DNA from: Bacteroidota bacterium
GTDB lineage: Bacteria; Bacteroidota; Bacteroidia; M30B66
Length of the DNA stretch: 64,000 bases
Assembly (NCBI GenBank): GCA_027490225.1
Contig: JAIXYK010000035.1
Location: 62,001-126,000, forward strand
Direction of reading: 5' to 3'
Below, piece after piece: positions 1 to 64,000 of the stretch (the first letter of the stretch is position 1; the number at the start of each line of letters is the position of its first letter). The notes beneath the pieces are model-generated. The model ran no database searches and had not been told where the DNA came from. It saw only the letters and a program-made list of their open reading frames with translations. A program made the translations under genes and the position numbers.

Positions 1-41
1 GCGAATAAAAAAAATAAAAGTTTGAAAGACAAAACGTTGCA

Positions 42-2540
42 CTAAAATTCCATCGTAAATTGTAAAGCTGTTGTTCTTGGTTTTTCTACAACCATTGGCC
101 TGATTGTGTACTCCTCATTCAACAAATTATTTATTATAACAGCTAACTTCATTCCCTTCGAAAGCTGATAACTAATTCTTAAATCTGCAACATATACACC
201 TTTGTTATTTGCTTCACGATACTTTCCGAGACCTGGCAAAGGCGAAGGTGGACCACCTAAAAGTTGAGCAGCCTGTACAAATAAAGTATCTAAGTCAACA
301 AAAATCTTATCTATATTTTTCATGTAACTGTTGTATCGAACACTAACTCCTATTGACCATTTAGCACGAGTCAATTCAACATCCGCTTTTAATAAATGCT
401 GGAGCCTGTATTTTAGTAAATTACCCGTTGAGTCACTCGATGAGCCAGCATAAGTAACAAATTTATTATCGAGCGATTTTATTGGGTAAGGCAGGTTTTT
501 TTCAAGTGATATGGGATTTGAATAAGTGTAACCTGCCAGCAAAGCAATTTGTGTTTTTCCAATTTTACCTAAGCCCATTATTGAAGCGTCAATTCCTGTA
601 ACCTGCGTTCTTCCAATATTTAAAGAGCCAAAACCAAGTCCAAAAAGAGGATCTGCAAATGTTCCAAACTGACCAAAATTAAACTCAATATTATCTGCAA
701 ACTTTTGTCTAAAAACAGCAATATCAAAGTAACCTAAAAAATTACCGATTTTAAATCCTTGCTTAATTCCAATTTCCGCATTCCACGACGATTCCGACTT
801 CAAAGAATCGTTCGGATAAATGCGAATAGGGCCTACTGCCGTTTTTATAAACTTCTCGGCAATTGTTGGGAACCTATAACCTTCTCCAAATGAAACGCGC
901 AAAAACGTCGCCTTGTGAATTTTTAAATTTGCCCCTGCCCTAAAAACAGGTTTCCCTTCTTTAGAGGTTAAAACCGAATCTTCAGGATTAATGCGCGGAC
1001 TTGTAATTGAAAAATGCTCATATCGCGCACCGGCACTAATGGTCAATCTTTCAAAAAATGTTTTCTCTATCTGCGCATAAGCAGCAATATTTCGGTTTGA
1101 ACTACTTGCGGCAGAAGTAATCGTGTCGCTAATATTTCCTTTATATAAATCTGAAACGCCTTTTGTGAATTGATGAACAAGTCCTGCATTAATAGTTAAT
1201 CTTTTCAAAAAACCTTTTTGAATTTGTTTCTGCAATTGATACTCACTATAAAAAAGATCGCTTGTATTACTTTGGTTATTATCGTTATTGTTATTTAAAT
1301 GAAAAAACCTGTTTTTTAAAGAATGTCGAAATCCCTTTTTTCCAACATATTCAATAAACGGGTCTATGTAATAAACGTCTTGTAAAGTTTGTGTTAAAGA
1401 ACCTGGGTAAGCCCTGTACATTCCCGAATCTGGATTCAACCAAAGCAACGCAGACGCAGATCTTGATAACATTGCATTTACATTAACTCCCGCCGATAAC
1501 CCTTCCGTTTTTTTACTTCTCCATCTAATATTTGCATTAAGCCTTGCTCTGTTTTCAAATTCACCCCTTTGCTCGGCTAAAGGATTAAATGTAGTGTCAG
1601 AAACATTTACGGGTGTTGGCCCTTTGTATCCATTATCATTAAAAATGTTGCCCCCAATTACTACATCAAATTGCTTAATCTTTCTTGAATGAAAAAAATT
1701 CACTCCTGTATAAATAGGATTGTTTTTCCCCCAATAAATCGCGTCTTTATTTCTGGGATTATTGTAAAGTCCACTGAAAACGTTAATTTTAGTTTGTGGA
1801 GTGTCTCTTGGATAAGCTGTTCTTATATTGATAACTCCACTAAGCGCAGCCGAACCATATAATACTGATGAAGCTCCTTTTATAACCTCAACTTGTTCAA
1901 CATTTTCAGTAGGAATAAATCCCCAACTTGGTCTGCCAGCATCTCCAGATAAAATTGGTAAACCATCAATTAAAATCATTACACGACTTCCTGCACCAAA
2001 ACTAAAACCACTACCGCTTCTAATTTGTGGTTCGTTATTCACTATAGAAACCCCCGGAACTTGTTGAAGTGCATCAATCATTGTAGTTGTGTTTTTGTTT
2101 TCAATAATATTAGGCTTCAACACTTCCATACTCACGGTAAGCTGTTCTATATTTTGCTCATACTTTCCTGCAGTTGTTACAAATGTTTTAAGTTGCTTAA
2201 CATTCGATTTCAATTCAACATTCATTACTTTCTGCTCGTTTGGAACAAAATCAAAAGTAAATTCCTGTGCTTCAAAACCAACCATTCTAAAAATAAGCTT
2301 CCTTTTTCCCGGCATTAAATTCAAATTATACTTACCATCAATATCTGTAATTACTCCACTTGTTTCGTTTCCTTCTACAAAAACAGCCGCGCCAAAAACA
2401 GGTTCTTTTGTTGCTAAGTCTTTCACAACGCCCTTAATTACAGCCCGTTCGATTTGAGCAGTTAAAAATAAGGGCGTGAAAATAAAAAAGAACAACAAAA
2501 TAGACAGTGTTCTGCGAGTTCTCAACATTGATTGTGGCAT
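42..2540 (-). CDS. TonB-dependent outer membrane receptor
   Basis: An 832-residue outer membrane receptor, probably for a siderophore, cofactor or metal chelate; the substrate cannot be read from sequence. A hydrophobic signal peptide ends near TAQ (about residue 29). A carboxypeptidase-regulatory-like beta-sandwich follows (VIKGVVKDLATKEPVFGAAV, about 34-110), then the plug (PGVSIVNNEPQIRSG, IDGLPIL, VEVIKGASSVLYGSAALSGV) and a long barrel ending in Phe (FTMEF), as is typical of outer membrane proteins. A second in-frame ATG at 2528 begins MLRTRRTL and gives a more compact signal peptide. The gene diverges from dprA with only about 40-50 bp between starts. The family call is firm; the ligand is unknown. 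Confidence 0.93.
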   Translation of the reverse strand: MPQSMLRTRRTLSILLFFFIFTPLFLTAQIERAVIKGVVKDLATKEPVFGAAVFVEGNETSGVITDIDGKYNLNLMPGKRKLIFRMVGFEAQEFTFDFVPNEQKVMNVELKSNVKQLKTFVTTAGKYEQNIEQLTVSMEVLKPNIIENKNTTTMIDALQQVPGVSIVNNEPQIRSGSGFSFGAGSRVMILIDGLPILSGDAGRPSWGFIPTENVEQVEVIKGASSVLYGSAALSGVINIRTAYPRDTPQTKINVFSGLYNNPRNKDAIYWGKNNPIYTGVNFFHSRKIKQFDVVIGGNIFNDNGYKGPTPVNVSDTTFNPLAEQRGEFENRARLNANIRWRSKKTEGLSAGVNVNAMLSRSASALLWLNPDSGMYRAYPGSLTQTLQDVYYIDPFIEYVGKKGFRHSLKNRFFHLNNNNDNNQSNTSDLFYSEYQLQKQIQKGFLKRLTINAGLVHQFTKGVSDLYKGNISDTITSAASSSNRNIAAYAQIEKTFFERLTISAGARYEHFSITSPRINPEDSVLTSKEGKPVFRAGANLKIHKATFLRVSFGEGYRFPTIAEKFIKTAVGPIRIYPNDSLKSESSWNAEIGIKQGFKIGNFLGYFDIAVFRQKFADNIEFNFGQFGTFADPLFGLGFGSLNIGRTQVTGIDASIMGLGKIGKTQIALLAGYTYSNPISLEKNLPYPIKSLDNKFVTYAGSSSDSTGNLLKYRLQHLLKADVELTRAKWSIGVSVRYNSYMKNIDKIFVDLDTLFVQAAQLLGGPPSPLPGLGKYREANNKGVYVADLRISYQLSKGMKLAVIINNLLNEEYTIRPMVVEKPRTTALQFTMEF

Positions 2541-2582
2541 AGAAAGGTTAAACTAAATTGCAATGTACAAAATCAAATCAAA

Positions 2583-3686
2583 GTGCAAGACCAAGATGAA
2601 CTAGTGCATACAATTGCTTTATGCTTAGTGCCGGGAATAGGAAGTATTACAGCAAAGAAACTGCTGCTGGCTTACAATTCTCCACAAAAAATATTTAAAA
2701 TAATGCCTCAATTAAAATTACCTTTTGTAAAGCCTGAGGATATAAGAGTTAAGTGTTTGAACGATTACATAAACAGGGCTCAGCAAGAGATAAAGTTTAT
2801 GCAAAGGTCTAATATCGAGGCCGTAATGTTTAATGAGAACACATTTCCTCATCGATTAAAAAATTGTGAAGACAGTCCTATTGTACTTTACAAAAGAGGA
2901 AATATGGACATAAACAAAAAAAGAATTATAGCCGTAGTGGGAACAAGAAAAGCAACGGAATATGGCATAAAACAATGCGAAACAATTGCAGAAGAATTAA
3001 AAACCCACAACTGCACTTTAATTAGTGGACTCGCATATGGAATTGACAGCGCTGCACATAAAGCTGCAAACAAAGTTAATATTCAGAATATTGGGGTTTT
3101 GGCGCATGGTTTAGATAGAATTTACCCACACGACAACAAAGATCTTTCTAAAAAAATGGAACAGAATGGCGGATTAATTACTGAATTTATAAGCCTTACG
3201 AACCCTGACCGGGAAAACTTCCCAAAAAGAAATAGAATTGTTGCAGGTATGGCTGATGCCGTTATTGTTGTTGAAGCAGGAGAAAAAGGAGGGGCGCTTA
3301 TAACTGCTGAAATTGCAAATTCTTATAACCGTGAAGTATTCGCTGTTCCTGGTCGAGTGCAAGATGCATTTTCTAAAGGGTGTAACGCGCTTATTAAACA
3401 AAACAAGGCTGCAATCTTAAGCGATGTAAAAGACATTGCTTGGTACATGGGGTGGACCGAAAAAACAGAAAGTGGAAGTAAACCACAACAAGCCCAGATA
3501 AATTTTAACTTCTCTGTTCAGGAAGAAAGTATAATAGAAATTATACGAAATAAAACCGAACAGCTAGATGAGATTTCATTAAAATCTGGTTTCCCTATTG
3601 GACAAACCTCATCTATCCTTTTAGAATTAGAATTTAAAGGTGCTTTGAAAACTTTACCCGGTAAACGATACCAATTGTCAACCTAA
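2583..3686 (+). CDS. dprA: DNA-processing protein DprA (Smf)
   Basis: DprA loads RecA on incoming single-stranded DNA during natural transformation. The Rossmann-like core is clear: VVGTRKATEYG, SGLAYGIDSAAHKAA, GLDRIYPHDN, FPKRNRIVAGMADAVIVVEA and FAVPGRVQDAFSKGCN. An N-terminal helix-hairpin-helix-like segment (LVPGIGSITAKKLL) precedes it and a C-terminal winged-helix segment (LDEISLKSGF) follows. No ATG precedes the conserved N-terminus. I chose the GTG at 2583 because family members begin close to the ELVHTIALCLVPGIG block; a TTG at 2532 would overlap the divergent receptor gene and a GTG at 2604 is also possible. The 3' end overlaps the convergent DCC-family gene by 9 bp. Confidence 0.93.
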   Translation: MQDQDELVHTIALCLVPGIGSITAKKLLLAYNSPQKIFKIMPQLKLPFVKPEDIRVKCLNDYINRAQQEIKFMQRSNIEAVMFNENTFPHRLKNCEDSPIVLYKRGNMDINKKRIIAVVGTRKATEYGIKQCETIAEELKTHNCTLISGLAYGIDSAAHKAANKVNIQNIGVLAHGLDRIYPHDNKDLSKKMEQNGGLITEFISLTNPDRENFPKRNRIVAGMADAVIVVEAGEKGGALITAEIANSYNREVFAVPGRVQDAFSKGCNALIKQNKAAILSDVKDIAWYMGWTEKTESGSKPQQAQINFNFSVQEESIIEIIRNKTEQLDEISLKSGFPIGQTSSILLELEFKGALKTLPGKRYQLST

Positions 3687-4082
3687 AAATCGCTCTTTCC
3701 AATTTTCAGGAGGCAAGATGCAAGAATCGGTTTTACCAAACCATTTATATCTGTTTCGAGCAATAATGTCATAAACAAAATCTCTTAAAATTTTGGGGAT
3801 TATGCGAAAGTAACTTAGCCAGCGCTTGCGTCCTTTCGATTGTTTTAATGCTTCGAAAACAGCATCTGACTTTGTAAAAATTCTATTCCCGTCATAAAAC
3901 AATACTGATTCAGGAGCTTCAATAAATCCAAATTGTCCTGAGAGAATTAACTGTTGAGCAAAGTCAGATTGAATTGTTGCAAAAGACAACCTCTTATGAA
4001 TATCCTGTTTCAAAAGAAAACCCACACTCTTATTGCACAAAATGCACTTGCCATCATAAAATACAATTCGTTTTTCTTTCAA
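3678..4082 (-). CDS. DCC-family thiol-disulfide oxidoreductase (DUF393)
   Basis: A 134-residue protein of the DCC1-like/DUF393 family. The diagnostic N-terminal motif is present (FYDGKCILCNKS, with a CxxC pair at about residues 15-18), followed by the usual Q-rich and YDG/SDAV segments (SVLFYDGNRIFTKSDAVFEAL). Family members are predicted thioredoxin-fold redox proteins; a substrate is not known. It starts 12 bp after the ABC-F stop codon and is probably co-transcribed with it. No signal peptide is visible, so a cytoplasmic location is likely. Confidence 0.85.
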   Translation of the reverse strand: MKEKRIVFYDGKCILCNKSVGFLLKQDIHKRLSFATIQSDFAQQLILSGQFGFIEAPESVLFYDGNRIFTKSDAVFEALKQSKGRKRWLSYFRIIPKILRDFVYDIIARNRYKWFGKTDSCILPPENWKERFLG

Positions 4083-4094
4083 AAGCTGTATTAT

Positions 4095-6002
4095 TTATGC
4101 GCTGAGCAATGATTCCCAAAGTTGAACTTCTGTTTCTAAGCTGCCTTTTAACTGTTCATATTCCTTCAACAATAAATTCGCTTTTTGTTGATCGTTATAA
4201 ATATTTACATCTGAAAGTTTTTCTTCCGCTAGTTTAACTTTTGCCTCTAGTGCTGCGATTCTTTCTTCACAATTACGAACCTTAGTTTGTTGTTGTTTCG
4301 CAATTTTATCTTGTTCAGCATTAACTTTTGCAGGCATCGGTAAAGCTGCTGGTTTTACAATTTGCTTTTGAACAGTTTCCAGTTCAACAAGACTTTCAAG
4401 TTTCCTGCTTTGTAAAAATTCAAATATTCCACCAGGAAATTCTCTTACCAAGCCTTTGTTGAATTCATACACTTTATTGCATAATCCATCTAAAAACTCT
4501 CTATCATGAGATACCAAAATCATTGTACCATTATACTTTCTTAGTGCTTCTTTCAAGATATCTTTCGAGCGCATGTCTAAGTGATTCGTTGGCTCATCTA
4601 AAACTAAAAGATTAACTGGTTCTAATAATAGTTTCGCAAGTGCCAGTCGCCCTTTTTCCCCTCCAGATAAAACCCGAACTTTCTTATCAACGGTTTCCCC
4701 ACTAAAGAGAAAAGAACCTAAAATGTTTCTAAGTTGCGCTGTTGTCGTATTCCTTGCAACATTTTCTAAGGTTTCCAAAACAGAGCAATTCATATCTAAT
4801 AACTCCGCTTGGTTTTGAGCATAATACCCAACTTTTACATTGTGACCAATTTCAAGTTTTCCTGTAAAATCTAGTTTTCCTGTAATTATTTTAGACAACG
4901 TTGTTTTACCTTCTCCATTTCTTCCAACAAAAGCAATCTTATCTCCTCGTTCAACTAAAAAATCAAGACCTCTAAGAATTTCTTTTTTATCATAAGTTTT
5001 ATGAATATTCTCGGCTGTAACAACTACTTTTCCGGACCGAGGAGCGTCAGGAAATCTAAAATGCATTGCTGCATTATCTTCGTCTTCTACTTCAAGTCTG
5101 TCTATTTTATCCAACTGCTTTATGCGAGATTGAACCTGCACAGCTTTTGAGGCCTTAGCCCTAAAGCGGTCAATAAACTTTTCGGTGTCTTCTATCTTCT
5201 TTTTCTGATTAATATAAGCAGCCATCTGCTGGTCACGACGCTCTTGCCTTAAAACTACATACCGTGAATATGATGCTTTATAATCTTCTATTTTACCTAA
5301 TGTAATCTCAATTGTTCTGTTTGTAACAGCATCTAAAAAAGCCCTGTCGTGAGAAACCAGAACTACAGCACCTGGATAATTTGACAAAAACCCTTCTAAC
5401 CATTGAATAGATTCTATATCAAGGTGATTTGTCGGCTCATCCAATAAAACAGCATCAGGCATCTGCAAAAGGATTTTAGCCAATTCAACCCTCATTTTCC
5501 ATCCCCCAGAAAACTCATCCAATTGCCGCGTTAAATCTTCCGCTCTAAATCCAAGTCCTAGCAGCATTTTTTCAGTTTCTCCTTCAATAGTATTTCCACC
5601 AATAATTGAAAGACGCTGTCCCGCTTCATTTAATCTCTCAATTAATTCATGGTAGCTGTCTGATTCGTAATCTGTTCTTATGGTAAGTTGGTGGCTTATA
5701 TCTTCTACCTCCTTCTGAAGACTCATAATTTCAGCAAAAGCTGTTTTTGCTTCCTCGAAAACTGTTCTTCCGGAAGCATGACTCATTTCCTGAGGTAAAT
5801 ATCCAATTCTGTAGCCTTGTGGTATCGAAACATTCCCTTTAGTTGGCTCTTGATGTTTGGCAATTATCTTCAATAAAGTAGATTTTCCTGCTCCATTTTT
5901 CCCCGTCAATCCAACTCGATCTCGAGATTGAATCATAAATGATATTTCCTCAAAAAGCGGTATTCCGCCAAACAAAACAGATAAATTTCCTACAGTAATC
6001 AT
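4095..6002 (-). CDS. ABC-F family ATPase (Uup/YheS-like)
   Basis: A soluble 635-residue ABC-F protein with two ATPase domains and no membrane segment. Domain 1 has Walker A GKNGAGKSTLLK, signature FSGGWKMR and Walker B LLDEPTNHLD. Domain 2 has GRNGEGKTTLSK, LSGGEKGRLALAK and LVLDEPTNHLD. A charged linker between them (KKKIEDTEKFIDRFRAKASK) matches the P-site interaction motif of the family, and a C-terminal coiled coil (about 550-635) follows. ABC-F proteins bind the ribosomal E-site; some mediate antibiotic resistance, but nothing here points specifically to that. A TACTTTTG box lies 8 bp upstream of the ATG, so the mRNA may be leaderless or nearly so. Confidence 0.93.
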   Translation of the reverse strand: MITVGNLSVLFGGIPLFEEISFMIQSRDRVGLTGKNGAGKSTLLKIIAKHQEPTKGNVSIPQGYRIGYLPQEMSHASGRTVFEEAKTAFAEIMSLQKEVEDISHQLTIRTDYESDSYHELIERLNEAGQRLSIIGGNTIEGETEKMLLGLGFRAEDLTRQLDEFSGGWKMRVELAKILLQMPDAVLLDEPTNHLDIESIQWLEGFLSNYPGAVVLVSHDRAFLDAVTNRTIEITLGKIEDYKASYSRYVVLRQERRDQQMAAYINQKKKIEDTEKFIDRFRAKASKAVQVQSRIKQLDKIDRLEVEDEDNAAMHFRFPDAPRSGKVVVTAENIHKTYDKKEILRGLDFLVERGDKIAFVGRNGEGKTTLSKIITGKLDFTGKLEIGHNVKVGYYAQNQAELLDMNCSVLETLENVARNTTTAQLRNILGSFLFSGETVDKKVRVLSGGEKGRLALAKLLLEPVNLLVLDEPTNHLDMRSKDILKEALRKYNGTMILVSHDREFLDGLCNKVYEFNKGLVREFPGGIFEFLQSRKLESLVELETVQKQIVKPAALPMPAKVNAEQDKIAKQQQTKVRNCEERIAALEAKVKLAEEKLSDVNIYNDQQKANLLLKEYEQLKGSLETEVQLWESLLSA

Positions 6003-6009
6003 TGTGCCG

Positions 6010-6017
6010 CAAAAGTA
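6010..6017 (-). promoter_or_regulatory. Predicted -7 element for the ABC-F gene
   Basis: The minus strand reads TACTTTTG, an exact match to the Bacteroidota -7 form TAnnTTTG. Transcription starting 6-7 bp downstream would begin essentially at the ATG (6002), implying little or no leader. No convincing -33 TTG is seen. Confidence 0.45.
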
Positions 6018-6059
6018 GCAATTATATAATCTTTATTAGCCCTTCTGCTTATAATAAAA

Positions 6060-6067
6060 TACCTTTG
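6060..6067 (+). promoter_or_regulatory. Predicted -7 element for the DUF983 gene
   Basis: TACCTTTG matches TAnnTTTG exactly and lies 17 bp before the ATG at 6085. It stands back to back with the ABC-F promoter in an 82-bp divergent spacer. Confidence 0.5.
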
Positions 6068-6084
6068 CTAAATAATCTGTAAAA

Positions 6085-6486
6085 ATGAATTATAAAGAAT
6101 CTAAGCTTTATTCAATAGCTACTTTAAGCTGCCCAAGGTGCCACACTGGCCATTTATTTATTAATAAAAACCCTTATAAAATTAGTGGATGGGACAAAAT
6201 GCATACAGATTGCACCCAATGCGGCTTACATTATGAAAGAGAACCAGGGTTTTTCCAAGGCGCAATGTATGTAAGTTATGGACTTGGTGTTGCATTTAGC
6301 ACAGCTATGGTTTTAATAAATCTGTTAATTGGTTTCGATGTATTCATTTTCTTTGTTTCAAACACCATTGGCCTAATCGTTTTTGCTCCTTTATTATTTA
6401 GATATTCAAGAGCAATCTATTTGAATGTTTTTATAAAATACCGAAAAGAAAAGCCTGACGTTTCAAAAATTAACCTTGCCTCCTAG
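6085..6486 (+). CDS. DUF983 membrane protein with zinc-ribbon
   Basis: A 133-residue member of the DUF983 family. It has two CxxC pairs (CPRCHTGHLF and CTQCGLHYE) that probably bind zinc, then the conserved ErEPGFFqGAMYVSYG-like segment and two hydrophobic helices (about 75-95 and 97-115). The family is widespread in Bacteroidota and Alphaproteobacteria and has no established biochemical function. The 3' end overlaps the convergent beta-barrel gene by 17 bp. Confidence 0.85.
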   Translation: MNYKESKLYSIATLSCPRCHTGHLFINKNPYKISGWDKMHTDCTQCGLHYEREPGFFQGAMYVSYGLGVAFSTAMVLINLLIGFDVFIFFVSNTIGLIVFAPLLFRYSRAIYLNVFIKYRKEKPDVSKINLAS

Positions 6487-7228
6487 AGTGCTTCAAATAG
6501 TATTTATAGCCTTTGTTGCGCTTTGAGTTGTACTTGTTGAACTTGTACAAAAATTGAACGTTGATACCTGTCCAAAAACGATGAGTTGGAAAATATTTTT
6601 GATTTAAATTTATGTTTCTTGTCAGATCAGAAAAACCATAACCGCCTCTAATAGTAGTTGATAATGCAAGTTTCTCAGAGAAACTATAAAAGATTCCTAA
6701 TCCAATTACTCCTGAAAAGCTAACATTTTGAAAATTGCTTTTCGTTAATATTGGTATCGGCGGTTTATCTACCCTTGATTCTGATAATTTAACATTTACA
6801 TTTTGTAAAAAAGAAATTTGTGGTCCTATTTCAAAAGCAACCCCTTGATGGTGTGTGGAACAAAGTGTAAATAACAGAGGAACATCAATAAAATTCAATT
6901 TTATCTTGTACTTATAAAAAACATTGGGGTCAGGAGCACCCTCTCCAGGGAAAACCCTCATGTTTTGATTATGATTGGCAAAGAGAGTTTCTAGCTTTAT
7001 TCCATAAATTTTCCTGTGGTAATATCCTCCAAAATCAAAATAAAATGCAGAGGTTATTCCAAAAGAAGAGCTTCCCGTAAAAACATATTCTGTATCTGCT
7101 GCAGCTGTTGAAATTGATTTATTAAACAAAAAGGAAGCTGAATAAGCTGAATTTACTCCAACATGAAAAGTTTGAGCTTTGCTTGAATTCAAAACAAACA
7201 ATATCAATAGAAGTAAATATAATCTCAA
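6470..7228 (-). CDS. PorT-like outer membrane beta-barrel protein
   Basis: A 252-residue secreted protein with a short signal peptide (LLLLILFVLNSSKAQ). An all-beta pattern follows, with alternating hydrophobic residues and repeated aromatic strand ends (GITSAFYFDFGGYYHRK, FSGVIGLGIFYSFSEKL, FWTGINVQFLYKF). This fits the PorT/OmpW-like small barrels annotated as outer membrane beta-barrel proteins in Bacteroidota. The tail after the last strand is basic (NKYNSKRNKGYKYYLK), which is unusual for a barrel terminus and may mean the frame runs past a functional end. No specific function is assigned. Confidence 0.7.
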   Translation of the reverse strand: MRLYLLLLILFVLNSSKAQTFHVGVNSAYSASFLFNKSISTAAADTEYVFTGSSSFGITSAFYFDFGGYYHRKIYGIKLETLFANHNQNMRVFPGEGAPDPNVFYKYKIKLNFIDVPLLFTLCSTHHQGVAFEIGPQISFLQNVNVKLSESRVDKPPIPILTKSNFQNVSFSGVIGLGIFYSFSEKLALSTTIRGGYGFSDLTRNINLNQKYFPTHRFWTGINVQFLYKFNKYNSKRNKGYKYYLKHSRRQG

Positions 7229-7325
7229 AACAATCAGATAGTTTAAGGTACAAATTTCCAGTAAACACCTAAAATAACGAATTAAATTCGATATAGTTAT
7301 TATCGTAAGATTGTTAATTCAATAA

Positions 7326-7361
7326 AAAAACCGTTGATCCTTGTAAGATTCAACGGTTTTT
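7326..7361 (-). terminator. Intrinsic terminator after groEL
   Basis: A perfect 12-bp inverted repeat (AAAAACCGTTGA, 7326-7337 and 7350-7361) encloses a 12-nt loop and is flanked by A/T tracts, so it reads as a hairpin plus U-run on the minus strand, 20 bp after the groEL stop. The symmetry could also stop transcription from the other side. Confidence 0.85.
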
Positions 7362-7381
7362 CGTATTTCAATAAAGAGGTA

Positions 7382-9034
<1,653 letters not shown>

Positions 9035-9038
9035 TTAA

Positions 9039-9317
9039 TTATAAAATCGCGAAAATGTCGGATTCTCGCATGATTAAGTATTCTTTGCCTGAAACTGAAA
9101 TTTCAGTTCCTGCATATTTTCCATAAAGAACTTCATCGCCAACTTTAACAGTCAACGGTTCATCTTTCTTACCGTTTCCTACGGCTACAATTTTACCTTT
9201 TTGGGGTTTTTCTTTTGCCGTATCAGGAATAATAATTCCCCCGGCTGTTTTCTCTTCTGCTGCAGCAGCTTCAACGAGTACACGATCCTGTAAAGGACGA
9301 ATGCTTACATCTGACAT
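9039..9317 (-). CDS. groES: Co-chaperonin GroES (10 kDa)
   Basis: A 92-residue co-chaperonin of normal length. It carries the family's N-terminal [11 protein letters not shown], the mobile loop [19 protein letters not shown] with the hydrophobic III tripeptide that contacts GroEL, and the dome/C-terminal segment [11 protein letters not shown]. It is the first gene of the groES-groEL pair. A -7-like TAGCTTTA (one mismatch to TAnnTTTG) occurs upstream on the minus strand near 9378-9385, but this is weak. Confidence 0.98.
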
Positions 9318-9424
9318 AATTAATTTTTTTAAAGTTAATGTTGATGCCAGCGGTCGTCTAATTATATGCCACCTAGTTTAAAGCTAATATATACTGCAAT
9401 AATTTCCGATATATGTTATATAAA

Positions 9425-9461
9425 ACAAAAACGTGTCAGCCTGTTGTGACAGACTGACACG
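9425..9461 (-). terminator. Intrinsic terminator after the miaB-secG operon
   Basis: On the minus strand, CGTGTCAGTCTGT and ACAGGCTGACACG (9432-9461) form a 13-bp stem with one G-T position and a 4-nt loop, followed by TTTTTG and another T-run. This is the strongest hairpin in this part of the window and lies just after the secG stop. Confidence 0.9.
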
Positions 9462-9481
9462 CAGAATCATCTTTTAATATT

Positions 9482-9838
9482 TTATTTTGTAGCAGGTGTA
9501 CCTGCAGGGGCAGGAGCTGATGCTGGAGCTGGTTTTGCGGCTGGCTTTGGGGCTGCTGCTGCAGGTGCTTCTTGTGCCTTTTGCTCACTAATTGATTGTT
9601 TTGCTTCTGGCGAAGATGACTTATTTGTTACAGTATATGCCATACAAAGTATTACTAAGGTTGCAACCAATGTCCAAGTTGATTTCTCTAAAAAATCAGA
9701 AGTCTTTCTAACTCCCATAATTTGATTACTTGAGGCAAAAGATGAAGAAAGTCCCCCTCCTTTTGAATTTTGAACCAACACTACTAAAATGAGAAGAAGT
9801 GCAGTAATAATAATCAAAACAGTTAATATTGCGGTCAT
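9482..9838 (-). CDS. secG: Preprotein translocase subunit SecG
   Basis: A 118-residue inner membrane protein. Two hydrophobic helices (about 3-22 and 55-73) flank the conserved cytoplasmic loop VLVQNSKGGGLSSSFASSNQ, which is diagnostic for SecG. SecG stimulates SecA-driven export through SecYE. The C-terminal 40 residues are a low-complexity Ala/Pro/Lys tail (KPAAKPAPASAPAPAG). The start overlaps the upstream gene's stop by 4 bp, which indicates translational coupling in the miaB-to-secG operon. Confidence 0.95.
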   Translation of the reverse strand: MTAILTVLIIITALLLILVVLVQNSKGGGLSSSFASSNQIMGVRKTSDFLEKSTWTLVATLVILCMAYTVTNKSSSPEAKQSISEQKAQEAPAAAAPKPAAKPAPASAPAPAGTPATK

Positions 9839-10635
9839 GTTAATTCAGTATTTTCAAGTTTTTTTATAAGGGCGGCAAAGTAAGCGCTTTTTTCTGGATT
9901 TAACAAACCTAATTTTTTGTATACTTTCATTGCCCTTTGAATATCTCCCTGTGCCGCGAAAATATTTGCTAATGTTTCAGAAACAATTTCATCATTATCT
10001 TCAATGCTCTTTTTGGCCATTACCTGAGGAGAAAAGAAAGTTGCTTTTGTGGGTTTGCTAATCCTTGGTTCTGTTTGAATAAATTTTTCTATTAATTCAT
10101 TACTGTTTTGAGGATTATCAATTGTTTTTATAGCAACTTTTGGGACATTTGAATTAGTTCCTGCTTTTTGCAATTGAAGCCACTCTGAAAAGGTATGAAA
10201 AGAACTCTCTTTTTTAATCGTGTCTTCCTTTGGGTCGTTTTTCTCTTCTGCTTTTAAAAGAGAAGTTTCATGAGGTTGACGTTCTGTTTTTTTAGTGCCT
10301 TCTTCATTTAAAAAATTTACATTTTTTTGTAAATCCTTAACGGTGTCTTTTTCTAGAACGACTTCTATCTTCTCCTCTTCAATTTCATTACTAATTGCTT
10401 TTTTCTCTTCATTTAATAGTTGCCAAAGAGTTTTTCTATCATATGTCTGAATAGATGTCCTTCTTATTTGATTACTAAATCGATAATCTTCGCTAGATTT
10501 CAAAGAGAAAGCAAACAATATTTGCGCTGTTTGAAAATATGGGTAACTAATTGTTACTTCTTTTAACTCATTTTCATAAGTAAAAGCATGATTTTGAGGA
10601 AATTTTATACAATTATATATAACCGATTTATTCAT
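9835..10635 (-). CDS. Hypothetical protein with C-terminal TPR-like motif
   Basis: A 266-residue soluble protein; I recognise no named family. The N-terminal third has a Bacteroidota-type pattern (a pre-helical IKFPQNHAFTYENELKE segment, then AQILFAFSLKSSEDYRF). The middle (about 85-145) is charged, Lys/Glu-rich and probably disordered. The C-terminus (SETLANIFAAQGDIQRAM, then VYKKLGLLNPEKSAYFAALI) reads as a single tetratricopeptide-like helix pair. It overlaps secG by 4 bp and touches the lptE stop by 1 bp, so it is an obligate operon member, perhaps with an envelope-assembly role by context. Confidence 0.7.
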   Translation of the reverse strand: MNKSVIYNCIKFPQNHAFTYENELKEVTISYPYFQTAQILFAFSLKSSEDYRFSNQIRRTSIQTYDRKTLWQLLNEEKKAISNEIEEEKIEVVLEKDTVKDLQKNVNFLNEEGTKKTERQPHETSLLKAEEKNDPKEDTIKKESSFHTFSEWLQLQKAGTNSNVPKVAIKTIDNPQNSNELIEKFIQTEPRISKPTKATFFSPQVMAKKSIEDNDEIVSETLANIFAAQGDIQRAMKVYKKLGLLNPEKSAYFAALIKKLENTELT

Positions 10636-11123
10636 TACCAGTTAATAAAAGCTTTGTTAAAAATATCTTGTGCTAATTGCTGATTAATCTGTTTTATCAA
10701 ATCAGATTCAATTGACCCTAAATTTTCACTACTTGGAAAATCTGCAAATCGTGAAAATGTGCTTTCAAAGTCTTTAGTAGGGTCTTTAATATTTGTAAAT
10801 TTTACCGAAACAGAAATCGTAAGCCTATTTGAAGAAGCTGTTTGATTGTCAATTGCAACCGGATTAATTCTATAATCTGTAATAGCACCTTCAAATTGCA
10901 AGTCTCCATTTCTTTGAGTAAGTGTTAATGGTGTTTGCGTCTGAAAAAAACTTCTTAAGTCCTCAGTAAATGCTTGGCTAAGTGTCGGCTGAACCAAGGA
11001 TGAGTTGTTTGGAAAAAAAGAAACTGAAATTGTTTTTGATTCTCCAAAATTACCTCCTGATAAAGATACTTTACAACTTAATAATACTGATATTGATAAG
11101 TAAATCAGCGTTTTTCTGATCAT
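10635..11123 (-). CDS. lptE: LptE-family LPS assembly lipoprotein
   Basis: A 162-residue lipoprotein with signal peptide and lipobox ending at Cys17 (SISVLLSC). The body matches LptE-type lipoproteins of Bacteroidota: FFPNNSSLVQPTLSQAFTED early, LQFEGAITDYRINPVA in the middle, then a strand pair RLTISVSVKFTN and the C-terminal helix IKQINQQLAQDIFNKAF. LptE plugs the LptD barrel that inserts lipopolysaccharide in the outer membrane. The start overlaps the sigma-54 activator stop by 4 bp, giving tight operon coupling. Confidence 0.85.
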   Translation of the reverse strand: MIRKTLIYLSISVLLSCKVSLSGGNFGESKTISVSFFPNNSSLVQPTLSQAFTEDLRSFFQTQTPLTLTQRNGDLQFEGAITDYRINPVAIDNQTASSNRLTISVSVKFTNIKDPTKDFESTFSRFADFPSSENLGSIESDLIKQINQQLAQDIFNKAFINW

Positions 11124-12385
11124 AATGGAATACTATATTCTTTAATTTTTCTGTAAAGAGTTCTTTCTGAAATACCCAACTCTTTTGCTGCATTTTTTCT
11201 TCTTCCTCTATACTTCTCTAATGCTTTCAAAATTAATTCTTTTTCATTTCCCATTAAGGACAAGTTTTCCTCCTCCATTTCTTCATGTTCACTAACTGAT
11301 GTATTGGAATTTATTGTACTTATAAAAGGCACTAAAGGAGTTTGAACGCTATTGCGCGAAGAAACTGGATTTTGTATTGGAAATACACCAGTATTTTGAA
11401 CATCATTATAAAGTTGGTTAATGACCTGGGCGTGATCTTCTTGCAAATGTCCATCGAGGTTATTGTTCCTCAAAATGTCAACCATTAGTTTTTTCATTTC
11501 TGTAACCTCTTTCTTCATGTCAAACAACACTTTGTAAAGCAATTCCCTTTCTGAAAAATCTGCCCCATTGTCTTGCTTAATTATAGCAGGCAGTAAGCCT
11601 CCTGCGTGTCCGGGTAAATATCGAGCAAGTATTTCTGCACTTATATTTCTCTCATTTTCAATGATGGAAATTTGTTCCGTTACATTTTTTAACTGTCTTA
11701 CATTTCCCGGCCATCTATAATTTACTATTAATTGCTGGGCTGATTCATCCAACCTTATTGGTGGCATTTTATATTTTTCTGCAAAGTCAGATGCAAATTT
11801 TCTAAAGAGAAGAACAATATCGTTTCCCCGCTCTCTTAAAGCTGGTATTATAATAGGAACAGTGTTTAGACGATAGAAAAGATCCTCTCTGAATTTTCCT
11901 TTTTCTATGGCTTCAGGAATATTCACATTAGTTGCGGCAACAATTCTAACATCTGTTTTAATTACTTTTGAAGCACCTACTTTAATAAACTCCCCTGTTT
12001 CAAGAACTCTGAGTAGGCGAACTTGCGTCTGTAGCGGCAATTCTGCAACCTCATCTAAAAAAATTGTTCCGCCGTTTGCAACTTCAAAATACCCTTTTCG
12101 TGAATCATTTGCGCCTGTAAATGAACCCTTTTCATGTCCAAACAACTCCGAATCGATGGTCCCTTCAGGTATTGCACCACAATTCACAGCAATAAAAGTT
12201 CCGTGTTTTCGCGTAGAATAATTATGAATTACTTTTGAAAACACCTCTTTACCTGTTCCGCTTTCACCTGTTATTAAAACAGTTAAATCAGTTGCAGCAA
12301 CTCGCCACGCAGTATCTATTGCCCTTTCGAGAGTTGGTGTACTTCCAATTATTCCGAATCTGTTCTTTATTTCTTGTAAATTCAT
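11120..12385 (-). CDS. Sigma-54-dependent transcriptional activator (no receiver domain)
   Basis: A 421-residue bacterial enhancer-binding protein. The AAA+ domain begins almost at the N-terminus: Walker A GESGTGKE (about residues 40-47), the sigma-54 contact loop GSFTGA (canonical GAFTGA), Walker B GGTIFLDEV, sensor/arginine-finger segment FREDLFYRLN, and WPGNVRQLKN. A linker of about 120 residues precedes the Fis-type helix-turn-helix NAAKELGISERTLYRKIKEY at the C-terminus. No phospho-acceptor receiver domain is present, so activity is probably set by expression, a partner or the linker. It sits between miaB and lptE, 15 bp after miaB. Confidence 0.93.
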   Translation of the reverse strand: MNLQEIKNRFGIIGSTPTLERAIDTAWRVAATDLTVLITGESGTGKEVFSKVIHNYSTRKHGTFIAVNCGAIPEGTIDSELFGHEKGSFTGANDSRKGYFEVANGGTIFLDEVAELPLQTQVRLLRVLETGEFIKVGASKVIKTDVRIVAATNVNIPEAIEKGKFREDLFYRLNTVPIIIPALRERGNDIVLLFRKFASDFAEKYKMPPIRLDESAQQLIVNYRWPGNVRQLKNVTEQISIIENERNISAEILARYLPGHAGGLLPAIIKQDNGADFSERELLYKVLFDMKKEVTEMKKLMVDILRNNNLDGHLQEDHAQVINQLYNDVQNTGVFPIQNPVSSRNSVQTPLVPFISTINSNTSVSEHEEMEEENLSLMGNEKELILKALEKYRGRRKNAAKELGISERTLYRKIKEYSIPL

Positions 12386-12400
12386 TTCTTTAAAATATTA

Positions 12401-13834
12401 TTAAAGTTTCGAAACTCCCAATAAAGTAGCACTGGTGCATCCTTCAATTATTACATCTACGAAATCCCCTTCTTTGAAGTTTTTCTTAGGAAAGACAACT
12501 ACCTTGTTCTGATCGGTTCTTCCTGACAAATGTCCTTCTGATTTCTTTGAAACTCCTTCAACTAAAACTTTAAATGTTTTCCCAATATCTTCTTTGTTGC
12601 TTTTAAGTGATACGGCGCTTTGTTGAACTATAATTTCACTCAATCTTCTACTTTTAATTTCTGGCAACACATTATCTTTAAACTTTCGCTCTGCAAGTGT
12701 TTTTGGGCGCTCAGAATAACTGTACATGTAGGCAAAATTAAATTTGCTTTCTTCAATTAAGCTAAGCGTTTCTTGGTGGTCTTCTTCTGTTTCGTCGCAA
12801 AAACCAGTTATTATATCTGTTGAGATGCCGCAATCTGGTATAATCTCTCTTATTTTATTTATTCTTTCTAAATACCACTCTCTGGTATAACCCCTGTTCA
12901 TCATTTCCAACACTTTACTGCTTCCAGATTGAACAGGTAAGTGTATATAATTGCAAATATTATCGTATTTCTTTATTGTTTCGATAACAGAATTATTTAA
13001 GTCTTTAGGATGAGATGTTGAAAATCTAATTCTTATAGTTGGAGCTGCAATAGCTACCATTTCTAACAACTGCGCAAAAGTAACAGCTTCTTTTATTTCT
13101 TCTTCTGAATAACTTTCCTTTTTCAAACCTCCTCCAGACCATAAATATGAATCTACATTTTGACCTAAAAGTGTTATTTCTTTATATCCATTATTAACAA
13201 GGTCGATAGTTTCTCTGACAATACTTTGAGGTTCTCGGCTTCTTTCTCTTCCTCGTGTGAATGGCACTACGCAAAAAGAACACATATTATCACAACCTCT
13301 TGTGATAGAAACAAAAGCGGAAACTCCATTTTTTCCTAGTCTTACAGGGGAAATATCTGCATAAGTCTCTTCTTTAGAAAGCAAAACATTTATTGCCCTT
13401 TGACCCACTTCTGCAACTTTTAACAATTTCGGCAAATCCCTATATGCATCAGGACCAACAACCAAATCTATAAGTTTATCATCTTCTAACAGCTTCGATT
13501 TTAAACGCTCTGCCATGCAACCGAGCACACCGATTATAATATCAGGATTCTTTTTCTTTGCTTTATTATAGTCATATAAGCGTTTTCTTACCCTTTGTTC
13601 CGCATTGTCTCTAATCGCACAAGTGTTTACAAAGATTACATCCGCCTCTTCAAAATTTGATGTAGTACTAAAACCTTCATCCTTTAAGATAGATGCAACA
13701 ATTTCACTATCAGAAAAATTCATTGCACAACCATAACTTTCAAGAAAGAGCTTCTTTCCTTTATGATTCTGATTGCCGTCTAAAAGCAGAGCTTCTCCTT
13801 GCCTTGATTCGTCGTGATATAAAGTAGTATTCAT
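12401..13834 (-). CDS. miaB: tRNA-2-methylthio-N6-dimethylallyladenosine synthase MiaB
   Basis: A radical-SAM methylthiotransferase that adds the ms2 group to i6A37 of tRNAs reading U-starting codons. The N-terminal UPF0004 cysteines are in YGCAMN, NTCAIRD and [10 protein letters not shown]. The radical-SAM cluster is CDNMCSFC in [20 protein letters not shown], and a TRAM domain ends the protein. I chose the ATG at 13834 ([13 protein letters not shown]); the frame extends to 13870, but that upstream part lacks family similarity. It is the first gene of the miaB - activator - lptE - TPR - secG operon. Confidence 0.97.
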
Positions 13835-13938
13835 TTTTAAAAATTGGCGCAAGTTACAATTTTCTGCCAATATGACAATTTGACACCTTTGTTTAAGGGT
13901 AGAATTTAACGCTTAAATTTATTTTTCCATTGATATTA

Positions 13939-13946
13939 TAACTTTG
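13939..13946 (+). promoter_or_regulatory. Predicted -7 element for topA
   Basis: TAACTTTG matches TAnnTTTG exactly, 34 bp before the topA ATG, in the 146-bp divergent miaB/topA spacer. The -33 position reads TTTA rather than TTTG. Confidence 0.5.
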
Positions 13947-13980
13947 TGTTTCTTTGCCGCATAAAATTTAAACTCTTTTC

Positions 13981-16302
13981 ATGGTAAAAAACCTAATAAT
14001 CGTAGAGTCTCCAGCTAAGGCCAAAACCATTGAAGGGTTTCTAGGCAAAGATTTTCTTGTTAAGTCATGCTATGGTCACATTAGAGATTTAAGCAAATCT
14101 GATATAAGTATCGATTTGTTGAACAACTATACCCCAAAATATGAAGTCTCTGCCGACAAAAAACAAATCATTAGTGAATTAACAAAACTCGCTAAGGAGG
14201 CAGAAATTGTATGGTTAGCATCAGACGAGGACCGTGAAGGGGAAGCCATTTCTTGGCACTTATTTGAAACGCTCAAATTAAAAGAAAGTAATACAAGAAG
14301 AATTGTATTCCATGAAATTACCAAACCGGCAATCTTAAAGGCTATTGACTCTCCTCGTAAAATAGATCAACATTTAGTAGATGCCCAGCAAGCAAGAAGA
14401 ATACTAGACCGAATAGTTGGATACGAACTTTCTCCCGTTTTATGGAAAAAAATCAAACCATCATTGTCGGCAGGAAGGGTTCAATCGGTTTCTGTAAGAT
14501 TGTTAGTTGAAAGAGAAAGAGAGATTATAAATTTTAATTCTGAATCCTCATATAAAATAGTTGCTAATTTTGATTTTGTTCAAAATGGTAAAGCCTATAA
14601 ATTAAAGGCACAACTCCCCAAAAAGTTTGAAACAAAAGAAAAGGCCGAAGAATTTCTCAACTCGTGCAAACAAGCCGAATTTAAAATCGGTTCCGTTGAG
14701 AAGAAACCAGGAAAAAGAACCCCTTCTGCGCCTTTTACAACTTCAACTTTGCAGCAAGAAGCCTCAAGAAAATTAGGTTATTCCGTTAGCCAAACAATGG
14801 TACTGGCTCAAAAATTATACGAGGCCGGGAAAATAACTTATATGAGAACAGATTCTGTTAATCTTTCTCAAACAGCTTTAGATTCTGCAAAACATCAGAT
14901 TGATTCACAATTTGGCACTAAATATCATAAATCAAGGCAGTTTACTACAAAAAGCAAAGGCGCCCAAGAAGCTCACGAAGCAATTAGGCCAACTTATTTT
15001 GACCAACAAACAGCAGGTGGAGATAACCAGGAAAAGAAACTTTACGAACTTATTTGGAAAAGAACACTTGCATCTCAAATGGCTGATGCTGAATTGGAGA
15101 AAACCGTAGTAAAAATAAATATTTCAACTAATTCTGAAATTTTAGAGGCTCAAGGTGAAGTTATCGTTTTCGATGGTTTTCTAAAGGTTTATATTGAATC
15201 GACCGATGATATTGTTGAAGAAGATGACACATCTGGTTTATTACCTCCTGTTACAGCAGGAATGTTGTTAGCACTAAAAGAAATGACGGCTACACAAAGG
15301 TACACAGCAAGTCCACCAAGATATACAGAGGCTTCATTGGTTAAAAAACTCGAGGAGCTAGGTATTGGCAGACCATCTACTTATGCGCCAACAATTTCAA
15401 CAATCCAAAAGAGAACTTATGCGGTAAAAGAAGATAGAGAAGGAATTGTTCGGAATTATGATTTATTAACATTAAAAGACTCGGTGCTCACTTCTGAAAT
15501 CAAAACAGAAAATACTGGGGCTGAAAAAAACAAGCTTTTTCCTACTGATATTGGAATTGTTGTTAATGACTTTCTAATGGAACACTTCGGTAATATTATG
15601 GATTTTCATTTTACAGCCAAAGTTGAAAAGGAATTCGATGAAATTGCTGAAGGACTTCAAAACTGGACTAAAATGATAGATTCTTTTTACCATCCTTTTC
15701 ATAAAGATGTTGAAAGAACTTTAGCAGAATCGGAAAGGGCAAATGGGGTTCGCCTACTTGGAGTTGACCCCAAAACGGGCAAAAACATATATACACGTAT
15801 CGGAAGGTATGGTGCATTAGCTCAAATAGGTGAAAATGATGATGAGGAAAAAAAGTTTGCCAACTTACGCCAAGGCCAGCGCCTTGAGTCTTTGACTTTT
15901 GAAGAAGCTTTAGAATTATTTAAACTTCCAAGAACTCTAGCAGAATTTGAAGGAAAAGATATGGTTGTTGGTACAGGAAGATTTGGCCCTTATATCCGTC
16001 ACAATAATTCTTTCTATTCACTCGCAAAAACCGATGATCCTCTTTCTGTAAGTGAAGAAAGGGGAATAGAAATTATTTTAAATAAAAGAAAAGCAGATGC
16101 CGAAAAGGTTATATCAAAATTTGGAGGCGACCCAGAAATACAAGTGCTAAACGGACGTTTTGGTCCATACATAACTAAAGGAAAGGAAAATTTTAAAATT
16201 CCTAAAGATATGGATGCAAAATTACTAACGTTAGCTCAATGCGAAGCAATTATTGCAGATGAGGCCAATAAACCTAAAACCGTTAAAAAGAAGAAAAAAT
16301 AA
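13981..16302 (+). CDS. topA: DNA topoisomerase I (type IA)
   Basis: A 773-residue topoisomerase that relaxes negative supercoils. The Toprim domain is intact (IVESPAKAKTIEGFLG at the N-terminus, then ASDEDREGEAISWH with the acidic metal-binding residues). The active-site tyrosine lies in ITYMRTDSVNLS. The PSTYAPTISTIQKR segment and C-terminal topoisomerase repeats (GRFGPYIRHN, GRFGPYITKG) are present. There are no C-terminal zinc-ribbon cysteines, and the protein ends in a basic KTVKKKKK tail, as in other Bacteroidota. The next gene starts 6 bp after the stop, so the two are probably co-transcribed. Confidence 0.98.
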   Translation: MVKNLIIVESPAKAKTIEGFLGKDFLVKSCYGHIRDLSKSDISIDLLNNYTPKYEVSADKKQIISELTKLAKEAEIVWLASDEDREGEAISWHLFETLKLKESNTRRIVFHEITKPAILKAIDSPRKIDQHLVDAQQARRILDRIVGYELSPVLWKKIKPSLSAGRVQSVSVRLLVEREREIINFNSESSYKIVANFDFVQNGKAYKLKAQLPKKFETKEKAEEFLNSCKQAEFKIGSVEKKPGKRTPSAPFTTSTLQQEASRKLGYSVSQTMVLAQKLYEAGKITYMRTDSVNLSQTALDSAKHQIDSQFGTKYHKSRQFTTKSKGAQEAHEAIRPTYFDQQTAGGDNQEKKLYELIWKRTLASQMADAELEKTVVKINISTNSEILEAQGEVIVFDGFLKVYIESTDDIVEEDDTSGLLPPVTAGMLLALKEMTATQRYTASPPRYTEASLVKKLEELGIGRPSTYAPTISTIQKRTYAVKEDREGIVRNYDLLTLKDSVLTSEIKTENTGAEKNKLFPTDIGIVVNDFLMEHFGNIMDFHFTAKVEKEFDEIAEGLQNWTKMIDSFYHPFHKDVERTLAESERANGVRLLGVDPKTGKNIYTRIGRYGALAQIGENDDEEKKFANLRQGQRLESLTFEEALELFKLPRTLAEFEGKDMVVGTGRFGPYIRHNNSFYSLAKTDDPLSVSEERGIEIILNKRKADAEKVISKFGGDPEIQVLNGRFGPYITKGKENFKIPKDMDAKLLTLAQCEAIIADEANKPKTVKKKKK

Positions 16303-16308
16303 CACCCC

Positions 16309-17442
16309 TTGAACCTCATATCGCTTTTTAATCAAGAAATAGTGGCTGAGCTTAAAAGTCAGCATTGGCAAAATAATACTATCGGTAATAATATTGAACA
16401 GTATACTACAGATTTGTTAATACTAGAAGTTGCTCCCAAAGTAGTGCTGCTTTCAGTTGGCGATGATCCTGAAGATGCCTTCATAAAAAATATCAGAACA
16501 CAGCTTTACCAATTATTTCTTCCAAATTCATCGTTTCGAATAGCAGACCTTGGTCATTTTTCCGAAAATATAGATGTATTACCTGAAGCGATTGCTCGAA
16601 TTAGAAAATATGGTTCTATTCCTTTTATTATTTCACCCAATCAAAGCGTAACATTTTCAATTTACTTGGCATATTGCAAACTCGAACAAACTGTAAATAT
16701 TCTTTCTATTGATGATAAGGCTGATTTAGAAGAAGAAGGTAGTGTAATTGGTAACAATAATTGGCTTTCTCATATTTTGGGATATACTCCAAACTACTTG
16801 TTTAATTATTCATTGTTAGGCAATCAAAGCTATTTAAGCAATCCTGATATGCTCGATTTACTTCAGAGTTTAAACTTCGATGTTCACAGACTTGGTAATT
16901 TGAGAAAAACTCTTCAAAATTCAGAACCAACATTCAGAAACGCAGATATTGTAAGCTTTGACCTCTCTTCTATAAGAAGTTCTGATTGCCCCGATAGCAT
17001 TAGGAGAGGCCCAAACGGATTATATGCTGAAGAAGCTTGTCAGTTAATGAGATATGCTGGTTTAAGCAACAAAGTATCTGCAGCAGGGGTTTTTGGGTGG
17101 GACATTCTTCAAATTGATTTACATTTCAGTTCATCATCTTTAACCGCTCAATTAATTTGGCACTTTTTAGATGGTGTTTCAAACAGAATTGATGACGGCA
17201 AAATTGGAAATGAAGATGAGTACGTAATTTATAAAATAGGCAGTGAGGATTTGTCTTTAGATTTAATTTTTTATAAAAATTTAAAAAACGGAAGATGGTG
17301 GATGAATGTACCTATTAACGAGCATAAAAAAGGTAAATTTAATAGGCACCATGTTGTACCTTGTTCAATAGATGACTACAAACAAGCTATGAATGGTGAA
17401 ATTCCTGATACTTGGTGGCAAACTTTCCAAAAGCTTTTATAA
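16309..17442 (+). CDS. Ureohydrolase-fold (arginase/formimidoylglutamase-like) protein, metal site degenerate
   Basis: A 377-residue protein with the overall layout of the arginase/agmatinase/formimidoylglutamase family, but with metal-binding motifs eroded. The usual GGxH is SPNQS (residues 109-113), DAHxD is DDKAD (135-139), and SxDxD is SFDLSS (216-221). Two metal-binding histidines and one aspartate are therefore replaced. It starts with TTG 6 bp after topA and precedes porP-gldKLMN, an association I recall from other T9SS loci. It is probably not an active arginase and may have a structural or ligand-binding role; that role is inference. Confidence 0.75.
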   Translation: MNLISLFNQEIVAELKSQHWQNNTIGNNIEQYTTDLLILEVAPKVVLLSVGDDPEDAFIKNIRTQLYQLFLPNSSFRIADLGHFSENIDVLPEAIARIRKYGSIPFIISPNQSVTFSIYLAYCKLEQTVNILSIDDKADLEEEGSVIGNNNWLSHILGYTPNYLFNYSLLGNQSYLSNPDMLDLLQSLNFDVHRLGNLRKTLQNSEPTFRNADIVSFDLSSIRSSDCPDSIRRGPNGLYAEEACQLMRYAGLSNKVSAAGVFGWDILQIDLHFSSSSLTAQLIWHFLDGVSNRIDDGKIGNEDEYVIYKIGSEDLSLDLIFYKNLKNGRWWMNVPINEHKKGKFNRHHVVPCSIDDYKQAMNGEIPDTWWQTFQKLL

Positions 17443-17588
17443 AGTTTATGTTCTGAATATCAGGCAGTTATTGTGTTTAGCATAATATTTATTAACCTTT
17501 TATTCACAATTTAACTTGCACGTGTTGTTTTTATTTACGTATTTTAGCCTCTTGAAATACTGTATTTAAGAAAAAAACAAGATTTTTG

Positions 17589-18500
17589 ATGAAATTAAGG
17601 TTTACTATTATTTCCCTTTGGGTAATCGCCCTAACTGCCAATGCTCAGCAAGATCCGCAGTTTAGTCAGAACATGTTTAACAGATTAGCTGTTAATCCTG
17701 GCTATGCAGGAACTTCTGATGCTATCTGTGGAACAGCACTATACAGAAATCAATGGCTTGGATTTGAAGGAGCTCCTGCTACATTCGTTTTAGGAGTAGA
17801 TCTTCCTGTAAATGCCTTAAAGGGTGGTGTTGGACTAACATTAATGTCAGATAGAATAGGTGTTGAGAGTAATGTATATGCCAAGTTAGCCTATTCGTAT
17901 CATTTGAAACTTAAAACAGGAACGTTAGGACTAGGTTTGGATTTAGGAATGATGAACAAAGTATTAGGAGCTGGACTTAAACCTTTGCAATCTGGAGACC
18001 CATCAATTCCAACTGCAGCAACTTCTGCAACAGTATTTGATGCTGGTCTTGGCGTCTATTACACAAGTAAAAACTTATATGCAGGCTTATCATCGACGCA
18101 CTTGCCGCAAAGCACATTTGACTTAAACACATCAACTTTCCAATCTCGCAGACATTATTACTTAATGGCGGGATACAGATATACTTTAAATAACCCTGAT
18201 ATCGTTCTTGCGCCATCTATTTTTGTAAAAAATGCAGTAACAACACAATTTGATATAAACTGCAACGTTCACTATAAAAACAAAATATGGGGGGGGCTAA
18301 CTTATCGCTTGCAAGACGCTGTTATTATTATGGCAGGAGCAAATGTTTGGAAAGATTTAAGACTCGGCTTAGCTTACGATGTAAATACATCAAAACTAAA
18401 CCCTTATAATAATGGTACTTTTGAAATAATGCTGAATTATTGTTTCAAAATTAAAACTGAAAAACCGCCTAAGTCTCACTCTACTGTAAGATTTTTATAA
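17589..18500 (+). CDS. porP: PorP/SprF-family type IX secretion membrane protein
   Basis: A 303-residue outer membrane beta-barrel protein of the PorP/SprF family. The signal peptide ends at ANAQ and is followed by the diagnostic QDPQFSQNMFNRLAVNPGYAG, then RNQWLGFEGAP and repeated amphipathic strands. PorP/SprF proteins work with the type IX secretion/gliding machinery in the outer membrane, and some link cargo with particular C-terminal signals. The frame allows a TTG at 17586, but the ATG at 17589 is the natural start. It lies immediately upstream of gldK, as expected for a T9SS locus. Confidence 0.93.
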   Translation: MKLRFTIISLWVIALTANAQQDPQFSQNMFNRLAVNPGYAGTSDAICGTALYRNQWLGFEGAPATFVLGVDLPVNALKGGVGLTLMSDRIGVESNVYAKLAYSYHLKLKTGTLGLGLDLGMMNKVLGAGLKPLQSGDPSIPTAATSATVFDAGLGVYYTSKNLYAGLSSTHLPQSTFDLNTSTFQSRRHYYLMAGYRYTLNNPDIVLAPSIFVKNAVTTQFDINCNVHYKNKIWGGLTYRLQDAVIIMAGANVWKDLRLGLAYDVNTSKLNPYNNGTFEIMLNYCFKIKTEKPPKSHSTVRFL

Positions 18501-18607
18501 AAATTGGCTGAAACTCATTTTACAAATCAACCGTTTAAAAAGGCAAACTTTAAACTCAAAACTTTGCCATTAGTGTACATGTTATTTTTCACCAACTCTC
18601 ACAAGTT

Positions 18608-19939
18608 ATGACTAAATCCCTGAAAACAGGTGCAACCAAAACACTTGCATTTCTGAGTATTACGATTAGTGTCGCCTTAACAAGCTGCGGAAATGATGGC
18701 AATGGTTACCTCACTGGTGTTCAAGATCGTGAGAACTGGTTCCAAGATGACCCTTATGGAATGGTTTATATTCCAATGGGAAGTTTTAATATGGGACCTA
18801 GCGATCAAGATGTTGCTTTCGGTGTTACTGCTCAATCAAAAACTGTTTCTCTTCCTGCTTATTACATGGATCAAACAGAAATAACAAATAATGAATATAG
18901 ACAATTCGTTAATTGGGTTAGAGATTCTATTGCTCGCCGTTTAATGGGCGAAGTAAACGAAGAAGAATGGTTAGTTACCGTAGATGAAAATGAACAAGAT
19001 TACCCTGTTCCTCAACTTAATTGGGAAACCAACCTCAAATATGATATGAGTGATGAGGAGATGAGAGAAGCGCTTGAACCAATGTATCTGCCAGAAAATG
19101 AAAGATTCTATGGTAGAAAAGAATTTGATACACGTAAGTTTCTATATGAATATTGGTGGATTGATTATCAAGCTGCGGCTAAAAGAGGAAACAGGGCACA
19201 AGGTTTAAAAGACCGCTCTGTATTCATAAGAAGAGAAACTGTACCTATTTACCCAGATACTTTGGCTTGGATTCACGATTTCTCATATTCATACAATGAG
19301 CCGCTTACAAATATGTATTTCTGGCATCCTGGTTATGATGACTATCCCGTTGTTGGAGTTAGTTGGAAACAAGCTCGTTCTTTCTGTGTTTGGAGAACCA
19401 ATCTTAGAAACGGATATTTATTCTCGAATGGAAGTTCATATGAGCAAAATTATAGACTTCCAACAGAATCAGAATGGGAATATGCAGCTCGTGGGGACCT
19501 AGATTTAAGTCCGTATCCATGGGGAGGACCATACATCAGAAATTCTGTAGGATGTTTCCTAGCTAATTTTAAACCTTTAAGAGGAAATTATATTGACGAT
19601 GGAGGGTTAACAACTTTAAGAGCTGACTCATACAACCCTAATGCATACGGTTTATATTGCATGGCTGGAAACGTCGCAGAATGGACAAGTAACGCTTACG
19701 ATGAATCTGCTTACAATTTTACTCATGATAACAGTGCTGATTACACTTACGAAGCAAAACCAGAAGACCCTACAGCCTTAAAAAGAAAAGTAATTAGAGG
19801 AGGTTCTTGGAAAGACATTTCTTACTTCCTTCAAAATGGAACAAGAACTTATGAATATCAAGATACATCAAAATGCTATATCGGATTCCGTTGTGTTATC
19901 AGTTACATTGGAAGAGATAAAAATGATGTAGCAGAATAA
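18608..19939 (+). CDS. gldK: Gliding motility/T9SS lipoprotein GldK (PorK)
   Basis: A 443-residue lipoprotein with signal peptide and lipobox VALTSC. The body is a formylglycine-generating-enzyme-like (SUMF1) fold: VYIPMGSFNMGPSDQD, YYMDQTEITNNEYRQFV, YPVVGVSWKQARSFC, RLPTESEWEYAARG, GLYCMAGNVAEWTS, VIRGGSWKD and GFRC near the end. GldK/PorK forms, with GldN/PorN, the periplasmic ring attached to the outer membrane in the T9SS. It is followed by gldL after 70 bp. The fold is used structurally here; a catalytic sulfatase-modifying role is not implied. Confidence 0.95.
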   Translation: MTKSLKTGATKTLAFLSITISVALTSCGNDGNGYLTGVQDRENWFQDDPYGMVYIPMGSFNMGPSDQDVAFGVTAQSKTVSLPAYYMDQTEITNNEYRQFVNWVRDSIARRLMGEVNEEEWLVTVDENEQDYPVPQLNWETNLKYDMSDEEMREALEPMYLPENERFYGRKEFDTRKFLYEYWWIDYQAAAKRGNRAQGLKDRSVFIRRETVPIYPDTLAWIHDFSYSYNEPLTNMYFWHPGYDDYPVVGVSWKQARSFCVWRTNLRNGYLFSNGSSYEQNYRLPTESEWEYAARGDLDLSPYPWGGPYIRNSVGCFLANFKPLRGNYIDDGGLTTLRADSYNPNAYGLYCMAGNVAEWTSNAYDESAYNFTHDNSADYTYEAKPEDPTALKRKVIRGGSWKDISYFLQNGTRTYEYQDTSKCYIGFRCVISYIGRDKNDVAE

Positions 19940-20009
19940 AAATAAAAATCAAACGTTAAATAAATAATCAACTCCCTTAAATTCACACACAAATTAATTA
20001 AAACAAAAA

Positions 20010-20831
20010 ATGGCTAACTTTCTTGCAACGAAAAAAGGAAAACGTGTTATGGGCATGGTTTACGGTATCGGCGCCGCTATCGTAATCGTAGGAGCTCTCT
20101 TTAAAATTCTTCACTGGCCAGGGGCTAACCAAATGCTTACAGTTGGTTTATTAACTGAAGCTGTTATTTTCTTTATATCAGCTTTTGAAAAACCTCACGA
20201 AGAGCCAGATTGGTCGCTTGTTTATCCTGAATTAGCCGGCATGCACGAAGATGATGGTAGTCACGGCGCAATTGACAAGAACAGAAAAGCTCAGGGTTCG
20301 AAAAGCGATGCTGTATCTCAACATCTAGATAAAATGCTTGAGGACGCTAAAGTTGGTCCTGAATTAATTGAAAGTTTAGGAAACAGCCTTAAGGCTCTTG
20401 GAGATAATACATCTAAGCTTGTTGATATTACAGACGCTTCTGTTGCAACAAACGACTATATAAGCAACATCAAGAAGGCTTCAACTTCTGTAGAAGGCTT
20501 ATCTGATTCTTATATAAAAGCATCAGAGTCTTTAACTGGTTTATCTATGACAAATCAAGACGGAGCCACTTATGGAGAACAATTGCAAAAAGTTTCTAAG
20601 AACTTATCTGATTTGAACTCTGTATATGAACTTCAATTAAGAGGTGCTGAGCAGCATACACAAGCAACAAATAAATTCTATGATGGAATTGAACAATTAA
20701 TGAGTAATCTACAAGATTCTGTTTCTGACACTAAAAAATACAAAGAGGAAATGTCTCAACTAACAACGAATCTAACTTCTTTGAATACAATTTATGGTAA
20801 TATGTTAGGTGCAATGTCAACTAACCGATAA
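20010..20831 (+). CDS. gldL: Gliding motility/T9SS motor protein GldL (PorL)
   Basis: A 273-residue inner membrane protein. Two N-terminal transmembrane helices (about 14-33 and 40-58) contain the conserved GALFKILHWPGANQML and LLTEAVIFFISAFEKP segments. Intramembrane glutamates at residues 50 and 60 fit the positions implicated in proton coupling in the F. johnsoniae motor. The rest is a cytoplasmic, Ser/Thr- and Leu-rich coiled-coil domain. GldL with GldM forms the proton-driven rotary motor that powers T9SS and gliding. It is in an operon with gldK, gldM and gldN. Confidence 0.95.
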   Translation: MANFLATKKGKRVMGMVYGIGAAIVIVGALFKILHWPGANQMLTVGLLTEAVIFFISAFEKPHEEPDWSLVYPELAGMHEDDGSHGAIDKNRKAQGSKSDAVSQHLDKMLEDAKVGPELIESLGNSLKALGDNTSKLVDITDASVATNDYISNIKKASTSVEGLSDSYIKASESLTGLSMTNQDGATYGEQLQKVSKNLSDLNSVYELQLRGAEQHTQATNKFYDGIEQLMSNLQDSVSDTKKYKEEMSQLTTNLTSLNTIYGNMLGAMSTNR

Positions 20832-20867
20832 TTTAAATATTTTTTTAACCATAAAAACACATAAAAA

Positions 20868-22448
20868 ATGAGTGGCGGTAAAGAAACCCCAAGGCAGAAG
20901 ATGATTGGTATGATGTACTTAGTACTCACCGCATTGTTGGCCTTAAATGTATCAAAGGAAATATTAGACGCTTTTGTTATTGTTAATAACGGTTTAGTGC
21001 AGACTGATAAAAATTTCAATAACAACAACAGCATTCTTTATAAATCTATCAAAGATCAGCTTGCAATTGCGCCAGATAGAGCAAAAGATGCTGCTGTAGG
21101 AGCTGATAAATTAAAGAAACTGGCTGCCGATATGTACAATCATATTACAGCTATAAAGTCTGAACTTATTGTAGCGGAAGACCAAATAGATAAAGCTGCG
21201 GCCGACAAAATTGTAGATAGTTTAGGCTCTCTTCAAAACAAAGATAAGTATGACAATTCAACGAGAATTATGTGCGGTGAAACACCTGATGGCTCTGGTG
21301 GAAAAGCAAGAATTTTAAAAGATAAAATAATTGCCTTTAAAAAAGAGCTTGTTTCCTTATTACCTGAAGCTGTTAGAAAAACTACTAATCTTGGCCTAAA
21401 TACAGAAGACCCTCCTAAAAAAGGAGTTGAGATTGAAACATGGGAAACAGAAAAGTTCTACCATCTTCCAATTGCAGCCCAAATAGTAGTTCTTTCTCAG
21501 TTACAAACAGAGGTAAGAAATGCTGAAGGAACTGTGTTAAATGAACTTTTTAAATCTATCGGAGCTACAGCTATAAAAGTAGATGCACTAGAGGCACAGT
21601 TAGTTCCATCTGCAAATGTGGTAACTGTTGGTGATGAATTTACTGCTAAAATATTTGTTGCGGCTTTAAATAAATCTGATGTTCCAGACGTTAGTGTAAA
21701 TGGAAGACAAATTACTGAAACAGATGAAAGTGGTTTTATTGTTTACAAGTCGCGCCCAGCTTCAGAAGGTCCTCAAAAAATCAAAGCAACAGTAAAGTAC
21801 AAAGACGCAAAAGGTTTGGATGCTGTTTCAGAAAAAGAATTTGAATTTGTAGCTATTAAACCAGTTGCCGTAGTTTCCCCTAGTAAAATGAATGTTTTCT
21901 ACATTGGTGTAGACAATCCTGTTTCTGTTTCTGTACCGGGTTCTGACCCTAACAAAGTAGAAGCTAGTTTAGTGGGTGCGCAAGGAACTTTAACTAAAGT
22001 AAAACCAGGAGAATACATTGCTAAAGTAACAGGAGGAACGAAGTGTACAATTCCTGTAACAGCTAAAAAACCAGATGGAAAAGGAACCACAAACATGGGA
22101 GCTCCGGAGTTCCGTATTAAACGTATTCCTGACCCAACACCTATGATTCTAGGTAAAAAAAGCAATGAGAGTATCTCTCTTTCTGAGTTAAAAGCCGCAG
22201 GATTTATTTCTTGTGTATTGGAAAACTTTGATTTTCAAGCGGGCTTTAGTGTTTTAAGTTTCGAATTTGGTGCTAATGTTGGAGGTGCTTATAGAAGCGC
22301 CAACAATACTGGTGGTAAATTCGGTTCAGAAATGGCAACAATATTGAACAGCTTAAAGCCAGGAAGTAAAGTTTTCTTCTCCGACATCAAAGCAAAAGGT
22401 CCTGATGGTTCTGTAAGAAACCTTTCTGCTCAATTTAAGATTAAATAA
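20868..22448 (+). CDS. gldM: Gliding motility/T9SS motor protein GldM (PorM)
   Basis: A 526-residue protein with one N-terminal transmembrane helix (GMMYLVLTALLALNVSKEI, about 14-35) inserted in the GldL pentamer. A long periplasmic region follows: a helical D1 domain (about 40-220) and then beta domains D2-D4 (for example EFTAKIFVAALNKSDVPDVS and the C-terminal LENFDFQAGFSVLSFEF). The periplasmic dimer transmits torque to the GldKN ring. It starts 36 bp after gldL and ends 23 bp before gldN. The length is normal for the family. Confidence 0.95.
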   Translation: MSGGKETPRQKMIGMMYLVLTALLALNVSKEILDAFVIVNNGLVQTDKNFNNNNSILYKSIKDQLAIAPDRAKDAAVGADKLKKLAADMYNHITAIKSELIVAEDQIDKAAADKIVDSLGSLQNKDKYDNSTRIMCGETPDGSGGKARILKDKIIAFKKELVSLLPEAVRKTTNLGLNTEDPPKKGVEIETWETEKFYHLPIAAQIVVLSQLQTEVRNAEGTVLNELFKSIGATAIKVDALEAQLVPSANVVTVGDEFTAKIFVAALNKSDVPDVSVNGRQITETDESGFIVYKSRPASEGPQKIKATVKYKDAKGLDAVSEKEFEFVAIKPVAVVSPSKMNVFYIGVDNPVSVSVPGSDPNKVEASLVGAQGTLTKVKPGEYIAKVTGGTKCTIPVTAKKPDGKGTTNMGAPEFRIKRIPDPTPMILGKKSNESISLSELKAAGFISCVLENFDFQAGFSVLSFEFGANVGGAYRSANNTGGKFGSEMATILNSLKPGSKVFFSDIKAKGPDGSVRNLSAQFKIK

Positions 22449-22471
22449 ACCCTTAACTAAAATCTAGTTCA

Positions 22472-23323
22472 ATGAGTTTTTTAAAAGCGATAATTATTCC
22501 TGCTGTATTTATAACTTCTGTTATGAGCGCACAGTCGGTTCTAGATAATGTTTACGTTAGAGAAACATTACCAGCTAGAAAACCCATTCCTTATGCCCCG
22601 CTCAGAGAGGCAGATGTATTGTGGAAGAAACGTGTATGGAGAATCATTGATTTAAGAGAGAAGATAAACCTACCTCTTTTCTACCCAATTCAAGGAGAAA
22701 TTAATGGTTTAAAAAGCTTATCGAATTTACTTTACAAAGCAACAACAGAAGAGGTCTCATTAAGAGTATATTCTGATTATCCTGATGACTTTACAGTTGA
22801 AATGACTCCAGGAGACGTTATTAAAAGAGTGTCGAAAGAGGATTCTATTCCTATGAAAAGCCAAGTTGATCCAAGTCTAGACAGCTTGAATGCTGATGGA
22901 ACTCTATTCTACAAAAAAATTAAAGAAGAATTTACTCCTAGTCGCGTTAAAAAATTCTTGTTAAAAGAAGAATGGTTTTTTGATAAGCAACGCTCTGTTT
23001 TAGATGTTAGAATTCTTGGTATTTGTCCTCTTTATGAAATGGAAGATAAAGAAAAAGGAGACAGATATTTGTTTTGGGTGTATTTCCCAGAAGCAAGAAA
23101 AGTACTTGCCAATCATGATGTTTTTAACAGGTCTAACCCTTCAGAAAGAAGATCATTTGATGATATTTTTTGGAAAAGGCAATTTAGCAGCTACATTGTA
23201 AAAGAAGAGAATGTTTACGATAGAACAATTGCTGAATACAAAAAAGGAATGGACGCGCTTCTAGAAGCTCAAAAAATTAAAGACGAGATTATTATATTTG
23301 AGCACGATTTGTGGGAATTCTGA
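22472..23323 (+). CDS. gldN: Gliding motility/T9SS protein GldN (PorN)
   Basis: A 283-residue periplasmic protein with a signal peptide (IIPAVFITSVMSAQS). It has the family features VYVRETLPARKPIPYAPLRE, ADVLWKKRVWRIIDLREKIN, PLFYPIQGE and RVKKFLLKEEWFFDKQRSVL, then YFPEARKVLANHDVFN. GldN/PorN forms the GldKN ring that contacts the periplasmic end of GldM. It is the last gene of the operon and is followed by a strong terminator at 23363. Confidence 0.95.
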   Translation: MSFLKAIIIPAVFITSVMSAQSVLDNVYVRETLPARKPIPYAPLREADVLWKKRVWRIIDLREKINLPLFYPIQGEINGLKSLSNLLYKATTEEVSLRVYSDYPDDFTVEMTPGDVIKRVSKEDSIPMKSQVDPSLDSLNADGTLFYKKIKEEFTPSRVKKFLLKEEWFFDKQRSVLDVRILGICPLYEMEDKEKGDRYLFWVYFPEARKVLANHDVFNRSNPSERRSFDDIFWKRQFSSYIVKEENVYDRTIAEYKKGMDALLEAQKIKDEIIIFEHDLWEF

Positions 23324-23362
23324 TCTTCCCTCTTTATAAATAATAGTTTTAACCACGCTTAC

Positions 23363-23404
23363 ACACAGAAGGCGCCTCGATCAGAAGGCGCCTTCTGTGT
23401 TTTA
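23363..23404 (+). terminator. Intrinsic terminator after gldN
   Basis: A perfect 15-bp stem (ACACAGAAGGCGCCT, 23363-23377, paired with 23386-23400) with an 8-nt loop is followed by TTTT. It lies between convergent gldN and manC and is unusually GC-rich for this genome. Confidence 0.92.
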
Positions 23405-24499
23405 CACATAGTCCTCTCCCATTTTTACTTTTACATCATTCACCATTTGCCGAATCTCCTGTTCATCTTGTTTTTTACAAATCAATAATATACCATCAGA
23501 TTCTGCTATTATAAAATCATCAAGCCCTTGAACTACAACAAGTTTGTTTTTAGGCACATTTATAATACAATTACTCGTGTTATACTGAAACACATGTTTA
23601 CCTACCACAACATTTCCAATATCGTCTTTCTTTGAATTCTCATATAATGAACCCCAGGTACCTAAGTCAGACCAGCCAAACTCTGATGGAATTACATAAA
23701 CATTTTGCGCTTTCTCCATAATACCATAATCAATGGAAATATTAGTGCAGCGGCCATAAGCTCTTTCTATAAACGCTCTCTCTGTATCAGTAAAATACTC
23801 ATTTTTTCCATCTTCAAATACTTGCTGCATTTCTGGCAAAAATGTTCTATATGCTTGATTTAATGTAGGTATAGATGCCATAAAAATTCCAGAATTCCAA
23901 AGAAACTCCCCACTCGAAACGAAAGATTTTGCTAACTCAATATTAGGCTTCTCGGTAAAGGTTTTTACTTTTTTAACTGGATTATACTCTGGTTGTCCAT
24001 TTTCATGATTGTATTGAATATATCCATAGCCCGTATCTGGTCTGCTGGGTTTTATTCCTAACGTTAAAAGTGCTTTATTCTCTGAAATAAATTTTATTCC
24101 TTCTTTAATTCTTTCGATAAAACTATCCTCTTTAAGTATTAAATGATCGCTTGGTGCAACAATTAAATTTGCTTCAGGATCTATTTTCTCAATCTTAGCA
24201 ATTGCATATGCAACACAAGGTGCCGTATTTCGCCTTGATGGTTCCAAAAGTACATTCTGGGGGTTTATTCCTTGTATTTGATCCATCACTGTATCAAAGT
24301 AAGATTTGTGTGTTACAACAAAAATATTCTCAAGAGGAAGAATTGTTTGAAACCTTTCAACAGTTTGTTGCAATAAGGTTTTTCCTGTTCCAAGAATATC
24401 TAGAAATTGTTTTGGCTTTTGTTGTCTGCTCATCGGCCAAAAACGGCTACCAACGCCCCCTGCCATTATTACACAATAGGTATGATTCTTTTCCGACAT
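23402..24499 (-). CDS. manC: Mannose-1-phosphate guanylyltransferase
   Basis: A 365-residue nucleotidyltransferase that makes GDP-mannose from GTP and mannose-1-phosphate for glycan synthesis. The pyrophosphorylase signature is MAGGVGSRFWPMSRQQKPKQ, with VTHKSYFDTV, APSDHLI, DTGYGYIQ, FTEKPN and the sugar-binding FLWNSGIFMA downstream. The short length fits the single-domain GMP enzymes; no phosphomannose isomerase domain is fused. It lies 4 bp after the aminotransferase and is probably the last gene of the SprT - aminotransferase - manC operon. Confidence 0.95.
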   Translation of the reverse strand: MSEKNHTYCVIMAGGVGSRFWPMSRQQKPKQFLDILGTGKTLLQQTVERFQTILPLENIFVVTHKSYFDTVMDQIQGINPQNVLLEPSRRNTAPCVAYAIAKIEKIDPEANLIVAPSDHLILKEDSFIERIKEGIKFISENKALLTLGIKPSRPDTGYGYIQYNHENGQPEYNPVKKVKTFTEKPNIELAKSFVSSGEFLWNSGIFMASIPTLNQAYRTFLPEMQQVFEDGKNEYFTDTERAFIERAYGRCTNISIDYGIMEKAQNVYVIPSEFGWSDLGTWGSLYENSKKDDIGNVVVGKHVFQYNTSNCIINVPKNKLVVVQGLDDFIIAESDGILLICKKQDEQEIRQMVNDVKVKMGEDYV

Positions 24500-24503
24500 A
24501 TTA

Positions 24504-25793
24504 TTATTTCAATTTACTTAAACTCTTTCTAAGCGCATTAATTACTAATTCAATGTCACTAATTTTACATGTTCCAACTGAAAGTCTATACCATGTTGAC
24601 TCTCTGCTAGCTCCAAAAGCATAAAAAGGCACAATTGCGACTCCTGCTGAATCTAATAGATATGCAGTGGCCATTTCTGTTGAATTTATTAAAACACCTT
24701 CAGGAGTTGTTTGTCCAAGAAGGTCTATTTTAACTGTAAGATAAAGAGCAGCCTGGGGTTCAATAGCATCAACAGAGAATCCTTCTTCTTTTAATTGAAT
24801 GAATCCATTATAGAATTTAAAAAGGCGTTCTGAAAGGGCGTCTTTTAAGCTTTCTATGAATGAAAAAGCATTAGAATGATTAGAAAGGTAGACTCCTGTT
24901 GCAACTTGTTCTGCCTTTGGCGCCCAAGCTCCAACATGTCCAAGAATACTTTTCATTTTATCAATAATATCTGAAGGTCCGAATGCCCAACCAACTCTAA
25001 TTCCTGTTGCAGCAAAAGCTTTAGATAGGCCATCAACAAAAATTGTATAGGGTCTTAATTCTGGAACAAGAGTTACAGGGTCATAGTGTACAGTATTTCC
25101 ATAAGTTAATGACCAATAAATTTGGTCGTACATTAAATACAAAGGCTTAACTCCTTTTGGTCTGCTTAAATTTTCTTCAAGTACAAGGTTACAAATTTCA
25201 AGAAGCCCTTCTCTCGTGAAAACTGTTCCCGTGGGGTTTAGAGGAGAACATAAAGAAAGTAAAGTAGCCGTTTTTAAATGCTTCTTTATATCTTCTGCAA
25301 CTGGCATAAAATTATTTTCTGGTAATGCTTCAATCATTACCATTTCAGCATGAGATAAATGGGTATAATGGTTATTGTTCCATGAAGGTACAGGAAAAAC
25401 TACTTTTTCTCCTTTGTCTAAAATAGTTTGATATGCGGCATATATAAGAGGTCTTGCTCCTCCAGCAATTAAAAAATCTTCCGGACCATATTTTAGACCT
25501 TGATACCTTTCTATAAATAGAGCTACACTTTCTCTGAGCTGTTTTATACCATTTGCAGCTGGATAATTTGTTTCATTATCTAGATATGCTTTGATAATCT
25601 CATCTCTTAATTCTGAAGGAATTGGAAATATTTCGGGATCAAAATCGCCAATTGTGTAATTGAAAATTTTTTCTCCTTTACTAATTTTTTCATTTATCTC
25701 TCCTGCAAGCTTAATTATTTCAGACCCCTGAAGAGTTTCGGCCATCTTTGATAATGGAAGAGTCTGATTATGTGCTAGTGCTGCTGTATTCAT
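24504..25793 (-). CDS. Pyridoxal-phosphate aminotransferase, class I/II
   Basis: A 429-residue fold-type I aminotransferase. The PLP-lysine is in VDGLSKAFAATGIRVGW, and the family features NYPAANGIKQLRESV, LCSPLNPTGTVF and MYDQIYWSL are all present. It probably acts on aspartate or aromatic/branched substrates; the specificity cannot be read. I used the ATG at 25793 (MNTAALAHNQT) rather than the longer frame starting at 25823, which adds a Cys-rich, unconserved leader. It is followed 4 bp later by manC, and the reason for this pairing is unclear. Confidence 0.9.
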   Translation of the reverse strand: MNTAALAHNQTLPLSKMAETLQGSEIIKLAGEINEKISKGEKIFNYTIGDFDPEIFPIPSELRDEIIKAYLDNETNYPAANGIKQLRESVALFIERYQGLKYGPEDFLIAGGARPLIYAAYQTILDKGEKVVFPVPSWNNNHYTHLSHAEMVMIEALPENNFMPVAEDIKKHLKTATLLSLCSPLNPTGTVFTREGLLEICNLVLEENLSRPKGVKPLYLMYDQIYWSLTYGNTVHYDPVTLVPELRPYTIFVDGLSKAFAATGIRVGWAFGPSDIIDKMKSILGHVGAWAPKAEQVATGVYLSNHSNAFSFIESLKDALSERLFKFYNGFIQLKEEGFSVDAIEPQAALYLTVKIDLLGQTTPEGVLINSTEMATAYLLDSAGVAIVPFYAFGASRESTWYRLSVGTCKISDIELVINALRKSLSKLK

Positions 25794-25834
25794 ATGACCA
25801 AGAATATTACAGCAATGTAGCAAATATTTTTATT

Positions 25835-26449
25835 TTAAATTATAGGCTCAACCTCTGCAAGCCGATTAACTAAATATTTTCTTTTTGAACTTACTTCGGT
25901 ACAAGCAAAGTATTTTCTTTTCTCTGGTCCTTTGATAAATTCTTTACCAGTTTTAATACGAAAGTGAGTATTGATAGGCAGTTCCTCTAAAAACAACTTT
26001 GGTTCTGTGTCATATTTTCTTAATGTTCTCATTAAATGATGGTCAACACAACTGCTTGCAGAAGGGTTATTTAAGTATTTGATAACAGAGTCTAAAATAT
26101 CCTCTGGAAAAATGGAGCTAGTTAAAAAGGGAACCATCATCTTCTGAAAAGTTGATTTCCATTCTATTCCATGCGGTTTTACTTGTCCACCATAACTATT
26201 CCATGTGTCGAGGTGAGCAAACTCATGGATTAAAGTAATTAGAAATGCATATCTATTCAGATCATGATTTATAGTGATAAAATGCCCTCTTTGTGTCGGT
26301 GCTGGTCTGAAATCACCAAGTTTTGTGCTCCTCGTTTTGGTAATTTTCAAATGAACCCCTCTTTTAAATATAAGGTTAACTATTTCATCAACAGCGTTTT
26401 CTGGTATATATTTCAATAAAATGAAATGATATTTTTCTTTAGCGTTCAC
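25835..26449 (-). CDS. SprT-like metalloprotease-family protein
   Basis: A roughly 204-residue SprT-like protein. The zinc-metallopeptidase motif HEFAH is in LITLIHEFAHLDTW, followed by the KPHGIEWKSTFQKMM segment that supplies a further ligand region. The N-terminal KYIPENAVDEIV, HLKITKTRSTKLGDFR and PTQRGHFITIN are typical for Bacteroidota members. There is no ATG near the conserved N-terminus; GTG at 26449 (VNAKEKYHFILLKYIPE) fits best, and a TTG at 26476 would add nine residues. It is probably cytoplasmic. In-vivo substrates of bacterial SprT-like proteins are unknown to me. Confidence 0.8.
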   Translation of the reverse strand: MNAKEKYHFILLKYIPENAVDEIVNLIFKRGVHLKITKTRSTKLGDFRPAPTQRGHFITINHDLNRYAFLITLIHEFAHLDTWNSYGGQVKPHGIEWKSTFQKMMVPFLTSSIFPEDILDSVIKYLNNPSASSCVDHHLMRTLRKYDTEPKLFLEELPINTHFRIKTGKEFIKGPEKRKYFACTEVSSKRKYLVNRLAEVEPII

Positions 26450-26510
26450 AAAGCAAATATGTGCATTTGTAACCAACTATTTTTTGTAACATTGATTTTC
26501 GTTTTTAACC

Positions 26511-27083
26511 ATGCGCTATTACTCTAACTCTGGAATATTTATAATTACAATTTTATTTTTCTTTTTGCCATTTTTAGAGATAAAATGTAAAAACGAACCT
26601 TTTGCTGTAATGAGCGGATTTGACCTTGCGCTTAAGAATGGTATGGCCTTTTCAAATGAGGAAACAACTGATTACATGAAAGATAACGAGGAATTCAAGT
26701 CTCTACAAAAAACACAGAATAGGCACGACCCTTTTAGTATCATTTCATTAATTACTCTTTTAATAGCAGCATTAACTCAATTATTTGTAAAAAGAAAACG
26801 GGAGTTATTGGCCATAGTTTTTTCCAGTATCGTTGCTGTAACGCTAATAATTATGCATTTCGCATTTAAATTAGGTTGGAATAAACAGATGGATGATATG
26901 GGCCCGATGAAAAGTATGTTTCCGCTTACTTTAAACTTTGGTTCTGGTTACTGGCTTAGTTTAATAACTTGTATTTTATTACTCCTTTTAAATGTCTTTT
27001 TTATTGTTTATGATAATAAATCCATGAGGCATATAGAAAAAAATGATATTGTACCTGCTCCTGATTTTAATGAACAGGTTTAA
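26511..27083 (+). CDS. Hypothetical membrane protein, four predicted helices
   Basis: A 190-residue integral membrane protein that I cannot assign to a family. Predicted transmembrane segments are at about 6-24 (IFIITILFFFLPFLEI), 69-86 (SIISLITLLIAALTQLF), 93-112 (AIVFSSIVAVTLIIMHF) and 147-168 (LSLITCILLLLLNVFFIV). The loop between the first two carries a charged stretch and a short SGFDLAL motif after a Cys-Lys-Asn turn, a pattern I have seen in small unannotated Bacteroidota membrane proteins. It diverges from the SprT-like gene and overlaps the NlpC/P60 gene end by 4 bp. Confidence 0.6.
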   Translation: MRYYSNSGIFIITILFFFLPFLEIKCKNEPFAVMSGFDLALKNGMAFSNEETTDYMKDNEEFKSLQKTQNRHDPFSIISLITLLIAALTQLFVKRKRELLAIVFSSIVAVTLIIMHFAFKLGWNKQMDDMGPMKSMFPLTLNFGSGYWLSLITCILLLLLNVFFIVYDNKSMRHIEKNDIVPAPDFNEQV

Positions 27084-27583
27084 TTTATTTTCCCATAAAA
27101 AGCAAACGTTTCTTTATAATATGTTTGTTTTAAATCGCTAACTATTACTCCTTTTTTAGTTGATGCGTGTATAAAATAGGATTCGAAAATATGCATTCCT
27201 ATATGATCGATTTGCTTTTTATTGATTTTAAAAAACAATAAATCTCCTTGTTCTAACTCCTTTTCATTTATCTTTTTCGATTTTAATGATATCTGTAATG
27301 AATTATGATCTATCATCTTATTGAAAACTTTTTTGTAAACAGCTTGAACAAATCCTGAGCAGTCTGTTCCTTTTTTGCTGTTTCCACCATAGGAATAAGG
27401 AGTTCCAAGCCATTCTGTAATTGCCTCAATAAAAACTTTGTTATAGTTGAAAGGTAAAGGGCAACCCAATTTATCTGAAAACGATGTTTCCTTTGGTTTA
27501 CTTGTGCTACTTAAATGTTTTTTAGAAGCACAACTATTTAAACACATGCAAATTATTAAAACCGAAAGAACTCTAAAATACAT
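27080..27583 (-). CDS. NlpC/P60-family cell-wall hydrolase lipoprotein
   Basis: A 167-residue C40-family peptidase expected to cleave peptide bonds in peptidoglycan stem peptides. From the ATG at 27583 the N-terminus is a lipoprotein signal (LSVLIICMCLNSC). The catalytic Cys is in GGNSKKGTDCSGFVQAVYKK, the His is in DHIGMHIF, and the third polar residue is in YFIHAST. A longer frame to 27625 exists, but it begins inside the upstream MORN gene and spoils the signal peptide. It overlaps the MORN gene end by 11 bp, so it is probably translationally coupled and last in the nadA-M16-MORN-NlpC run. Confidence 0.9.
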   Translation of the reverse strand: MYFRVLSVLIICMCLNSCASKKHLSSTSKPKETSFSDKLGCPLPFNYNKVFIEAITEWLGTPYSYGGNSKKGTDCSGFVQAVYKKVFNKMIDHNSLQISLKSKKINEKELEQGDLLFFKINKKQIDHIGMHIFESYFIHASTKKGVIVSDLKQTYYKETFAFYGKIN

Positions 27584-29135
27584 ATGGATTTTCTTGCAAT
27601 AATGATTCGAAGTCTGTTGATTCAAATAAAGGAAAAACTTTTACACCGTCATATTTTTCCTCTATTCCTTCTTTAAATGTAATTGTGAGCAAATCTGTAC
27701 CGTCCTCAAAAAAACTTCTCCAGTCTCCATTTCGTTTTCCTGCTATGTACCTTCCCTCCCACTTCAATTGTCCATTTGGAAAATATGCTTTGTGCTTTCC
27801 TTCGGGCAAACCATCAATAAAATTTCCTGTAAAATAAAGAGTACCTTCTGAGTAATAATGATTCCAAATACTATCTTGTTTGCCTGACTTAAAGTTTCCG
27901 CTTAAACTTATATCACCATCTTTAAAGAACCACTTCCCTTCTCTCTCTCCGTCAATGTATTCCCCAAAAGCAATGGTATCGCCTTTCTCATTTAATTCTA
28001 AGCAAAAACCATCTTCTTTTCCACGAAGAAAGACTTCTTCCCGGAGTAAATTTCCATTTTCAAAATACCATCTCCATGTGCTGTTGGGTCTTCCATTAAC
28101 ATAGCTTCCTTTTTGCTCTAGTTTGCCATTCACAAAATAATAACTCCAGGTTTTTACTTTAATATTATTTTCATATTCACCCTCTGCTTTTAATTCTCCG
28201 GTTAAGTAATATTCTTTCCAGATACCTTGTTTGAGATTATCTGAGTCCACTAATCCTTCGGAAATTTTGTATCCATTTTCATAGTTTATTCCTTTTAGGA
28301 TTGCACCAGAACTGTCATAAAGCACATGAAGTCCTGCGCTTTTTCCGTCAATATATGCACCTTGCTCTTTTAACTTCTTATTACTATGGTATTTCTTTAT
28401 AAGCTCGGGTCTCTTCAATTCCTCTGCATCTTTTTGAAGAATATCATTTATGTATTTTTCTATTTTAATAAGGTTCCCTTTTAAATCATATTCCTTCAGA
28501 AATCCATTTTTAAGGTCATTTTCGAATTGTGTTTCTCTTTGGGTGGCATATTTATCGTGAAAATCTATCCAAACTCCTGTCTTTCTATTGTTTTTATCAT
28601 ACCTATTAACTCTTTGTTGTCTTAAGAGCGCTCCATCTTTATAATCAAAAATTGAGTTTACTATACCACTTTCGTTAAATTCTACTCCTCTCCCATTCTC
28701 TTTTCCTTTACTGTAATTGATTAAAAATCTTGTTTTTCCATTTTCAAAATTTGTTTTAGAATATCCTTCTTTTAAATCCTCGACGAAGTTTTCTTCCGAG
28801 GTACTCGTTTCGTTTTTGTCATAGGTTATTTTTAAACCGTTCTTTTTGCCGTTCAAATAATGTATTGAAGTTTTCAATTTACCGGTTTCATTATAAAAAT
28901 TCCAAATGCTGTCTAATTCATTGTTTTTCCTATTTCCTCTTGATTTTAATTTGCCGGTTTCATAATAGTTTACCCAAAAGCCATTGGGTTTTTCATCAAC
29001 GAAATGTCCCTCACTTGAGCAAATTCCATTTGCATAATAAAATTTCTTGAAACCATTAAAAATAGAATCTTGTGCTAATTGTCCAAATGAATAGTTTGCA
29101 CCAAATAATAATATTACAACAACAAAATTTTTCAA
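27573..29135 (-). CDS. MORN-repeat (YwqK-like) protein
   Basis: A 520-residue secreted or periplasmic protein with a signal peptide (VVVILLFGANYSFGQ). About twenty MORN-variant repeats follow, of the type GxWxxYYxxGKLxxxGxYxNG (for example FWVNYYETGKLKSRGNRKN, GIWKEYYLTGELKAEGEY, STWRWYFENGNLLREEVF). This fits the family annotated as YwqK-type or toxin-antitoxin MORN proteins in Bacteroidota, but I see no toxin partner, so the antitoxin label should not be taken literally. The start overlaps the M16 peptidase stop by 4 bp. The repeats give an extended beta scaffold whose ligand is unknown. Confidence 0.85.
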   Translation of the reverse strand: MKNFVVVILLFGANYSFGQLAQDSIFNGFKKFYYANGICSSEGHFVDEKPNGFWVNYYETGKLKSRGNRKNNELDSIWNFYNETGKLKTSIHYLNGKKNGLKITYDKNETSTSEENFVEDLKEGYSKTNFENGKTRFLINYSKGKENGRGVEFNESGIVNSIFDYKDGALLRQQRVNRYDKNNRKTGVWIDFHDKYATQRETQFENDLKNGFLKEYDLKGNLIKIEKYINDILQKDAEELKRPELIKKYHSNKKLKEQGAYIDGKSAGLHVLYDSSGAILKGINYENGYKISEGLVDSDNLKQGIWKEYYLTGELKAEGEYENNIKVKTWSYYFVNGKLEQKGSYVNGRPNSTWRWYFENGNLLREEVFLRGKEDGFCLELNEKGDTIAFGEYIDGEREGKWFFKDGDISLSGNFKSGKQDSIWNHYYSEGTLYFTGNFIDGLPEGKHKAYFPNGQLKWEGRYIAGKRNGDWRSFFEDGTDLLTITFKEGIEEKYDGVKVFPLFESTDFESLLQENPYVF

Positions 29136-32059
29136 TAATTAAAAATCTCTTTGAGTGTTAAAACTTGAACTTTACCGTATTTATTAAGCTTACTAACATC
29201 AATTCTATCTTTAGAACCCACAATAGATATTACCTGATTCTTCGCTTTGATTTCATTGGCATGAAAAGCCTGCATTTCTGAAAAGCTTAATTGGTTTGTT
29301 TTTTCGAAGATATCTTTCCTAATATCATATGTATTATTTAATCTTTTAGATTTGAGGTAGTAAAAGAGTATTTTATCGTTCAGAATTCTTTCTGATGCAG
29401 CAACGCTCGTTATAGATTTTTTTGCATTTTCAAATAGCGTTTCTGAGATTGGTATTTCTCTAATTAACGCGTTAACTGAAACTATTGCAGAATCTAGTTT
29501 ATCTGCTTGTGTACCCACATAAGCAAGAAAGTTTGCTGGGCTTGTAGAATTTGTAGGGTTTTTATAATCTGCATATGTTGAGTAAGCCAAAGCTTTTGAT
29601 TCTCTTATAGTTTGAAAGAAAACAGATGCCATTCCCGCTCCGTAATATTCATTAAAAACTTCAATTAAAGGTGCTTTTCTAGAATCGTAATTTGCTCCTT
29701 GTGAATTCCAGTTTATTTCAGCTTGCACCATGTCGAAGTCTGTAAAATATACTTGTGGTTCTGTATATTGAATTTGATTGAAAACTCTATTTGTAGGAGA
29801 TTCGTTTAGAGTTTTAGGAATCGTATGATATTTTGCAATTAAAGACTTTGCACTTTTTAAATCTCTTGGACCAAAATAAAGCACCTTGTGATCATAGCTA
29901 AAAATTTCATGAATCTTTTCTTCAATATCTTTTGTTTTAAGCCGCTTTAATTCCTTATTACTTATCTGCGTGGTTGTTGGGTTTTCGGCACCAAATTTAG
30001 CGTAGTTATTAAGCGCTCTTCTAATAGCATTTTTATCAAAGTTATTGTTTTCTCTTTCTTGAAGTATATTATTTACAAGGTCTTCCAAAACATCTTCATC
30101 TCCTTTCAAATTCTTTATCAAATAATCTAAAATAGAAATAGCTCTTTCGAATGTAGAATCTGGTCCATTGAGTTGTATGTACATTTGTTCGTCTGCAACA
30201 GAAACATTGAAAGAGCATGCGAGATTATAAAATTCTTTCGATAAATTACTCGAAGACTGTTTATCAGTACCACACAATTTTAACATTTCGAGCGCTATTG
30301 GTAGTTTTTGGTCAGCATATCGTCCGAATTCAAACACATAATTCAAAGTAAATAAATTATTTTTCTTATTGGGCGTATATAAGATTTGACAATTACTTGA
30401 AATAGAATCTTTCAAAATGTCTTTATCAAAATCAATAAACTGAGGTTTAACTTCTGTTATCTCATTATCCATGATATTCTTAACAAATCGGGAAATTTTA
30501 TCTCTGTTTAAAGGAACTGGGTGGATTTCTGGTTTAATAATTTTAACCGAAACAGTATCCTTTCCCTGTCTTTTATAAATTATTGAACAGTTGTTTTTAA
30601 GTTGTGTTTTAGCATAAACAACCAAATCAATTTTTTTAGTTTTCATCATTTGAATTGGTTCATTTAATTTTTTACTAAAGGGAATTTCTTTCGTAAATGA
30701 ATTAAGCAGAGAAAATGCTGTACTTGTTATATCTGCGTAAGACTTTTCGTTTTTAACTTTTAAATTAAATCCAGCAGATGAAATTAATTTTTCATCAAAT
30801 TTTCCAAATTTTAGAGAGTCTATTTGTGCCAATAATATGTCTTTCACTTGTTCTAAAGTTTGGCCTTGTTTAGGATAACCTCTTAAGATTAAAACGTTAT
30901 TATCTTTATTTTCCTCCAAATAAGCTGAAGCATCTAATACCAATAGTTTCTTATTGATGTTTAAATCTATTAATCCTGCTACAGAATTTTCTAATACTTC
31001 TTTAAGTAAAATAGATTTGTAATTTTCTGGTGATTGCATGCCTGGTAATCTATAACCTATAGTTACAAACTCTGTTTCTTCTCCTAAAACTTCAATAGGA
31101 ACTATTTTATCTTTTGACTTTTCTGGTACAAGTTTTCTTTTTTTCACTTCTTTCGGCACCATGTAGCTGAAGTTCTTTTCAATCTTAGCTAGTGTTTCTT
31201 CAGGATCAAAATATCCAGATAATATGATAGCCATATTATTTGGAACATAATTTTGCGTGTAATATTCTCTTATTTTGCTTAAGGAAGGATTTTTAAGATG
31301 CTCTGTTTTCCCAATTGTTGTTTGCAAACCATAATTATGATTCTTAAACAAATCTGCAAACATCACCTCATAAACTTTCTCTTCATCGTTATCCAGAGAA
31401 ATGTTTTTTTCTTCATACACTGCTTCCAGTTCAGTATGAAACAATCTTAAAACAGGATTTCTAAATCTTTCGCCTTCTATTTCTAACCAAGCATCTATTT
31501 GATTAGCAGGAATGTCATTTATATAAACAGTTTCTTCGAAAGAAGTGAAAGCATTGGTTCCTTGTGCACCAATATTTTGGACCATTTTATCGTATTCATT
31601 TGCTATAGAATATTTTGCTGCTATGGCAGAAACAGAATCTATTTTAGCATAGATTACTTTTCGTTGTTTTTCGTCTTTTACCTTGTTATAATTTTCATAA
31701 AGGGCTTCAATTTGGTCTAGATAAACCTTCTCTTGAACATAATCAGATGTTCCAAAACGATCTGTCCCTTTAAAAAGCATATGTTCTAAATAATGCGCTA
31801 ATCCAGTATTATTTTTTGGATCGTTGTTACTTCCCGCCTTAACTGCAATACATGTATAAATTCTAGGTTTATCAATATTAACAGACATGATAACAGTTAA
31901 GCCATTTTTTAAAATGTATTTCCTGGATTTGGTTGGATCGCCTTCAAAATAAGTATATACATATCCTTTTGAAGAATCCTTCTTTTCTTTGAAGAATTGT
32001 GCATTAGAAGATAAAGAACATAAAATTAAAAAGGTGATTGTTAAAAATTTCATTCGCAT
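29132..32059 (-). CDS. M16-family (insulinase/pitrilysin) zinc metallopeptidase
   Basis: A 975-residue secreted or periplasmic peptidase with a signal peptide (FLTITFLILCSLSSNAQ). The inverted zinc motif HxxEH is in GLAHYLEHMLFKGTDRFG, and the downstream third ligand is in ELEAVYEEKNISLDND. Two M16 halves follow, with the second half (for example DFDMVQAEINWNSQGANYD, EYYGAGMASVFFQTIRESKALAY) lacking the metal site, as usual for long members. It probably degrades peptides in the periplasm. It starts 24 bp after nadA and is coupled by overlap to the MORN gene. Confidence 0.95.
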   Translation of the reverse strand: MRMKFLTITFLILCSLSSNAQFFKEKKDSSKGYVYTYFEGDPTKSRKYILKNGLTVIMSVNIDKPRIYTCIAVKAGSNNDPKNNTGLAHYLEHMLFKGTDRFGTSDYVQEKVYLDQIEALYENYNKVKDEKQRKVIYAKIDSVSAIAAKYSIANEYDKMVQNIGAQGTNAFTSFEETVYINDIPANQIDAWLEIEGERFRNPVLRLFHTELEAVYEEKNISLDNDEEKVYEVMFADLFKNHNYGLQTTIGKTEHLKNPSLSKIREYYTQNYVPNNMAIILSGYFDPEETLAKIEKNFSYMVPKEVKKRKLVPEKSKDKIVPIEVLGEETEFVTIGYRLPGMQSPENYKSILLKEVLENSVAGLIDLNINKKLLVLDASAYLEENKDNNVLILRGYPKQGQTLEQVKDILLAQIDSLKFGKFDEKLISSAGFNLKVKNEKSYADITSTAFSLLNSFTKEIPFSKKLNEPIQMMKTKKIDLVVYAKTQLKNNCSIIYKRQGKDTVSVKIIKPEIHPVPLNRDKISRFVKNIMDNEITEVKPQFIDFDKDILKDSISSNCQILYTPNKKNNLFTLNYVFEFGRYADQKLPIALEMLKLCGTDKQSSSNLSKEFYNLACSFNVSVADEQMYIQLNGPDSTFERAISILDYLIKNLKGDEDVLEDLVNNILQERENNNFDKNAIRRALNNYAKFGAENPTTTQISNKELKRLKTKDIEEKIHEIFSYDHKVLYFGPRDLKSAKSLIAKYHTIPKTLNESPTNRVFNQIQYTEPQVYFTDFDMVQAEINWNSQGANYDSRKAPLIEVFNEYYGAGMASVFFQTIRESKALAYSTYADYKNPTNSTSPANFLAYVGTQADKLDSAIVSVNALIREIPISETLFENAKKSITSVAASERILNDKILFYYLKSKRLNNTYDIRKDIFEKTNQLSFSEMQAFHANEIKAKNQVISIVGSKDRIDVSKLNKYGKVQVLTLKEIFNY

Positions 32060-32083
32060 TATTTTAAAGTAAAAGTTAATAAA

Positions 32084-33073
32084 TTAAAGTCCCAAAGTAG
32101 CCGAAATTTCTAACATTCTTCTGATTGGGGTTTCTGCTTTTCTTCTGAGTTCCTCCTCCATCAGTAGCTCAGGAGTTTCTTGCAAAAGGCATAAATAGAC
32201 TTTTTCAAGTGTATTCAATTTCATATGCGGGCAATCATTACATGCACAAGAATTATTTGGAGGTGCCGGAATAAAAGTTTTATCTGGTGCTGACTTAGAC
32301 ATTTGATGTAAAATGCCACTTTCTGTTGCTACAATAAACTCCTTTTTATCGCTTTTAATTGCAAAATTCAAAAGAGCAGTAGTTGAACCAATAAAATCTG
32401 CTAATTCTAACACTGGTTGTTCACATTCTGGATGAGCAATTAACAGTGCATTTGGATAACGTTGCTGTAACCTTAAAATCTTTTCACGTGAAAAAATCTC
32501 ATGAACCATGCAAGCTCCATCCCATAAAACCATATCTCTTCCTGTTTTTTGCATTACCCATCTCCCTAAATTTTTATCTGGTGCAAAAATTATCTTTTGA
32601 TTTTTAGGTAAACTTTCTACAATTTGAACTGCATTAGATGAAGTACAGATTATGTCTGTTAAAGCTTTAATTTCTGCAGTGCAGTTGATGTATGAAATTA
32701 CAATATGATCGGGATGTGCATTTTTAAATAGTTCAAATCGATCGGCTGGACAACTTTCGGCCAGAGAACAACCGGCTCTTAAATCTGGAAGTAGAACTTT
32801 CTTATCGGGACAAAGTATTTTAGCGGTTTCTGCCATAAAATGGACACCTGCAAAAACAATAACATCTGCTTTTGTTTTAGCGGCTTGTTGAGATAACCCA
32901 AGACTATCGCCGATGTAATCTGCAATATCTTGAATATCGCTGTCCTGGTAATAGTGTGCAAGTATGATGGCATTTTTCTCTTTTTTAAGTCTTGCAATTT
33001 CTGCAAATAAATCCAATGAAGGATCAATTGATTTTGGAGCGTATCCATTTTTCAAAACATCAACAGTCAACAT
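32084..33073 (-). CDS. nadA: Quinolinate synthase A
   Basis: A 329-residue 4Fe-4S enzyme that condenses iminoaspartate with dihydroxyacetone phosphate to quinolinate in NAD synthesis. Recognisable blocks are [42 protein letters not shown] and [18 protein letters not shown]. Cluster cysteines are in GCSLAESC, in [10 protein letters not shown], and in the C-terminal [18 protein letters not shown]. It reads away from the AT-rich divergent region at 33074-33571. A parS-like TTTTCACGTGAAAA lies inside the coding sequence at 32481. Confidence 0.96.
32481..32494. promoter_or_regulatory. parS-like palindrome inside nadA (variant)
   Basis: TTTTCACGTGAAAA is a perfect 14-bp palindrome with the CACGTG core of ParB-binding parS, but its outer base pair differs from GTTTCACGTGAAAC. 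It could be a weak third site or chance in AT-rich coding DNA. Confidence 0.35.
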
Positions 33074-33571
33074 ATTATTATTAATATTTTTTATAAAATA
33101 GTTTAGTAGTAATTAATATAGCTGTTAATACTGTTTGCAAAAAGCATCGCACTTTCTTGCTTATTTATTAAAGATGTTTTTTTCACAGTTTATAAACATA
33201 TATATTTTTGCAAAAGTCATTGATTATTATGAATTTTCAATGGTAATTAACAATTGTTAGCAAAGTAATTTAGTTTATATCTTTTTTTATAAAAGAGATG
33301 CTTCCTCTGTTAACAGAATGTTATCTGTTTGTTATAGCAAAATTAGAAGTTATACTTGACATGAATAGATTTAATTTTTATAGCAGCACTTTTATTAAAT
33401 TGTCAATGGTTTTTGATATTTAGTTTTAAGCCAGTATTAACAATTATTAACACAATGATTGTTAAAATCTTAATTTTTAAAGTATTCATTTTCAGAAAAG
33501 TAATTTTTGAGGAAAAACTATGGTTGATAAGTGAATACTGTTGCATAAATTTGTTTTTTCAAATAGATTTT
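33074..33571. other. Candidate oriC: AT-rich divergent intergenic region with DnaA-box-like repeats
   Basis: This 498-bp gene-free stretch lies between divergent nadA and rpiB. It holds a cluster of 9-mers close to TTATnAACA (the E. coli-type TTATnCACA with C to A at position 6): GTATTAACA inverted at 33123-33131 and direct at 33434-33442, TTATAAACA at 33190-33198, TAATTAACA at 33244-33252 and TTATTAACA at 33444-33452. The last two direct copies are 10 bp apart, one helical turn. A 12-bp palindrome TCTGTTAACAGA is at 33306-33317. The right end also carries the rpiB promoter. Chance matches are raised by base composition, so this is inference; the parS sites about 5 kb away add support. Confidence 0.45.
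33524..33553 (+). promoter_or_regulatory. Predicted promoter for rpiB
   Basis: TTG at 33524-33526, a 19-bp spacer and TAAATTTG at 33546-33553 match the Bacteroidota -33/-7 pattern well. The start of transcription would fall about 12 bp before the ATG at 33572. Confidence 0.6.
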
Positions 33572-34000
33572 ATGAAGATAGTTATTGGTTGCGACCATGC
33601 AGGATTTGAGTTAAAGAATACTATTCTTACTTATTTCAACGACAATGATATTGAGTGGGTAGATATTGGAACTTTTTCTAAAGATAGCATGGATTATCCT
33701 GATATTGCGCATCCAGTAGCTGAATTGGTTGAAAAGCGAGAATTTGACTTTGGCGTTTTAATATGTGGTAGTGCAAATGGTGTTGCTATCTCTGCAAATA
33801 AACATAAAAACATAAGAGCAGCAATTTGTTGGAACAATGAAATAGCATCTTTAGCAAGACAGCATAACAATGCCAATATTATTTGCTTACCAGCAAGATT
33901 TATTGTGAAGGAAAGTGCATTTCAAATGCTTGATACATTTTTTAATACTAAATTTGAAGGTGGCAGACACCAAAATAGGGTTCAAAAAATTGATTGCTAA
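33572..34000 (+). CDS. rpiB: Ribose-5-phosphate isomerase B
   Basis: A 142-residue RpiB/LacAB-family isomerase that interconverts ribose-5-phosphate and ribulose-5-phosphate. The N-terminus MKIVIGCDHAGFELK, the loop DYPDIAHPVAELVE, the active-site ICGSANGVAISANKH with the conserved Gly-rich turn, and NIICLPARFI are all family hallmarks. The open frame extends upstream to 33413, but that part is hydrophobic, AT-rich translation of the intergenic region and is rejected. The ATG at 33572 fits both the family N-terminus and the promoter. Confidence 0.95.
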   Translation: MKIVIGCDHAGFELKNTILTYFNDNDIEWVDIGTFSKDSMDYPDIAHPVAELVEKREFDFGVLICGSANGVAISANKHKNIRAAICWNNEIASLARQHNNANIICLPARFIVKESAFQMLDTFFNTKFEGGRHQNRVQKIDC

Positions 34001-34071
34001 TTAATGAACTATTTATTTTAAAAAGAGTAAAAGTATTTCTTGATTAGTGCGTTGAATAATAAAGTTTTAAA

Positions 34072-37000
34072 ATGGCAGATACTGCATATCAACAGTTAAT
34101 TTATAAGTTGGATGCTTTCATTAGAAAGTATTATAAGAATCAAGTTATTAGAGGAATAATATATACAGTTGGTGCGCTGGCTGTTTTTTTTCTTTTAACA
34201 AATCTCATAGAATTTTTTGGTCATTTAGGAACGCTTGGCAGAGCGATACTTTTTTATGGCTATTTAATTGTTGCCTTTGGAATATTGGTGCAGTTTATAA
34301 TTATTCCTTTAATTAAACTCTACAGACTTGGTAGAGTTTTAAGTTATGAAGCAGCTTCAGAAATTATAGGAAAGCATTTTTCTGAGGTAAGAGATAAACT
34401 GATAAATACATTACAACTTAATCAACAACTATCTGCAAATCCTTCACAACAAGTTTTAATTGCAGCAAGTATAGATCAAAAGATAGGAGAGATTAAACCT
34501 TTTTCTTTTGAATCGGCAGTAGATCTCGAAGAAAATTATAGATATTTAAGATATGCATATATTCCCCTGCTGTTAATTGGTATAGTTTGGTTGGTTTATC
34601 CTTCTTTTATTAATGAAAGTTCGAAAAGGATTATTAGCTATAACTCTGCCTTTGAGCCTTTGGCGCCTTTTACTTTTAACATTCAAAATAGCACCTTAAA
34701 AACACCAACGCAAAAAGATTTTGAATTAACGGTGAAAATGGGTGGAGAAGAAATCCCCAAAGAACTTTTTATAGATATTGATGGCAATAAGTTTAAATTA
34801 AAGAACGATGATAAACTTATCTTTAAACATGTTTTTAAAAACGTACAGAGAAATGTTAGTTTTAGATTATATGCAGATGGATTTTATTCTAAGGAGTATA
34901 CATTAAGCGCCTTACCAAATCCTTTATTGGTAAACTTTAAAATAACACTTGAGTATCCTGCATATACTGGCAAAAAGAACGAAGTTGTGAATAATTCAGG
35001 CGATTTGGTAATTCCTGCTGGAACAAATGTAAATTGGGAATTTAACACCAAAAACACAGACGAAGTTCAACTTAGATTTTCAGATTCAGCTCCATTTTTA
35101 AAAGAGTCTAAAAGCGGAGTTTTCAATTATACATCCAGAATTGTAAAAGATAAGAAATATAAGGTATTCACTTCTAACGAGTTTTTGCATCCTAATGACC
35201 AAGTTGAATATTCAATTACTGTTGTTTCAGATGAGTATCCTTCAATTGCTGTGGAAGAAGTGCAAGATTCTTTGCAATCATCAATAGTATATTATAAAGG
35301 AGATATTGAGGACGATTATGGTTTCGAAAAGTTGAAATTCTTCTACAGGCAAACAAACGGAGAAAAGATAATTTCAGAAAAGTCTTTGGATGTTCCGTTT
35401 AATAAGAATTTTGTGAAGAATTATTTCCTTTGGAACTGGAATTTTTCAGAGTTAAGCTTAAATCCCGGAGATGAGGTAAGTTATTATTTTGAGATATGGG
35501 ATAATGATAAAGTGAATGGCAGTAAATCATCCAAAACTCAAAAAAGAATATTTAAGGTTCCTAGTTCTGATGAGATTGAGCAAAATAGATCAGATAATAA
35601 TGAAGCAATTAAAAGTAATTTAAAGGAGTCTTTAAAAGATGCGAGCCAACTACAAAAAGAATTAGATGAATTGAACAGAAGGATACTTGAGAAAAAGGAT
35701 GTAAGCTGGCAAGACAAGAAAAAAATAAAAGACCTTATCGAGAAACAAGAAGCTTTAGATAAGCAAATTGAAGAGATAAAAAAAGACAACCTTCAAAATA
35801 ACAAGGAAAATGAAGAATTTAAGAAAAGCAACGAAAAAATACTTGAGAAACAGCAAGCTTTAGAAAAATTATTTGAACAGATTCTAAGTGATGAAATGAA
35901 AGAAAAGCTAAAAGAGCTTGAAAAATTGATGGAGAATTTGGATAAAAACAAAATGAAGGATATGATTGATCAAATGAAGCTCGATAATAAAGATGTAGAG
36001 AAAGAATTAGATCGTTCATTAGAACTCTTTAAACAATTAGAATTTGATCAAAAATTAAATGCTACAATAGAGAAATTAGATCAGTTAAAAGAGAAACAGG
36101 AAAAACTTGCACAAGAATCTGAACAAAAGAATGCCAATGAAGAAGAATTAAAAAAAGAACAAGACAAACTAAATAAGGAGTTTGAAGATGTTAGAAAAGA
36201 TTTGAATGATTTAGAGAAGAAAAATAGTGAGATGGAGGAGCCACAAAAAATGGATTCAACTGATCCTATGGAAGAGAATATTGAAAAGGAAATGCAGAAT
36301 AGTTCTGATGAGCTGAATAAAGGTAAAGGGCAAAAAGCGTCTAAATCTCAGAAAAATGCAGCGGATAAGATGAAGGAGATGAGTGATAAAATGAAAGCAA
36401 TGCAATCTGAAATGGAAGGCGAAAGTTTGGAAGAAGATATTGGTAAGCTGAGAGAGATTTTAGAAAATCTGTTGCAGTTATCTTTTGACCAGGAAAGATT
36501 AATGAAGGAGTTGTATAAGACCAATCCCAATAATCCGAGATACGTTGAGATAACAGCTGAGCAAAAGAAAATTAGTGATGATGCTAAAATGATAGAAGAT
36601 TCACTTTTTGCCTTGAGTAAAAGAGTTGCACAGTTGCAGTCTTTTATAAATAGGGAAATCAGTAGTATTAACATGAATCTTGATAAAACGATTGAATTTT
36701 TGGCTGAAAGACAAACGCAACCAGCAGCATCTAAACAGCAATATGTAATGACATCTATTAATAATCTCACTTTAATGTTAAGTGAAATTAGCGAACAGAT
36801 GCAACAACAAATGGCACAGCAGCAAAAGCAAAAAGAAGGTGGAGGTTCTTGTAAAAAGCCAGGAAAGAATAAAAAACCAGGGGGTGAAAAACCGTCTATG
36901 GGAACGATGAGGAAAATGCAGGAGCAGCTCAATGAGCAGTTAAAACAGATGAAAGAAGGAATGGGAAAAAGTAAAGGAGAAAAAGGAAAACAAGGAAGCG

Positions 37001-37416
37001 AGCAATTAGCAAAAATGGCTGCTCAACAAGAAATGCTTAGAAATGAACTCCAAAAAATGATGAACGAAATGATAAAAGAGGGCGATGGCAATTCAGGAAA
37101 TTTACGTAACATCGCAAACAAGATGGAACAAACAGAGTCAGATATTGTAAATAAAAACATTTCTTTAGAGACTTTGCGCAGACAACAAGAAATTCTTACA
37201 CGCCTTTTAGAGGCTGAAAATGCTGAAAGAGAGCGTGAATTAGATACAAAAAGGGAGTCTAATGAAAATAAATTATTACAAAATCGTAACATTTCTGTCT
37301 TTAGTCAGTATACCAAATCAATTCAACAGGAAACTGAACTTTTAAAAACTATTTCACCCAGCTTGAAACCTTTTTATAAAAACATGGTAAAAGCCTACTT
37401 CAACACAATAAACTAG
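34072..37416 (+). CDS. DUF4175-family giant membrane-anchored coiled-coil protein
   Basis: A 1114-residue protein of the DUF4175 type. The N-terminus has two transmembrane helices (about 25-47 and 55-80) and a third at about 160-178 (YIPLLLIGIVWLVYPSF). A beta-rich extracytoplasmic region follows (about 195-480, including ITLEYPAYTGKKNEVVN and GDEVSYYFEIWDND). A very long Lys/Glu/Gln/Met-rich coiled coil (about 490-1060) makes up the rest. The function is not established. It is followed 6 bp later by the RsbW-like ATPase and then ybeY, an arrangement suggesting co-transcription. Confidence 0.85.
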   Translation: MADTAYQQLIYKLDAFIRKYYKNQVIRGIIYTVGALAVFFLLTNLIEFFGHLGTLGRAILFYGYLIVAFGILVQFIIIPLIKLYRLGRVLSYEAASEIIGKHFSEVRDKLINTLQLNQQLSANPSQQVLIAASIDQKIGEIKPFSFESAVDLEENYRYLRYAYIPLLLIGIVWLVYPSFINESSKRIISYNSAFEPLAPFTFNIQNSTLKTPTQKDFELTVKMGGEEIPKELFIDIDGNKFKLKNDDKLIFKHVFKNVQRNVSFRLYADGFYSKEYTLSALPNPLLVNFKITLEYPAYTGKKNEVVNNSGDLVIPAGTNVNWEFNTKNTDEVQLRFSDSAPFLKESKSGVFNYTSRIVKDKKYKVFTSNEFLHPNDQVEYSITVVSDEYPSIAVEEVQDSLQSSIVYYKGDIEDDYGFEKLKFFYRQTNGEKIISEKSLDVPFNKNFVKNYFLWNWNFSELSLNPGDEVSYYFEIWDNDKVNGSKSSKTQKRIFKVPSSDEIEQNRSDNNEAIKSNLKESLKDASQLQKELDELNRRILEKKDVSWQDKKKIKDLIEKQEALDKQIEEIKKDNLQNNKENEEFKKSNEKILEKQQALEKLFEQILSDEMKEKLKELEKLMENLDKNKMKDMIDQMKLDNKDVEKELDRSLELFKQLEFDQKLNATIEKLDQLKEKQEKLAQESEQKNANEEELKKEQDKLNKEFEDVRKDLNDLEKKNSEMEEPQKMDSTDPMEENIEKEMQNSSDELNKGKGQKASKSQKNAADKMKEMSDKMKAMQSEMEGESLEEDIGKLREILENLLQLSFDQERLMKELYKTNPNNPRYVEITAEQKKISDDAKMIEDSLFALSKRVAQLQSFINREISSINMNLDKTIEFLAERQTQPAASKQQYVMTSINNLTLMLSEISEQMQQQMAQQQKQKEGGGSCKKPGKNKKPGGEKPSMGTMRKMQEQLNEQLKQMKEGMGKSKGEKGKQGSEQLAKMAAQQEMLRNELQKMMNEMIKEGDGNSGNLRNIANKMEQTESDIVNKNISLETLRRQQEILTRLLEAENAERERELDTKRESNENKLLQNRNISVFSQYTKSIQQETELLKTISPSLKPFYKNMVKAYFNTIN

Positions 37417-37422
37417 AAGCTT

Positions 37423-37839
37423 ATGACAATAACTCAAACTCGAACTGTAACCTTCCCCTCCGTGAAAGAGAATGTAGCGCTAGTAGAACGCTTTGTAGAT
37501 GAAATCTGCGAGTTCTATAACATAGGCGATGAGAATTATGGAAATATTCTTATTGCAATAACCGAAGCTGTTAGTAACGCCATTTATCATGGCAACAGGC
37601 TTGACCCAGACAAATCTGTACGTTTCTTTTATGAGACAAAGGATAATAATCTTTGCTTTACAGTACAAGATGAAGGTAGAGGATACAATCCGGAAACTTT
37701 ACCAGACCCTACAGATCCGGAGAATGTTGAAAACCCAAATGGGAGAGGTGTTTTCTTGATGAGAAGACTTACTGATGATATTAAGTTTTTTGATGAGGGA
37801 AGAAAAGTTGAAATGTACTTTAGAATAGCAAATCAATAA
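37423..37839 (+). CDS. RsbW-like ATP-binding regulator (HATPase_c_2)
   Basis: A 138-residue stand-alone GHKL ATPase of the anti-sigma/serine-kinase type. The N box is EAVSNAIYHGN, the G1 box is DEGRGYN, and the G2 box is NGRGVFLMRRL. Relatives phosphorylate anti-anti-sigma proteins with a STAS domain; no such partner gene is in this window. It starts 6 bp after the DUF4175 gene and is followed 2 bp later by the proposed ybeY start, so it is embedded in that operon. Confidence 0.88.
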   Translation: MTITQTRTVTFPSVKENVALVERFVDEICEFYNIGDENYGNILIAITEAVSNAIYHGNRLDPDKSVRFFYETKDNNLCFTVQDEGRGYNPETLPDPTDPENVENPNGRGVFLMRRLTDDIKFFDEGRKVEMYFRIANQ

Positions 37840-37841
37840 GT

Positions 37842-38261
37842 CTGATTTCCTTTCAAAACATAGATATTAGTTTTAAGTTCCAGAGTAAAATGGAACTCAA
37901 GAAATGGATTATTACAATCGCCACAATGCATAATAAGCGTTGTGGCGATTTGAATTTTATGCTTTGCTCTGACGATTATATGTTGTCTGCAAATGTCAAA
38001 TTTTTGGGACATGATTATTTTACGGATATCCTGACTTTTGATAATAGCAATGATTCAGAAATTGGTGGAGACATATTGATAAGTATAGATACTGTAAGAA
38101 GTAACGCTTTAAAGTTTAATACTTCCTTTTTAGATGAACTTCATCGTGTTATCATTCATGGCGTTTTGCATCTTATTGGCTTCACCGATAAAACGAAGAA
38201 ACAACAGCTTCTAATGCGGAAAGAAGAGGATAAAGCTCTGAATATGAGATCTTTTGTTTAA
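37842..38261 (+). CDS. ybeY: Endoribonuclease/rRNA maturation factor YbeY, probable CTG start
   Basis: YbeY is a metal-dependent ribonuclease needed for 16S rRNA 3'-end maturation. FCSDDYML-like and LGHDYFTDILTFD blocks and the metal motif HGVLHLIGF are present. In place of the third histidine (HGxLHLxGxDH in most bacteria) the sequence is FTDKT, which I recall as usual in Bacteroidota. The first ATG is at 37890, but the codons upstream read LISFQNIDISFKF and align with the family N-terminus (M-I-x-F). No ATG, GTG or TTG precedes them, so CTG at 37842 (or ATT at 37845) is the likely start, giving 139 residues, 2 bp after the previous stop. Confidence 0.85.
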   Translation: MISFQNIDISFKFQSKMELKKWIITIATMHNKRCGDLNFMLCSDDYMLSANVKFLGHDYFTDILTFDNSNDSEIGGDILISIDTVRSNALKFNTSFLDELHRVIIHGVLHLIGFTDKTKKQQLLMRKEEDKALNMRSFV

Positions 38262-38298
38262 TTTTTAGTGTGTATTCTTTTATAAATCAATCTTTTAG

Positions 38299-38306
38299 TA
38301 AATTTG
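38299..38306 (+). promoter_or_regulatory. Predicted -7 element for mnmG
   Basis: TAAATTTG matches TAnnTTTG exactly, 37 bp before the mnmG ATG, with the parS palindrome between promoter and start codon. ParB binding there could affect mnmG expression. Confidence 0.5.
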
Positions 38307-38322
38307 CACTCCATTTGGATAA

Positions 38323-38336
38323 GTTCCACGTGGAAC
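38323..38336. promoter_or_regulatory. parS-type ParB-binding site 1
   Basis: GTTCCACGTGGAAC is a perfect 14-bp palindrome matching the conserved parS consensus. It sits 7 bp before the mnmG start codon, inside the predicted 5' leader. parS sites nucleate ParB for chromosome segregation and usually cluster near oriC. Confidence 0.85.
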
Positions 38337-38343
38337 ATTCACT

Positions 38344-40212
38344 ATGTTTGAAAAGTATGATGTAATTGTTGTAGGAGGAGGTCATGCCGGTTGTGAAGCA
38401 GCTGCGGCCGCCGCAAATATGGGTTCAAAAGTACTATTGGTGACCATGAATATGGCTACAATTGGTCAAATGTCTTGCAACCCTGCTATGGGTGGTATTG
38501 CAAAGGGCCAAATTGTTAGAGAAATTGATGCGATGGGCGGATATTCGGGAATCGTTTCAGATAAAACGGCGATTCAGTTCAAAATGTTAAATCGTTCAAA
38601 GGGACCTGCAATGTGGAGTCCCCGTGCTCAGAATGACAGGATGCGTTTTGCTGAAGAGTGGAGATTAATGTTGGAAAGAACTCCAAATGTAGATTTCTTT
38701 CAAGATATGGTGAAAGAGCTAATAATTGAAAATGATACTGTAAAAGGAGTAATTACAGGGCTAGGGTTGTCTATTCGTTCGCAAAGCGTAATTTTAACAA
38801 ATGGTACTTTTTTGAACGGACTAATTCATATTGGGACGAAAAATTTTGGAGGCGGACGATCAGCAGAATCAGCCGCTTTTGGAATAACTGAGCAATTAAC
38901 ATCACTTGGTTTTAGAAGTGGAAGAATGAAAACAGGAACTCCGCCTAGAGTGGATGGTCGTTCTTTAGATTATTCTGTTATGATTGAGCAACCAGGAGAT
39001 GAGAACCCGCAAAAATTCTCTTATTCTAATACTGAAACATTAAAGAAACAACTTTCATGTTGGATGACATATACCAGTGAAAGTGTTCATGATGAACTTC
39101 GAAAAGGCTTTGATAGATCTCCTATGTTTTCAGGAAGAATTCAGGGTCTTGGTCCAAGGTATTGCCCCTCAATTGAAGATAAAATTGAGAGATTTGCAGA
39201 CAAAGACAAGCACCAGCTTTTTATTGAACCTGAAGGTTGGAACACAGTAGAGGTTTACGTGAATGGTTTTTCAACAAGCTTACCAGAAGAAGTTCAAATG
39301 GAAGCCTTGAGGAAAATAAAAGGATTCGAGAAAGTAAAAATGTTTCGTCCTGGATATGCAATAGAGTACGATTATTTCCCTCCACAACAATTGCAGCTGT
39401 CATTAGAAACCAAAGCAATTAAGAACTTGTTTTTTGCTGGTCAAATTAATGGAACAACAGGTTATGAAGAAGCCGCTGGACAGGGAATAATTGCTGGAAT
39501 AAATGCTCATTTATTAATAAAGAATGAAGCGCCATTAATTCTCAAGCGTTCAGAAGCGTATTTAGGTGTTTTGATAGATGACCTCGTAACAAAAGGCACA
39601 GAAGAACCTTACAGGATGTTTACATCACGCGCCGAATATCGAATTTTATTAAGACAAGATAATGCTGATTTCAGATTAACAGAAAAGTCATTTAATTTAG
39701 GATTAGCTTCTCAAGATAGAATGAATGCTGTTGAGGAGAAATATATTAAGGTTGATTCTTTTTTGAAAGAGTTAAAGAAGCAAAGTGTGGAGCCCAATGA
39801 AGTAAATGAATATTTGAATAATGTTGGCTCCTCCCCTATTCACCAAAAACTGAAGATTAATGGTTTAATATCTAGACCAAGTGTTTCCTTACCAGATATG
39901 TTACCGTACATAAAAGGAATTAAGGATTTTGTTGAAACAAAGTTTTTAAACAGTGAAGAAGTAGAGGAAGCTGAAATTTTAATTAAGTACGAGGGTTATA
40001 TTCAGAAAGAGCAAGAGGTGGCTAATAAACTATTGAGGCTAGAACATATAGAACTTCATTCTAATTTTGACTATGCTTCATTACAGAGTCTTTCTTCAGA
40101 AGCAAGACAAAAATTATCTGCAATTAAGCCTAAGAATATTGGGCAAGCTTCTCGAATTAGTGGAATATCTCCATCAGATATTTCTGTTTTAATGGTTTAT
40201 TTAGGAAGATAA
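38344..40212 (+). CDS. mnmG: tRNA uridine-5-carboxymethylaminomethyl modification enzyme MnmG
   Basis: A 622-residue FAD enzyme (GidA) that, with MnmE, modifies U34 of tRNAs decoding split codon boxes. The dinucleotide-binding motif is VVGGGHAGCEAAAAAANMG, and the two hallmark blocks CNPAMGGIAKGQIVREIDAM and RTGTPPR-type MKTGTPPRVDGRSLDYS are present. GQINGTTGYEEAAGQGIIAG and the C-terminal helical domain (INGLISRPSVSLPDMLPYI) complete it. Both ends are flanked by parS-type palindromes. MnmG is a common neighbour of the replication origin in bacteria. Confidence 0.98.
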   Translation: MFEKYDVIVVGGGHAGCEAAAAAANMGSKVLLVTMNMATIGQMSCNPAMGGIAKGQIVREIDAMGGYSGIVSDKTAIQFKMLNRSKGPAMWSPRAQNDRMRFAEEWRLMLERTPNVDFFQDMVKELIIENDTVKGVITGLGLSIRSQSVILTNGTFLNGLIHIGTKNFGGGRSAESAAFGITEQLTSLGFRSGRMKTGTPPRVDGRSLDYSVMIEQPGDENPQKFSYSNTETLKKQLSCWMTYTSESVHDELRKGFDRSPMFSGRIQGLGPRYCPSIEDKIERFADKDKHQLFIEPEGWNTVEVYVNGFSTSLPEEVQMEALRKIKGFEKVKMFRPGYAIEYDYFPPQQLQLSLETKAIKNLFFAGQINGTTGYEEAAGQGIIAGINAHLLIKNEAPLILKRSEAYLGVLIDDLVTKGTEEPYRMFTSRAEYRILLRQDNADFRLTEKSFNLGLASQDRMNAVEEKYIKVDSFLKELKKQSVEPNEVNEYLNNVGSSPIHQKLKINGLISRPSVSLPDMLPYIKGIKDFVETKFLNSEEVEEAEILIKYEGYIQKEQEVANKLLRLEHIELHSNFDYASLQSLSSEARQKLSAIKPKNIGQASRISGISPSDISVLMVYLGR

Positions 40213-40213
40213 C

Positions 40214-40227
40214 GTTTCACGTGAAAC
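40214..40227. promoter_or_regulatory. parS-type ParB-binding site 2
   Basis: GTTTCACGTGAAAC is a perfect 14-bp palindrome, the canonical parS sequence. It starts 2 bp after the mnmG stop and ends 2 bp before the ATG of the methyltransferase. The distance from site 1 is about 1.9 kb. Confidence 0.88.
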
Positions 40228-40229
40228 TA

Positions 40230-41105
40230 ATGGAAGAAATATCAAGCTGTCCTGTTTGTGGACACACGCATTTTACACCCTTTTTAACTGCAAAAGATCA
40301 TACTGTAAGTAAAGAGCAATTTCAAATTGTTGAATGCAAGGAATGTGGATTTGTTTTTACTAACCCGAGACCTTTGCAGGAAAATTTAGGTAAGTATTAT
40401 AAATCTACAGCATATGTTTCTCATTCTGATACTTCAGATGGAATAATAAATAAGCTCTACAAGCAAGTAAGGAAAATAACGCTTAATCAGAAATATAAAC
40501 TTGTTAAACCCTATTTGGAGAATAACAATTTATTAGATATTGGTTCTGGGGCGGGAGCTTTTTTAAATACCGTATACGAAAAGGGTGTTAATGCATTTGG
40601 AGTTGAACCAGATAAAGAGACAAGAGAAAGTTCTATAAAGAAATATGGGATTAATGTAAAGGAGGAGTCCGCGTTATCTGAATTTGACAAGGATTATTTT
40701 TCAGTGATAACGATGTGGCATGTTTTAGAACATGTACCTAATTTAGAAGAAAGAATTTTAGAAATTAAAAGAATATTGTCGCCAAGTGGTCGTTTGTTTG
40801 TTGCCGTGCCAAACCATACATCTTTTGATGCAAACTATTATAAAGAGCACTGGGCTGCTTATGATGTACCAAGACATTTATATCATTTTTCACCAGTAAC
40901 AATCAGGAAATTGTTTAACAAACATAACATGGTTTTGGAACAAGTAATTCCAATGAAGTTTGATTCTTTTTATGTATCGATGTTGAGCGAACAATATAAA
41001 AATGGAAAGCCGAATTTGTTAAAAGGAATTATTAGCGGAATAAAGTCTAACTTTAAGGCTGAAAACGACACCTATTCTAGTCAGATTTATGTTATCAAGC
41101 GATAG
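40230..41105 (+). CDS. Class I SAM-dependent methyltransferase with N-terminal zinc ribbon
   Basis: A 291-residue methyltransferase of the Methyltransf_23 type. A zinc ribbon opens the protein (CPVCGHTHF then CKECGFVFTNPRP). The SAM-binding motif I is LLDIGSGAGAFLN, motif II is AFGVEPDKETRE, and the post-motif ITMWHVLEHVPNLEE is typical. The substrate is unknown; similar genes occur in polysaccharide and quinone-related settings. The frame extends to a GTG at 40221, but that codon lies in the parS palindrome, so the ATG at 40230 is preferred. Confidence 0.88.
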   Translation: MEEISSCPVCGHTHFTPFLTAKDHTVSKEQFQIVECKECGFVFTNPRPLQENLGKYYKSTAYVSHSDTSDGIINKLYKQVRKITLNQKYKLVKPYLENNNLLDIGSGAGAFLNTVYEKGVNAFGVEPDKETRESSIKKYGINVKEESALSEFDKDYFSVITMWHVLEHVPNLEERILEIKRILSPSGRLFVAVPNHTSFDANYYKEHWAAYDVPRHLYHFSPVTIRKLFNKHNMVLEQVIPMKFDSFYVSMLSEQYKNGKPNLLKGIISGIKSNFKAENDTYSSQIYVIKR

Positions 41106-41225
41106 TGGCGCTAAAGAGCCTATTTAAAACACCCTGTTTCGCAGACGTGTTTAGGGTCGAAAAACAAAAAATAACGCAGCAGAAGCAAGCTGGCGAGGCG
41201 AGATTTTAGCTGCTAATATCAAAAA
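41106..41225. other. Intergenic spacer with two short hairpins
   Basis: A 120-bp spacer richer in GC than its surroundings. ACCCT and AGGGT (41131-41135 and 41153-41157) can pair, as can GCAGC and GCTGC (41176-41180 and 41209-41213). It contains GCGAGGCGA, also found in the structured element at 55912. A possible structured 5' leader for the DUF4442 gene; no class is recognised. Confidence 0.3.
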
Positions 41226-41684
41226 ATGAAACTTAAAAGCGGCTTTGCCAGATTTTTAATCAACTTATATCCTCCAATGCTTTTTAATGGAGTAAGGGTG
41301 CTTAATGTATCAAAAGATTTTACCTCACTAAAATTAAGAATCAGAAGGACACTTTTTACACGGAATCATTCTGGAAGTATTTTTGGTGGATCTTTATTTA
41401 GCGCAGTTGATCCTTTTTACGCTTTGATGTTTTGGCAAATTTTTAAGCAAGAAGAAATAAATTGTTCCACGTGGTTAAAGAGCGCCGAAATAAAGTATTT
41501 AAAACCAGCCAACAAAAAGCTTTATGCAAGTCTTTTTATTAGTGAAGAGGAAAAAAAGCAAGCCCTTGCATCTATAAAATCTCAAGGAAGATTTGATGCA
41601 CACTATACTGTTTATCTTGTTGATAAAGAGGGCTTTAAGTATGTTGAGATAAAGCAACTGATTACTCTTAAGAATAAGAAATAA
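41226..41684 (+). CDS. DUF4442 hotdog-fold protein (putative thioesterase)
   Basis: A 152-residue hotdog-fold protein of the DUF4442 type, related to PaaI-like thioesterases. The core has the helix-bearing segment GSIFGGSLFSAVDPFYALMF and beta strands on either side (SKDFTSLKLRIRR, DAHYTVYLVDKEGFKYVEIK). The conserved Asp in SAVDPFYAL is at the position usual for the catalytic acid in such folds, but the acyl-CoA substrate is unknown. It is the last plus-strand gene before a bidirectional terminator. A degenerate parS-like sequence lies in its coding region at 41464. Confidence 0.8.
   Translation: MKLKSGFARFLINLYPPMLFNGVRVLNVSKDFTSLKLRIRRTLFTRNHSGSIFGGSLFSAVDPFYALMFWQIFKQEEINCSTWLKSAEIKYLKPANKKLYASLFISEEEKKQALASIKSQGRFDAHYTVYLVDKEGFKYVEIKQLITLKNKK
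41464..41477. promoter_or_regulatory. Degenerate parS-like site in the DUF4442 gene
   Basis: GTTCCACGTGGTTA keeps a perfect left half and CACGTG core of parS site 1, but the last bases of the right half differ (GGTTA instead of GGAAC). It may be a weak ParB site. Confidence 0.35.
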
Positions 41685-41719
41685 AAAAAGCGGCTCCCAA
41701 GAATGGAAAGCCGCTTTTT
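41685..41719. terminator. Bidirectional terminator between convergent genes
   Basis: AAAAAGCGGCT (41685-41695) pairs perfectly with AGCCGCTTTTT (41709-41719), giving an 11-bp stem and a 13-nt loop flanked by A- and T-tracts. It ends the DUF4442 transcript on one strand and the secreted-protein transcript on the other. Confidence 0.9.
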
Positions 41720-41738
41720 AAAGCTATTAATAAATTGC

Positions 41739-42482
41739 TTAGAAGTTAATGTTCAATTTAGTAGTAGTTGAAGTTCCATTAACATTTAAACGTACGAAAT
41801 AGATACCATTAACTAACTTGCTAGTTTCTAATTGTTGTTTGTAAGCACCTGGAGCTTGGTTACCTAAAGAAATGTTATTTACTTTTTGACCTAATGCATT
41901 GAAAACATCAACAGAAACAACTGAAGCTGCATTTAAATCATAAGATAATGTTGCTGTTTCGTTTGCTGGATTTGGGTAAACATTTACAGTAGAAACGGCA
42001 GTAACATTGTCATTGATAGAAGTTGCACAAATTGCGCATTTGTCATAGCAAAAAGACACAGTAGTTGCTGTTGCTGGAATAGTCAAAGTACGGTTAATGT
42101 TTCCGCCACCATCATCAGTTCCGCAGCCATCAGTAGCAATTAAAGAGCCTGTTCCTCCTTCGTTAGTTCCCCAATCGTTATTTACAAATTTAAAAAGTTG
42201 AGTATTTCCAACAGCTGAATCTGGGAATGTGATAGTAATTGCCCATACATTGGTAGAGCCTTCTTGCGTCATTGCGCATTCTGCAGCAGATGGAGTCCAA
42301 TTTGGTGTTGTAGAACCGTTATCAGTAAAATTACCACCAATACGCATCCCGTTAGCTCCTAATTCAGTTGGAATAGCAAGGTACTCAGTAATGTCTACTT
42401 TAAAAGTTACCGCAACTTGTGCGTTTAATGCTGTAGTTGCAAATAATGCAGTAGCAGCGAATAATGTGTAAAGTTTTTTCAT
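41739..42482 (-). CDS. Small secreted protein with type IX sorting domain
   Basis: A 247-residue exported protein. The signal peptide ends at LNAQ. A beta domain (about 24-150) has the feel of a starch-binding or SusE/CBM-like module (MRIGGNFTDNGSTTPNW, QLFKFVNNDWG), with cysteines in ECAMTQ, DGCGTDD, FCYDKC and CAIC. The C-terminus is a type A T9SS sorting domain (VNVYPNPANETATLSYDL, VDVFNALGQKV, VNGIYFVRLNVNG). It is last in the amylase-SusC-SusD run and may replace SusE/SusF as a surface glycan-binding protein; this role is inference from context. Confidence 0.75.
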   Translation of the reverse strand: MKKLYTLFAATALFATTALNAQVAVTFKVDITEYLAIPTELGANGMRIGGNFTDNGSTTPNWTPSAAECAMTQEGSTNVWAITITFPDSAVGNTQLFKFVNNDWGTNEGGTGSLIATDGCGTDDGGGNINRTLTIPATATTVSFCYDKCAICATSINDNVTAVSTVNVYPNPANETATLSYDLNAASVVSVDVFNALGQKVNNISLGNQAPGAYKQQLETSKLVNGIYFVRLNVNGTSTTTKLNINF

Positions 42483-42557
42483 TGTTTTTTAAGTGTTTAG
42501 TTGGTTACAAATTTAAATTAAAATTATTGTTTACAAAATGCAAAAATGCATTGTTTT

Positions 42558-44153
42558 TTAGTATCCTGAGTTTTGTTTTAAGTTTGGATTTGCTGTAATG
42601 TCAGCGAATGGAATAGGGTAGAGGTTGTAGTTATCAGCAACACTTGTTCCTGCGCTTACTCCACCTTTCCAAGGCCATATATAGCTTCCTCCAGTAAACT
42701 TGCCGAAACGAATTAAATCTGTGCGGCGGTGACCTTCCCAGTAAAGTTCTCTAGCTCTTTCGTCTAATATAAAATCTAATGTTAAGTCAGCAGATGTTAT
42801 ATTGAAGTTGGAATTACCATAAGCGCGTTCTCTTAGTTGATTAATGTAAGATACAGCAGTTCCTTCAATTCCATTTGCCCCTCCTCGTTTCGTTGCTTCA
42901 GCGTATGTCAAATACACTTCTGCGAGACGGAAAAGAGGAAAATCAACATCGGCAAAATTTACCGGGTCAGAACCTTTACTTAAGTCTTTATTGATGTTTC
43001 TGAATTTTCTAATACCATAGCCATTTGTAAACGTAGCCAATGTGTTTATTTCAGGAGTGTGGCCTTGTCTAAAGAAAAGGAATCTTCCATCTAGTGTAGA
43101 ATCAACAAATTTATTGTATAAACCTGTAGTTGTTCTTAAACCGAACCATCCACCAGCACTAATTCCGAAACTATCTGCAGCAAACCAAGTTGGCCCACCA
43201 ACTGGTGCGTGTACTAAGTAAGTTGTTCCTCCGTAAGTTTTAGTTCTTGTTCCATCAAAACAAATAGGAAAAATAATTTCATTAGAAGTATGATTATCTG
43301 CAAAGAACAAGTGTTTGTAGTTTGGCTCTAAAGAGAAGTTACCTTCATTTAGAACTTTATTACAATAGATGATACAATCTGAATTTCTATCAGAACCGGT
43401 AAAAACTTGAGCATTTAAATAGAGTTTCGCAAGTAACATTTGAACGGCACTTTTATTAGCTCTTCCGTATTCACTTTCTGCTCTAGAGGAGATTAATCCT
43501 TCTACTTCTTTAAGTTCACTTTCGATGTATGAGAATAATGCTGTTTTAGTAAATTGTTCAGGGAACTCTCCTCCAGGAAATTTAGTTTCGTCAGATGTAT
43601 TCGGAATATTACCATATAAATCTAAACCGTGAAACATACTCAATGCTTTTAAAAATCTGGCTTCTGCTCTGTATTTTGCAATTTTTGCTTTATCTTCTGC
43701 ACCAAAACCGCGGTCATCTAATCTGCTTTCTTCACTTTGACGAATAAATTCATTGCACAATGTAATTTGATACATGATTCTGTTGTAAAGAACTGTAACG
43801 AACTCATTACGAGAGCTCCATGTCATTTTGTTTAATTCTTGAATAGTTCCATCGTTCCAAGCAATTACAGCTTCGTCTGTTGGCAATTCTTGTAATTGCC
43901 AAAATTGTCTTAGGTATTGAGAAAAGCCTTCATCAATTCCTACCAAATCTGCGTTTCCTGCTGGACCACTTTGGCCACTAACAGCTAAACCTGCGTAGCA
44001 TTTAGCTAAAACGTGAATGTAGTTTTCGGGTTTCTCGTAAACCGTTAAAGAGGTTTCGAGGTTGTATGGTTGTCTATCTAAATCTTTGATACATCCTGGA
44101 AAAAAACCAATTAAAGATGCAATTCCGAGTATTAGTATAAGTTGTTTTTTCAT
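42558..44153 (-). CDS. susD: SusD/RagB-family nutrient-binding lipoprotein
   Basis: A 531-residue outer membrane lipoprotein that caps the SusC channel and binds glycan. The signal ends with a lipobox (SLIGFFPGCIKDLDRQPYN). TPR-like helices are visible (AKIAKYRAEARFLKALSMFHG, ANKSAVQMLLAKLYLNAQVF), as are the C-terminal hallmarks DVDFPLFRLAEVYLTYAEA and DERARELYWEGHRRTDLIRFG. I used the ATG at 44153 (MKKQLILIL), since the longer frame at 44168 adds five residues before the signal. It follows susC after 30 bp. The symbol denotes the family only. Confidence 0.93.
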   Translation of the reverse strand: MKKQLILILGIASLIGFFPGCIKDLDRQPYNLETSLTVYEKPENYIHVLAKCYAGLAVSGQSGPAGNADLVGIDEGFSQYLRQFWQLQELPTDEAVIAWNDGTIQELNKMTWSSRNEFVTVLYNRIMYQITLCNEFIRQSEESRLDDRGFGAEDKAKIAKYRAEARFLKALSMFHGLDLYGNIPNTSDETKFPGGEFPEQFTKTALFSYIESELKEVEGLISSRAESEYGRANKSAVQMLLAKLYLNAQVFTGSDRNSDCIIYCNKVLNEGNFSLEPNYKHLFFADNHTSNEIIFPICFDGTRTKTYGGTTYLVHAPVGGPTWFAADSFGISAGGWFGLRTTTGLYNKFVDSTLDGRFLFFRQGHTPEINTLATFTNGYGIRKFRNINKDLSKGSDPVNFADVDFPLFRLAEVYLTYAEATKRGGANGIEGTAVSYINQLRERAYGNSNFNITSADLTLDFILDERARELYWEGHRRTDLIRFGKFTGGSYIWPWKGGVSAGTSVADNYNLYPIPFADITANPNLKQNSGY

Positions 44154-44183
44154 GATTTTAACTTTCAATATGGTGTATTAAAA

Positions 44184-47100
44184 TTAGATTTGAATATTTA
44201 CTCCTAAAGAAAACACTCTAGGGCGAGGATAAAGATTATTGTCAATACCGTTAAATATTTCTGGGTCAACGCCTTTGTACTTTGTAATTAAGAAAGCATT
44301 CTGTATAGTTGCAAACACACGAAGACCAATTTTGTTTTTAAGAATTCTTCCGAAAGAATATCCGATATTGATATTATCAACACGCACAAACCAAGCTTTT
44401 TGTACGTAGTAATCGGAGAAATATTGAGGAACACGGAATTCTGTATTTAAAATATCTGAAGAGCCATTTGAAAGTGTTGGAGATGCTGGTAATAAAGCGT
44501 TTCTGTTTCCGCTGTTTGAAGCAACGTTGCTGTACATGTAATTTCCAAAACTTCCTCTTGCTAACAAACCAAACGTCCAGTTTTTATAAGAAACCTGGGT
44601 ATTGAATCCAAGGAAAAATCTTGGAGCAGGATTTTTATGACGATACAAATCTTGGGAATTGATTTTGCCATCACCATTTAAGTCCTGGTAAGCATCTGTA
44701 TCTCTGTAAATTACACCAGAAGAAGAAGTGTCTCCAACTTCAATTGGTCTATTGTTCTCATCATATTTTTGTTGATATACATAGAAAGTGTTGATTTGTT
44801 GACCAACAGTGTTAATTTGAATTGTATTTCCAACACCACCAGCAATTCCTCCAACAAGGTTTCCAATAGCAGTATCGTTGCTAAATCTGCTTAAAGCTAG
44901 AATTTTGTTTCTATTAGCCGTTAGGTTAAACCCAACAGTCCATTCTAAATCTTTTTTGGCAATAGGAACAGTATTGATTATAAATTCAATCCCTTTGTTT
45001 TCAACAGAACCAACGTTTGTTAGTACTCTATTATTGAAGTTGGTTCCTGCAGGAACATCAATTTCAGCAATCAGATCTTCCGTTTTCTTGTAATAAACAT
45101 CAACGCTACCGTTAACTCTTCCCTTAAAGAAGCCGTAATCTATACCGCCATTATAAGTTGTTGTTGATTCCCATTTAAAGGCTTCATCATATCTGGAAGG
45201 GCGTAAAGTGTAGAAGAACTGATTACCGAATTGGTATTGAGCCGTATTTTCACTTTTACTGTAAATCGGTAAATAATTAAAGTTTACACCAACATCTTGT
45301 TGTCCAGTAACACCATATCCTAATCTTAGTTTTAAATCAGAAAGGTGTTTCATTTTTTTGAATGGCTTTTCTTCGATAATTCTCCAAGCAAAAGCGGCAG
45401 AAGGGAAAAGACCCCAACGAGCAGATTTAGAAAAGCGGGAAGAACCATCGTTTCTTAAAGTACCTGTAAAAAGATATTTTCCATTGAAGGTGTAATTTAA
45501 CCTTCCATAAAAAGAAACTAAAGTATTTTGAGATAACGCGAAAGGAAAAACAGGAGCAAGTGAGCCAGGAATTGTATCAAGGTTCGCTTGAAGGCTTCTA
45601 ATATTTGGCGAAGAAAAGTACCAATCTTGGTATGAGTAACCGCCAATAACATCGATAACACTTTTGATTTTCTTTAAATCCTTTTTGTAATTCAAGTAAA
45701 ACTCAAGTAATTTATTATCTCTATTTTGAACATATGGAGCAAACTGGCCTTTTGCGTTTGAAAAATAATTTGAAGCTGCAGAGTCGGTAACTGTAACCGT
45801 ACCGTTGCTTCTAGCAATATCATAACCTACATTTAAGTTAGCTCTTAGCTCAGGTAAGAAATGAAATTTATAATCAAGTTGAAGGTTACCAATGTTTCTA
45901 AATACCTGACTTTGATCAAGTCTTTGTTCAATAAGTCCCAATGGGTTTCTGCCAGCCAGAGCATTAGGGTTTTTACCATTTAACCATTCGAAATATCCTC
46001 CAAAACGGTCGCTATTTGTTCTTGGTTCTTGAGTTGGGTCAAATCCAATTGCAGCTCCAATTGCTCCTTGATTTGCGAATGTTGAATTACTTAAAGTTGC
46101 TTTTTGGTTGATTTCGACTTTTAAGTGGTCTTTAAAAAAGGTTGGAGATAAATTGAAGTTCGCTGTGCTTCTTTTCATGTTGTCGGTAATTAAAACACCA
46201 TTTTGATTTAAATATCCTAGAGACAAGCGATATGGTAATTTTTTAATTCCTCCTGAAAAATTTATAAGGTTATCAGATGAGATTGCGGTTCTGTAAATTA
46301 ATTCTTGCCAGTTTGTATTGGCCGTACCCATTAATTTTGTTTTGTTAGTATCATTCGTGCTATTTATGATTCCACGGAATTCATCAGCAGATAAAACGTC
46401 AACTAATCGCGTAACATTTGCCACAGAATTAACAGAATTAACTTCTACTTTAAACGCGTCTGTTTTTCCTTTTTTAGTCGTGATAATGATTACACCATTT
46501 GATGCTCTAGAACCATAAATTGCTGTAGCAGAAGCATCTTTTAGAATGGTCATATTCTCAATATCGTTCGGGTTAATTAAACTCAAAGGATTAGGAGAAC
46601 CAGCGATTCCGTCATTTGCTAAAGGAACACCATCAATTACAATTAAAGGGTCGTTGCTTGCGTTTAACGAAGAACCTCCCCTAATTCTAATTGTACTTCC
46701 TGAACCAGGAGAACCTCCGTTTGGAGTAATTTGAACACCAGCTACTTTACCACTAATTAATTGCTCAGGTGTATTGATATTTCCTTTTAAGAAGTCTTTT
46801 GAACTAACTGATGCAACAGCTCCTGTTAAGTCTTTCTTTTCGGTGGAACCGTAACCTATTACTACTACTTCATTTAAGTTATTCCCGCTTGGAACCATGT
46901 TAAACTTCAAATCTACTGTTTGACCTGCTTTAACATTTACTGAGCGAACTTCTTTCTGATATCCAATGAAAGAAACTTCCACAATATTAGTTCCTTCTTT
47001 CGGGGCCTGAATAGTGAATTTTCCATCAAGGTTTGTGGTCATACCGATAGTTGTGCCTTGAATTCTTGCGGCCGCACCTATCATTGTTTGGCCCGTTTCG

Positions 47101-47189
47101 TCTAAAACAGTACCGTTAATTGTTTGAGCAAACGCAGCAGAACTTGCAAAACAAAATAGAATTAATAGAGTCCGTAGAAATTTATTCAT
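44184..47189 (-). CDS. susC: SusC/RagA-family TonB-linked outer membrane transporter
   Basis: A 1001-residue TonB-dependent glycan importer. A signal peptide ending AAFAQ is followed by the carboxypeptidase-regulatory domain (INGTVLDETGQTMIGAA, about 24-108). The SusC signature (NEVVVIGYGSTEKKDLTGAV) then leads into the plug (IRIRGGSSLNASNDPLIVID, ILKDASATAIYGSRASNGVI), and the large barrel ends RVFSLGVNIQI. Paired directly with susD and the secreted amylase, it probably imports malto-oligosaccharides. The symbol denotes the family only. Confidence 0.95.
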   Translation of the reverse strand: MNKFLRTLLILFCFASSAAFAQTINGTVLDETGQTMIGAAARIQGTTIGMTTNLDGKFTIQAPKEGTNIVEVSFIGYQKEVRSVNVKAGQTVDLKFNMVPSGNNLNEVVVIGYGSTEKKDLTGAVASVSSKDFLKGNINTPEQLISGKVAGVQITPNGGSPGSGSTIRIRGGSSLNASNDPLIVIDGVPLANDGIAGSPNPLSLINPNDIENMTILKDASATAIYGSRASNGVIIITTKKGKTDAFKVEVNSVNSVANVTRLVDVLSADEFRGIINSTNDTNKTKLMGTANTNWQELIYRTAISSDNLINFSGGIKKLPYRLSLGYLNQNGVLITDNMKRSTANFNLSPTFFKDHLKVEINQKATLSNSTFANQGAIGAAIGFDPTQEPRTNSDRFGGYFEWLNGKNPNALAGRNPLGLIEQRLDQSQVFRNIGNLQLDYKFHFLPELRANLNVGYDIARSNGTVTVTDSAASNYFSNAKGQFAPYVQNRDNKLLEFYLNYKKDLKKIKSVIDVIGGYSYQDWYFSSPNIRSLQANLDTIPGSLAPVFPFALSQNTLVSFYGRLNYTFNGKYLFTGTLRNDGSSRFSKSARWGLFPSAAFAWRIIEEKPFKKMKHLSDLKLRLGYGVTGQQDVGVNFNYLPIYSKSENTAQYQFGNQFFYTLRPSRYDEAFKWESTTTYNGGIDYGFFKGRVNGSVDVYYKKTEDLIAEIDVPAGTNFNNRVLTNVGSVENKGIEFIINTVPIAKKDLEWTVGFNLTANRNKILALSRFSNDTAIGNLVGGIAGGVGNTIQINTVGQQINTFYVYQQKYDENNRPIEVGDTSSSGVIYRDTDAYQDLNGDGKINSQDLYRHKNPAPRFFLGFNTQVSYKNWTFGLLARGSFGNYMYSNVASNSGNRNALLPASPTLSNGSSDILNTEFRVPQYFSDYYVQKAWFVRVDNINIGYSFGRILKNKIGLRVFATIQNAFLITKYKGVDPEIFNGIDNNLYPRPRVFSLGVNIQI

Positions 47190-47214
47190 ATGTTAACTTT
47201 TAAAGGGGATTTAT

Positions 47215-50070
47215 TTATTGTTTGATAATTTTTCCTGTAAATGATTTTCCATTTATTTGAGTCGTGTAAAAATATATACCTGTATTTATTTCACTAGTGT
47301 TCAAAATAAAGGAATTCAAAGGGTCAACATTTAGTGTTGAAACTTTTTTCACAATTCTTCCTGAAATATCTGAGATAACTAATTCAGAATTTTTGTTAGG
47401 TGTTTCTGGGAATCTAAAGAAAATTTCATCTGAAAAAGGATTTGGGAAAACTACCATTTGATTTTCGTTCTCTCCGATTTCATTAACGCCTGTAACTATT
47501 TCGTAATTATTTGCAGGAGGTTTAATTCTCTTATTTGTATACACGTGAAACTCTCCCGCTGCAAGATTTAAAGTAACATCTGTATTGTTAATGTTAAGAC
47601 TATCACCAGTTAAGTAATCGTACCATTTTCCTGATTGTGTAAAATAGGGTTGACAGCCCCAATTCACAACATTGAAGTTTCCAACAACAATTACATCAAG
47701 GTCGTTACTGTCGTATTTTATGAATTTAGTCCAATCGCCCAAACTGTATTGAGGGTAGAGGTCTCTCATAACAGGGAAGTTTGTTTTGAGGTAATTCATT
47801 TTTCTTGTTACTTCAAAGCAAGCTCTTCTACCAGACGCAGAATAATAGTCCCAACGAATTGGTTTAGAGACTGTTCTGCAATCTGTACTTATTGAGCCAT
47901 TTGAACAACGGTTAATTGAATAGTCATAGCCTAATTCGCCAAATTGCCAGATCATTTTAGGACCAGGAGTCGCAATAAGGAAAGTATTTGCTGCAGCCAT
48001 TCTGTTTACAGCTGTTCCTAAGTCTCTTGTGTTGTAACCCCCAGAAGCATTACCAAAGTTCAGGTTTTTATACATTAACCTTTCTTCGTCATGGCTTTCT
48101 GCATAAGTTACCATTCCGTAATTATTCCAGCCTCTTCTCCAATGGGTTGATTCATAAAGATTCATGTTGGTAAGGAAGCCCATAGTTGCCTGGTTATAAG
48201 CTTCGGTACCTTTTGCCCAAACCATCATTCCATTATTAGCATATTGAATTTCTTCATCCCAAACACCAAGATGTTCTAAGATTAAATGAGAGTTTGGGTC
48301 TGTTTGGCGAATGTGAGCAGCATATTCGTTAATGATATTTACTCTACTTTGGTCATAATTACCCCAAGCCCCAACATTTGAGCCTGAATTTGTTTGTGTA
48401 AAACCTTTACTTAAGTCGAAACGGTATCCATCTATTTTGTATTCATCAATCCAATGTTTAGTAACTTTTTTAACGAAGTATTTAGTAGCTTGACTTTCGT
48501 GATTAAAGTCGTATCCAACGTTGAAAGGATGTGTTGCTACTGTATTAAACCAAGGGCTTTGTCCAGTTGGAGCTCCATTATTAAAGTACATTTGAACCAT
48601 TGGATTTTGACCAAACGAATGATTAAAAACAACATCTAAAATAACAGCAATCCCATTTGCGTGGCAAGAGTCTACCAATCTTTTGAATTCATTTCTGGTA
48701 CCGTAGAATTTATCTACTGCCATAAAAAACATTGGATTGTAACCCCAACTTTCGTTTCCTTCATACTCAGCTACTGGCATTAATTCTATAGCGTTAATGC
48801 CTAGTGCTTTTAAATATGGCATTTTTTCTATTAATCCAGTGAAATTTCGCTTTGTTGAGAAATCATGAATCCAGCATTCGTAAATAACTAAATCTGATTT
48901 CGGTGGACGATTGTAAGTATAAGAGTTATCCCAAGTGTAAGCAGGATATTGTGTTTGAAGCACTCCAACTATTCCAGCCCCTTTTCCTGATGGATAATCT
49001 TTATTTTCAGGATAAGCTGTACCTGTGATATATTGATCATTATTAGGGTCTAGAATTTTTTCACAATAAGGGTCAGTAACTCTTTGACCTTCCCAACCAA
49101 TGTGATATTGGAATCTATATTCCTGATTAGGGTCTAAACCTGTAATTTCGATCCAGTAATGTTGACCATCAGCGGTTCTCTTCATGTTGTATTCAGGAAG
49201 GAATTGCCAATTATTAAAATCACCTAAGACGTATACGAATTCCTTAAATGGCGCTCTAAATTGTAAGTAAGCTGTTGTTGCATTTGGATAAATGATTCCT
49301 TCAGAACCGTATGAAGGAACTTCTGCAATTGTAACGCCGTTGTGAACAGTTAGTAACAAGGTGTCACGAATTATTGCGGTATCAATATCTGCAACAAAAA
49401 TTAACTCATGCAGACCTCCTGTAAGTAAAGTTGTATTGCACTGGTAAACCAAAGATGTTGTAGATGCCTGAGTTGCGACGTTAACACCATCTAAGAAAAA
49501 ATCTAACTGACAGTTCGCAGAAGACTGACCTACGAAAGCAACTGTTGCATTATTATCAACTAAAATACTTTGTTGTGGATGAGAAGTTATAGCAGCGGCA
49601 AACTGATTTGTATACAAGTCGATAAAGATATCGCCATTAACTGCAGTTTTACCTTCTTGTGTACCATCTACGTTTCTGAAGACCATAGATAAACCAGTAA
49701 TGTTAGCTGATAATGGAACATTTGCGCCATTACCAACAAACCAATCTCTGATACTTGGAGTAAGCGCAAGTGTATAAAAGTTACTTGAGCCTATTCTTGT
49801 CATTTTAACTCTGGCATCTGCTGTGCCCCAAGTTCCTATAACAAACTGCCAGTTTTGGGTTCCAATTTTTAAGCCGATATGTGCATAAACATCTTCATCA
49901 GCTGGCATATCAATTAATCCTGCATTTCCTTGGCTTGCATCAAAAGTTATAGTTGTAGCATTATCTGCAGTAGGAAAAGGAGGATCTAACGTAACAAGTG
50001 CTTGAGCAGATACAAACCCACAAATAAGCACAAGTGAAAAAACACGAATTAAAGTATTGAGATGGTTCAT
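47215..50070 (-). CDS. GH13 alpha-amylase with CBM48-like module and type IX sorting domain
   Basis: A 951-residue secreted glycoside hydrolase. After the signal peptide (ending SAQA) come two beta domains, then a CBM48-like module (PFKEFVYVLGDFNNWQF, about 270-345). The GH13 barrel has region I DVVFNHSF (about 478), region II GYRFDLSK with the nucleophile Asp (about 549), region III ILEHLG with the acid/base Glu (about 596) and region IV AESHDEER with the stabilising Asp (about 659). A T9SS sorting domain ends it (VVFPNPFSDEIFFRFPE, NTGIYFYTTQING). It is first in the SusCD run and probably hydrolyses starch or glycogen outside the cell. Confidence 0.93.
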   Translation of the reverse strand: MNHLNTLIRVFSLVLICGFVSAQALVTLDPPFPTADNATTITFDASQGNAGLIDMPADEDVYAHIGLKIGTQNWQFVIGTWGTADARVKMTRIGSSNFYTLALTPSIRDWFVGNGANVPLSANITGLSMVFRNVDGTQEGKTAVNGDIFIDLYTNQFAAAITSHPQQSILVDNNATVAFVGQSSANCQLDFFLDGVNVATQASTTSLVYQCNTTLLTGGLHELIFVADIDTAIIRDTLLLTVHNGVTIAEVPSYGSEGIIYPNATTAYLQFRAPFKEFVYVLGDFNNWQFLPEYNMKRTADGQHYWIEITGLDPNQEYRFQYHIGWEGQRVTDPYCEKILDPNNDQYITGTAYPENKDYPSGKGAGIVGVLQTQYPAYTWDNSYTYNRPPKSDLVIYECWIHDFSTKRNFTGLIEKMPYLKALGINAIELMPVAEYEGNESWGYNPMFFMAVDKFYGTRNEFKRLVDSCHANGIAVILDVVFNHSFGQNPMVQMYFNNGAPTGQSPWFNTVATHPFNVGYDFNHESQATKYFVKKVTKHWIDEYKIDGYRFDLSKGFTQTNSGSNVGAWGNYDQSRVNIINEYAAHIRQTDPNSHLILEHLGVWDEEIQYANNGMMVWAKGTEAYNQATMGFLTNMNLYESTHWRRGWNNYGMVTYAESHDEERLMYKNLNFGNASGGYNTRDLGTAVNRMAAANTFLIATPGPKMIWQFGELGYDYSINRCSNGSISTDCRTVSKPIRWDYYSASGRRACFEVTRKMNYLKTNFPVMRDLYPQYSLGDWTKFIKYDSNDLDVIVVGNFNVVNWGCQPYFTQSGKWYDYLTGDSLNINNTDVTLNLAAGEFHVYTNKRIKPPANNYEIVTGVNEIGENENQMVVFPNPFSDEIFFRFPETPNKNSELVISDISGRIVKKVSTLNVDPLNSFILNTSEINTGIYFYTTQINGKSFTGKIIKQ

Positions 50071-50084
50071 AATGTTGGATAAAA

Positions 50085-50134
50085 TCGACGATTCGACGAT
50101 TCGAAGGTAAAAACTAAAAGTGTAACTTTGACAC
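50085..50134. promoter_or_regulatory. Direct and inverted repeats upstream of the amylase gene
   Basis: The 194-bp amylase/NhaD spacer (50071-50264) begins with TCGACGAT twice in tandem (50085-50100). About 20 bp further on is GTGTAACTTTGACAC, a 15-bp imperfect palindrome (50120-50134). These may be operator sites for the glucan locus; no regulator gene is adjacent. The plus-strand reading TAACTTTG in it points away from the gene. Confidence 0.3.
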
Positions 50135-50264
50135 TATACAAATGTTAAAAACAATTAGTTTAAGCCTATTATTTTGATAATCAGACCTATAAAATTAACA
50201 TAATGCTGTAACATTTGTTAAAAAGTAATTATGTTTTGTTAAAAAAACGAGAAAAACACGACTT

Positions 50265-51533
50265 TTATCCTATAATACTAGCCTGTATTATATATACAAT
50301 AGCACCTGCAAAGTACCCTAAAAGCGCAATGAAACTAATTTTTTTAAGGTACCAAACAAAGTCTATTTTCTCTATTCCCATTGCAGCAACACCTGCTGCG
50401 GAACCAATAATAAGTACGCTTCCACCAGTACCCGAGGCATAAGCAATAAATTCCCAAATTCTATGATCCATTGGAAAATTATTTATTTCATACATTCCCA
50501 TAGTAGCAGCTACAAGAGGGACATTGTCGATAACTGCGGATAAAAGTCCAATAGACAAAACAATAACATCTTTATTTCCAATTGCTTTGTCTGTCCATTG
50601 GGCAAGATTACTTAAAATTTGCAAAGATTCTAATCCGCTAACTGCAAGCAGAATTCCTAAGAAGAAAAGTAAACTCGGCATATCAATCCTCATTAATGCA
50701 TGGGAAGCAGAGAGTTTGTTTTTTTCGTCAGCATCTTTTTTTCTGTGAATCAAATCGGCAACAATCCATATAACGGCTAAAACAAGCAGCATTCCGAAAT
50801 AGGGCGGAAGGTGAGTTATTTGTTTAAATGCAGGAACAAAAAGAAGTCCGCCAAGACCGATAAAAAAGATGAGTTTATTTTCTGGTTTTAACTTTCTGTT
50901 TTCTAAAATGGTCAATTGTCCTATAAAGTCCTTTTTGTAAAAGAAGGTAACAGTTAAAAGAGGAACTAATAAACAAACCAGCGAAGGAATGAAAAGCGTT
51001 TTAATGATATTTAAGGCAGATATTTGTCCTCCAATCCATAGCATTGTTGTGGTAACGTCGCCAATTGGTGACCAGGCTCCTCCAGCATTTGCTGCGATAA
51101 CTATCATACCAGCAAAAAACAATCTTTGTTTTTGTTCTGTTACCAATTTTCTTGTTAAGGAAATCATAACAATGGTTGTGGTAAGATTATCTAAGATTGC
51201 AGAAAGGAAAAAAGCAATAATTGCTATGGTCCATAACAAGGTTAATTTGTTGCGGGTGTTAATCCTGTTAGTAATGAGATTGAAACCATCATGAGCGTCA
51301 ACAACTTCGACAATGGTCATTGCGGCCATTAAGAAAAACAGAATTTCAGTAATTCCAATAAGGTGATGACCAAGTTCTCCAAGAACATCTGCTTGTGGAA
51401 AAGCGATTTTATAAATAGTCCATATGGAAATACCCATTAACAGGGCAGAGCCAGACTTATTGATTTTTAAAGGGTGTTCTAAAGCAATTGCTAAATAACC
51501 TACAATAAAAACAGCAATGATTAAAAAAATCAT
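50265..51533 (-). CDS. nhaD: NhaD-type sodium/proton antiporter
   Basis: A 422-residue inner membrane transporter of the NhaD/ArsB ion-transporter superfamily. It has about eleven to twelve hydrophobic helices. Typical NhaD stretches are LGELGHHLIGITEILFFLMA, DNLTTTIVMISLTRKLV, NAGGAWSPIGDVTTTMLWIG and IDNVPLVAATMGMY near the end. It probably expels Na+ in exchange for protons, consistent with a marine or saline setting, although that is inference. It begins 2 bp after the aldehyde dehydrogenase gene ends, which suggests a shared transcript. Confidence 0.9.
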   Translation of the reverse strand: MIFLIIAVFIVGYLAIALEHPLKINKSGSALLMGISIWTIYKIAFPQADVLGELGHHLIGITEILFFLMAAMTIVEVVDAHDGFNLITNRINTRNKLTLLWTIAIIAFFLSAILDNLTTTIVMISLTRKLVTEQKQRLFFAGMIVIAANAGGAWSPIGDVTTTMLWIGGQISALNIIKTLFIPSLVCLLVPLLTVTFFYKKDFIGQLTILENRKLKPENKLIFFIGLGGLLFVPAFKQITHLPPYFGMLLVLAVIWIVADLIHRKKDADEKNKLSASHALMRIDMPSLLFFLGILLAVSGLESLQILSNLAQWTDKAIGNKDVIVLSIGLLSAVIDNVPLVAATMGMYEINNFPMDHRIWEFIAYASGTGGSVLIIGSAAGVAAMGIEKIDFVWYLKKISFIALLGYFAGAIVYIIQASIIG

Positions 51534-51535
51534 TC

Positions 51536-53089
51536 TCAGAAATTAAACTGAATTCCTTGCGCTAAAGGCAATTGAGAGCCGTAATTGATAGTATTTGTTT
51601 GTCTTCTCATGTATGCTTTCCAAGCGTCTGAACCAGATTCGCGACCGCCACCTGTTTCTTTTTCACCACCAAAAGCTCCGCCGATTTCGGCACCTGAGGT
51701 TCCGATATTTACATTGGCAATACCACAGTCGGAGCCTGCAGGAGAAAGGAAAGCTTCCATTTCGCGCATGTTGTTGGTGAAAATTGACGATGAAAGTCCT
51801 TGCGGAACGCCATTTTGGTAAGCAATTGCTTCTTCAATGGTTTTATATTTAATTAGATATAAAATAGGCGCAAATGTTTCTTCTTGTACAATGTGAAAAT
51901 GGTTTTGAGCTTCGATAATGCAAGGCTTTACGTAACAACCACTTTCATAACCTTCTCCTTCTAAAACACCACCTTCAACCAATACTTTTCCACCTTCTTC
52001 TTTGGCTTTGTTGATAGCGTTTGTGTAATCTTGAACAGCTTTTGTATCTATTAACGGGCCCACATGATTTTTTTGGTCAAGTGGATTTCCGATGCTCAAT
52101 TGATGATATGCTCCAATAAGATTTTCTTTAACTTTCTCGTAAACATTTTCGTGAACGATAAGTCTTCTGGTAGAAGTACAACGTTGACCAGCTGTTCCAA
52201 CTGCGCCGAAAACAGTACCTACAAGCATCATTTTTAAATCAGCGTTTTCTGTAACTATAATGGCATTGTTTCCACCTAATTCTAATATTGTTTTACCAAA
52301 ACGACCAGCAACAGTTTGAGAAACGTGGCGGCCGATGCGAGTAGAACCGGTGAAAGATACAAGCGGAATTCGCTTGTCGTTATTCATAAGGTCACCAGAA
52401 GCATTGCCAATTACTAAACCTGAAACACCTTCGGGCACGTTGTTAGATTTTAAGACATCGCGAATGATATTTTGACAAGCAATGGCGCATAATGGTGTTT
52501 TAGAAGAAGGCTTCCAAATACAAACATCACCACAAACCCAAGCTAGCATTGTATTCCATGACCATACTGCAACAGGAAAGTTAAACGCAGAAATTACTCC
52601 AACAATTCCTAATGGGTGCCACTGTTCGTACATGCGGTGAGATGGTCTTTCACTAGGCATTGTTAAGCCATAAAGCTGGCGCGATAAACCAACAGCAAAG
52701 TCGCATATATCAATAATTTCTTGCACTTCTCCTAAACCTTCCTGAAGGCTTTTACCCATTTCGTAAGAAACTAATTGGCCTAAGGCACTTTTATGCTTTC
52801 TGAAAGCATCACCCATTTGACGAACAATTTCACCTCTTTTGGGAGCTGGCACAGTTCTCCAAGATTGAAAAGCAATTGCGGCTTGTTTTACTACCATTTC
52901 GTAGTCGAATTCGCCGGCACATTTTACTTCAGCAATTAGTTTTCCATCAACTGGTGAATAAGATTGTATCCAGTTGCCAGAACCTTCAAACCATTGTGTT
53001 CCTGTTGAAACTCCTGTGTTTTTTGGTTGTATACCAAGTTCATTTAATGCTTCTGAAATGCCAAATTGGGAAAGTGTAGCTGTGCTCAT
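51536..53089 (-). CDS. Aldehyde dehydrogenase, ALDH7/aminoadipate-semialdehyde type
   Basis: A 517-residue NAD-dependent aldehyde dehydrogenase most like the ALDH7A1/AmaB group that oxidises L-aminoadipate semialdehyde (piperideine-6-carboxylate) in lysine breakdown. The oxyanion Asn is in ISAFNFPVAVWSWN, the general base Glu in LELGGNNAII, and the catalytic Cys in GTAGQRCTSTRRL. IGGAFGGEKETGGGRESGSD near the end is typical of this subgroup. I chose the ATG at 53089 (MSTATLSQFG). A -7 element at 53110-53117 lies just upstream, which argues against the longer frame starting at 53122. With glutaryl-CoA dehydrogenase nearby, a lysine catabolic role is plausible. Confidence 0.9.
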   Translation of the reverse strand: MSTATLSQFGISEALNELGIQPKNTGVSTGTQWFEGSGNWIQSYSPVDGKLIAEVKCAGEFDYEMVVKQAAIAFQSWRTVPAPKRGEIVRQMGDAFRKHKSALGQLVSYEMGKSLQEGLGEVQEIIDICDFAVGLSRQLYGLTMPSERPSHRMYEQWHPLGIVGVISAFNFPVAVWSWNTMLAWVCGDVCIWKPSSKTPLCAIACQNIIRDVLKSNNVPEGVSGLVIGNASGDLMNNDKRIPLVSFTGSTRIGRHVSQTVAGRFGKTILELGGNNAIIVTENADLKMMLVGTVFGAVGTAGQRCTSTRRLIVHENVYEKVKENLIGAYHQLSIGNPLDQKNHVGPLIDTKAVQDYTNAINKAKEEGGKVLVEGGVLEGEGYESGCYVKPCIIEAQNHFHIVQEETFAPILYLIKYKTIEEAIAYQNGVPQGLSSSIFTNNMREMEAFLSPAGSDCGIANVNIGTSGAEIGGAFGGEKETGGGRESGSDAWKAYMRRQTNTINYGSQLPLAQGIQFNF

Positions 53090-53109
53090 TTGATTTTTGT
53101 TTTGAGGCA

Positions 53110-53117
53110 CAAAAGTA
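53110..53117 (-). promoter_or_regulatory. Predicted -7 element for the aldehyde dehydrogenase gene
   Basis: The minus strand reads TACTTTTG, matching TAnnTTTG, 20 bp before the ATG at 53089. It would drive the dehydrogenase and NhaD genes as one transcript. Confidence 0.45.
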
Positions 53118-53148
53118 ATCAAACTAACAGAATGAAAGGATAATCCGA

Positions 53149-54288
53149 TTAAGGTAACTGTATAATTTTTTGAGCGCCAGTTTTATCTCCGTTCAAAACA
53201 AGGTAATACATACCGTTGCTTGGTAATTTAAAATAAAAAAGTCCAGTTTGGTTTTTAAATTCATTTACAATCTGGCCAATTTGATTGTAAATCTGAACAT
53301 TTGTATTGCCTAATTCAGTTAGGTTAATATTGAAGTTATTACTACTAGGGTTTGGAAATACATGAGGATAAATTTTATTTGTTTCAGCAATTGATGCGGT
53401 GCCGTTCAGTGAATATTGACTAAAAAATCGCCAAATTTCGCGGCATGCGCTGAAATCCATATTGGTAATATTTACATTTATAGGCGCTCCTGGCCAAGAG
53501 TGTCCACCCCCATTAATTTTATAGAATTCTACAGTGTTTCCATTTGTTCCGCCGGTATATAAAAAACGGGTAGCTGTTGTTAAATCAGAGGTGTTAATAT
53601 TCGGAATTTCAATTTCAATAGGCGTTGTGTTGCAGTTATTTTTTTCAACCCACGCCTCCACTAAAGTTTCAACAGGGGCAAAAGCAAAATTTCCCAGGTA
53701 TGGAACAGTTCCATCTGCGGTACCATGTATTTGCATAACAGGAACTACCCGCGAAGGGTTGCAAGCATTTAGTTTGGCAGTTAACATGGTTCCTGTAACA
53801 GACGCGATGGCTGCGATTCTGTTACTCAATTGACAAGCAAGGTCGTAACTCATAAAACCGCCTTTGCTCATTCCTGTAGAATAGACACGGTTTAGGTTGA
53901 TGCTGTAATTATTTGCAATTGTATCAATGAGTGCGTTTAAAAAGCCTAAGTCATTAATTTGTGAAAGGCCGAAATTATTCCAATTCAGACTTCCGCCTGC
54001 ATCTGGTGTTCCATTTGGATGAACAATGATGAAGTTTGCAGTATCTGCAATTGGTCTGAAGTCGGCATATAATTCTTGTTCTATATTGTTACTTGTATAT
54101 CCATGTAAATTAAACAACAAAGGAACTGGCGTATTTGAATTATAAATTGCTGGAATATAGATTCTGTAATCTCTGGTTAAACCTTCAAAAACGAAGGATT
54201 TGCTAATAGTTGATTGAGCAAAAAGTTCACTGTTTTGTGATATGCAAGACAATAAAAAGAAGGTGTACAGGATTTTTTTCAATTTCAT
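53149..54288 (-). CDS. Secreted alpha/beta-hydrolase esterase (PHB depolymerase/CE1-like) with type IX sorting domain
   Basis: A 379-residue exported esterase. A signal peptide ending ELFAQ precedes the hydrolase domain. The nucleophile serine is in STGMSKGGFMSYDLACQL (about residue 140), the aspartate is in IHGTADGTVPYLG, and the histidine is in GGGHSWPGAP. LNWNNFGLSQINDLGFL is typical of polyhydroxybutyrate-depolymerase and feruloyl-esterase relatives. A T9SS sorting domain ends it (IYPHVFPNPSSNNFNINL, VQIYNQIGQIV, NGMYYLVLNGD). The ATG at 54288 overlaps the stop of the preceding lipoprotein gene (ATGA), so translation is coupled. The natural ester substrate is unknown. Confidence 0.88.
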   Translation of the reverse strand: MKLKKILYTFFLLSCISQNSELFAQSTISKSFVFEGLTRDYRIYIPAIYNSNTPVPLLFNLHGYTSNNIEQELYADFRPIADTANFIIVHPNGTPDAGGSLNWNNFGLSQINDLGFLNALIDTIANNYSINLNRVYSTGMSKGGFMSYDLACQLSNRIAAIASVTGTMLTAKLNACNPSRVVPVMQIHGTADGTVPYLGNFAFAPVETLVEAWVEKNNCNTTPIEIEIPNINTSDLTTATRFLYTGGTNGNTVEFYKINGGGHSWPGAPINVNITNMDFSACREIWRFFSQYSLNGTASIAETNKIYPHVFPNPSSNNFNINLTELGNTNVQIYNQIGQIVNEFKNQTGLFYFKLPSNGMYYLVLNGDKTGAQKIIQLP

Positions 54289-55451
54289 TTTTTTTCTAAT
54301 TTTTTCCAATCTTCTTGTAACACGACATTCGGGTCGAAGTTTACATTGTTACTTAAAATGTACGAACCGTCGGCTTTTGTCCAAGCTTGATTATAGCCCA
54401 AAGATAAGTCAACTTTTTCACCTGAGGTTGGGTCTGACCATTGTTCTACACCACGGAGTAAACGGCCTGTTTCTTGGGCAATTCGGTCGTTGCTTTGTTG
54501 GCTACTTTCCCAAGTTTGTTGTTGAATGGCGCTAATTTCTTCGCGGCTTTTGCGCATTATTTCAGCTTGTTTTGCGTTTTCAACTTGTTGACCACGCCCA
54601 ATATTTTGCATAATTTGAGCAGTAGCATTTAACCATACAGGATTAAAACGAATACTGCTAATGGCAACAGAAATTAATTTGGCGGCTTGCTCATATTGAC
54701 CTTTTGGAAATCTCATAACAATTTTTTGGTCAGCTTGGCAAACATAAGAATTTGTATTTCCGCCATTAATAAAATCGGGCATTTGATTTACAGTTTGACT
54801 TACAGCTACTATTGCTATTCCTTCTGAACCGTCGGGGTAGTTTAATTTTGCTTTGATTGCTGAAGGACGGAAACTAACGTTGTTTACGCCAGCAGCTTGA
54901 ATTAACGAGGCCGTTTCGCGTGCTTTTTTCTCCATTTCATTGGCAATTTCAGTATTGTTTTCGATACTTACAATGGTTGGATTTCCTATTTCTTGCACAA
55001 AAATATTCTGAAGGTATTCTCCTGCATTGTAAGCAGGCATGATGTCGCAATATTTAATTGGATTACCAGGATATGCTTGTCCTTGGTAATACTGTTTTAG
55101 GTTCTGGTCTTCGTACCAATTCCAGCTACGTACTGGAAAAAAATCAATTTTGAAACTTCCGTCTGGAGATTGCGCGCTAGATCTGTTGGAAACCATCTCA
55201 TTTACACAAGGGCCTTTTGCTAGCCAGGAAATTCCGCCTTCTGCTTTCCAGTCGTCGGGCAGTAAAATACTGTAAGCCACGATTGGTTCTCCGAAACCAT
55301 TTTGATCGTTAAATCTGAAACGTTTGAGAATTGAATAGTCTTTGCCTTTTTCGAAATTACCGATGGTTTGGTTGTTTTCTGAATTAATACCGGGAATGCT
55401 GTTACAAGCGATGCAGCTTAAAACTACGAAAAAAGCAAAAATGTATTTCAT
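54285..55451 (-). CDS. Hypothetical lipoprotein
   Basis: A 388-residue lipoprotein with signal peptide and lipobox LSCIAC (FAFFVVLSCIAC). I recognise no family. The body is mixed: an N-terminal part with WLAKGPCVNEMVSNRSS and FKIDFFPVRSWNWYED, then helices rich in Glu/Gln (AKQAEIMRKSREEISAIQQ), and an end with DPTSGEKVDLSLGYNQAWT and SYILSNNVNFDPNVVLQED. It is coupled by the ATGA overlap to the secreted esterase, so the two probably act together at the cell surface. No function is claimed. Confidence 0.75.
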   Translation of the reverse strand: MKYIFAFFVVLSCIACNSIPGINSENNQTIGNFEKGKDYSILKRFRFNDQNGFGEPIVAYSILLPDDWKAEGGISWLAKGPCVNEMVSNRSSAQSPDGSFKIDFFPVRSWNWYEDQNLKQYYQGQAYPGNPIKYCDIMPAYNAGEYLQNIFVQEIGNPTIVSIENNTEIANEMEKKARETASLIQAAGVNNVSFRPSAIKAKLNYPDGSEGIAIVAVSQTVNQMPDFINGGNTNSYVCQADQKIVMRFPKGQYEQAAKLISVAISSIRFNPVWLNATAQIMQNIGRGQQVENAKQAEIMRKSREEISAIQQQTWESSQQSNDRIAQETGRLLRGVEQWSDPTSGEKVDLSLGYNQAWTKADGSYILSNNVNFDPNVVLQEDWKKLEKK

Positions 55452-55457
55452 GAATTT

Positions 55458-55811
55458 CTATTTAAGAGTTATGTACACAGTATCATCTAAACCAATTATT
55501 AAACGGTTATTGTATTCTAGAATTGGTCTTTTGATGAGAGAATTATATTTTAGCATCAGTGCTTTTGCAGATGCTGCATTTGTTACTGCTGCTTTTTCTT
55601 CGTCGCTTAGTTTTTTATAAGTGGTGCCATTTTTATTGATAAACTTTTCCCAATTTTCTTGTGAAAACCATTGGTTTATTTTTTCTGGAGAGATTCCAGA
55701 TTTTTTGTAATCATTAAAATCAAAAGATACATTTTGATTTTTTAGCATTTCCATTGCTTTTTGCATGGTGTTGCAATTTTTGATGCCGTAAATGGTGGTG
55801 TTAGTTTTCAT
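55458..55811 (-). CDS. ArsC/Spx-family (YffB-like) protein
   Basis: A 117-residue thioredoxin-fold protein of the ArsC/YffB group. The N-terminal IYGIKNCNTMQKAMEML carries one conserved Cys, and FDFNDYKKSGISPEKINQWF, KNGTTYKKL and SLIKRPILEYNN complete the family pattern. The sequence lacks a CxxC pair, so it is closer to YffB than to Spx. Some relatives are arsenate reductases, but no other ars genes are near. It ends 7 bp before the lipoprotein gene start. Confidence 0.85.
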   Translation of the reverse strand: MKTNTTIYGIKNCNTMQKAMEMLKNQNVSFDFNDYKKSGISPEKINQWFSQENWEKFINKNGTTYKKLSDEEKAAVTNAASAKALMLKYNSLIKRPILEYNNRLIIGLDDTVYITLK

Positions 55812-55911
55812 AATAAATGATTGTCAAATGTATATGCTGTTTTGTTTTTAAGTGCTACTCTAAAGGGTGGAAAAAAAGTCCACTTTTATTATCAGTTAAA
55901 TGAATGCTATG

Positions 55912-56008
55912 CAGTCCGGGCTAGGGATTGAGCTGAGCTCCTGCGAGGCGAAAGCCAGGTTGCACAAAACGGACGAAGGGAGCTTTTGTGCAAAGCCCCC
56001 TTCGTTTT
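55912..56008. ncRNA. GC-rich structured element with mutually exclusive hairpins (unknown class)
   Basis: This stretch of the 223-bp ArsC/gcdH spacer is clearly more GC-rich than its surroundings. On the plus strand, TTGCACAAAA (55960-55969) can pair with TTTTGTGCAA (55984-55993). Alternatively ACGAAGGGAGCTT (55973-55985) can pair with the stretch at 55993-56005 as a 13-bp stem with one mismatch, followed by TTTT. The arms overlap, so only one hairpin can form. A plus-strand small RNA ending at the terminator hairpin, or a minus-strand switch, is possible. There is no plus-strand gene to terminate. Confidence 0.35.
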
Positions 56009-56034
56009 AATGTGATAAAAAAGTGAATGATTTT

Positions 56035-57213
56035 CTATTTAAATGCATTCTCTCCGGTAATTTCCATACCGAGAATGAGCAAGTGAATGTCGTGTGTGCC
56101 TTCGTAGGTAATTACAGATTCAAGGTTCATCATGTGGCGCATAATTGGGTATTCACCGGTAATGCCCATTCCTCCGTGTATTTGGCGGGCTTCTCTTGCA
56201 ATGTCTAGTGCCATCGCAACATTATTACGTTTTGCCATTGAAATTTGCGCAGGTGTTGCGCGTTCTTCGTTACGCAAAACTCCCAAACGCCAAGCCAGTA
56301 ACTGCGCTTTGGTAATTTCAGTAATCATTTCGGCCAATTTCTTTTGCTGTAACTGGAAGCCAGCTAATGGCTTACCAAACTGAACGCGTTCTTTAGCATA
56401 ACGAAGTGCAGAATCGTAGCAATCCATAGCAGCACCGATTACGCCCCATGAAATTCCGTAACGTGCAGAATTTAAGCAACCTAAAGGACCTTTTAATCCT
56501 TCAACATTTGGTAATAAATTTTCTTTTGGAACTTTTACGTTATCGAAAACCAGTTCACCAGTTGCAGAAGCACGAAGCGACCATTTGTCGTGTGTTTCTG
56601 GTGTGGTAAAGCCTTCCATGCCTCGCTCAACGATGATTCCGCGAATTTTGCCTTCATCATTTTTTGCCCAAACAATGGCAATGTCAGCAAACGGGGAATT
56701 TGAAATCCACATTTTTGCACCATTCAACAAATAATGGTCGCCTTTATCTTTGATATTGGTAATCATGCTGCTTGGGTCAGAACCAGAATCTGGCTCGGTA
56801 AGTCCGAAACAGCCCATTAATTCACCGGTTGCCAATTTTGGTAAGTATTTGCGGCGTTGTTCTTCAGAGCCGTACTTGTAAATTGGATACATTACTAAAG
56901 AGCTTTGAACTGAAGCAGTAGAGCGAATTCCAGAATCGCCCCGCTCAATTTCCTGCATGATTAAACCATAGGAAATCTGGTCAAGGCCTTGTCCACCGTA
57001 TTCTACAGGAATGTAAGGGCCGAAAGCTCCAATTTCGCCTAAACCTTTAATAAGGTGTTTTGGGAAAACGCAGCGTTGTGCATGATCTTCTATAATTGGC
57101 GTAACTTCTTTTTTTACCCAAGCGCGCACAGAGTCGCGAATTAATTTTTGTTCTTCGGTAAGTAAATCGTCAATTTGATAGAAATCGTGGCCTTGAAAAC
57201 GGTCTTTGCTCAT
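56035..57213 (-). CDS. gcdH: Glutaryl-CoA dehydrogenase-type acyl-CoA dehydrogenase
   Basis: A 392-residue flavoenzyme that oxidises and decarboxylates glutaryl-CoA to crotonyl-CoA in lysine and tryptophan breakdown. Recognisable features are IPVEYGGQGLDQISYGLIMQ, the FAD/substrate block GCFGLTEPDSGSDPSSM, LNGAKMWISN, and the C-terminal catalytic glutamate segment YEGTHDIHLLILG, which is characteristic of glutaryl-CoA dehydrogenases. The frame runs on to 57492, but the extra residues are translated tandem repeat, so I place the start at the ATG at 57213 (MSKDRFQGHDF). Confidence 0.93.
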   Translation of the reverse strand: MSKDRFQGHDFYQIDDLLTEEQKLIRDSVRAWVKKEVTPIIEDHAQRCVFPKHLIKGLGEIGAFGPYIPVEYGGQGLDQISYGLIMQEIERGDSGIRSTASVQSSLVMYPIYKYGSEEQRRKYLPKLATGELMGCFGLTEPDSGSDPSSMITNIKDKGDHYLLNGAKMWISNSPFADIAIVWAKNDEGKIRGIIVERGMEGFTTPETHDKWSLRASATGELVFDNVKVPKENLLPNVEGLKGPLGCLNSARYGISWGVIGAAMDCYDSALRYAKERVQFGKPLAGFQLQQKKLAEMITEITKAQLLAWRLGVLRNEERATPAQISMAKRNNVAMALDIAREARQIHGGMGITGEYPIMRHMMNLESVITYEGTHDIHLLILGMEITGENAFK

Positions 57214-57322
57214 AGAATTTTTGAATTTTTTGCGGTGCGAAAATAGTGATAATTCAGATAACTCAAATGGGGCTGATTTGTTGAGATTGGTCAAATTTTT
57301 TATTGGCTTCGGTGTTGAGTAT

Positions 57323-57688
57323 TGCGACGCGGAGGTTTTTCTTCTACTAGCTTCGCTTCGCTCAATTTTAAGTGGCACGGAGGTTTTTCTTCTACTAGCT
57401 TCGCTTCGCTCAATTTTAAATGGCACGGAGTTCACAGAGGTAGTGGCACGGAGTTCACAGAGATTTCCTTCTACTAGCTTCGCTTCGCTCAATTTTAAAT
57501 GGCACGGAGTTCACAGAGGTAGTGGCACGGAGTTCACGGAGATTTCCTTCTACTAGATTCGCTTCGCTCAATTTTAAATGGCACGGAGTTCACAGAGGTT
57601 GTGGCACGGAGTTCACGGAGGTTTACTTCTACTAGCTTCGCTCAATTTTAAGTGGCACAGAGCTCTCGGAGGTTTTTGTGCCTCAATT
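57323..57688. repeat. Imperfect tandem repeat array (about 48- and 79-bp units)
   Basis: Six tandem units fill most of the 620-bp gcdH/sigma spacer (57214-57833). Each ends in a shared core CTTCTACTAG, CTTCGCTTCGCTC and AATTTTAA. Units at 57323-57372 and 57373-57420 are about 48-50 bp. Units at 57421-57499 and 57500-57578 are 79 bp because they add tandem GGCACGGAGTTCAC segments, and the unit at 57579-57652 is 74 bp after losing one CGCTT. A decayed last copy runs to 57688. Read on the minus strand it adds spurious N-terminal codons to gcdH. The rest of the spacer (57689-57761) is plain AT-rich DNA. Confidence 0.9.
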
Positions 57689-57761
57689 ATTTTGCAATTA
57701 GCTTGTCACTAAGTTTTTCTTTATGATTTCATTTTTTTATTTCAATTCTAAAACTATAAAA

Positions 57762-57790
57762 TTGTAGAGATTTGCATTTTTATAAGTTTG
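57762..57790 (+). promoter_or_regulatory. Predicted promoter for the sigma/FecR/STN operon
   Basis: TTG at 57762-57764, an 18-bp spacer and TAAGTTTG at 57783-57790 match the housekeeping pattern. The ATG of the sigma gene is 44 bp downstream, so the operon may be expressed at a basal level without autoregulation. Confidence 0.5.
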
Positions 57791-57833
57791 TTTGGAAACA
57801 AAAACGAATTTGTAGTTATCGAAAAACGATGAA

Positions 57834-58418
57834 ATGGAAGATGTTGAGGTAATTGTAAGCATTAAATCTGGCGACAAAAAAGCCTTTGAGAAGTTGTTTT
57901 ATGAGCACTACCAAATGTTAGTGAGGTATGCTTTTACTTATATGAAAGACCATGATATTGCTGAGGAAGTTGTGCAGGATATAATGGTAAAATTTTGGGA
58001 AAAAAGAGCCGAACTTCCTGATGATGTTAAAGTGAAACCATACCTTTTTAGAATGACAGGCAACCATTGCCTAAATGTTTTGAAACATGAAAAAGTAAAG
58101 TTGCAGCATCAAACAGAAACGGTTGCCAATGGCATTTCGATGAGCGATGGTTTTGAGGTAATTGCTTCAAACGAATTGAATACCGAAATAAAGAAAGCAA
58201 TTGACGATTTGCCAGAACAATGTGGTAAGGTGTTTTTACTGAGCAGAGATGAGGGTTTGAGTTATAAGGAAATTGCAGAAAGTTTAGACATTTCTGTAAA
58301 AACAGTAGAAAATCATGTTAGTAAAGCTTTGAAGCTGCTGAGGGAAGCATTAAAACCCTACTTAACAATTTTATTAATTGATATTCAGTTGCTTATAGAA
58401 ATATTTTATTCCAAGTAG
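57834..58418 (+). CDS. ECF-type RNA polymerase sigma-70 factor
   Basis: A 194-residue ECF sigma factor of the Bacteroidota expansion type. Region 2 (FEKLFYEHYQMLVRYAFTYM, DHDIAEEVVQDIMVKFWEKR) contacts the -10 element and core polymerase. Region 4 has the helix-turn-helix LPEQCGKVFLLSRDEGLSYK and AESLDISVKTVENHVSKALK. It is followed 38 bp later by the FecR-like anti-sigma gene, so the two form a cell-surface signalling pair. The final residues (LTILLIDIQLLIEIFYSK) are unusually hydrophobic. Confidence 0.95.
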   Translation: MEDVEVIVSIKSGDKKAFEKLFYEHYQMLVRYAFTYMKDHDIAEEVVQDIMVKFWEKRAELPDDVKVKPYLFRMTGNHCLNVLKHEKVKLQHQTETVANGISMSDGFEVIASNELNTEIKKAIDDLPEQCGKVFLLSRDEGLSYKEIAESLDISVKTVENHVSKALKLLREALKPYLTILLIDIQLLIEIFYSK

Positions 58419-58456
58419 GGGTAAAGCAGTATTGAATTGTCTTAAACAAAGATTCC

Positions 58457-59425
58457 ATGAAAGAAAACAATCCATCAACGTTTGATTTGCTTATTGCAAA
58501 AGTCTTGACTGGCGAAGCCTCTGACGCAGAAGCTATTCAATTAGAGCAACTTAGGAATGAAAATCCTGAGCTGGAGGAACAATACGTAGCTTTTGAAAAA
58601 ATCTGGAATGCGAAAGAACCTATAACAGAATACAATACTACCGCGGCCTGGGAAAATGTAAGTAAGCGCATTTCTCCAAATAAAACTGGTCGTGTTTTTT
58701 GGCTGAAACCATTGAGCATTGCAGCGTCTCTAATTTTGGTTATTGCTTTGGGTGGAGTTATATGGAATTCACTTGGCAATAATGCAAAAAACACTACTTA
58801 TGTTTCTAAAGGTACAGATACGCTGCAATTGCCCGATGGAACCAATGTGGTGCTTTTGGCAAATAGCAGCATTACCTATCCTGAAAAATTTGAAGATGCC
58901 GAACGCAATGTGTCGTTAACCGGTTCTGCATTTTTTGATGTAGCTAAAAACAAAGAAAAATCATTTGTAATAGAAACAGAAGTTGGATTTGTACAAGTTT
59001 TAGGAACCAGATTTTTTGTAGAAACAAACAAAACATCCAAAGAAAATAGGGTAGAGGTAAGCGAAGGAAAAGTAGCTGTTTGGGTAAAGGGAAATGCAGA
59101 AAAAAGAGAAGTATTATTGGCTGGAGATGCAGCAATTTTGAATACCTCTGTTTTGAAATCTATTGCTGACACCGTTGCCATGAAATTCGAGTTTATAAAG
59201 CAACTGAGTTTCGAAAACGAAACACTTGCAGATGTGATGAAGACCTTAGAAAAAATCACCAATAAAAAAATAACGTTCGAATCACCAACAGCTGCGGCTT
59301 GCAGATACACAGGTTCTTTTGAAAAACAAAAGGTATCGGAAATATTAAAAGTAATAGCAAGTACTTTTCTGTTTGAGGTGATTGAACAAGATTCTATCAT
59401 CATATTAAAAGGAAATGGCTGCTAA
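58457..59425 (+). CDS. FecR-family anti-sigma factor (with DUF4974)
   Basis: A 322-residue single-pass membrane protein. The cytoplasmic N-terminus should hold the sigma factor, a transmembrane helix is at about 76-98 (LSIAASLILVIALGGVIW), and the periplasmic FecR domain follows (DGTNVVLLANSSITYPEKF, RNVSLTGSAFFDVAKNK, GFVQVLGTRFFVE). The C-terminal DUF4974-type domain (LADVMKTLEKITNKKITF) normally docks on the STN domain of the receptor. The gene overlaps the STN-domain gene by 11 bp. Confidence 0.93.
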   Translation: MKENNPSTFDLLIAKVLTGEASDAEAIQLEQLRNENPELEEQYVAFEKIWNAKEPITEYNTTAAWENVSKRISPNKTGRVFWLKPLSIAASLILVIALGGVIWNSLGNNAKNTTYVSKGTDTLQLPDGTNVVLLANSSITYPEKFEDAERNVSLTGSAFFDVAKNKEKSFVIETEVGFVQVLGTRFFVETNKTSKENRVEVSEGKVAVWVKGNAEKREVLLAGDAAILNTSVLKSIADTVAMKFEFIKQLSFENETLADVMKTLEKITNKKITFESPTAAACRYTGSFEKQKVSEILKVIASTFLFEVIEQDSIIILKGNGC

Positions 59426-61244
59426 AAAAATTGCTTTTTTGTTATTTGTTCTAGGATTGAATAGTCCAATATGGGCGCAAGAAAACCCATTGGAAAGAAT
59501 TGTTAGTATTGAGGTTACTAACCAGCCAACGTCTTCTGTTTTGAAACAAATAAGTGAAAAAGCAGGTTTTTTGTTGAGTTACAATGCATCAGATATAGAT
59601 GAAAAAAGACATGTTTCAATTGCTGCAAAAAACCAAAAAGTTGCACAAGTTTACCAAAAAGTATTGGGTTCAGATTATAACTTGAAAGCCAGTGGTAGGC
59701 ATGTAATTATTACAAAAAAAAACGAAAGCAAGGAGAAAGATAAAAACCCATTGGTAATAACAGGAAGCATAAAAAATTCTTCCGATAAAAATGCTATTGC
59801 ATACGCTTCGATAGTGGAAATAAATAGCCGAAGCGCTGTGTTGAGTGGTCAAACGGGAACCTTTAGCATGCAAATTAAAAAACCGATTAAAGAAATTAAC
59901 TACAAGTTATTAATTAGCAAGAAGAACTATTTTGATACAGTAATTACTATTCAAAAGAACACACAAAAGTTAAACATTGAGTTGAAGCCGCATGCAACAA
60001 TTGATGAACTTACTCCTCTAGAAACGCTGAGAATTCAATCTTTTAATGAAAATTCATTTGTCCAGAATCTGGTACCTTCGAGCCAGCAGTATTTTATTGA
60101 AAACAATTCCTTGTTTGAGCAACGCAAGTTTCAGGTTTCATTCGTTCCGGGTTTGAGTACCAATGGAACGCTAAATTCACTTACCGAAAATCAAATTAGT
60201 TTTAATATTTTGGGTGGATACGCCCTGGGCTTAGATGGATTTGAGTTATCGGGAATATTTGCGTTGACCAGAAAAAACGTAAAAGGATTTCAGTTAAGTG
60301 GCGTATTTAATATTAACGGAGGTACTACCAAAGGTTGTCAAACTGCAGGATTTTTTAATACTACCATTGGTTCTGTAAATGGATTACAGTTAGCGGGATT
60401 TAGTAACACAGTACAAGATTCATTGAGCGGGGGACAAATTTCAGGATTTTTTAATTTTTCAAATGGAATAACAGATGGATTACAATTAGCAGGTTTTGCA
60501 AATGTTTCAAGCGACACTATTTCAGGAGCACAGATTGCAGGATTCACCAATGTGAGTCTAAAAAAGACAAGTGCTTTACAGCTTTCTGGTTTTGCAAATG
60601 TTGGTTTGAAGGATGTAATAGCTCCTCAAATTTCAGGTTTTATGAATGTTGGTAAAAATGTGAATAGCTTGCAATTGAGTGGATTTATAAATGTTGCCAA
60701 GAACATAAAAGGAGCTCAAATAGGTATCTTCAATATCAGCGATTCGATTCGCGGTATTCCCATTGGATTGTTTAGTTTTTCCAGAAAAGGGTATCATCAA
60801 TTAGAAGTTTCCTATAATGATTTCGTGCCGTATAATGTTTTATTCAGAACGGGCGTAAACGGATTTCACAATATATTTTCAGCTTCGTTTTACCAAGGCC
60901 CTACAGAATCGTATGGTATTTATGGATATGGCATAGGATCAAGAATTCCACTTTCTAAAAAATTCAGCCTCGGTTTAGATGCCAAAGTAAATTTCCTGAA
61001 TCGCAAAAATGCTTGGAATGATGTTCCCGATTTGTGGGCTATGTCATCTTTATACGTTGGTTTTAAACCAGTTAAATGGTTCGAGATTTTCGCAGCACCA
61101 GCTTTTCATGCTTATCGTTATGAAAAAGATGTTGCATGGAGCGAGCGCCCTAATCCAACCAAAAATATTGTATTTAGGGAAGAAAATTCTCAAGCCAAGT
61201 TTATTGGCTGGACAGGATTTAACTTTGGAATTAGGTTTTTTTAG
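59415..61244 (+). CDS. STN-domain protein with 16-residue surface repeats and C-terminal barrel
   Basis: A 609-residue exported protein. After a signal peptide (LNSPIWAQ) comes an STN domain (about 24-105, VSIEVTNQPTSSVLKQISEK) of the kind that touches FecR. A carboxypeptidase-regulatory-like domain (about 113-195) follows. From about residue 278 to 455 there are roughly ten 16-residue repeats of the type LAGFANVxxxxxxGxQ (for example LQLAGFSNTVQDSLSGGQ, PQISGFMNVGKN), like the LA_2272-type surface repeats. The C-terminus is beta-rich and ends in Phe (FGIRFF). It sits where a TonB receptor would normally be encoded, so it may be the surface sensor for this sigma/anti-sigma pair. Confidence 0.8.
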   Translation: MAAKKIAFLLFVLGLNSPIWAQENPLERIVSIEVTNQPTSSVLKQISEKAGFLLSYNASDIDEKRHVSIAAKNQKVAQVYQKVLGSDYNLKASGRHVIITKKNESKEKDKNPLVITGSIKNSSDKNAIAYASIVEINSRSAVLSGQTGTFSMQIKKPIKEINYKLLISKKNYFDTVITIQKNTQKLNIELKPHATIDELTPLETLRIQSFNENSFVQNLVPSSQQYFIENNSLFEQRKFQVSFVPGLSTNGTLNSLTENQISFNILGGYALGLDGFELSGIFALTRKNVKGFQLSGVFNINGGTTKGCQTAGFFNTTIGSVNGLQLAGFSNTVQDSLSGGQISGFFNFSNGITDGLQLAGFANVSSDTISGAQIAGFTNVSLKKTSALQLSGFANVGLKDVIAPQISGFMNVGKNVNSLQLSGFINVAKNIKGAQIGIFNISDSIRGIPIGLFSFSRKGYHQLEVSYNDFVPYNVLFRTGVNGFHNIFSASFYQGPTESYGIYGYGIGSRIPLSKKFSLGLDAKVNFLNRKNAWNDVPDLWAMSSLYVGFKPVKWFEIFAAPAFHAYRYEKDVAWSERPNPTKNIVFREENSQAKFIGWTGFNFGIRFF

Positions 61245-61247
61245 GCC

Positions 61248-61484
61248 TTAATTTCCTTTGGTTTTATACTTTGATAATTGTTGTAAGTCATTTTGCATTT
61301 GAAATACAAATGCGTTTATATCTTCTTCGAAAACGTAAACAGAGAAAGGAGAATTTTTAAATTTCCCATTTTTAGTTTCAGTAATTTTAAAGTACAAATC
61401 CTGATTTTTTGTTTTTGCAACTTCGAATTGATATGTCCTGTTTTTTCTAATTAACTGAGATTGGTAAATGGCTTTGTTATTCAT
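61248..61484 (-). CDS. PUR-family nucleic-acid-binding protein (DUF3276-like)
   Basis: A 78-residue protein resembling the DUF3276/PUR family common in Bacteroidota. The pattern RTYQFEVAKTKNQDLYFKIT, then TKNGKFKNSPFSVYVFEEDI and NAFVFQMQNDLQQL matches one PUR repeat (four strands and a helix). PUR proteins bind single-stranded nucleic acid; the role here is unknown. It is convergent with the STN-protein gene, with 3 bp between stops. Confidence 0.75.
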   Translation of the reverse strand: MNNKAIYQSQLIRKNRTYQFEVAKTKNQDLYFKITETKNGKFKNSPFSVYVFEEDINAFVFQMQNDLQQLSKYKTKGN

Positions 61485-61661
61485 AATAGTTAGATTTTAA
61501 TTAATAATGAGATTAATAACGAATTGATAAATAAATAATAGTAATGCAATGATAAATAAAACACCTTAAAATTAAAAAAGATTGATATCAAGAAAAACAG
61601 GAAAATAATTTTAGCAGCTTAATATTTTAATGATGTAATAATAGTGCAGAAAGAAGTCTAG

Positions 61662-64000
61662 TTAATTTTTGCTTTTTACAAAACGCAATTGTTTTGCATG
61701 TTTCCCATTTTCAGAAATACTTAAAATGTAAACGGAAGGCGCTAAGTTGGCAATGTCAATTTTGTTCGATTCGTTGGGATTTGTTAAGTTACCAGAAGCA
61801 ATAATCCTTCCTGTTAAATCCGCAATTTGGTAAGTAAATGTTTTACCAAAAGAAGGGGTTTCATTTTTTATAAATAATTGATTACTGGCAGGGTTGGGGT
61901 AAACCGTCCAGTTGTTAGTTAATTCAAAATCATTAAATCCTGTATCATCAATTTTTTCGAAATAGGCATTAAAGTCAATAGGGTTGCTTGTTAGCGTATC
62001 TACAAAAGAAGCATTTAATGTATCTGTTATCAATGCATTATTTCCCCAGTGCAAGAAAGTATAACCAGGATTCGCAACTGCCTGAATTTTAACAGGAATA
62101 CCATTAAAATAAACACCTTGCCAAGGATATTCTTCAGGTGTTACCGTACTAATATTTATTTTTCCGGCACCTGCTGGGAACACATCTAAAGTTACATCCA
62201 CTTGATTTGGCAAATTGAAATGATATTGAATATCGTCACGAACAATCGCAGTGCGCTGAGAAAGCTGATCTTGCAATATTAAGTGATTGTTATAGAAATC
62301 ATTCATTTGTTGGGGAATGTTATTGGGGTCGCCCCATCGCGCATATTCATTTGGCATTTCTACTACAAAAGAATTGAAGAAGTCATTTTCGAGCGCAAGT
62401 AATCTTTCAATTCTATAGGTTGTATTCATATTATCCGCAAAACGATTGATGAAGTAATCGTGAAAACGCCTATTTTGAATGCTTTTTAAGAAAACGTTGA
62501 TATAAGGATTATTGGGATCTTGATTTAAGAGGTATTCGATATGGTCAAAATAACAATCTACAAAACCCGTTGGCCCAAGGCAGCCTTCCAAATCTATTGC
62601 GCAAAAGCGATATCTGTTATTGGTTGCATCTGATTTGTAAATCTTTATGTTGTTTTGCGGCCAGTCTACATTTCCCATCCAACTTTCTGCAATAATATAA
62701 TCGGTATAATATGTCATATCGAATAATTCGTCAGCCAGGTTCCAGAAATTGGCATTTTCAGGGTCTAGTGCGTTAAATTGAGCTGCAGCATTAAAGAAAG
62801 TGTCTACAGAACCTTCAACAGCCCTCAATACGCTTCCGTACCAATAACTTAACGAAAGGATATCGGTTTGATTTTCATCAGCACCATCTAAATGATTAAA
62901 ATATTCAGTATCAAACTTTTCTCTTAATTCATATAAACCAAAATAACCGCCATTAATATAAACGGTAACGGGTCTCATGGCAGAAAAATAGTTATTGGTT
63001 TCTTCTGACATTGCCATGGTAGTAAATCCATCTTTGTAGGGCTGAACCAAATAAGCATTGCTTCCGTTTCTCAAATAAAAATTACTGTATTTAGTGCGGT
63101 TAGGCCGGTTCGGAATTACCAAATGTTCGATGGGACCTTCTCCCAAAAGACCATTATCGAGTTCTAATCTGAATGAATGTTGAGGATGTGAGCGACTACC
63201 TCCGGCACCTCCATCTATTTGCATTCCTGAGTTTTGTGAAAAGATGAGGCTGTTATCTGTGTCAAAATAATCTACATGCGCCGCTTTTTGCCAATCTTGC
63301 GCCCAATTATCAAAAATACCAGTTGGTCCATACAAGTTAGAATTGTCGGTTGTGATGGAAATAATTGGTGTAACGTGGTCTATTCCTATTAAATAAGATG
63401 CAGATGTGATTGTGCTTGGAAGTCTATTTGGTGCAAAAATTCTTGCTTTTAAAGTCGTTGATTGAAAAATAAATACAGGAGCACCTGTAAATAATTCGGA
63501 GTCTTGAGTAGGGTCGCTTCCGTCGCGCGTAAATCTCACTTCAGATTCAACTGCAGGAGGATTAAAATCACCAATGTTTACATTTATAGGAGTTTGATAA
63601 ATACCCGACAATATTCCAAAAACAGGAGGTATGGTAGGAACGCCATAACCTAAAGATGCGTTGTTACTTGCTCCTGGAGTAGGTTCTAAGAAATATACTT
63701 TGTTAGTAGAGCCATCATCCAGTAAACCAACACTAATGTTCAAGTCCTCTGCATCTATTTCTAATGAACTCAATAGACTGCCACTTGGAGAAAATAAATA
63801 CACGTTTTCACCACCACCTGAGATTTTAAAGTTGGTGTGAAAGCGAGAAGAGGGATCTACCATTTCGAAATTAGTAGAAACCTGGTTTTGATTGCTCGAT
63901 TTAAAGTTGATATCAATGTAAGTGTAAAAAGTATTTGGGTCTGTTGCAGCAACATCAAAGGATAAAGAGTTTATTGGGCCAGCAGTTAAACCTGCTTCTA
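61662..64000 (-). CDS. CotH-kinase-family secreted protein with type IX sorting domain (partial)
   Basis: The reading frame stays open to the window edge at 64000, so the N-terminus is missing; 779 residues are visible. A lamin-tail-like segment comes first (FLEPTPGASNNASLGYG), then a chitobiase/hexosaminidase C-terminal-like domain (VRFTRDGSDPTQDSELFTG). The CotH kinase-like domain has NFYLRNGSNAYLV, YINGGYFGLYELREKFDTEY and YRFCAIDLEGCLGP. A repeat-like module with FNAYFEK is followed by the T9SS sorting domain (WTVYPNPASNQLFIKN, YQIADLTGRIIASG, PSVYILSISENG). CotH relatives are protein kinases in spore coats; the substrate here is unknown. Confidence 0.9.
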   Translation of the reverse strand, partial: EAGLTAGPINSLSFDVAATDPNTFYTYIDINFKSSNQNQVSTNFEMVDPSSRFHTNFKISGGGENVYLFSPSGSLLSSLEIDAEDLNISVGLLDDGSTNKVYFLEPTPGASNNASLGYGVPTIPPVFGILSGIYQTPINVNIGDFNPPAVESEVRFTRDGSDPTQDSELFTGAPVFIFQSTTLKARIFAPNRLPSTITSASYLIGIDHVTPIISITTDNSNLYGPTGIFDNWAQDWQKAAHVDYFDTDNSLIFSQNSGMQIDGGAGGSRSHPQHSFRLELDNGLLGEGPIEHLVIPNRPNRTKYSNFYLRNGSNAYLVQPYKDGFTTMAMSEETNNYFSAMRPVTVYINGGYFGLYELREKFDTEYFNHLDGADENQTDILSLSYWYGSVLRAVEGSVDTFFNAAAQFNALDPENANFWNLADELFDMTYYTDYIIAESWMGNVDWPQNNIKIYKSDATNNRYRFCAIDLEGCLGPTGFVDCYFDHIEYLLNQDPNNPYINVFLKSIQNRRFHDYFINRFADNMNTTYRIERLLALENDFFNSFVVEMPNEYARWGDPNNIPQQMNDFYNNHLILQDQLSQRTAIVRDDIQYHFNLPNQVDVTLDVFPAGAGKINISTVTPEEYPWQGVYFNGIPVKIQAVANPGYTFLHWGNNALITDTLNASFVDTLTSNPIDFNAYFEKIDDTGFNDFELTNNWTVYPNPASNQLFIKNETPSFGKTFTYQIADLTGRIIASGNLTNPNESNKIDIANLAPSVYILSISENGKHAKQLRFVKSKN

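Follow-up and report, generated by a model that had tools for sequence, protein, structure and literature searches.

The window, the whole stretch of 64,000 nucleotides of Bacteroidota DNA analysed here, contains a gene whose product resembles the arginases and formimidoylglutamases, lacks some of their metal ligands and is encoded immediately upstream of genes of the T9SS. What does such a protein do? An earlier note, made from the window alone, saw in it a catalytically inactive relative of the arginase family that had been recruited for T9SS assembly or regulation. We have examined the two halves of that proposal, the loss of the metal site and the link to the T9SS, across the class Bacteroidia.

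The gene, its fold and its C-terminal module

The open reading frame occupies positions 16309-17442 of the plus strand. It starts with TTG, stops at 17442, is open throughout and encodes 377 amino acids, which comprise a ureohydrolase fold (approximately residues 20-295) and a C-terminal module; we refer to it as the pseudo-formimidoylglutamase gene. The gene order described earlier was confirmed: topA (13981-16302) is on the same strand and ends 6 bp upstream, porP (PorP/SprF family; 17586-18500, plus strand) begins 143 bp downstream, and gldK, gldL, gldM and gldN follow at 18608-23323, also on the plus strand, with topA, porP and each of the gld genes scoring over the NCBIfam cut-off. The 143-bp gap before porP (17443-17588) is AT-rich and could contain an independent promoter; porP has a TTG start at 17586 with an ATG three bases further on. 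Terminator and promoter scans around the open reading frame gave signals no greater than those in shuffled sequences.

The AF2 model of the protein has a pLDDT of 89.4 and a pTM of 0.91; it was predicted without metals and is silent on metal content. Structure comparison with this model gave a Z-score of 31.8 against T. cruzi formiminoglutamase (rmsd 2.3 over 265 residues) and 30.8 against B. subtilis formimidoylglutamase, and Foldseek gave an E-value of 3.4e-15, so on the predicted structure the protein has the fold of the ureohydrolase (arginase) superfamily, and the arginase-family layout first read from the sequence is borne out. By sequence, the window protein alone matched nothing in Pfam up to an E-value of 1, PF00491 included, its sole match among PDB sequences was B. 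subtilis formimidoylglutamase (E 0.035), and its sole NCBIfam match was hutG (TIGR01227), for which it scored 17.3 bits where the cut-off is 229.15, which does not make it a HutG equivalog. The relationship to formiminoglutamase is nevertheless firm, because a profile from an alignment of orthologues (alignment A1, 29 of 30 rows, the partial L030 being left out) found formiminoglutamase among PDB sequences at E 8.6e-13, and 23 of the 29 aligned orthologues matched PF00491 at E <=0.01 (best 2.9e-29). The protein thus shares with HutG (TIGR01227; PDB 3m1r and 4mxr) the fold over residues 20-295, with Z around 31, and the family keeps a conserved N-terminal arginine and SDAPG/PxG segments; it differs from HutG in having lost three of the six metal ligands, in its additional C-terminal module and in having no hut genes beside it in the window. 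From the arginase family PF00491, whose fold it shares, it differs in having no binuclear ligand set.

The module itself (residues 297-377; 17197-17439, plus strand) is about 80 residues long, is missing from relatives outside the class and is among the best-conserved parts of the protein, with conserved WW, PC, DY and P..W motifs; W330, W331, C352 and P366 are invariant in 132 rows. Among the matches listed, those from outside the class end by model position 323 of 390. Modelled alone, the module forms four strands and two helices with a pLDDT of 75.7. Searches for a known fold produced no confident match (Foldseek best E 1.1; VIA best Z 4.9), which does not amount to proof of a new fold, and members of the family gave scattered weak Pfam matches and a best E-value of 0.022 among PDB sequences.

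Metal-ligand positions and the origin of the class-wide clade

Arginases hold one metal at site A through H101, D124, D128 and D232 and another at site B through H126, D124, D232 and D234, with D124 and D232 bridging. Mapping this numbering, that of rat arginase, on to the window protein aligned its SPNQS, DDKAD and SFDLSS motifs with GGxH, DAHxD and SxDxD, as had been proposed. By comparison with L001, a true PF00491 gene product of the same genome, and with relatives from outside the class, the ligand series H, D, H, D, D, D has become Q, D, K, D, D, S. At least three ligands had been thought lost; the number is exactly three of six, namely H101 (Q112; codon 16642-16644, this and the codons below all on the plus strand), H126 (K137; 16717-16719) and D234 (S220; 16966-16968), while D124 (D135; 16711-16713), D128 (D139; 16723-16725) and D232 (D218; 16960-16962) are retained. 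The six-ligand, two-metal arrangement is therefore absent.

The same pattern holds across the class. We counted ligands in 151 of 180 rows, having dropped those with at least 90% identity; 132 of these are core in-class members, seven degenerate rows from families f21 and f50 were counted apart from them, and L002, which the A1 profile did not reach, is in no count. The 132 core members have D234 in no case and H126 in four, whereas the bridging and site-A carboxylates are strongly conserved (D at the place of D124 in 128, of D128 in 121 and of D232 in 129); the place of H101 is occupied by Q in 113 and by H in 11. Ranked by column entropy over the 377 positions, D218 stands 29th, D135 33rd, D139 49th and Q112 84th, and the lost site-B places of H126 and D234 351st and 181st, respectively. 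Since the private ligands of site B have gone and D124, D128 and D232 have been kept, site B appears to have been dismantled while most of site A has remained under selection. Thus the view that the metal site had been lost stands for the site-B private ligands, which are missing clade-wide, and needs amendment for site A. One close pair of orthologues (L024 and L026) gave a dN of 0.030 against a dS of 0.95 by NG86; in a second pair dS was saturated. Purifying selection of this kind, together with ligand losses common to the whole class, argues that the losses reflect neither chance nor gene decay.

To judge from the alignment, loss of both site-B private ligands should abolish two-metal hydrolysis. 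The protein might still be an active enzyme, working with one metal on a new substrate, and the high conservation of the site-A carboxylates would suit such an enzyme. Replacement of H101 alone is evidently tolerated: T. cruzi formiminoglutamase presumably has Asn there, as the title of PDB entry 4myn (an N114H variant) implies. Z. mobilis arginase has Cys at this place and functions (PMC6988801). Against a working enzyme are the disappearance of both private ligands of site B, the ExNP segment of many relatives and true enzymes, which reads GWDI in the window protein, and the lineages in which the protein persists with hardly any ligand remaining: most site-A residues too are gone in f21 and f50 (seven rows), in f2, f28 and f34 and in rows such as L171, L172 and L173. 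We regard continued catalysis as very unlikely. These last losses also mean that a one-metal site cannot be universal in the family.

The nearest relatives outside the class look like working formimidoylglutamases, because several of them have hutI as a direct or close neighbour. H126 and D234 are kept in every one of the 12 reference rows, of which 11 come from other classes and one is L001 of the window genome. All six ligands are present in eight of the 12, and three have Asn in place of H101. A tree was built from 64 rows, 51 of them chosen from the 139 in-class rows (at <55% identity) and 13 from outside; in it, class Bacteroidia formed one side of a branch with an SH-aLRT of 97, a value from a quick method with long branches flagged. 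The tree needs two state changes for H126, three for D234 and eight for H101, with the stateless row L149 omitted from these counts. On this evidence the class orthologues are a single clade set against the hutI-linked formimidoylglutamases of other classes, and the loss of the site-B ligands is placed by the tree as a shared event near the root of the class. At one locus, L077, a hutI gene (TIGR01224, 428 bits; 11100-12347, plus strand) lies directly downstream of the pseudo-formimidoylglutamase gene and may be a relic of a hut operon or a product of chance; hutI was found beside none of the other loci among L033-L142.

Pseudoenzymes of the ureohydrolase fold are already known. Hai and colleagues reportedly described, in 2015, a eukaryotic example, an arginase-like protein of T. 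brucei that evolved without the binuclear manganese cluster. MetCb is a metal-free subunit of metformin hydrolase and a ureohydrolase-fold pseudoenzyme that has lost its metal ligands (PMC11271267). This precedent raises the prospect that the window protein forms a mixed oligomer with a true ureohydrolase encoded elsewhere, as MetCb does with MetCa. Structures of the MetCaCb type are among its fold neighbours, and another PF00491 gene is present in 48 of 49 genomes that have the protein. The window genome has two, L001 and L002, on contigs C26 and C9, and many of the 49 hold a similar pair. Given how widespread arginase-type genes are, this co-occurrence carries little weight, and genome G054, at 95% completeness, has no other PF00491 match. 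MetCb is encoded with the active MetCa that it binds (PMC11271267), whereas the window gene adjoins topA and porP, has no true ureohydrolase beside it and has its paralogues on other contigs. We judge a partnership of the MetCb kind to be distinctly unlikely.

Association with the T9SS genes and with topA

Of the 395 class genomes sampled, 363 have an orthologue (E <=1e-20) and 375 have GldL (E <=1e-3). Tabulated by hand, 354 of the 395 have both, nine the protein only, 21 GldL only and 11 neither; among the 339 genomes of good quality the corresponding numbers are 314, two, 17 and six. The protein is therefore present in 314 of 331 good-quality genomes with GldL and in two of eight without it, as might be expected of a cytoplasmic protein that aids the assembly or regulation of the motor and ring made of GldK, GldL, GldM and GldN. 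The confinement of GldL over the cut-off to the class, among the genomes listed, and the end of the listed out-of-class matches by position 323 of 390 point the same way. This broad association is real, though based on few losses of the T9SS, and one GldL-negative genome, G511, has GldN.

The exceptions run in both directions. Family f40 allows a cleaner comparison: all of its 101 good-quality genomes have the protein, and 98 have GldL. The three without GldL (G412, G743 and G757) retain intact copies of the protein that score 500-555 bits; G412 also lacks GldN and has no GldK over the cut-off, while its congener G048 has GldL, GldK and GldN, and in G743 and G757 the T9SS was assessed by GldL alone. 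In a fourth f40 genome, G761, the GldL reading frame contains four stops and the pseudo-formimidoylglutamase is intact. Family f40 thus displays decay of the T9SS, with GldL interrupted in one genome and gone in three. Conversely, five genomes with both GldL and GldN (G244, G400, G447, G590 and G025) have no copy of the protein at E 1e-20, and it is missing from f53, from f54 and from some of f32, all of them T9SS-positive families. Presence of the protein is not tied to the T9SS core.

Gene linkage is also variable. Of 107 loci, 33 had too little flanking sequence; among the remaining 74, the gene has topA upstream and gldK downstream in 33, topA only in 13, gldK only in one (L182) and neither in 27 (L040, where only a topA fragment aligned, was counted as having both). 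The gene is thus directly upstream of porP/gldK in 34 usable loci, once without topA beside it, and gldK is not downstream in the other 40, which makes the T9SS neighbourhood one arrangement among several. The neighbours GldK, GldL, GldM, GldN and PorP showed no sequence relation to the protein. Taken together, the exceptions in presence and absence and the 40 unlinked loci leave a T9SS-dedicated role without support, and we consider it unlikely that the protein is a T9SS factor. The earlier note was right about a ureohydrolase-fold relative with lost metal ligands, a loss that at site B extends to the whole clade; its proposal of recruitment for the T9SS did not survive the comparison.

Across the class topA is a commoner neighbour than gldK without being universal. 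A hand count in a set of 60 genomes found 38 of 56 copies adjoining topA on the same strand, 17 that do not and one at a contig edge; in one of the 17, G029, two genes lie between topA and the protein gene. This adjacency, and the 13 loci in which topA adjoins the gene and gldK is absent, could indicate a partner or regulator of topoisomerase I with a bearing on DNA topology. However, the adjacency may reflect only shared expression, about a third of the copies are not adjacent, and f53 and others have no copy at all, so that we would give such a role little credence.

A proposed role, and other features of the neighbourhood

For a protein that is class-wide and under purifying selection, has no full catalytic site and no fixed operon and survives without the T9SS, the reading that fits best is that of a binding protein with a housekeeping role. 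We put at roughly even the prospect that it descends from a HutG-type ureohydrolase and now acts throughout Bacteroidia as a soluble, non-hydrolytic binding protein with a housekeeping role, perhaps with one metal. The scheme that we have in mind would begin with a formimidoylglutamase of the HutG type which, near the root of the class, lost the two private ligands of site B and gained the C-terminal module of about 80 residues. The ureohydrolase fold would then have served as a platform. The preserved Gln/Asp/Asp/Asp constellation of the old pocket suggests that in most lineages it might bind either one divalent metal or a ligand that is small and polar; the C-terminal module, together with an invariant R194/E206/R210 patch, suggests contact with a protein partner. 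The gene, where it lies beside topA, is probably co-expressed with it, and proximity to porP-gldKLMN would be a property of the neighbourhood in one large part of the class and not a guide to the function of the protein.

A sharper version of this reading we hold more tentatively, and we would sooner expect it to fail in some part than to hold in full: that this is a core Bacteroidia protein, likely misfiled as a formimidoylglutamase or arginase, whose ancestor, a two-metal hydrolase, was converted a single time, at the root of the class, into an adaptor that binds one metal or a ligand, carries a new C-terminal module and serves a housekeeping process unrelated to the T9SS. If it is right, a protein of about nine in ten sampled Bacteroidia genomes could be mistaken for a catabolic enzyme, and the gldKLMN neighbourhood has invited a wrong interpretation in terms of the T9SS. 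The family would then offer a well-sampled case of the stepwise dismantling of a two-metal site, in which site B disappeared close to the base of the class and site A survived in most lineages, to be lost later in a few, with the rest of the protein conserved; the role of a metal-stripped hydrolase would become testable in culturable Flavobacteriia. New in the present case are the scale, which is that of a whole class, a loss shared from near the base of that class, the half of the metal site that has been retained and the additional C-terminal module. We found no study of this protein in the open-access literature, which is weak evidence of absence.

The surroundings of the gene have features of their own. 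Upstream in the window, at 9835-16302, P9835, a small open reading frame (10635-11123; lptE is our own label for it, unsupported by any family match), a gene for a sigma-54-type activator and miaB lie on the minus strand, divergent from the plus-strand topA, and this block of four is kept in many related loci. Where topA and gldK are both absent, no widespread recurrent neighbour emerged among the loci examined: an nqrF-like gene upstream in two f14 loci, a ResA-like gene downstream in L165 and genes for CTD cargo downstream in L155 and L170 were considered, and none of them recurs widely. The last two loci, which belong to two families, each have directly downstream a gene whose product, some 1,235 amino acids long, carries a T9SS type B sorting domain (L155, 6226-9945, plus strand; L170, 992-4687, minus strand). 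The two proteins are alike in their C-terminal parts only, and in L170 the sorting-domain gene overlaps the pseudo-formimidoylglutamase gene by 4 nt.

Follow-up and report, generated by a model that had tools for sequence, protein, structure and literature searches.

An AT-rich spacer between nadA and rpiB as the highly probable chromosomal replication origin of a Bacteroidota bacterium

Replication origins linked to dnaA are common in bacteria. In Bacillus subtilis, the basal origin unwinding system (BUS) of oriC is composed of DnaA-boxes 6/7, a GC-rich gap and DnaA-trios (PMC8287927; PMC6669920), and the rule used to search for such systems asks for a box, a spacer of up to 16 bp (most often 10–13) and at least three (.A.) trios, the boxes often being tandem (PMC8287927). 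Deviation of the box itself is described for epsilonproteobacterial origins, where an altered, clade-specific box was considered alongside residue changes in DnaA domain IV, at the beginning of helix 5, with Lys at position 432 (PMC5043019); residues 432 and 435 of DnaA both belong to those that contact bases (PMC5043019; PMC7561715). Here, we describe a spacer between nadA and rpiB which is very probably the chromosomal replication origin (oriC) and represents a variant within an established class of elements rather than a new kind. No earlier description of nadA/rpiB-linked origins or of Bacteroidota boxes was found in the open literature searched, though a prior DoriC prediction is possible.

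Like the BUS of B. subtilis, the module found in this spacer comprises tandem boxes, a short GC-containing gap and at least three trios within 16 bp followed by AT-rich DNA, with the same polarity; unlike it, the boxes are of TTATNAACA type and not TTATNCACA, the module lies at nadA and not at dnaA, the trios of the copy in the window (the whole 64-kb stretch of DNA analysed) are partly degenerate, and unwinding is predicted. With predicted oriCs of the Ori-Finder/DoriC type the spacer shares skew, box cluster, intergenic position and nearby mnmG, the differences being the lack of TTATCCACA and nadA as the marker gene. The window's clade resembles epsilonproteobacteria in having an altered box and Lys432 in DnaA, but the change affects position 6 (C to A), Thr435 is also replaced by Ala, and the link between protein and box is partial.

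The initial annotation had proposed a 498-bp, gene-free, AT-rich divergent spacer, and this description holds: GC content is 21%, no gene lies inside, and the sole listed open reading frame reaching into it is the TTG-extended frame of rpiB. The five 9-mers reported there as near-matching a DnaA box all lie at the positions given (33123 on the minus strand, 33190, 33244, 33434, and 33444), two of them indeed 10 bp apart (33434 GTATTAACA and 33444 TTATTAACA, the latter exact), and the reported palindrome is present as well. The spacer, its flanking genes and its dispersed elements are as follows.

33074–33571, no strand: oriC candidate spacer, 498 bp, AT-rich, divergent, between nadA and rpiB
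32084–33073, minus strand: nadA (quinolinate synthase), origin-flanking; NCBIfam NF006878/TIGR00550, above cut-off
33572–34000, plus strand: rpiB (ribose-5-phosphate isomerase B), origin-flanking; TIGR01120, above cut-off
33190–33198, plus strand: predicted DnaA box TTATAAACA, exact
33244–33261, plus strand: predicted inverted box pair TAATTAACA / TTGTTAGCA, each with at least one mismatch
33306–33317, no strand: palindrome TCTGTTAACAGA, then TGTTATC; L014 and L015, of the same family, have the related TCTGTTAAGAGAATGTTATC
33434–33452, plus strand: predicted tandem DnaA boxes GTATTAACA-a-TTATTAACA, 10-bp period

Compared with Markov-1 shuffles of the spacer, exact TTATNAACA sites are in excess (2 vs. 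0.15 expected, P 0.012), and so are sites with up to one mismatch (10, eight of them with one mismatch, vs. 3.1 expected, P 0.005), making this intergenic cluster of boxes the densest TTATNAACA stretch within the window. Across the whole window exact copies stay at expectation (8 vs. 7.6), so the box signal is one of clustering, and the case must rest on clustering together with relatives. The warning given at the outset that AT-richness alone yields chance 9-mers was fair, and comparison with relatives dispels that concern: over the spacers of 32 loci, words with A at position 6 (TTATNAACA) number 44 vs. 5.2 expected and those with C 16 vs. 1.8, whereas G and T in this position (any first base) are unenriched (1 vs. 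2.1 and 7 vs. 11.0, respectively). De novo k-mer counting, which used no prior motif, returned TTATTAACA as the most over-represented 9-mer of origin spacers and placed TTATTAACA, CTATTAACA, and TTATCAACA all within the top four. The classical box TTATNCACA with C at position 6 has no exact copy in the spacer, both exact sites carrying A there, and TTATCCACA with up to one mismatch gives zero matches, so that a default box search might overlook the origin. The 10-bp tandem pair recurs in eight of nine spacers from the family to which the window belongs (null mean 0.05, maximum 1, 500 shuffles), mostly 134–163 bp from rpiB. A second word, TTGATAACA / TGTTATCAA, is also over-represented in origin spacers (8 vs. 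0.5 expected; window 33300–33330 and related spacers), and TGTTATC adjoins the palindrome in the window's family.

The initial annotation missed the core unwinding module, which occupies the nadA end of the spacer.

33074–33103, plus strand: AT-rich stretch, putative DUE, reaching the nadA start codon (direct reading; TTTTTAAAA-like run conserved in the aligned module)
33104–33112, plus strand: predicted DnaA-trios TAGTAGTAA, 3′-AAT GAT GAT-5′ outward from box 1 at a distance of 10 nt
33120–33122, plus strand: AGC, a short spacer with GC that separates the trios from box 1; G/C conserved across most loci
33123–33131, minus strand: predicted DnaA box 1 GTATTAACA (TGTTAATAC on the plus strand); TGTT in 32/32 loci, best model match
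33132–33140, minus strand: predicted DnaA box 2, abutting box 1 and weaker (TGTTTGCAA on the plus strand); tandem second site

Box 1, the 10-nt spacer and the trios agree with the BUS rule of a box plus at least three (.A.) trios within 16 bp running 3′–5′ away from it, and the boxes are bordered by AT-rich DNA suited to unwinding, with the conserved TTTTTAAAA-like run lying past the trios. The order of parts is common to 32 spacers: an AT-rich run, about 20 nt of 3-nt-periodic sequence, two or three bases with G/C (in most loci these immediately precede box 1), box 1 with the consensus TGTTAGTAC, and abutting box 2 reading TGTTnnnAA, in which G occupies the second position in 88% and T the third in 100% of loci. 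Identity at lag 3 in the trio region amounts to 0.484 against a shuffle null of 0.378 (sd 0.018; 32 loci), and comparable lag-3 excess is absent from the rest of the spacers. Since the alignment was anchored on the TGTT word, 13 of its 32 anchors having been placed manually, invariance of TGTT is partly by construction, which does not apply to the flanking columns and the periodicity. An earlier regex/score search for trios was dropped in favor of this anchored alignment because it took wrong anchors in many loci, and an nhmmer model built from Chitinophagaceae was dropped because its scope was too restricted to suit the window's clade.

With the window's family left out of training, a 58-bp model ranks 33123 top in 247 kb of the genome's own DNA (22.3 vs. 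8.1 bits for the runner-up, which also sits at the spacer locus). In relative G137, the same model puts position 480837 at the top of 600 kb (26.9 vs. 9.1 outside that spacer), and in G382 the module comes second by fixed-length score and first by Infernal. The best genome-wide match falls 6–86 bp 5′ of nadA in 22 of 26 untrained genomes. Infernal gives the window's copy just 9.9 bits, level with an unrelated match at 31873, so that this copy is a divergent member of the set; its trios are partly degenerate, and under fast filters the own-genome Infernal search did not list it.

Divergent nadA and rpiB with the AT-rich spacer between them were found in 32 loci from many families, the M16 protease, a large TamB-like protein and mnmG being variable neighbors. 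Spacer length ranges from 426 to 704 bp, with one exception of 1065 bp (L136, genome G382), whose nadA-proximal half is an insertion of degenerate 'gaatagcgaatagcgatt' repeats that separates nadA from the module. On a rival reading, the spacer is only a divergent promoter-operator region of nadA and rpiB, a transcription factor uses the TGTTAACA-like words as operators, and the origin is situated elsewhere. Both genes need promoters in the spacer, and inverted or palindromic words such as TCTGTTAACAGA do resemble operators; promoter-like sites exist too, but without excess over shuffles (6 vs. 5.7). On the other hand, in Chitinophagaceae and Sphingobacteriaceae lacking adjacent rpiB the module is kept upstream of nadA and carries the classical DnaA word, as in CTATTACTATTA-CGGC-TGTGAATTA-GTGGATAA, where TGTGGATAA/TGTGAATAA correspond to the classical DnaA box, while control regions upstream of nadA in cyanobacteria and Saprospiraceae are free of boxes. 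Operators would also leave trios, tandem boxes, skew minimum and parS unexplained, and we hold this reading to be very improbable. Rfam returned for the spacer a sub-threshold nse_sRNA alone (28 vs. 75 bits), which is taken as chance.

The window belongs to a contig of 147,476 bp (C42) in a 66-contig draft assembly of 3.77 Mb, and skew was calculated for this contig. At that scale the cumulative GC skew has its minimum at window position 32578, about 0.5 kb from the spacer, and purine (RY) skew at about 33000, in agreement with the minimum within a few kb that the initial annotation had anticipated for the skew of the whole genome. Its statement that origins usually lie near parS and often near mnmG is matched too, since both exact parS sites of the 3.77-Mb assembly bracket mnmG 5–7 kb from the spacer and no others were found.

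38323–38336, no strand: parS site GTTCCACGTGGAAC, exact, immediately before the mnmG start
38344–40212, plus strand: mnmG (gidA), a gene often near origins; TIGR00136, 840 bits
40214–40227, no strand: parS site GTTTCACGTGAAAC, exact, immediately after the mnmG stop

The same neighborhood allows one to suppose that the origin is close by, for instance in the mnmG/parS region, the spacer being an accessory DnaA-binding locus for titration or reactivation. The gene mnmG flanks origins in many bacteria, it is situated directly beyond nadA in some relatives, and parS sites are at hand at 38323 and 40214; yet mnmG and parS shift relative to nadA from genome to genome, whereas the AT-rich spacer keeps its place beside nadA together with the module and the boxes. 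Skew reaches its minimum at nadA rather than at mnmG, and the remainder of the 147-kb contig has no box cluster comparable to the spacer. Thus, a neighboring origin is very improbable. An origin beside dnaA with the nadA locus as a relic, familiar as dnaA linkage is, is scarcely credible given that the own dnaA (contig C43, at about 100.9 kb) shows no clustering of boxes within about 40 kb and no clear reversal of skew (60–140 kb of C43), so that the better cluster next to dnaA, named initially as evidence that would overturn the proposal, was not found, that skew minima are 1.1–1.7 Mb from dnaA in four relatives, and that the module at nadA is strongly conserved.

Genomes with longer contigs point to the nadA-linked origin as well. 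On the megabase contigs of G137 and G382 the sampled skew minimum lies 28 and 46 kb from nadA, respectively; the distance is 46 kb in G329 (single contig of 3.34 Mb) and 365 kb in G108, where sampling was coarse (260 kb) and the fit is accordingly poorer. In all four the minimum is closer to nadA than to dnaA, the latter being 1.1–1.7 Mb from nadA or the skew minimum. The strand-composition switch seen 0.5 kb from the spacer on the window's contig is accompanied by those in relatives, although sampled skew is good but imperfect evidence, because sampled purine-skew minima of G137 and G382 disagree (882 and 1491 kb, respectively). Sites of parS occur 7–23 kb from nadA in six other genomes (G048, G329, G201, G043, G137, and G382). 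Exact box density alone proved unreliable as an origin finder, failing in G137, where a stretch other than the origin spacer has the highest density of exact boxes. The initial proposal that the spacer is oriC or part of it is thus supported by the skew minimum, parS proximity, the box cluster and the conserved nadA-spacer-rpiB arrangement, to which the core module, linkage to nadA over many families and the shift of the box at position 6 are worth adding. The gap adjacent to nadA and far from dnaA appears to serve as the origin across many related families. Two other loci of the window may be recorded here: gldL, gldM, and gldN (type IX secretion) stand in a row at 20010–23323, about 10 kb from the origin, and 42558–50070 holds a cluster of polysaccharide-utilization type with a SusD-like protein, a SusC-like TonB receptor and a T9SS-sorted alpha-amylase.

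Initiation at the spacer, with binding of DnaA, opening of the strands and loading of the helicase, may be pictured from these elements as follows. DnaA would bind TTATNAACA boxes scattered over the spacer, in particular the tandem pair in helical phase (33434/33444) and those at 33190 and 33244, and would nucleate at abutting boxes 1 and 2 (33123–33140), from where the oligomer would extend over the trios (33104–33112) onto the strand carrying TGTTAATAC and open the AT-rich DNA as far as the start of nadA. DnaB would then be loaded for bidirectional replication, and the new origins would be segregated by ParB acting at the pair of parS sites that flank mnmG. In practical terms, the 5′ side of nadA with the 58-bp module offers an anchor for finding origins in a large part of Bacteroidia (the class to which the group is assigned from named relatives such as Chitinophaga, Pedobacter, and Niastella), also in drafts where whole-genome skew cannot serve, and boxes of A type explain why standard TTATCCACA searches may miss such origins.

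The replacement of C by A at position 6 of the box is, as judged from the aligned spacers, a real shift. At the orthologous origin boxes are mainly of C type in Chitinophagaceae and Sphingobacterium and mainly of A type in the window's clade, Pedobacter and Mucilaginibacter. Among the genomes whose DnaA was read, those with the nadA-rpiB pair have CGGKDHATV at the start of helix 5 in domain IV, relatives without the pair have FGGRDHT/STV, and E. coli presumably has FGGRDHTTV. A one-to-one correspondence between Lys432/Ala435 and A-type boxes, predicted beforehand for G201 and G316, failed, both having RDHST together with A-rich boxes, and the same combination is found in Pedobacter and Mucilaginibacter. 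Since these four lack the substitutions, changes in the helix-turn-helix of DnaA only partly track the box shift and are no general explanation of it, although they may contribute in one clade. Whether one ancestral nadA-linked origin was inherited over several families and orders of Bacteroidia independently of dnaA, its box drifting from TTATNCACA to TTATNAACA in some lineages with Arg432Lys and Thr435Ala alongside in the window's clade, is in our estimate an evenly balanced proposition; if true, it would provide a natural series of initiator-origin coevolution. Coevolution of initiator and box in any case becomes testable at one orthologous origin. Box type differs among genera of Sphingobacteriales (C in Sphingobacterium, A in Pedobacter and Mucilaginibacter), and DnaA of this order (L255, L256, L258, L259, L261, and L263–L268) has Tyr in place of the base-contacting His439 of E. 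coli (VIYA vs. VLHA) in addition to Ser435. A second protein with the DnaA C-terminal domain was noticed in G414, G417, G425, and G428, represented by a 504-aa frame in Pedobacter sp. ok626 and by frames of 106–154 aa in the others.
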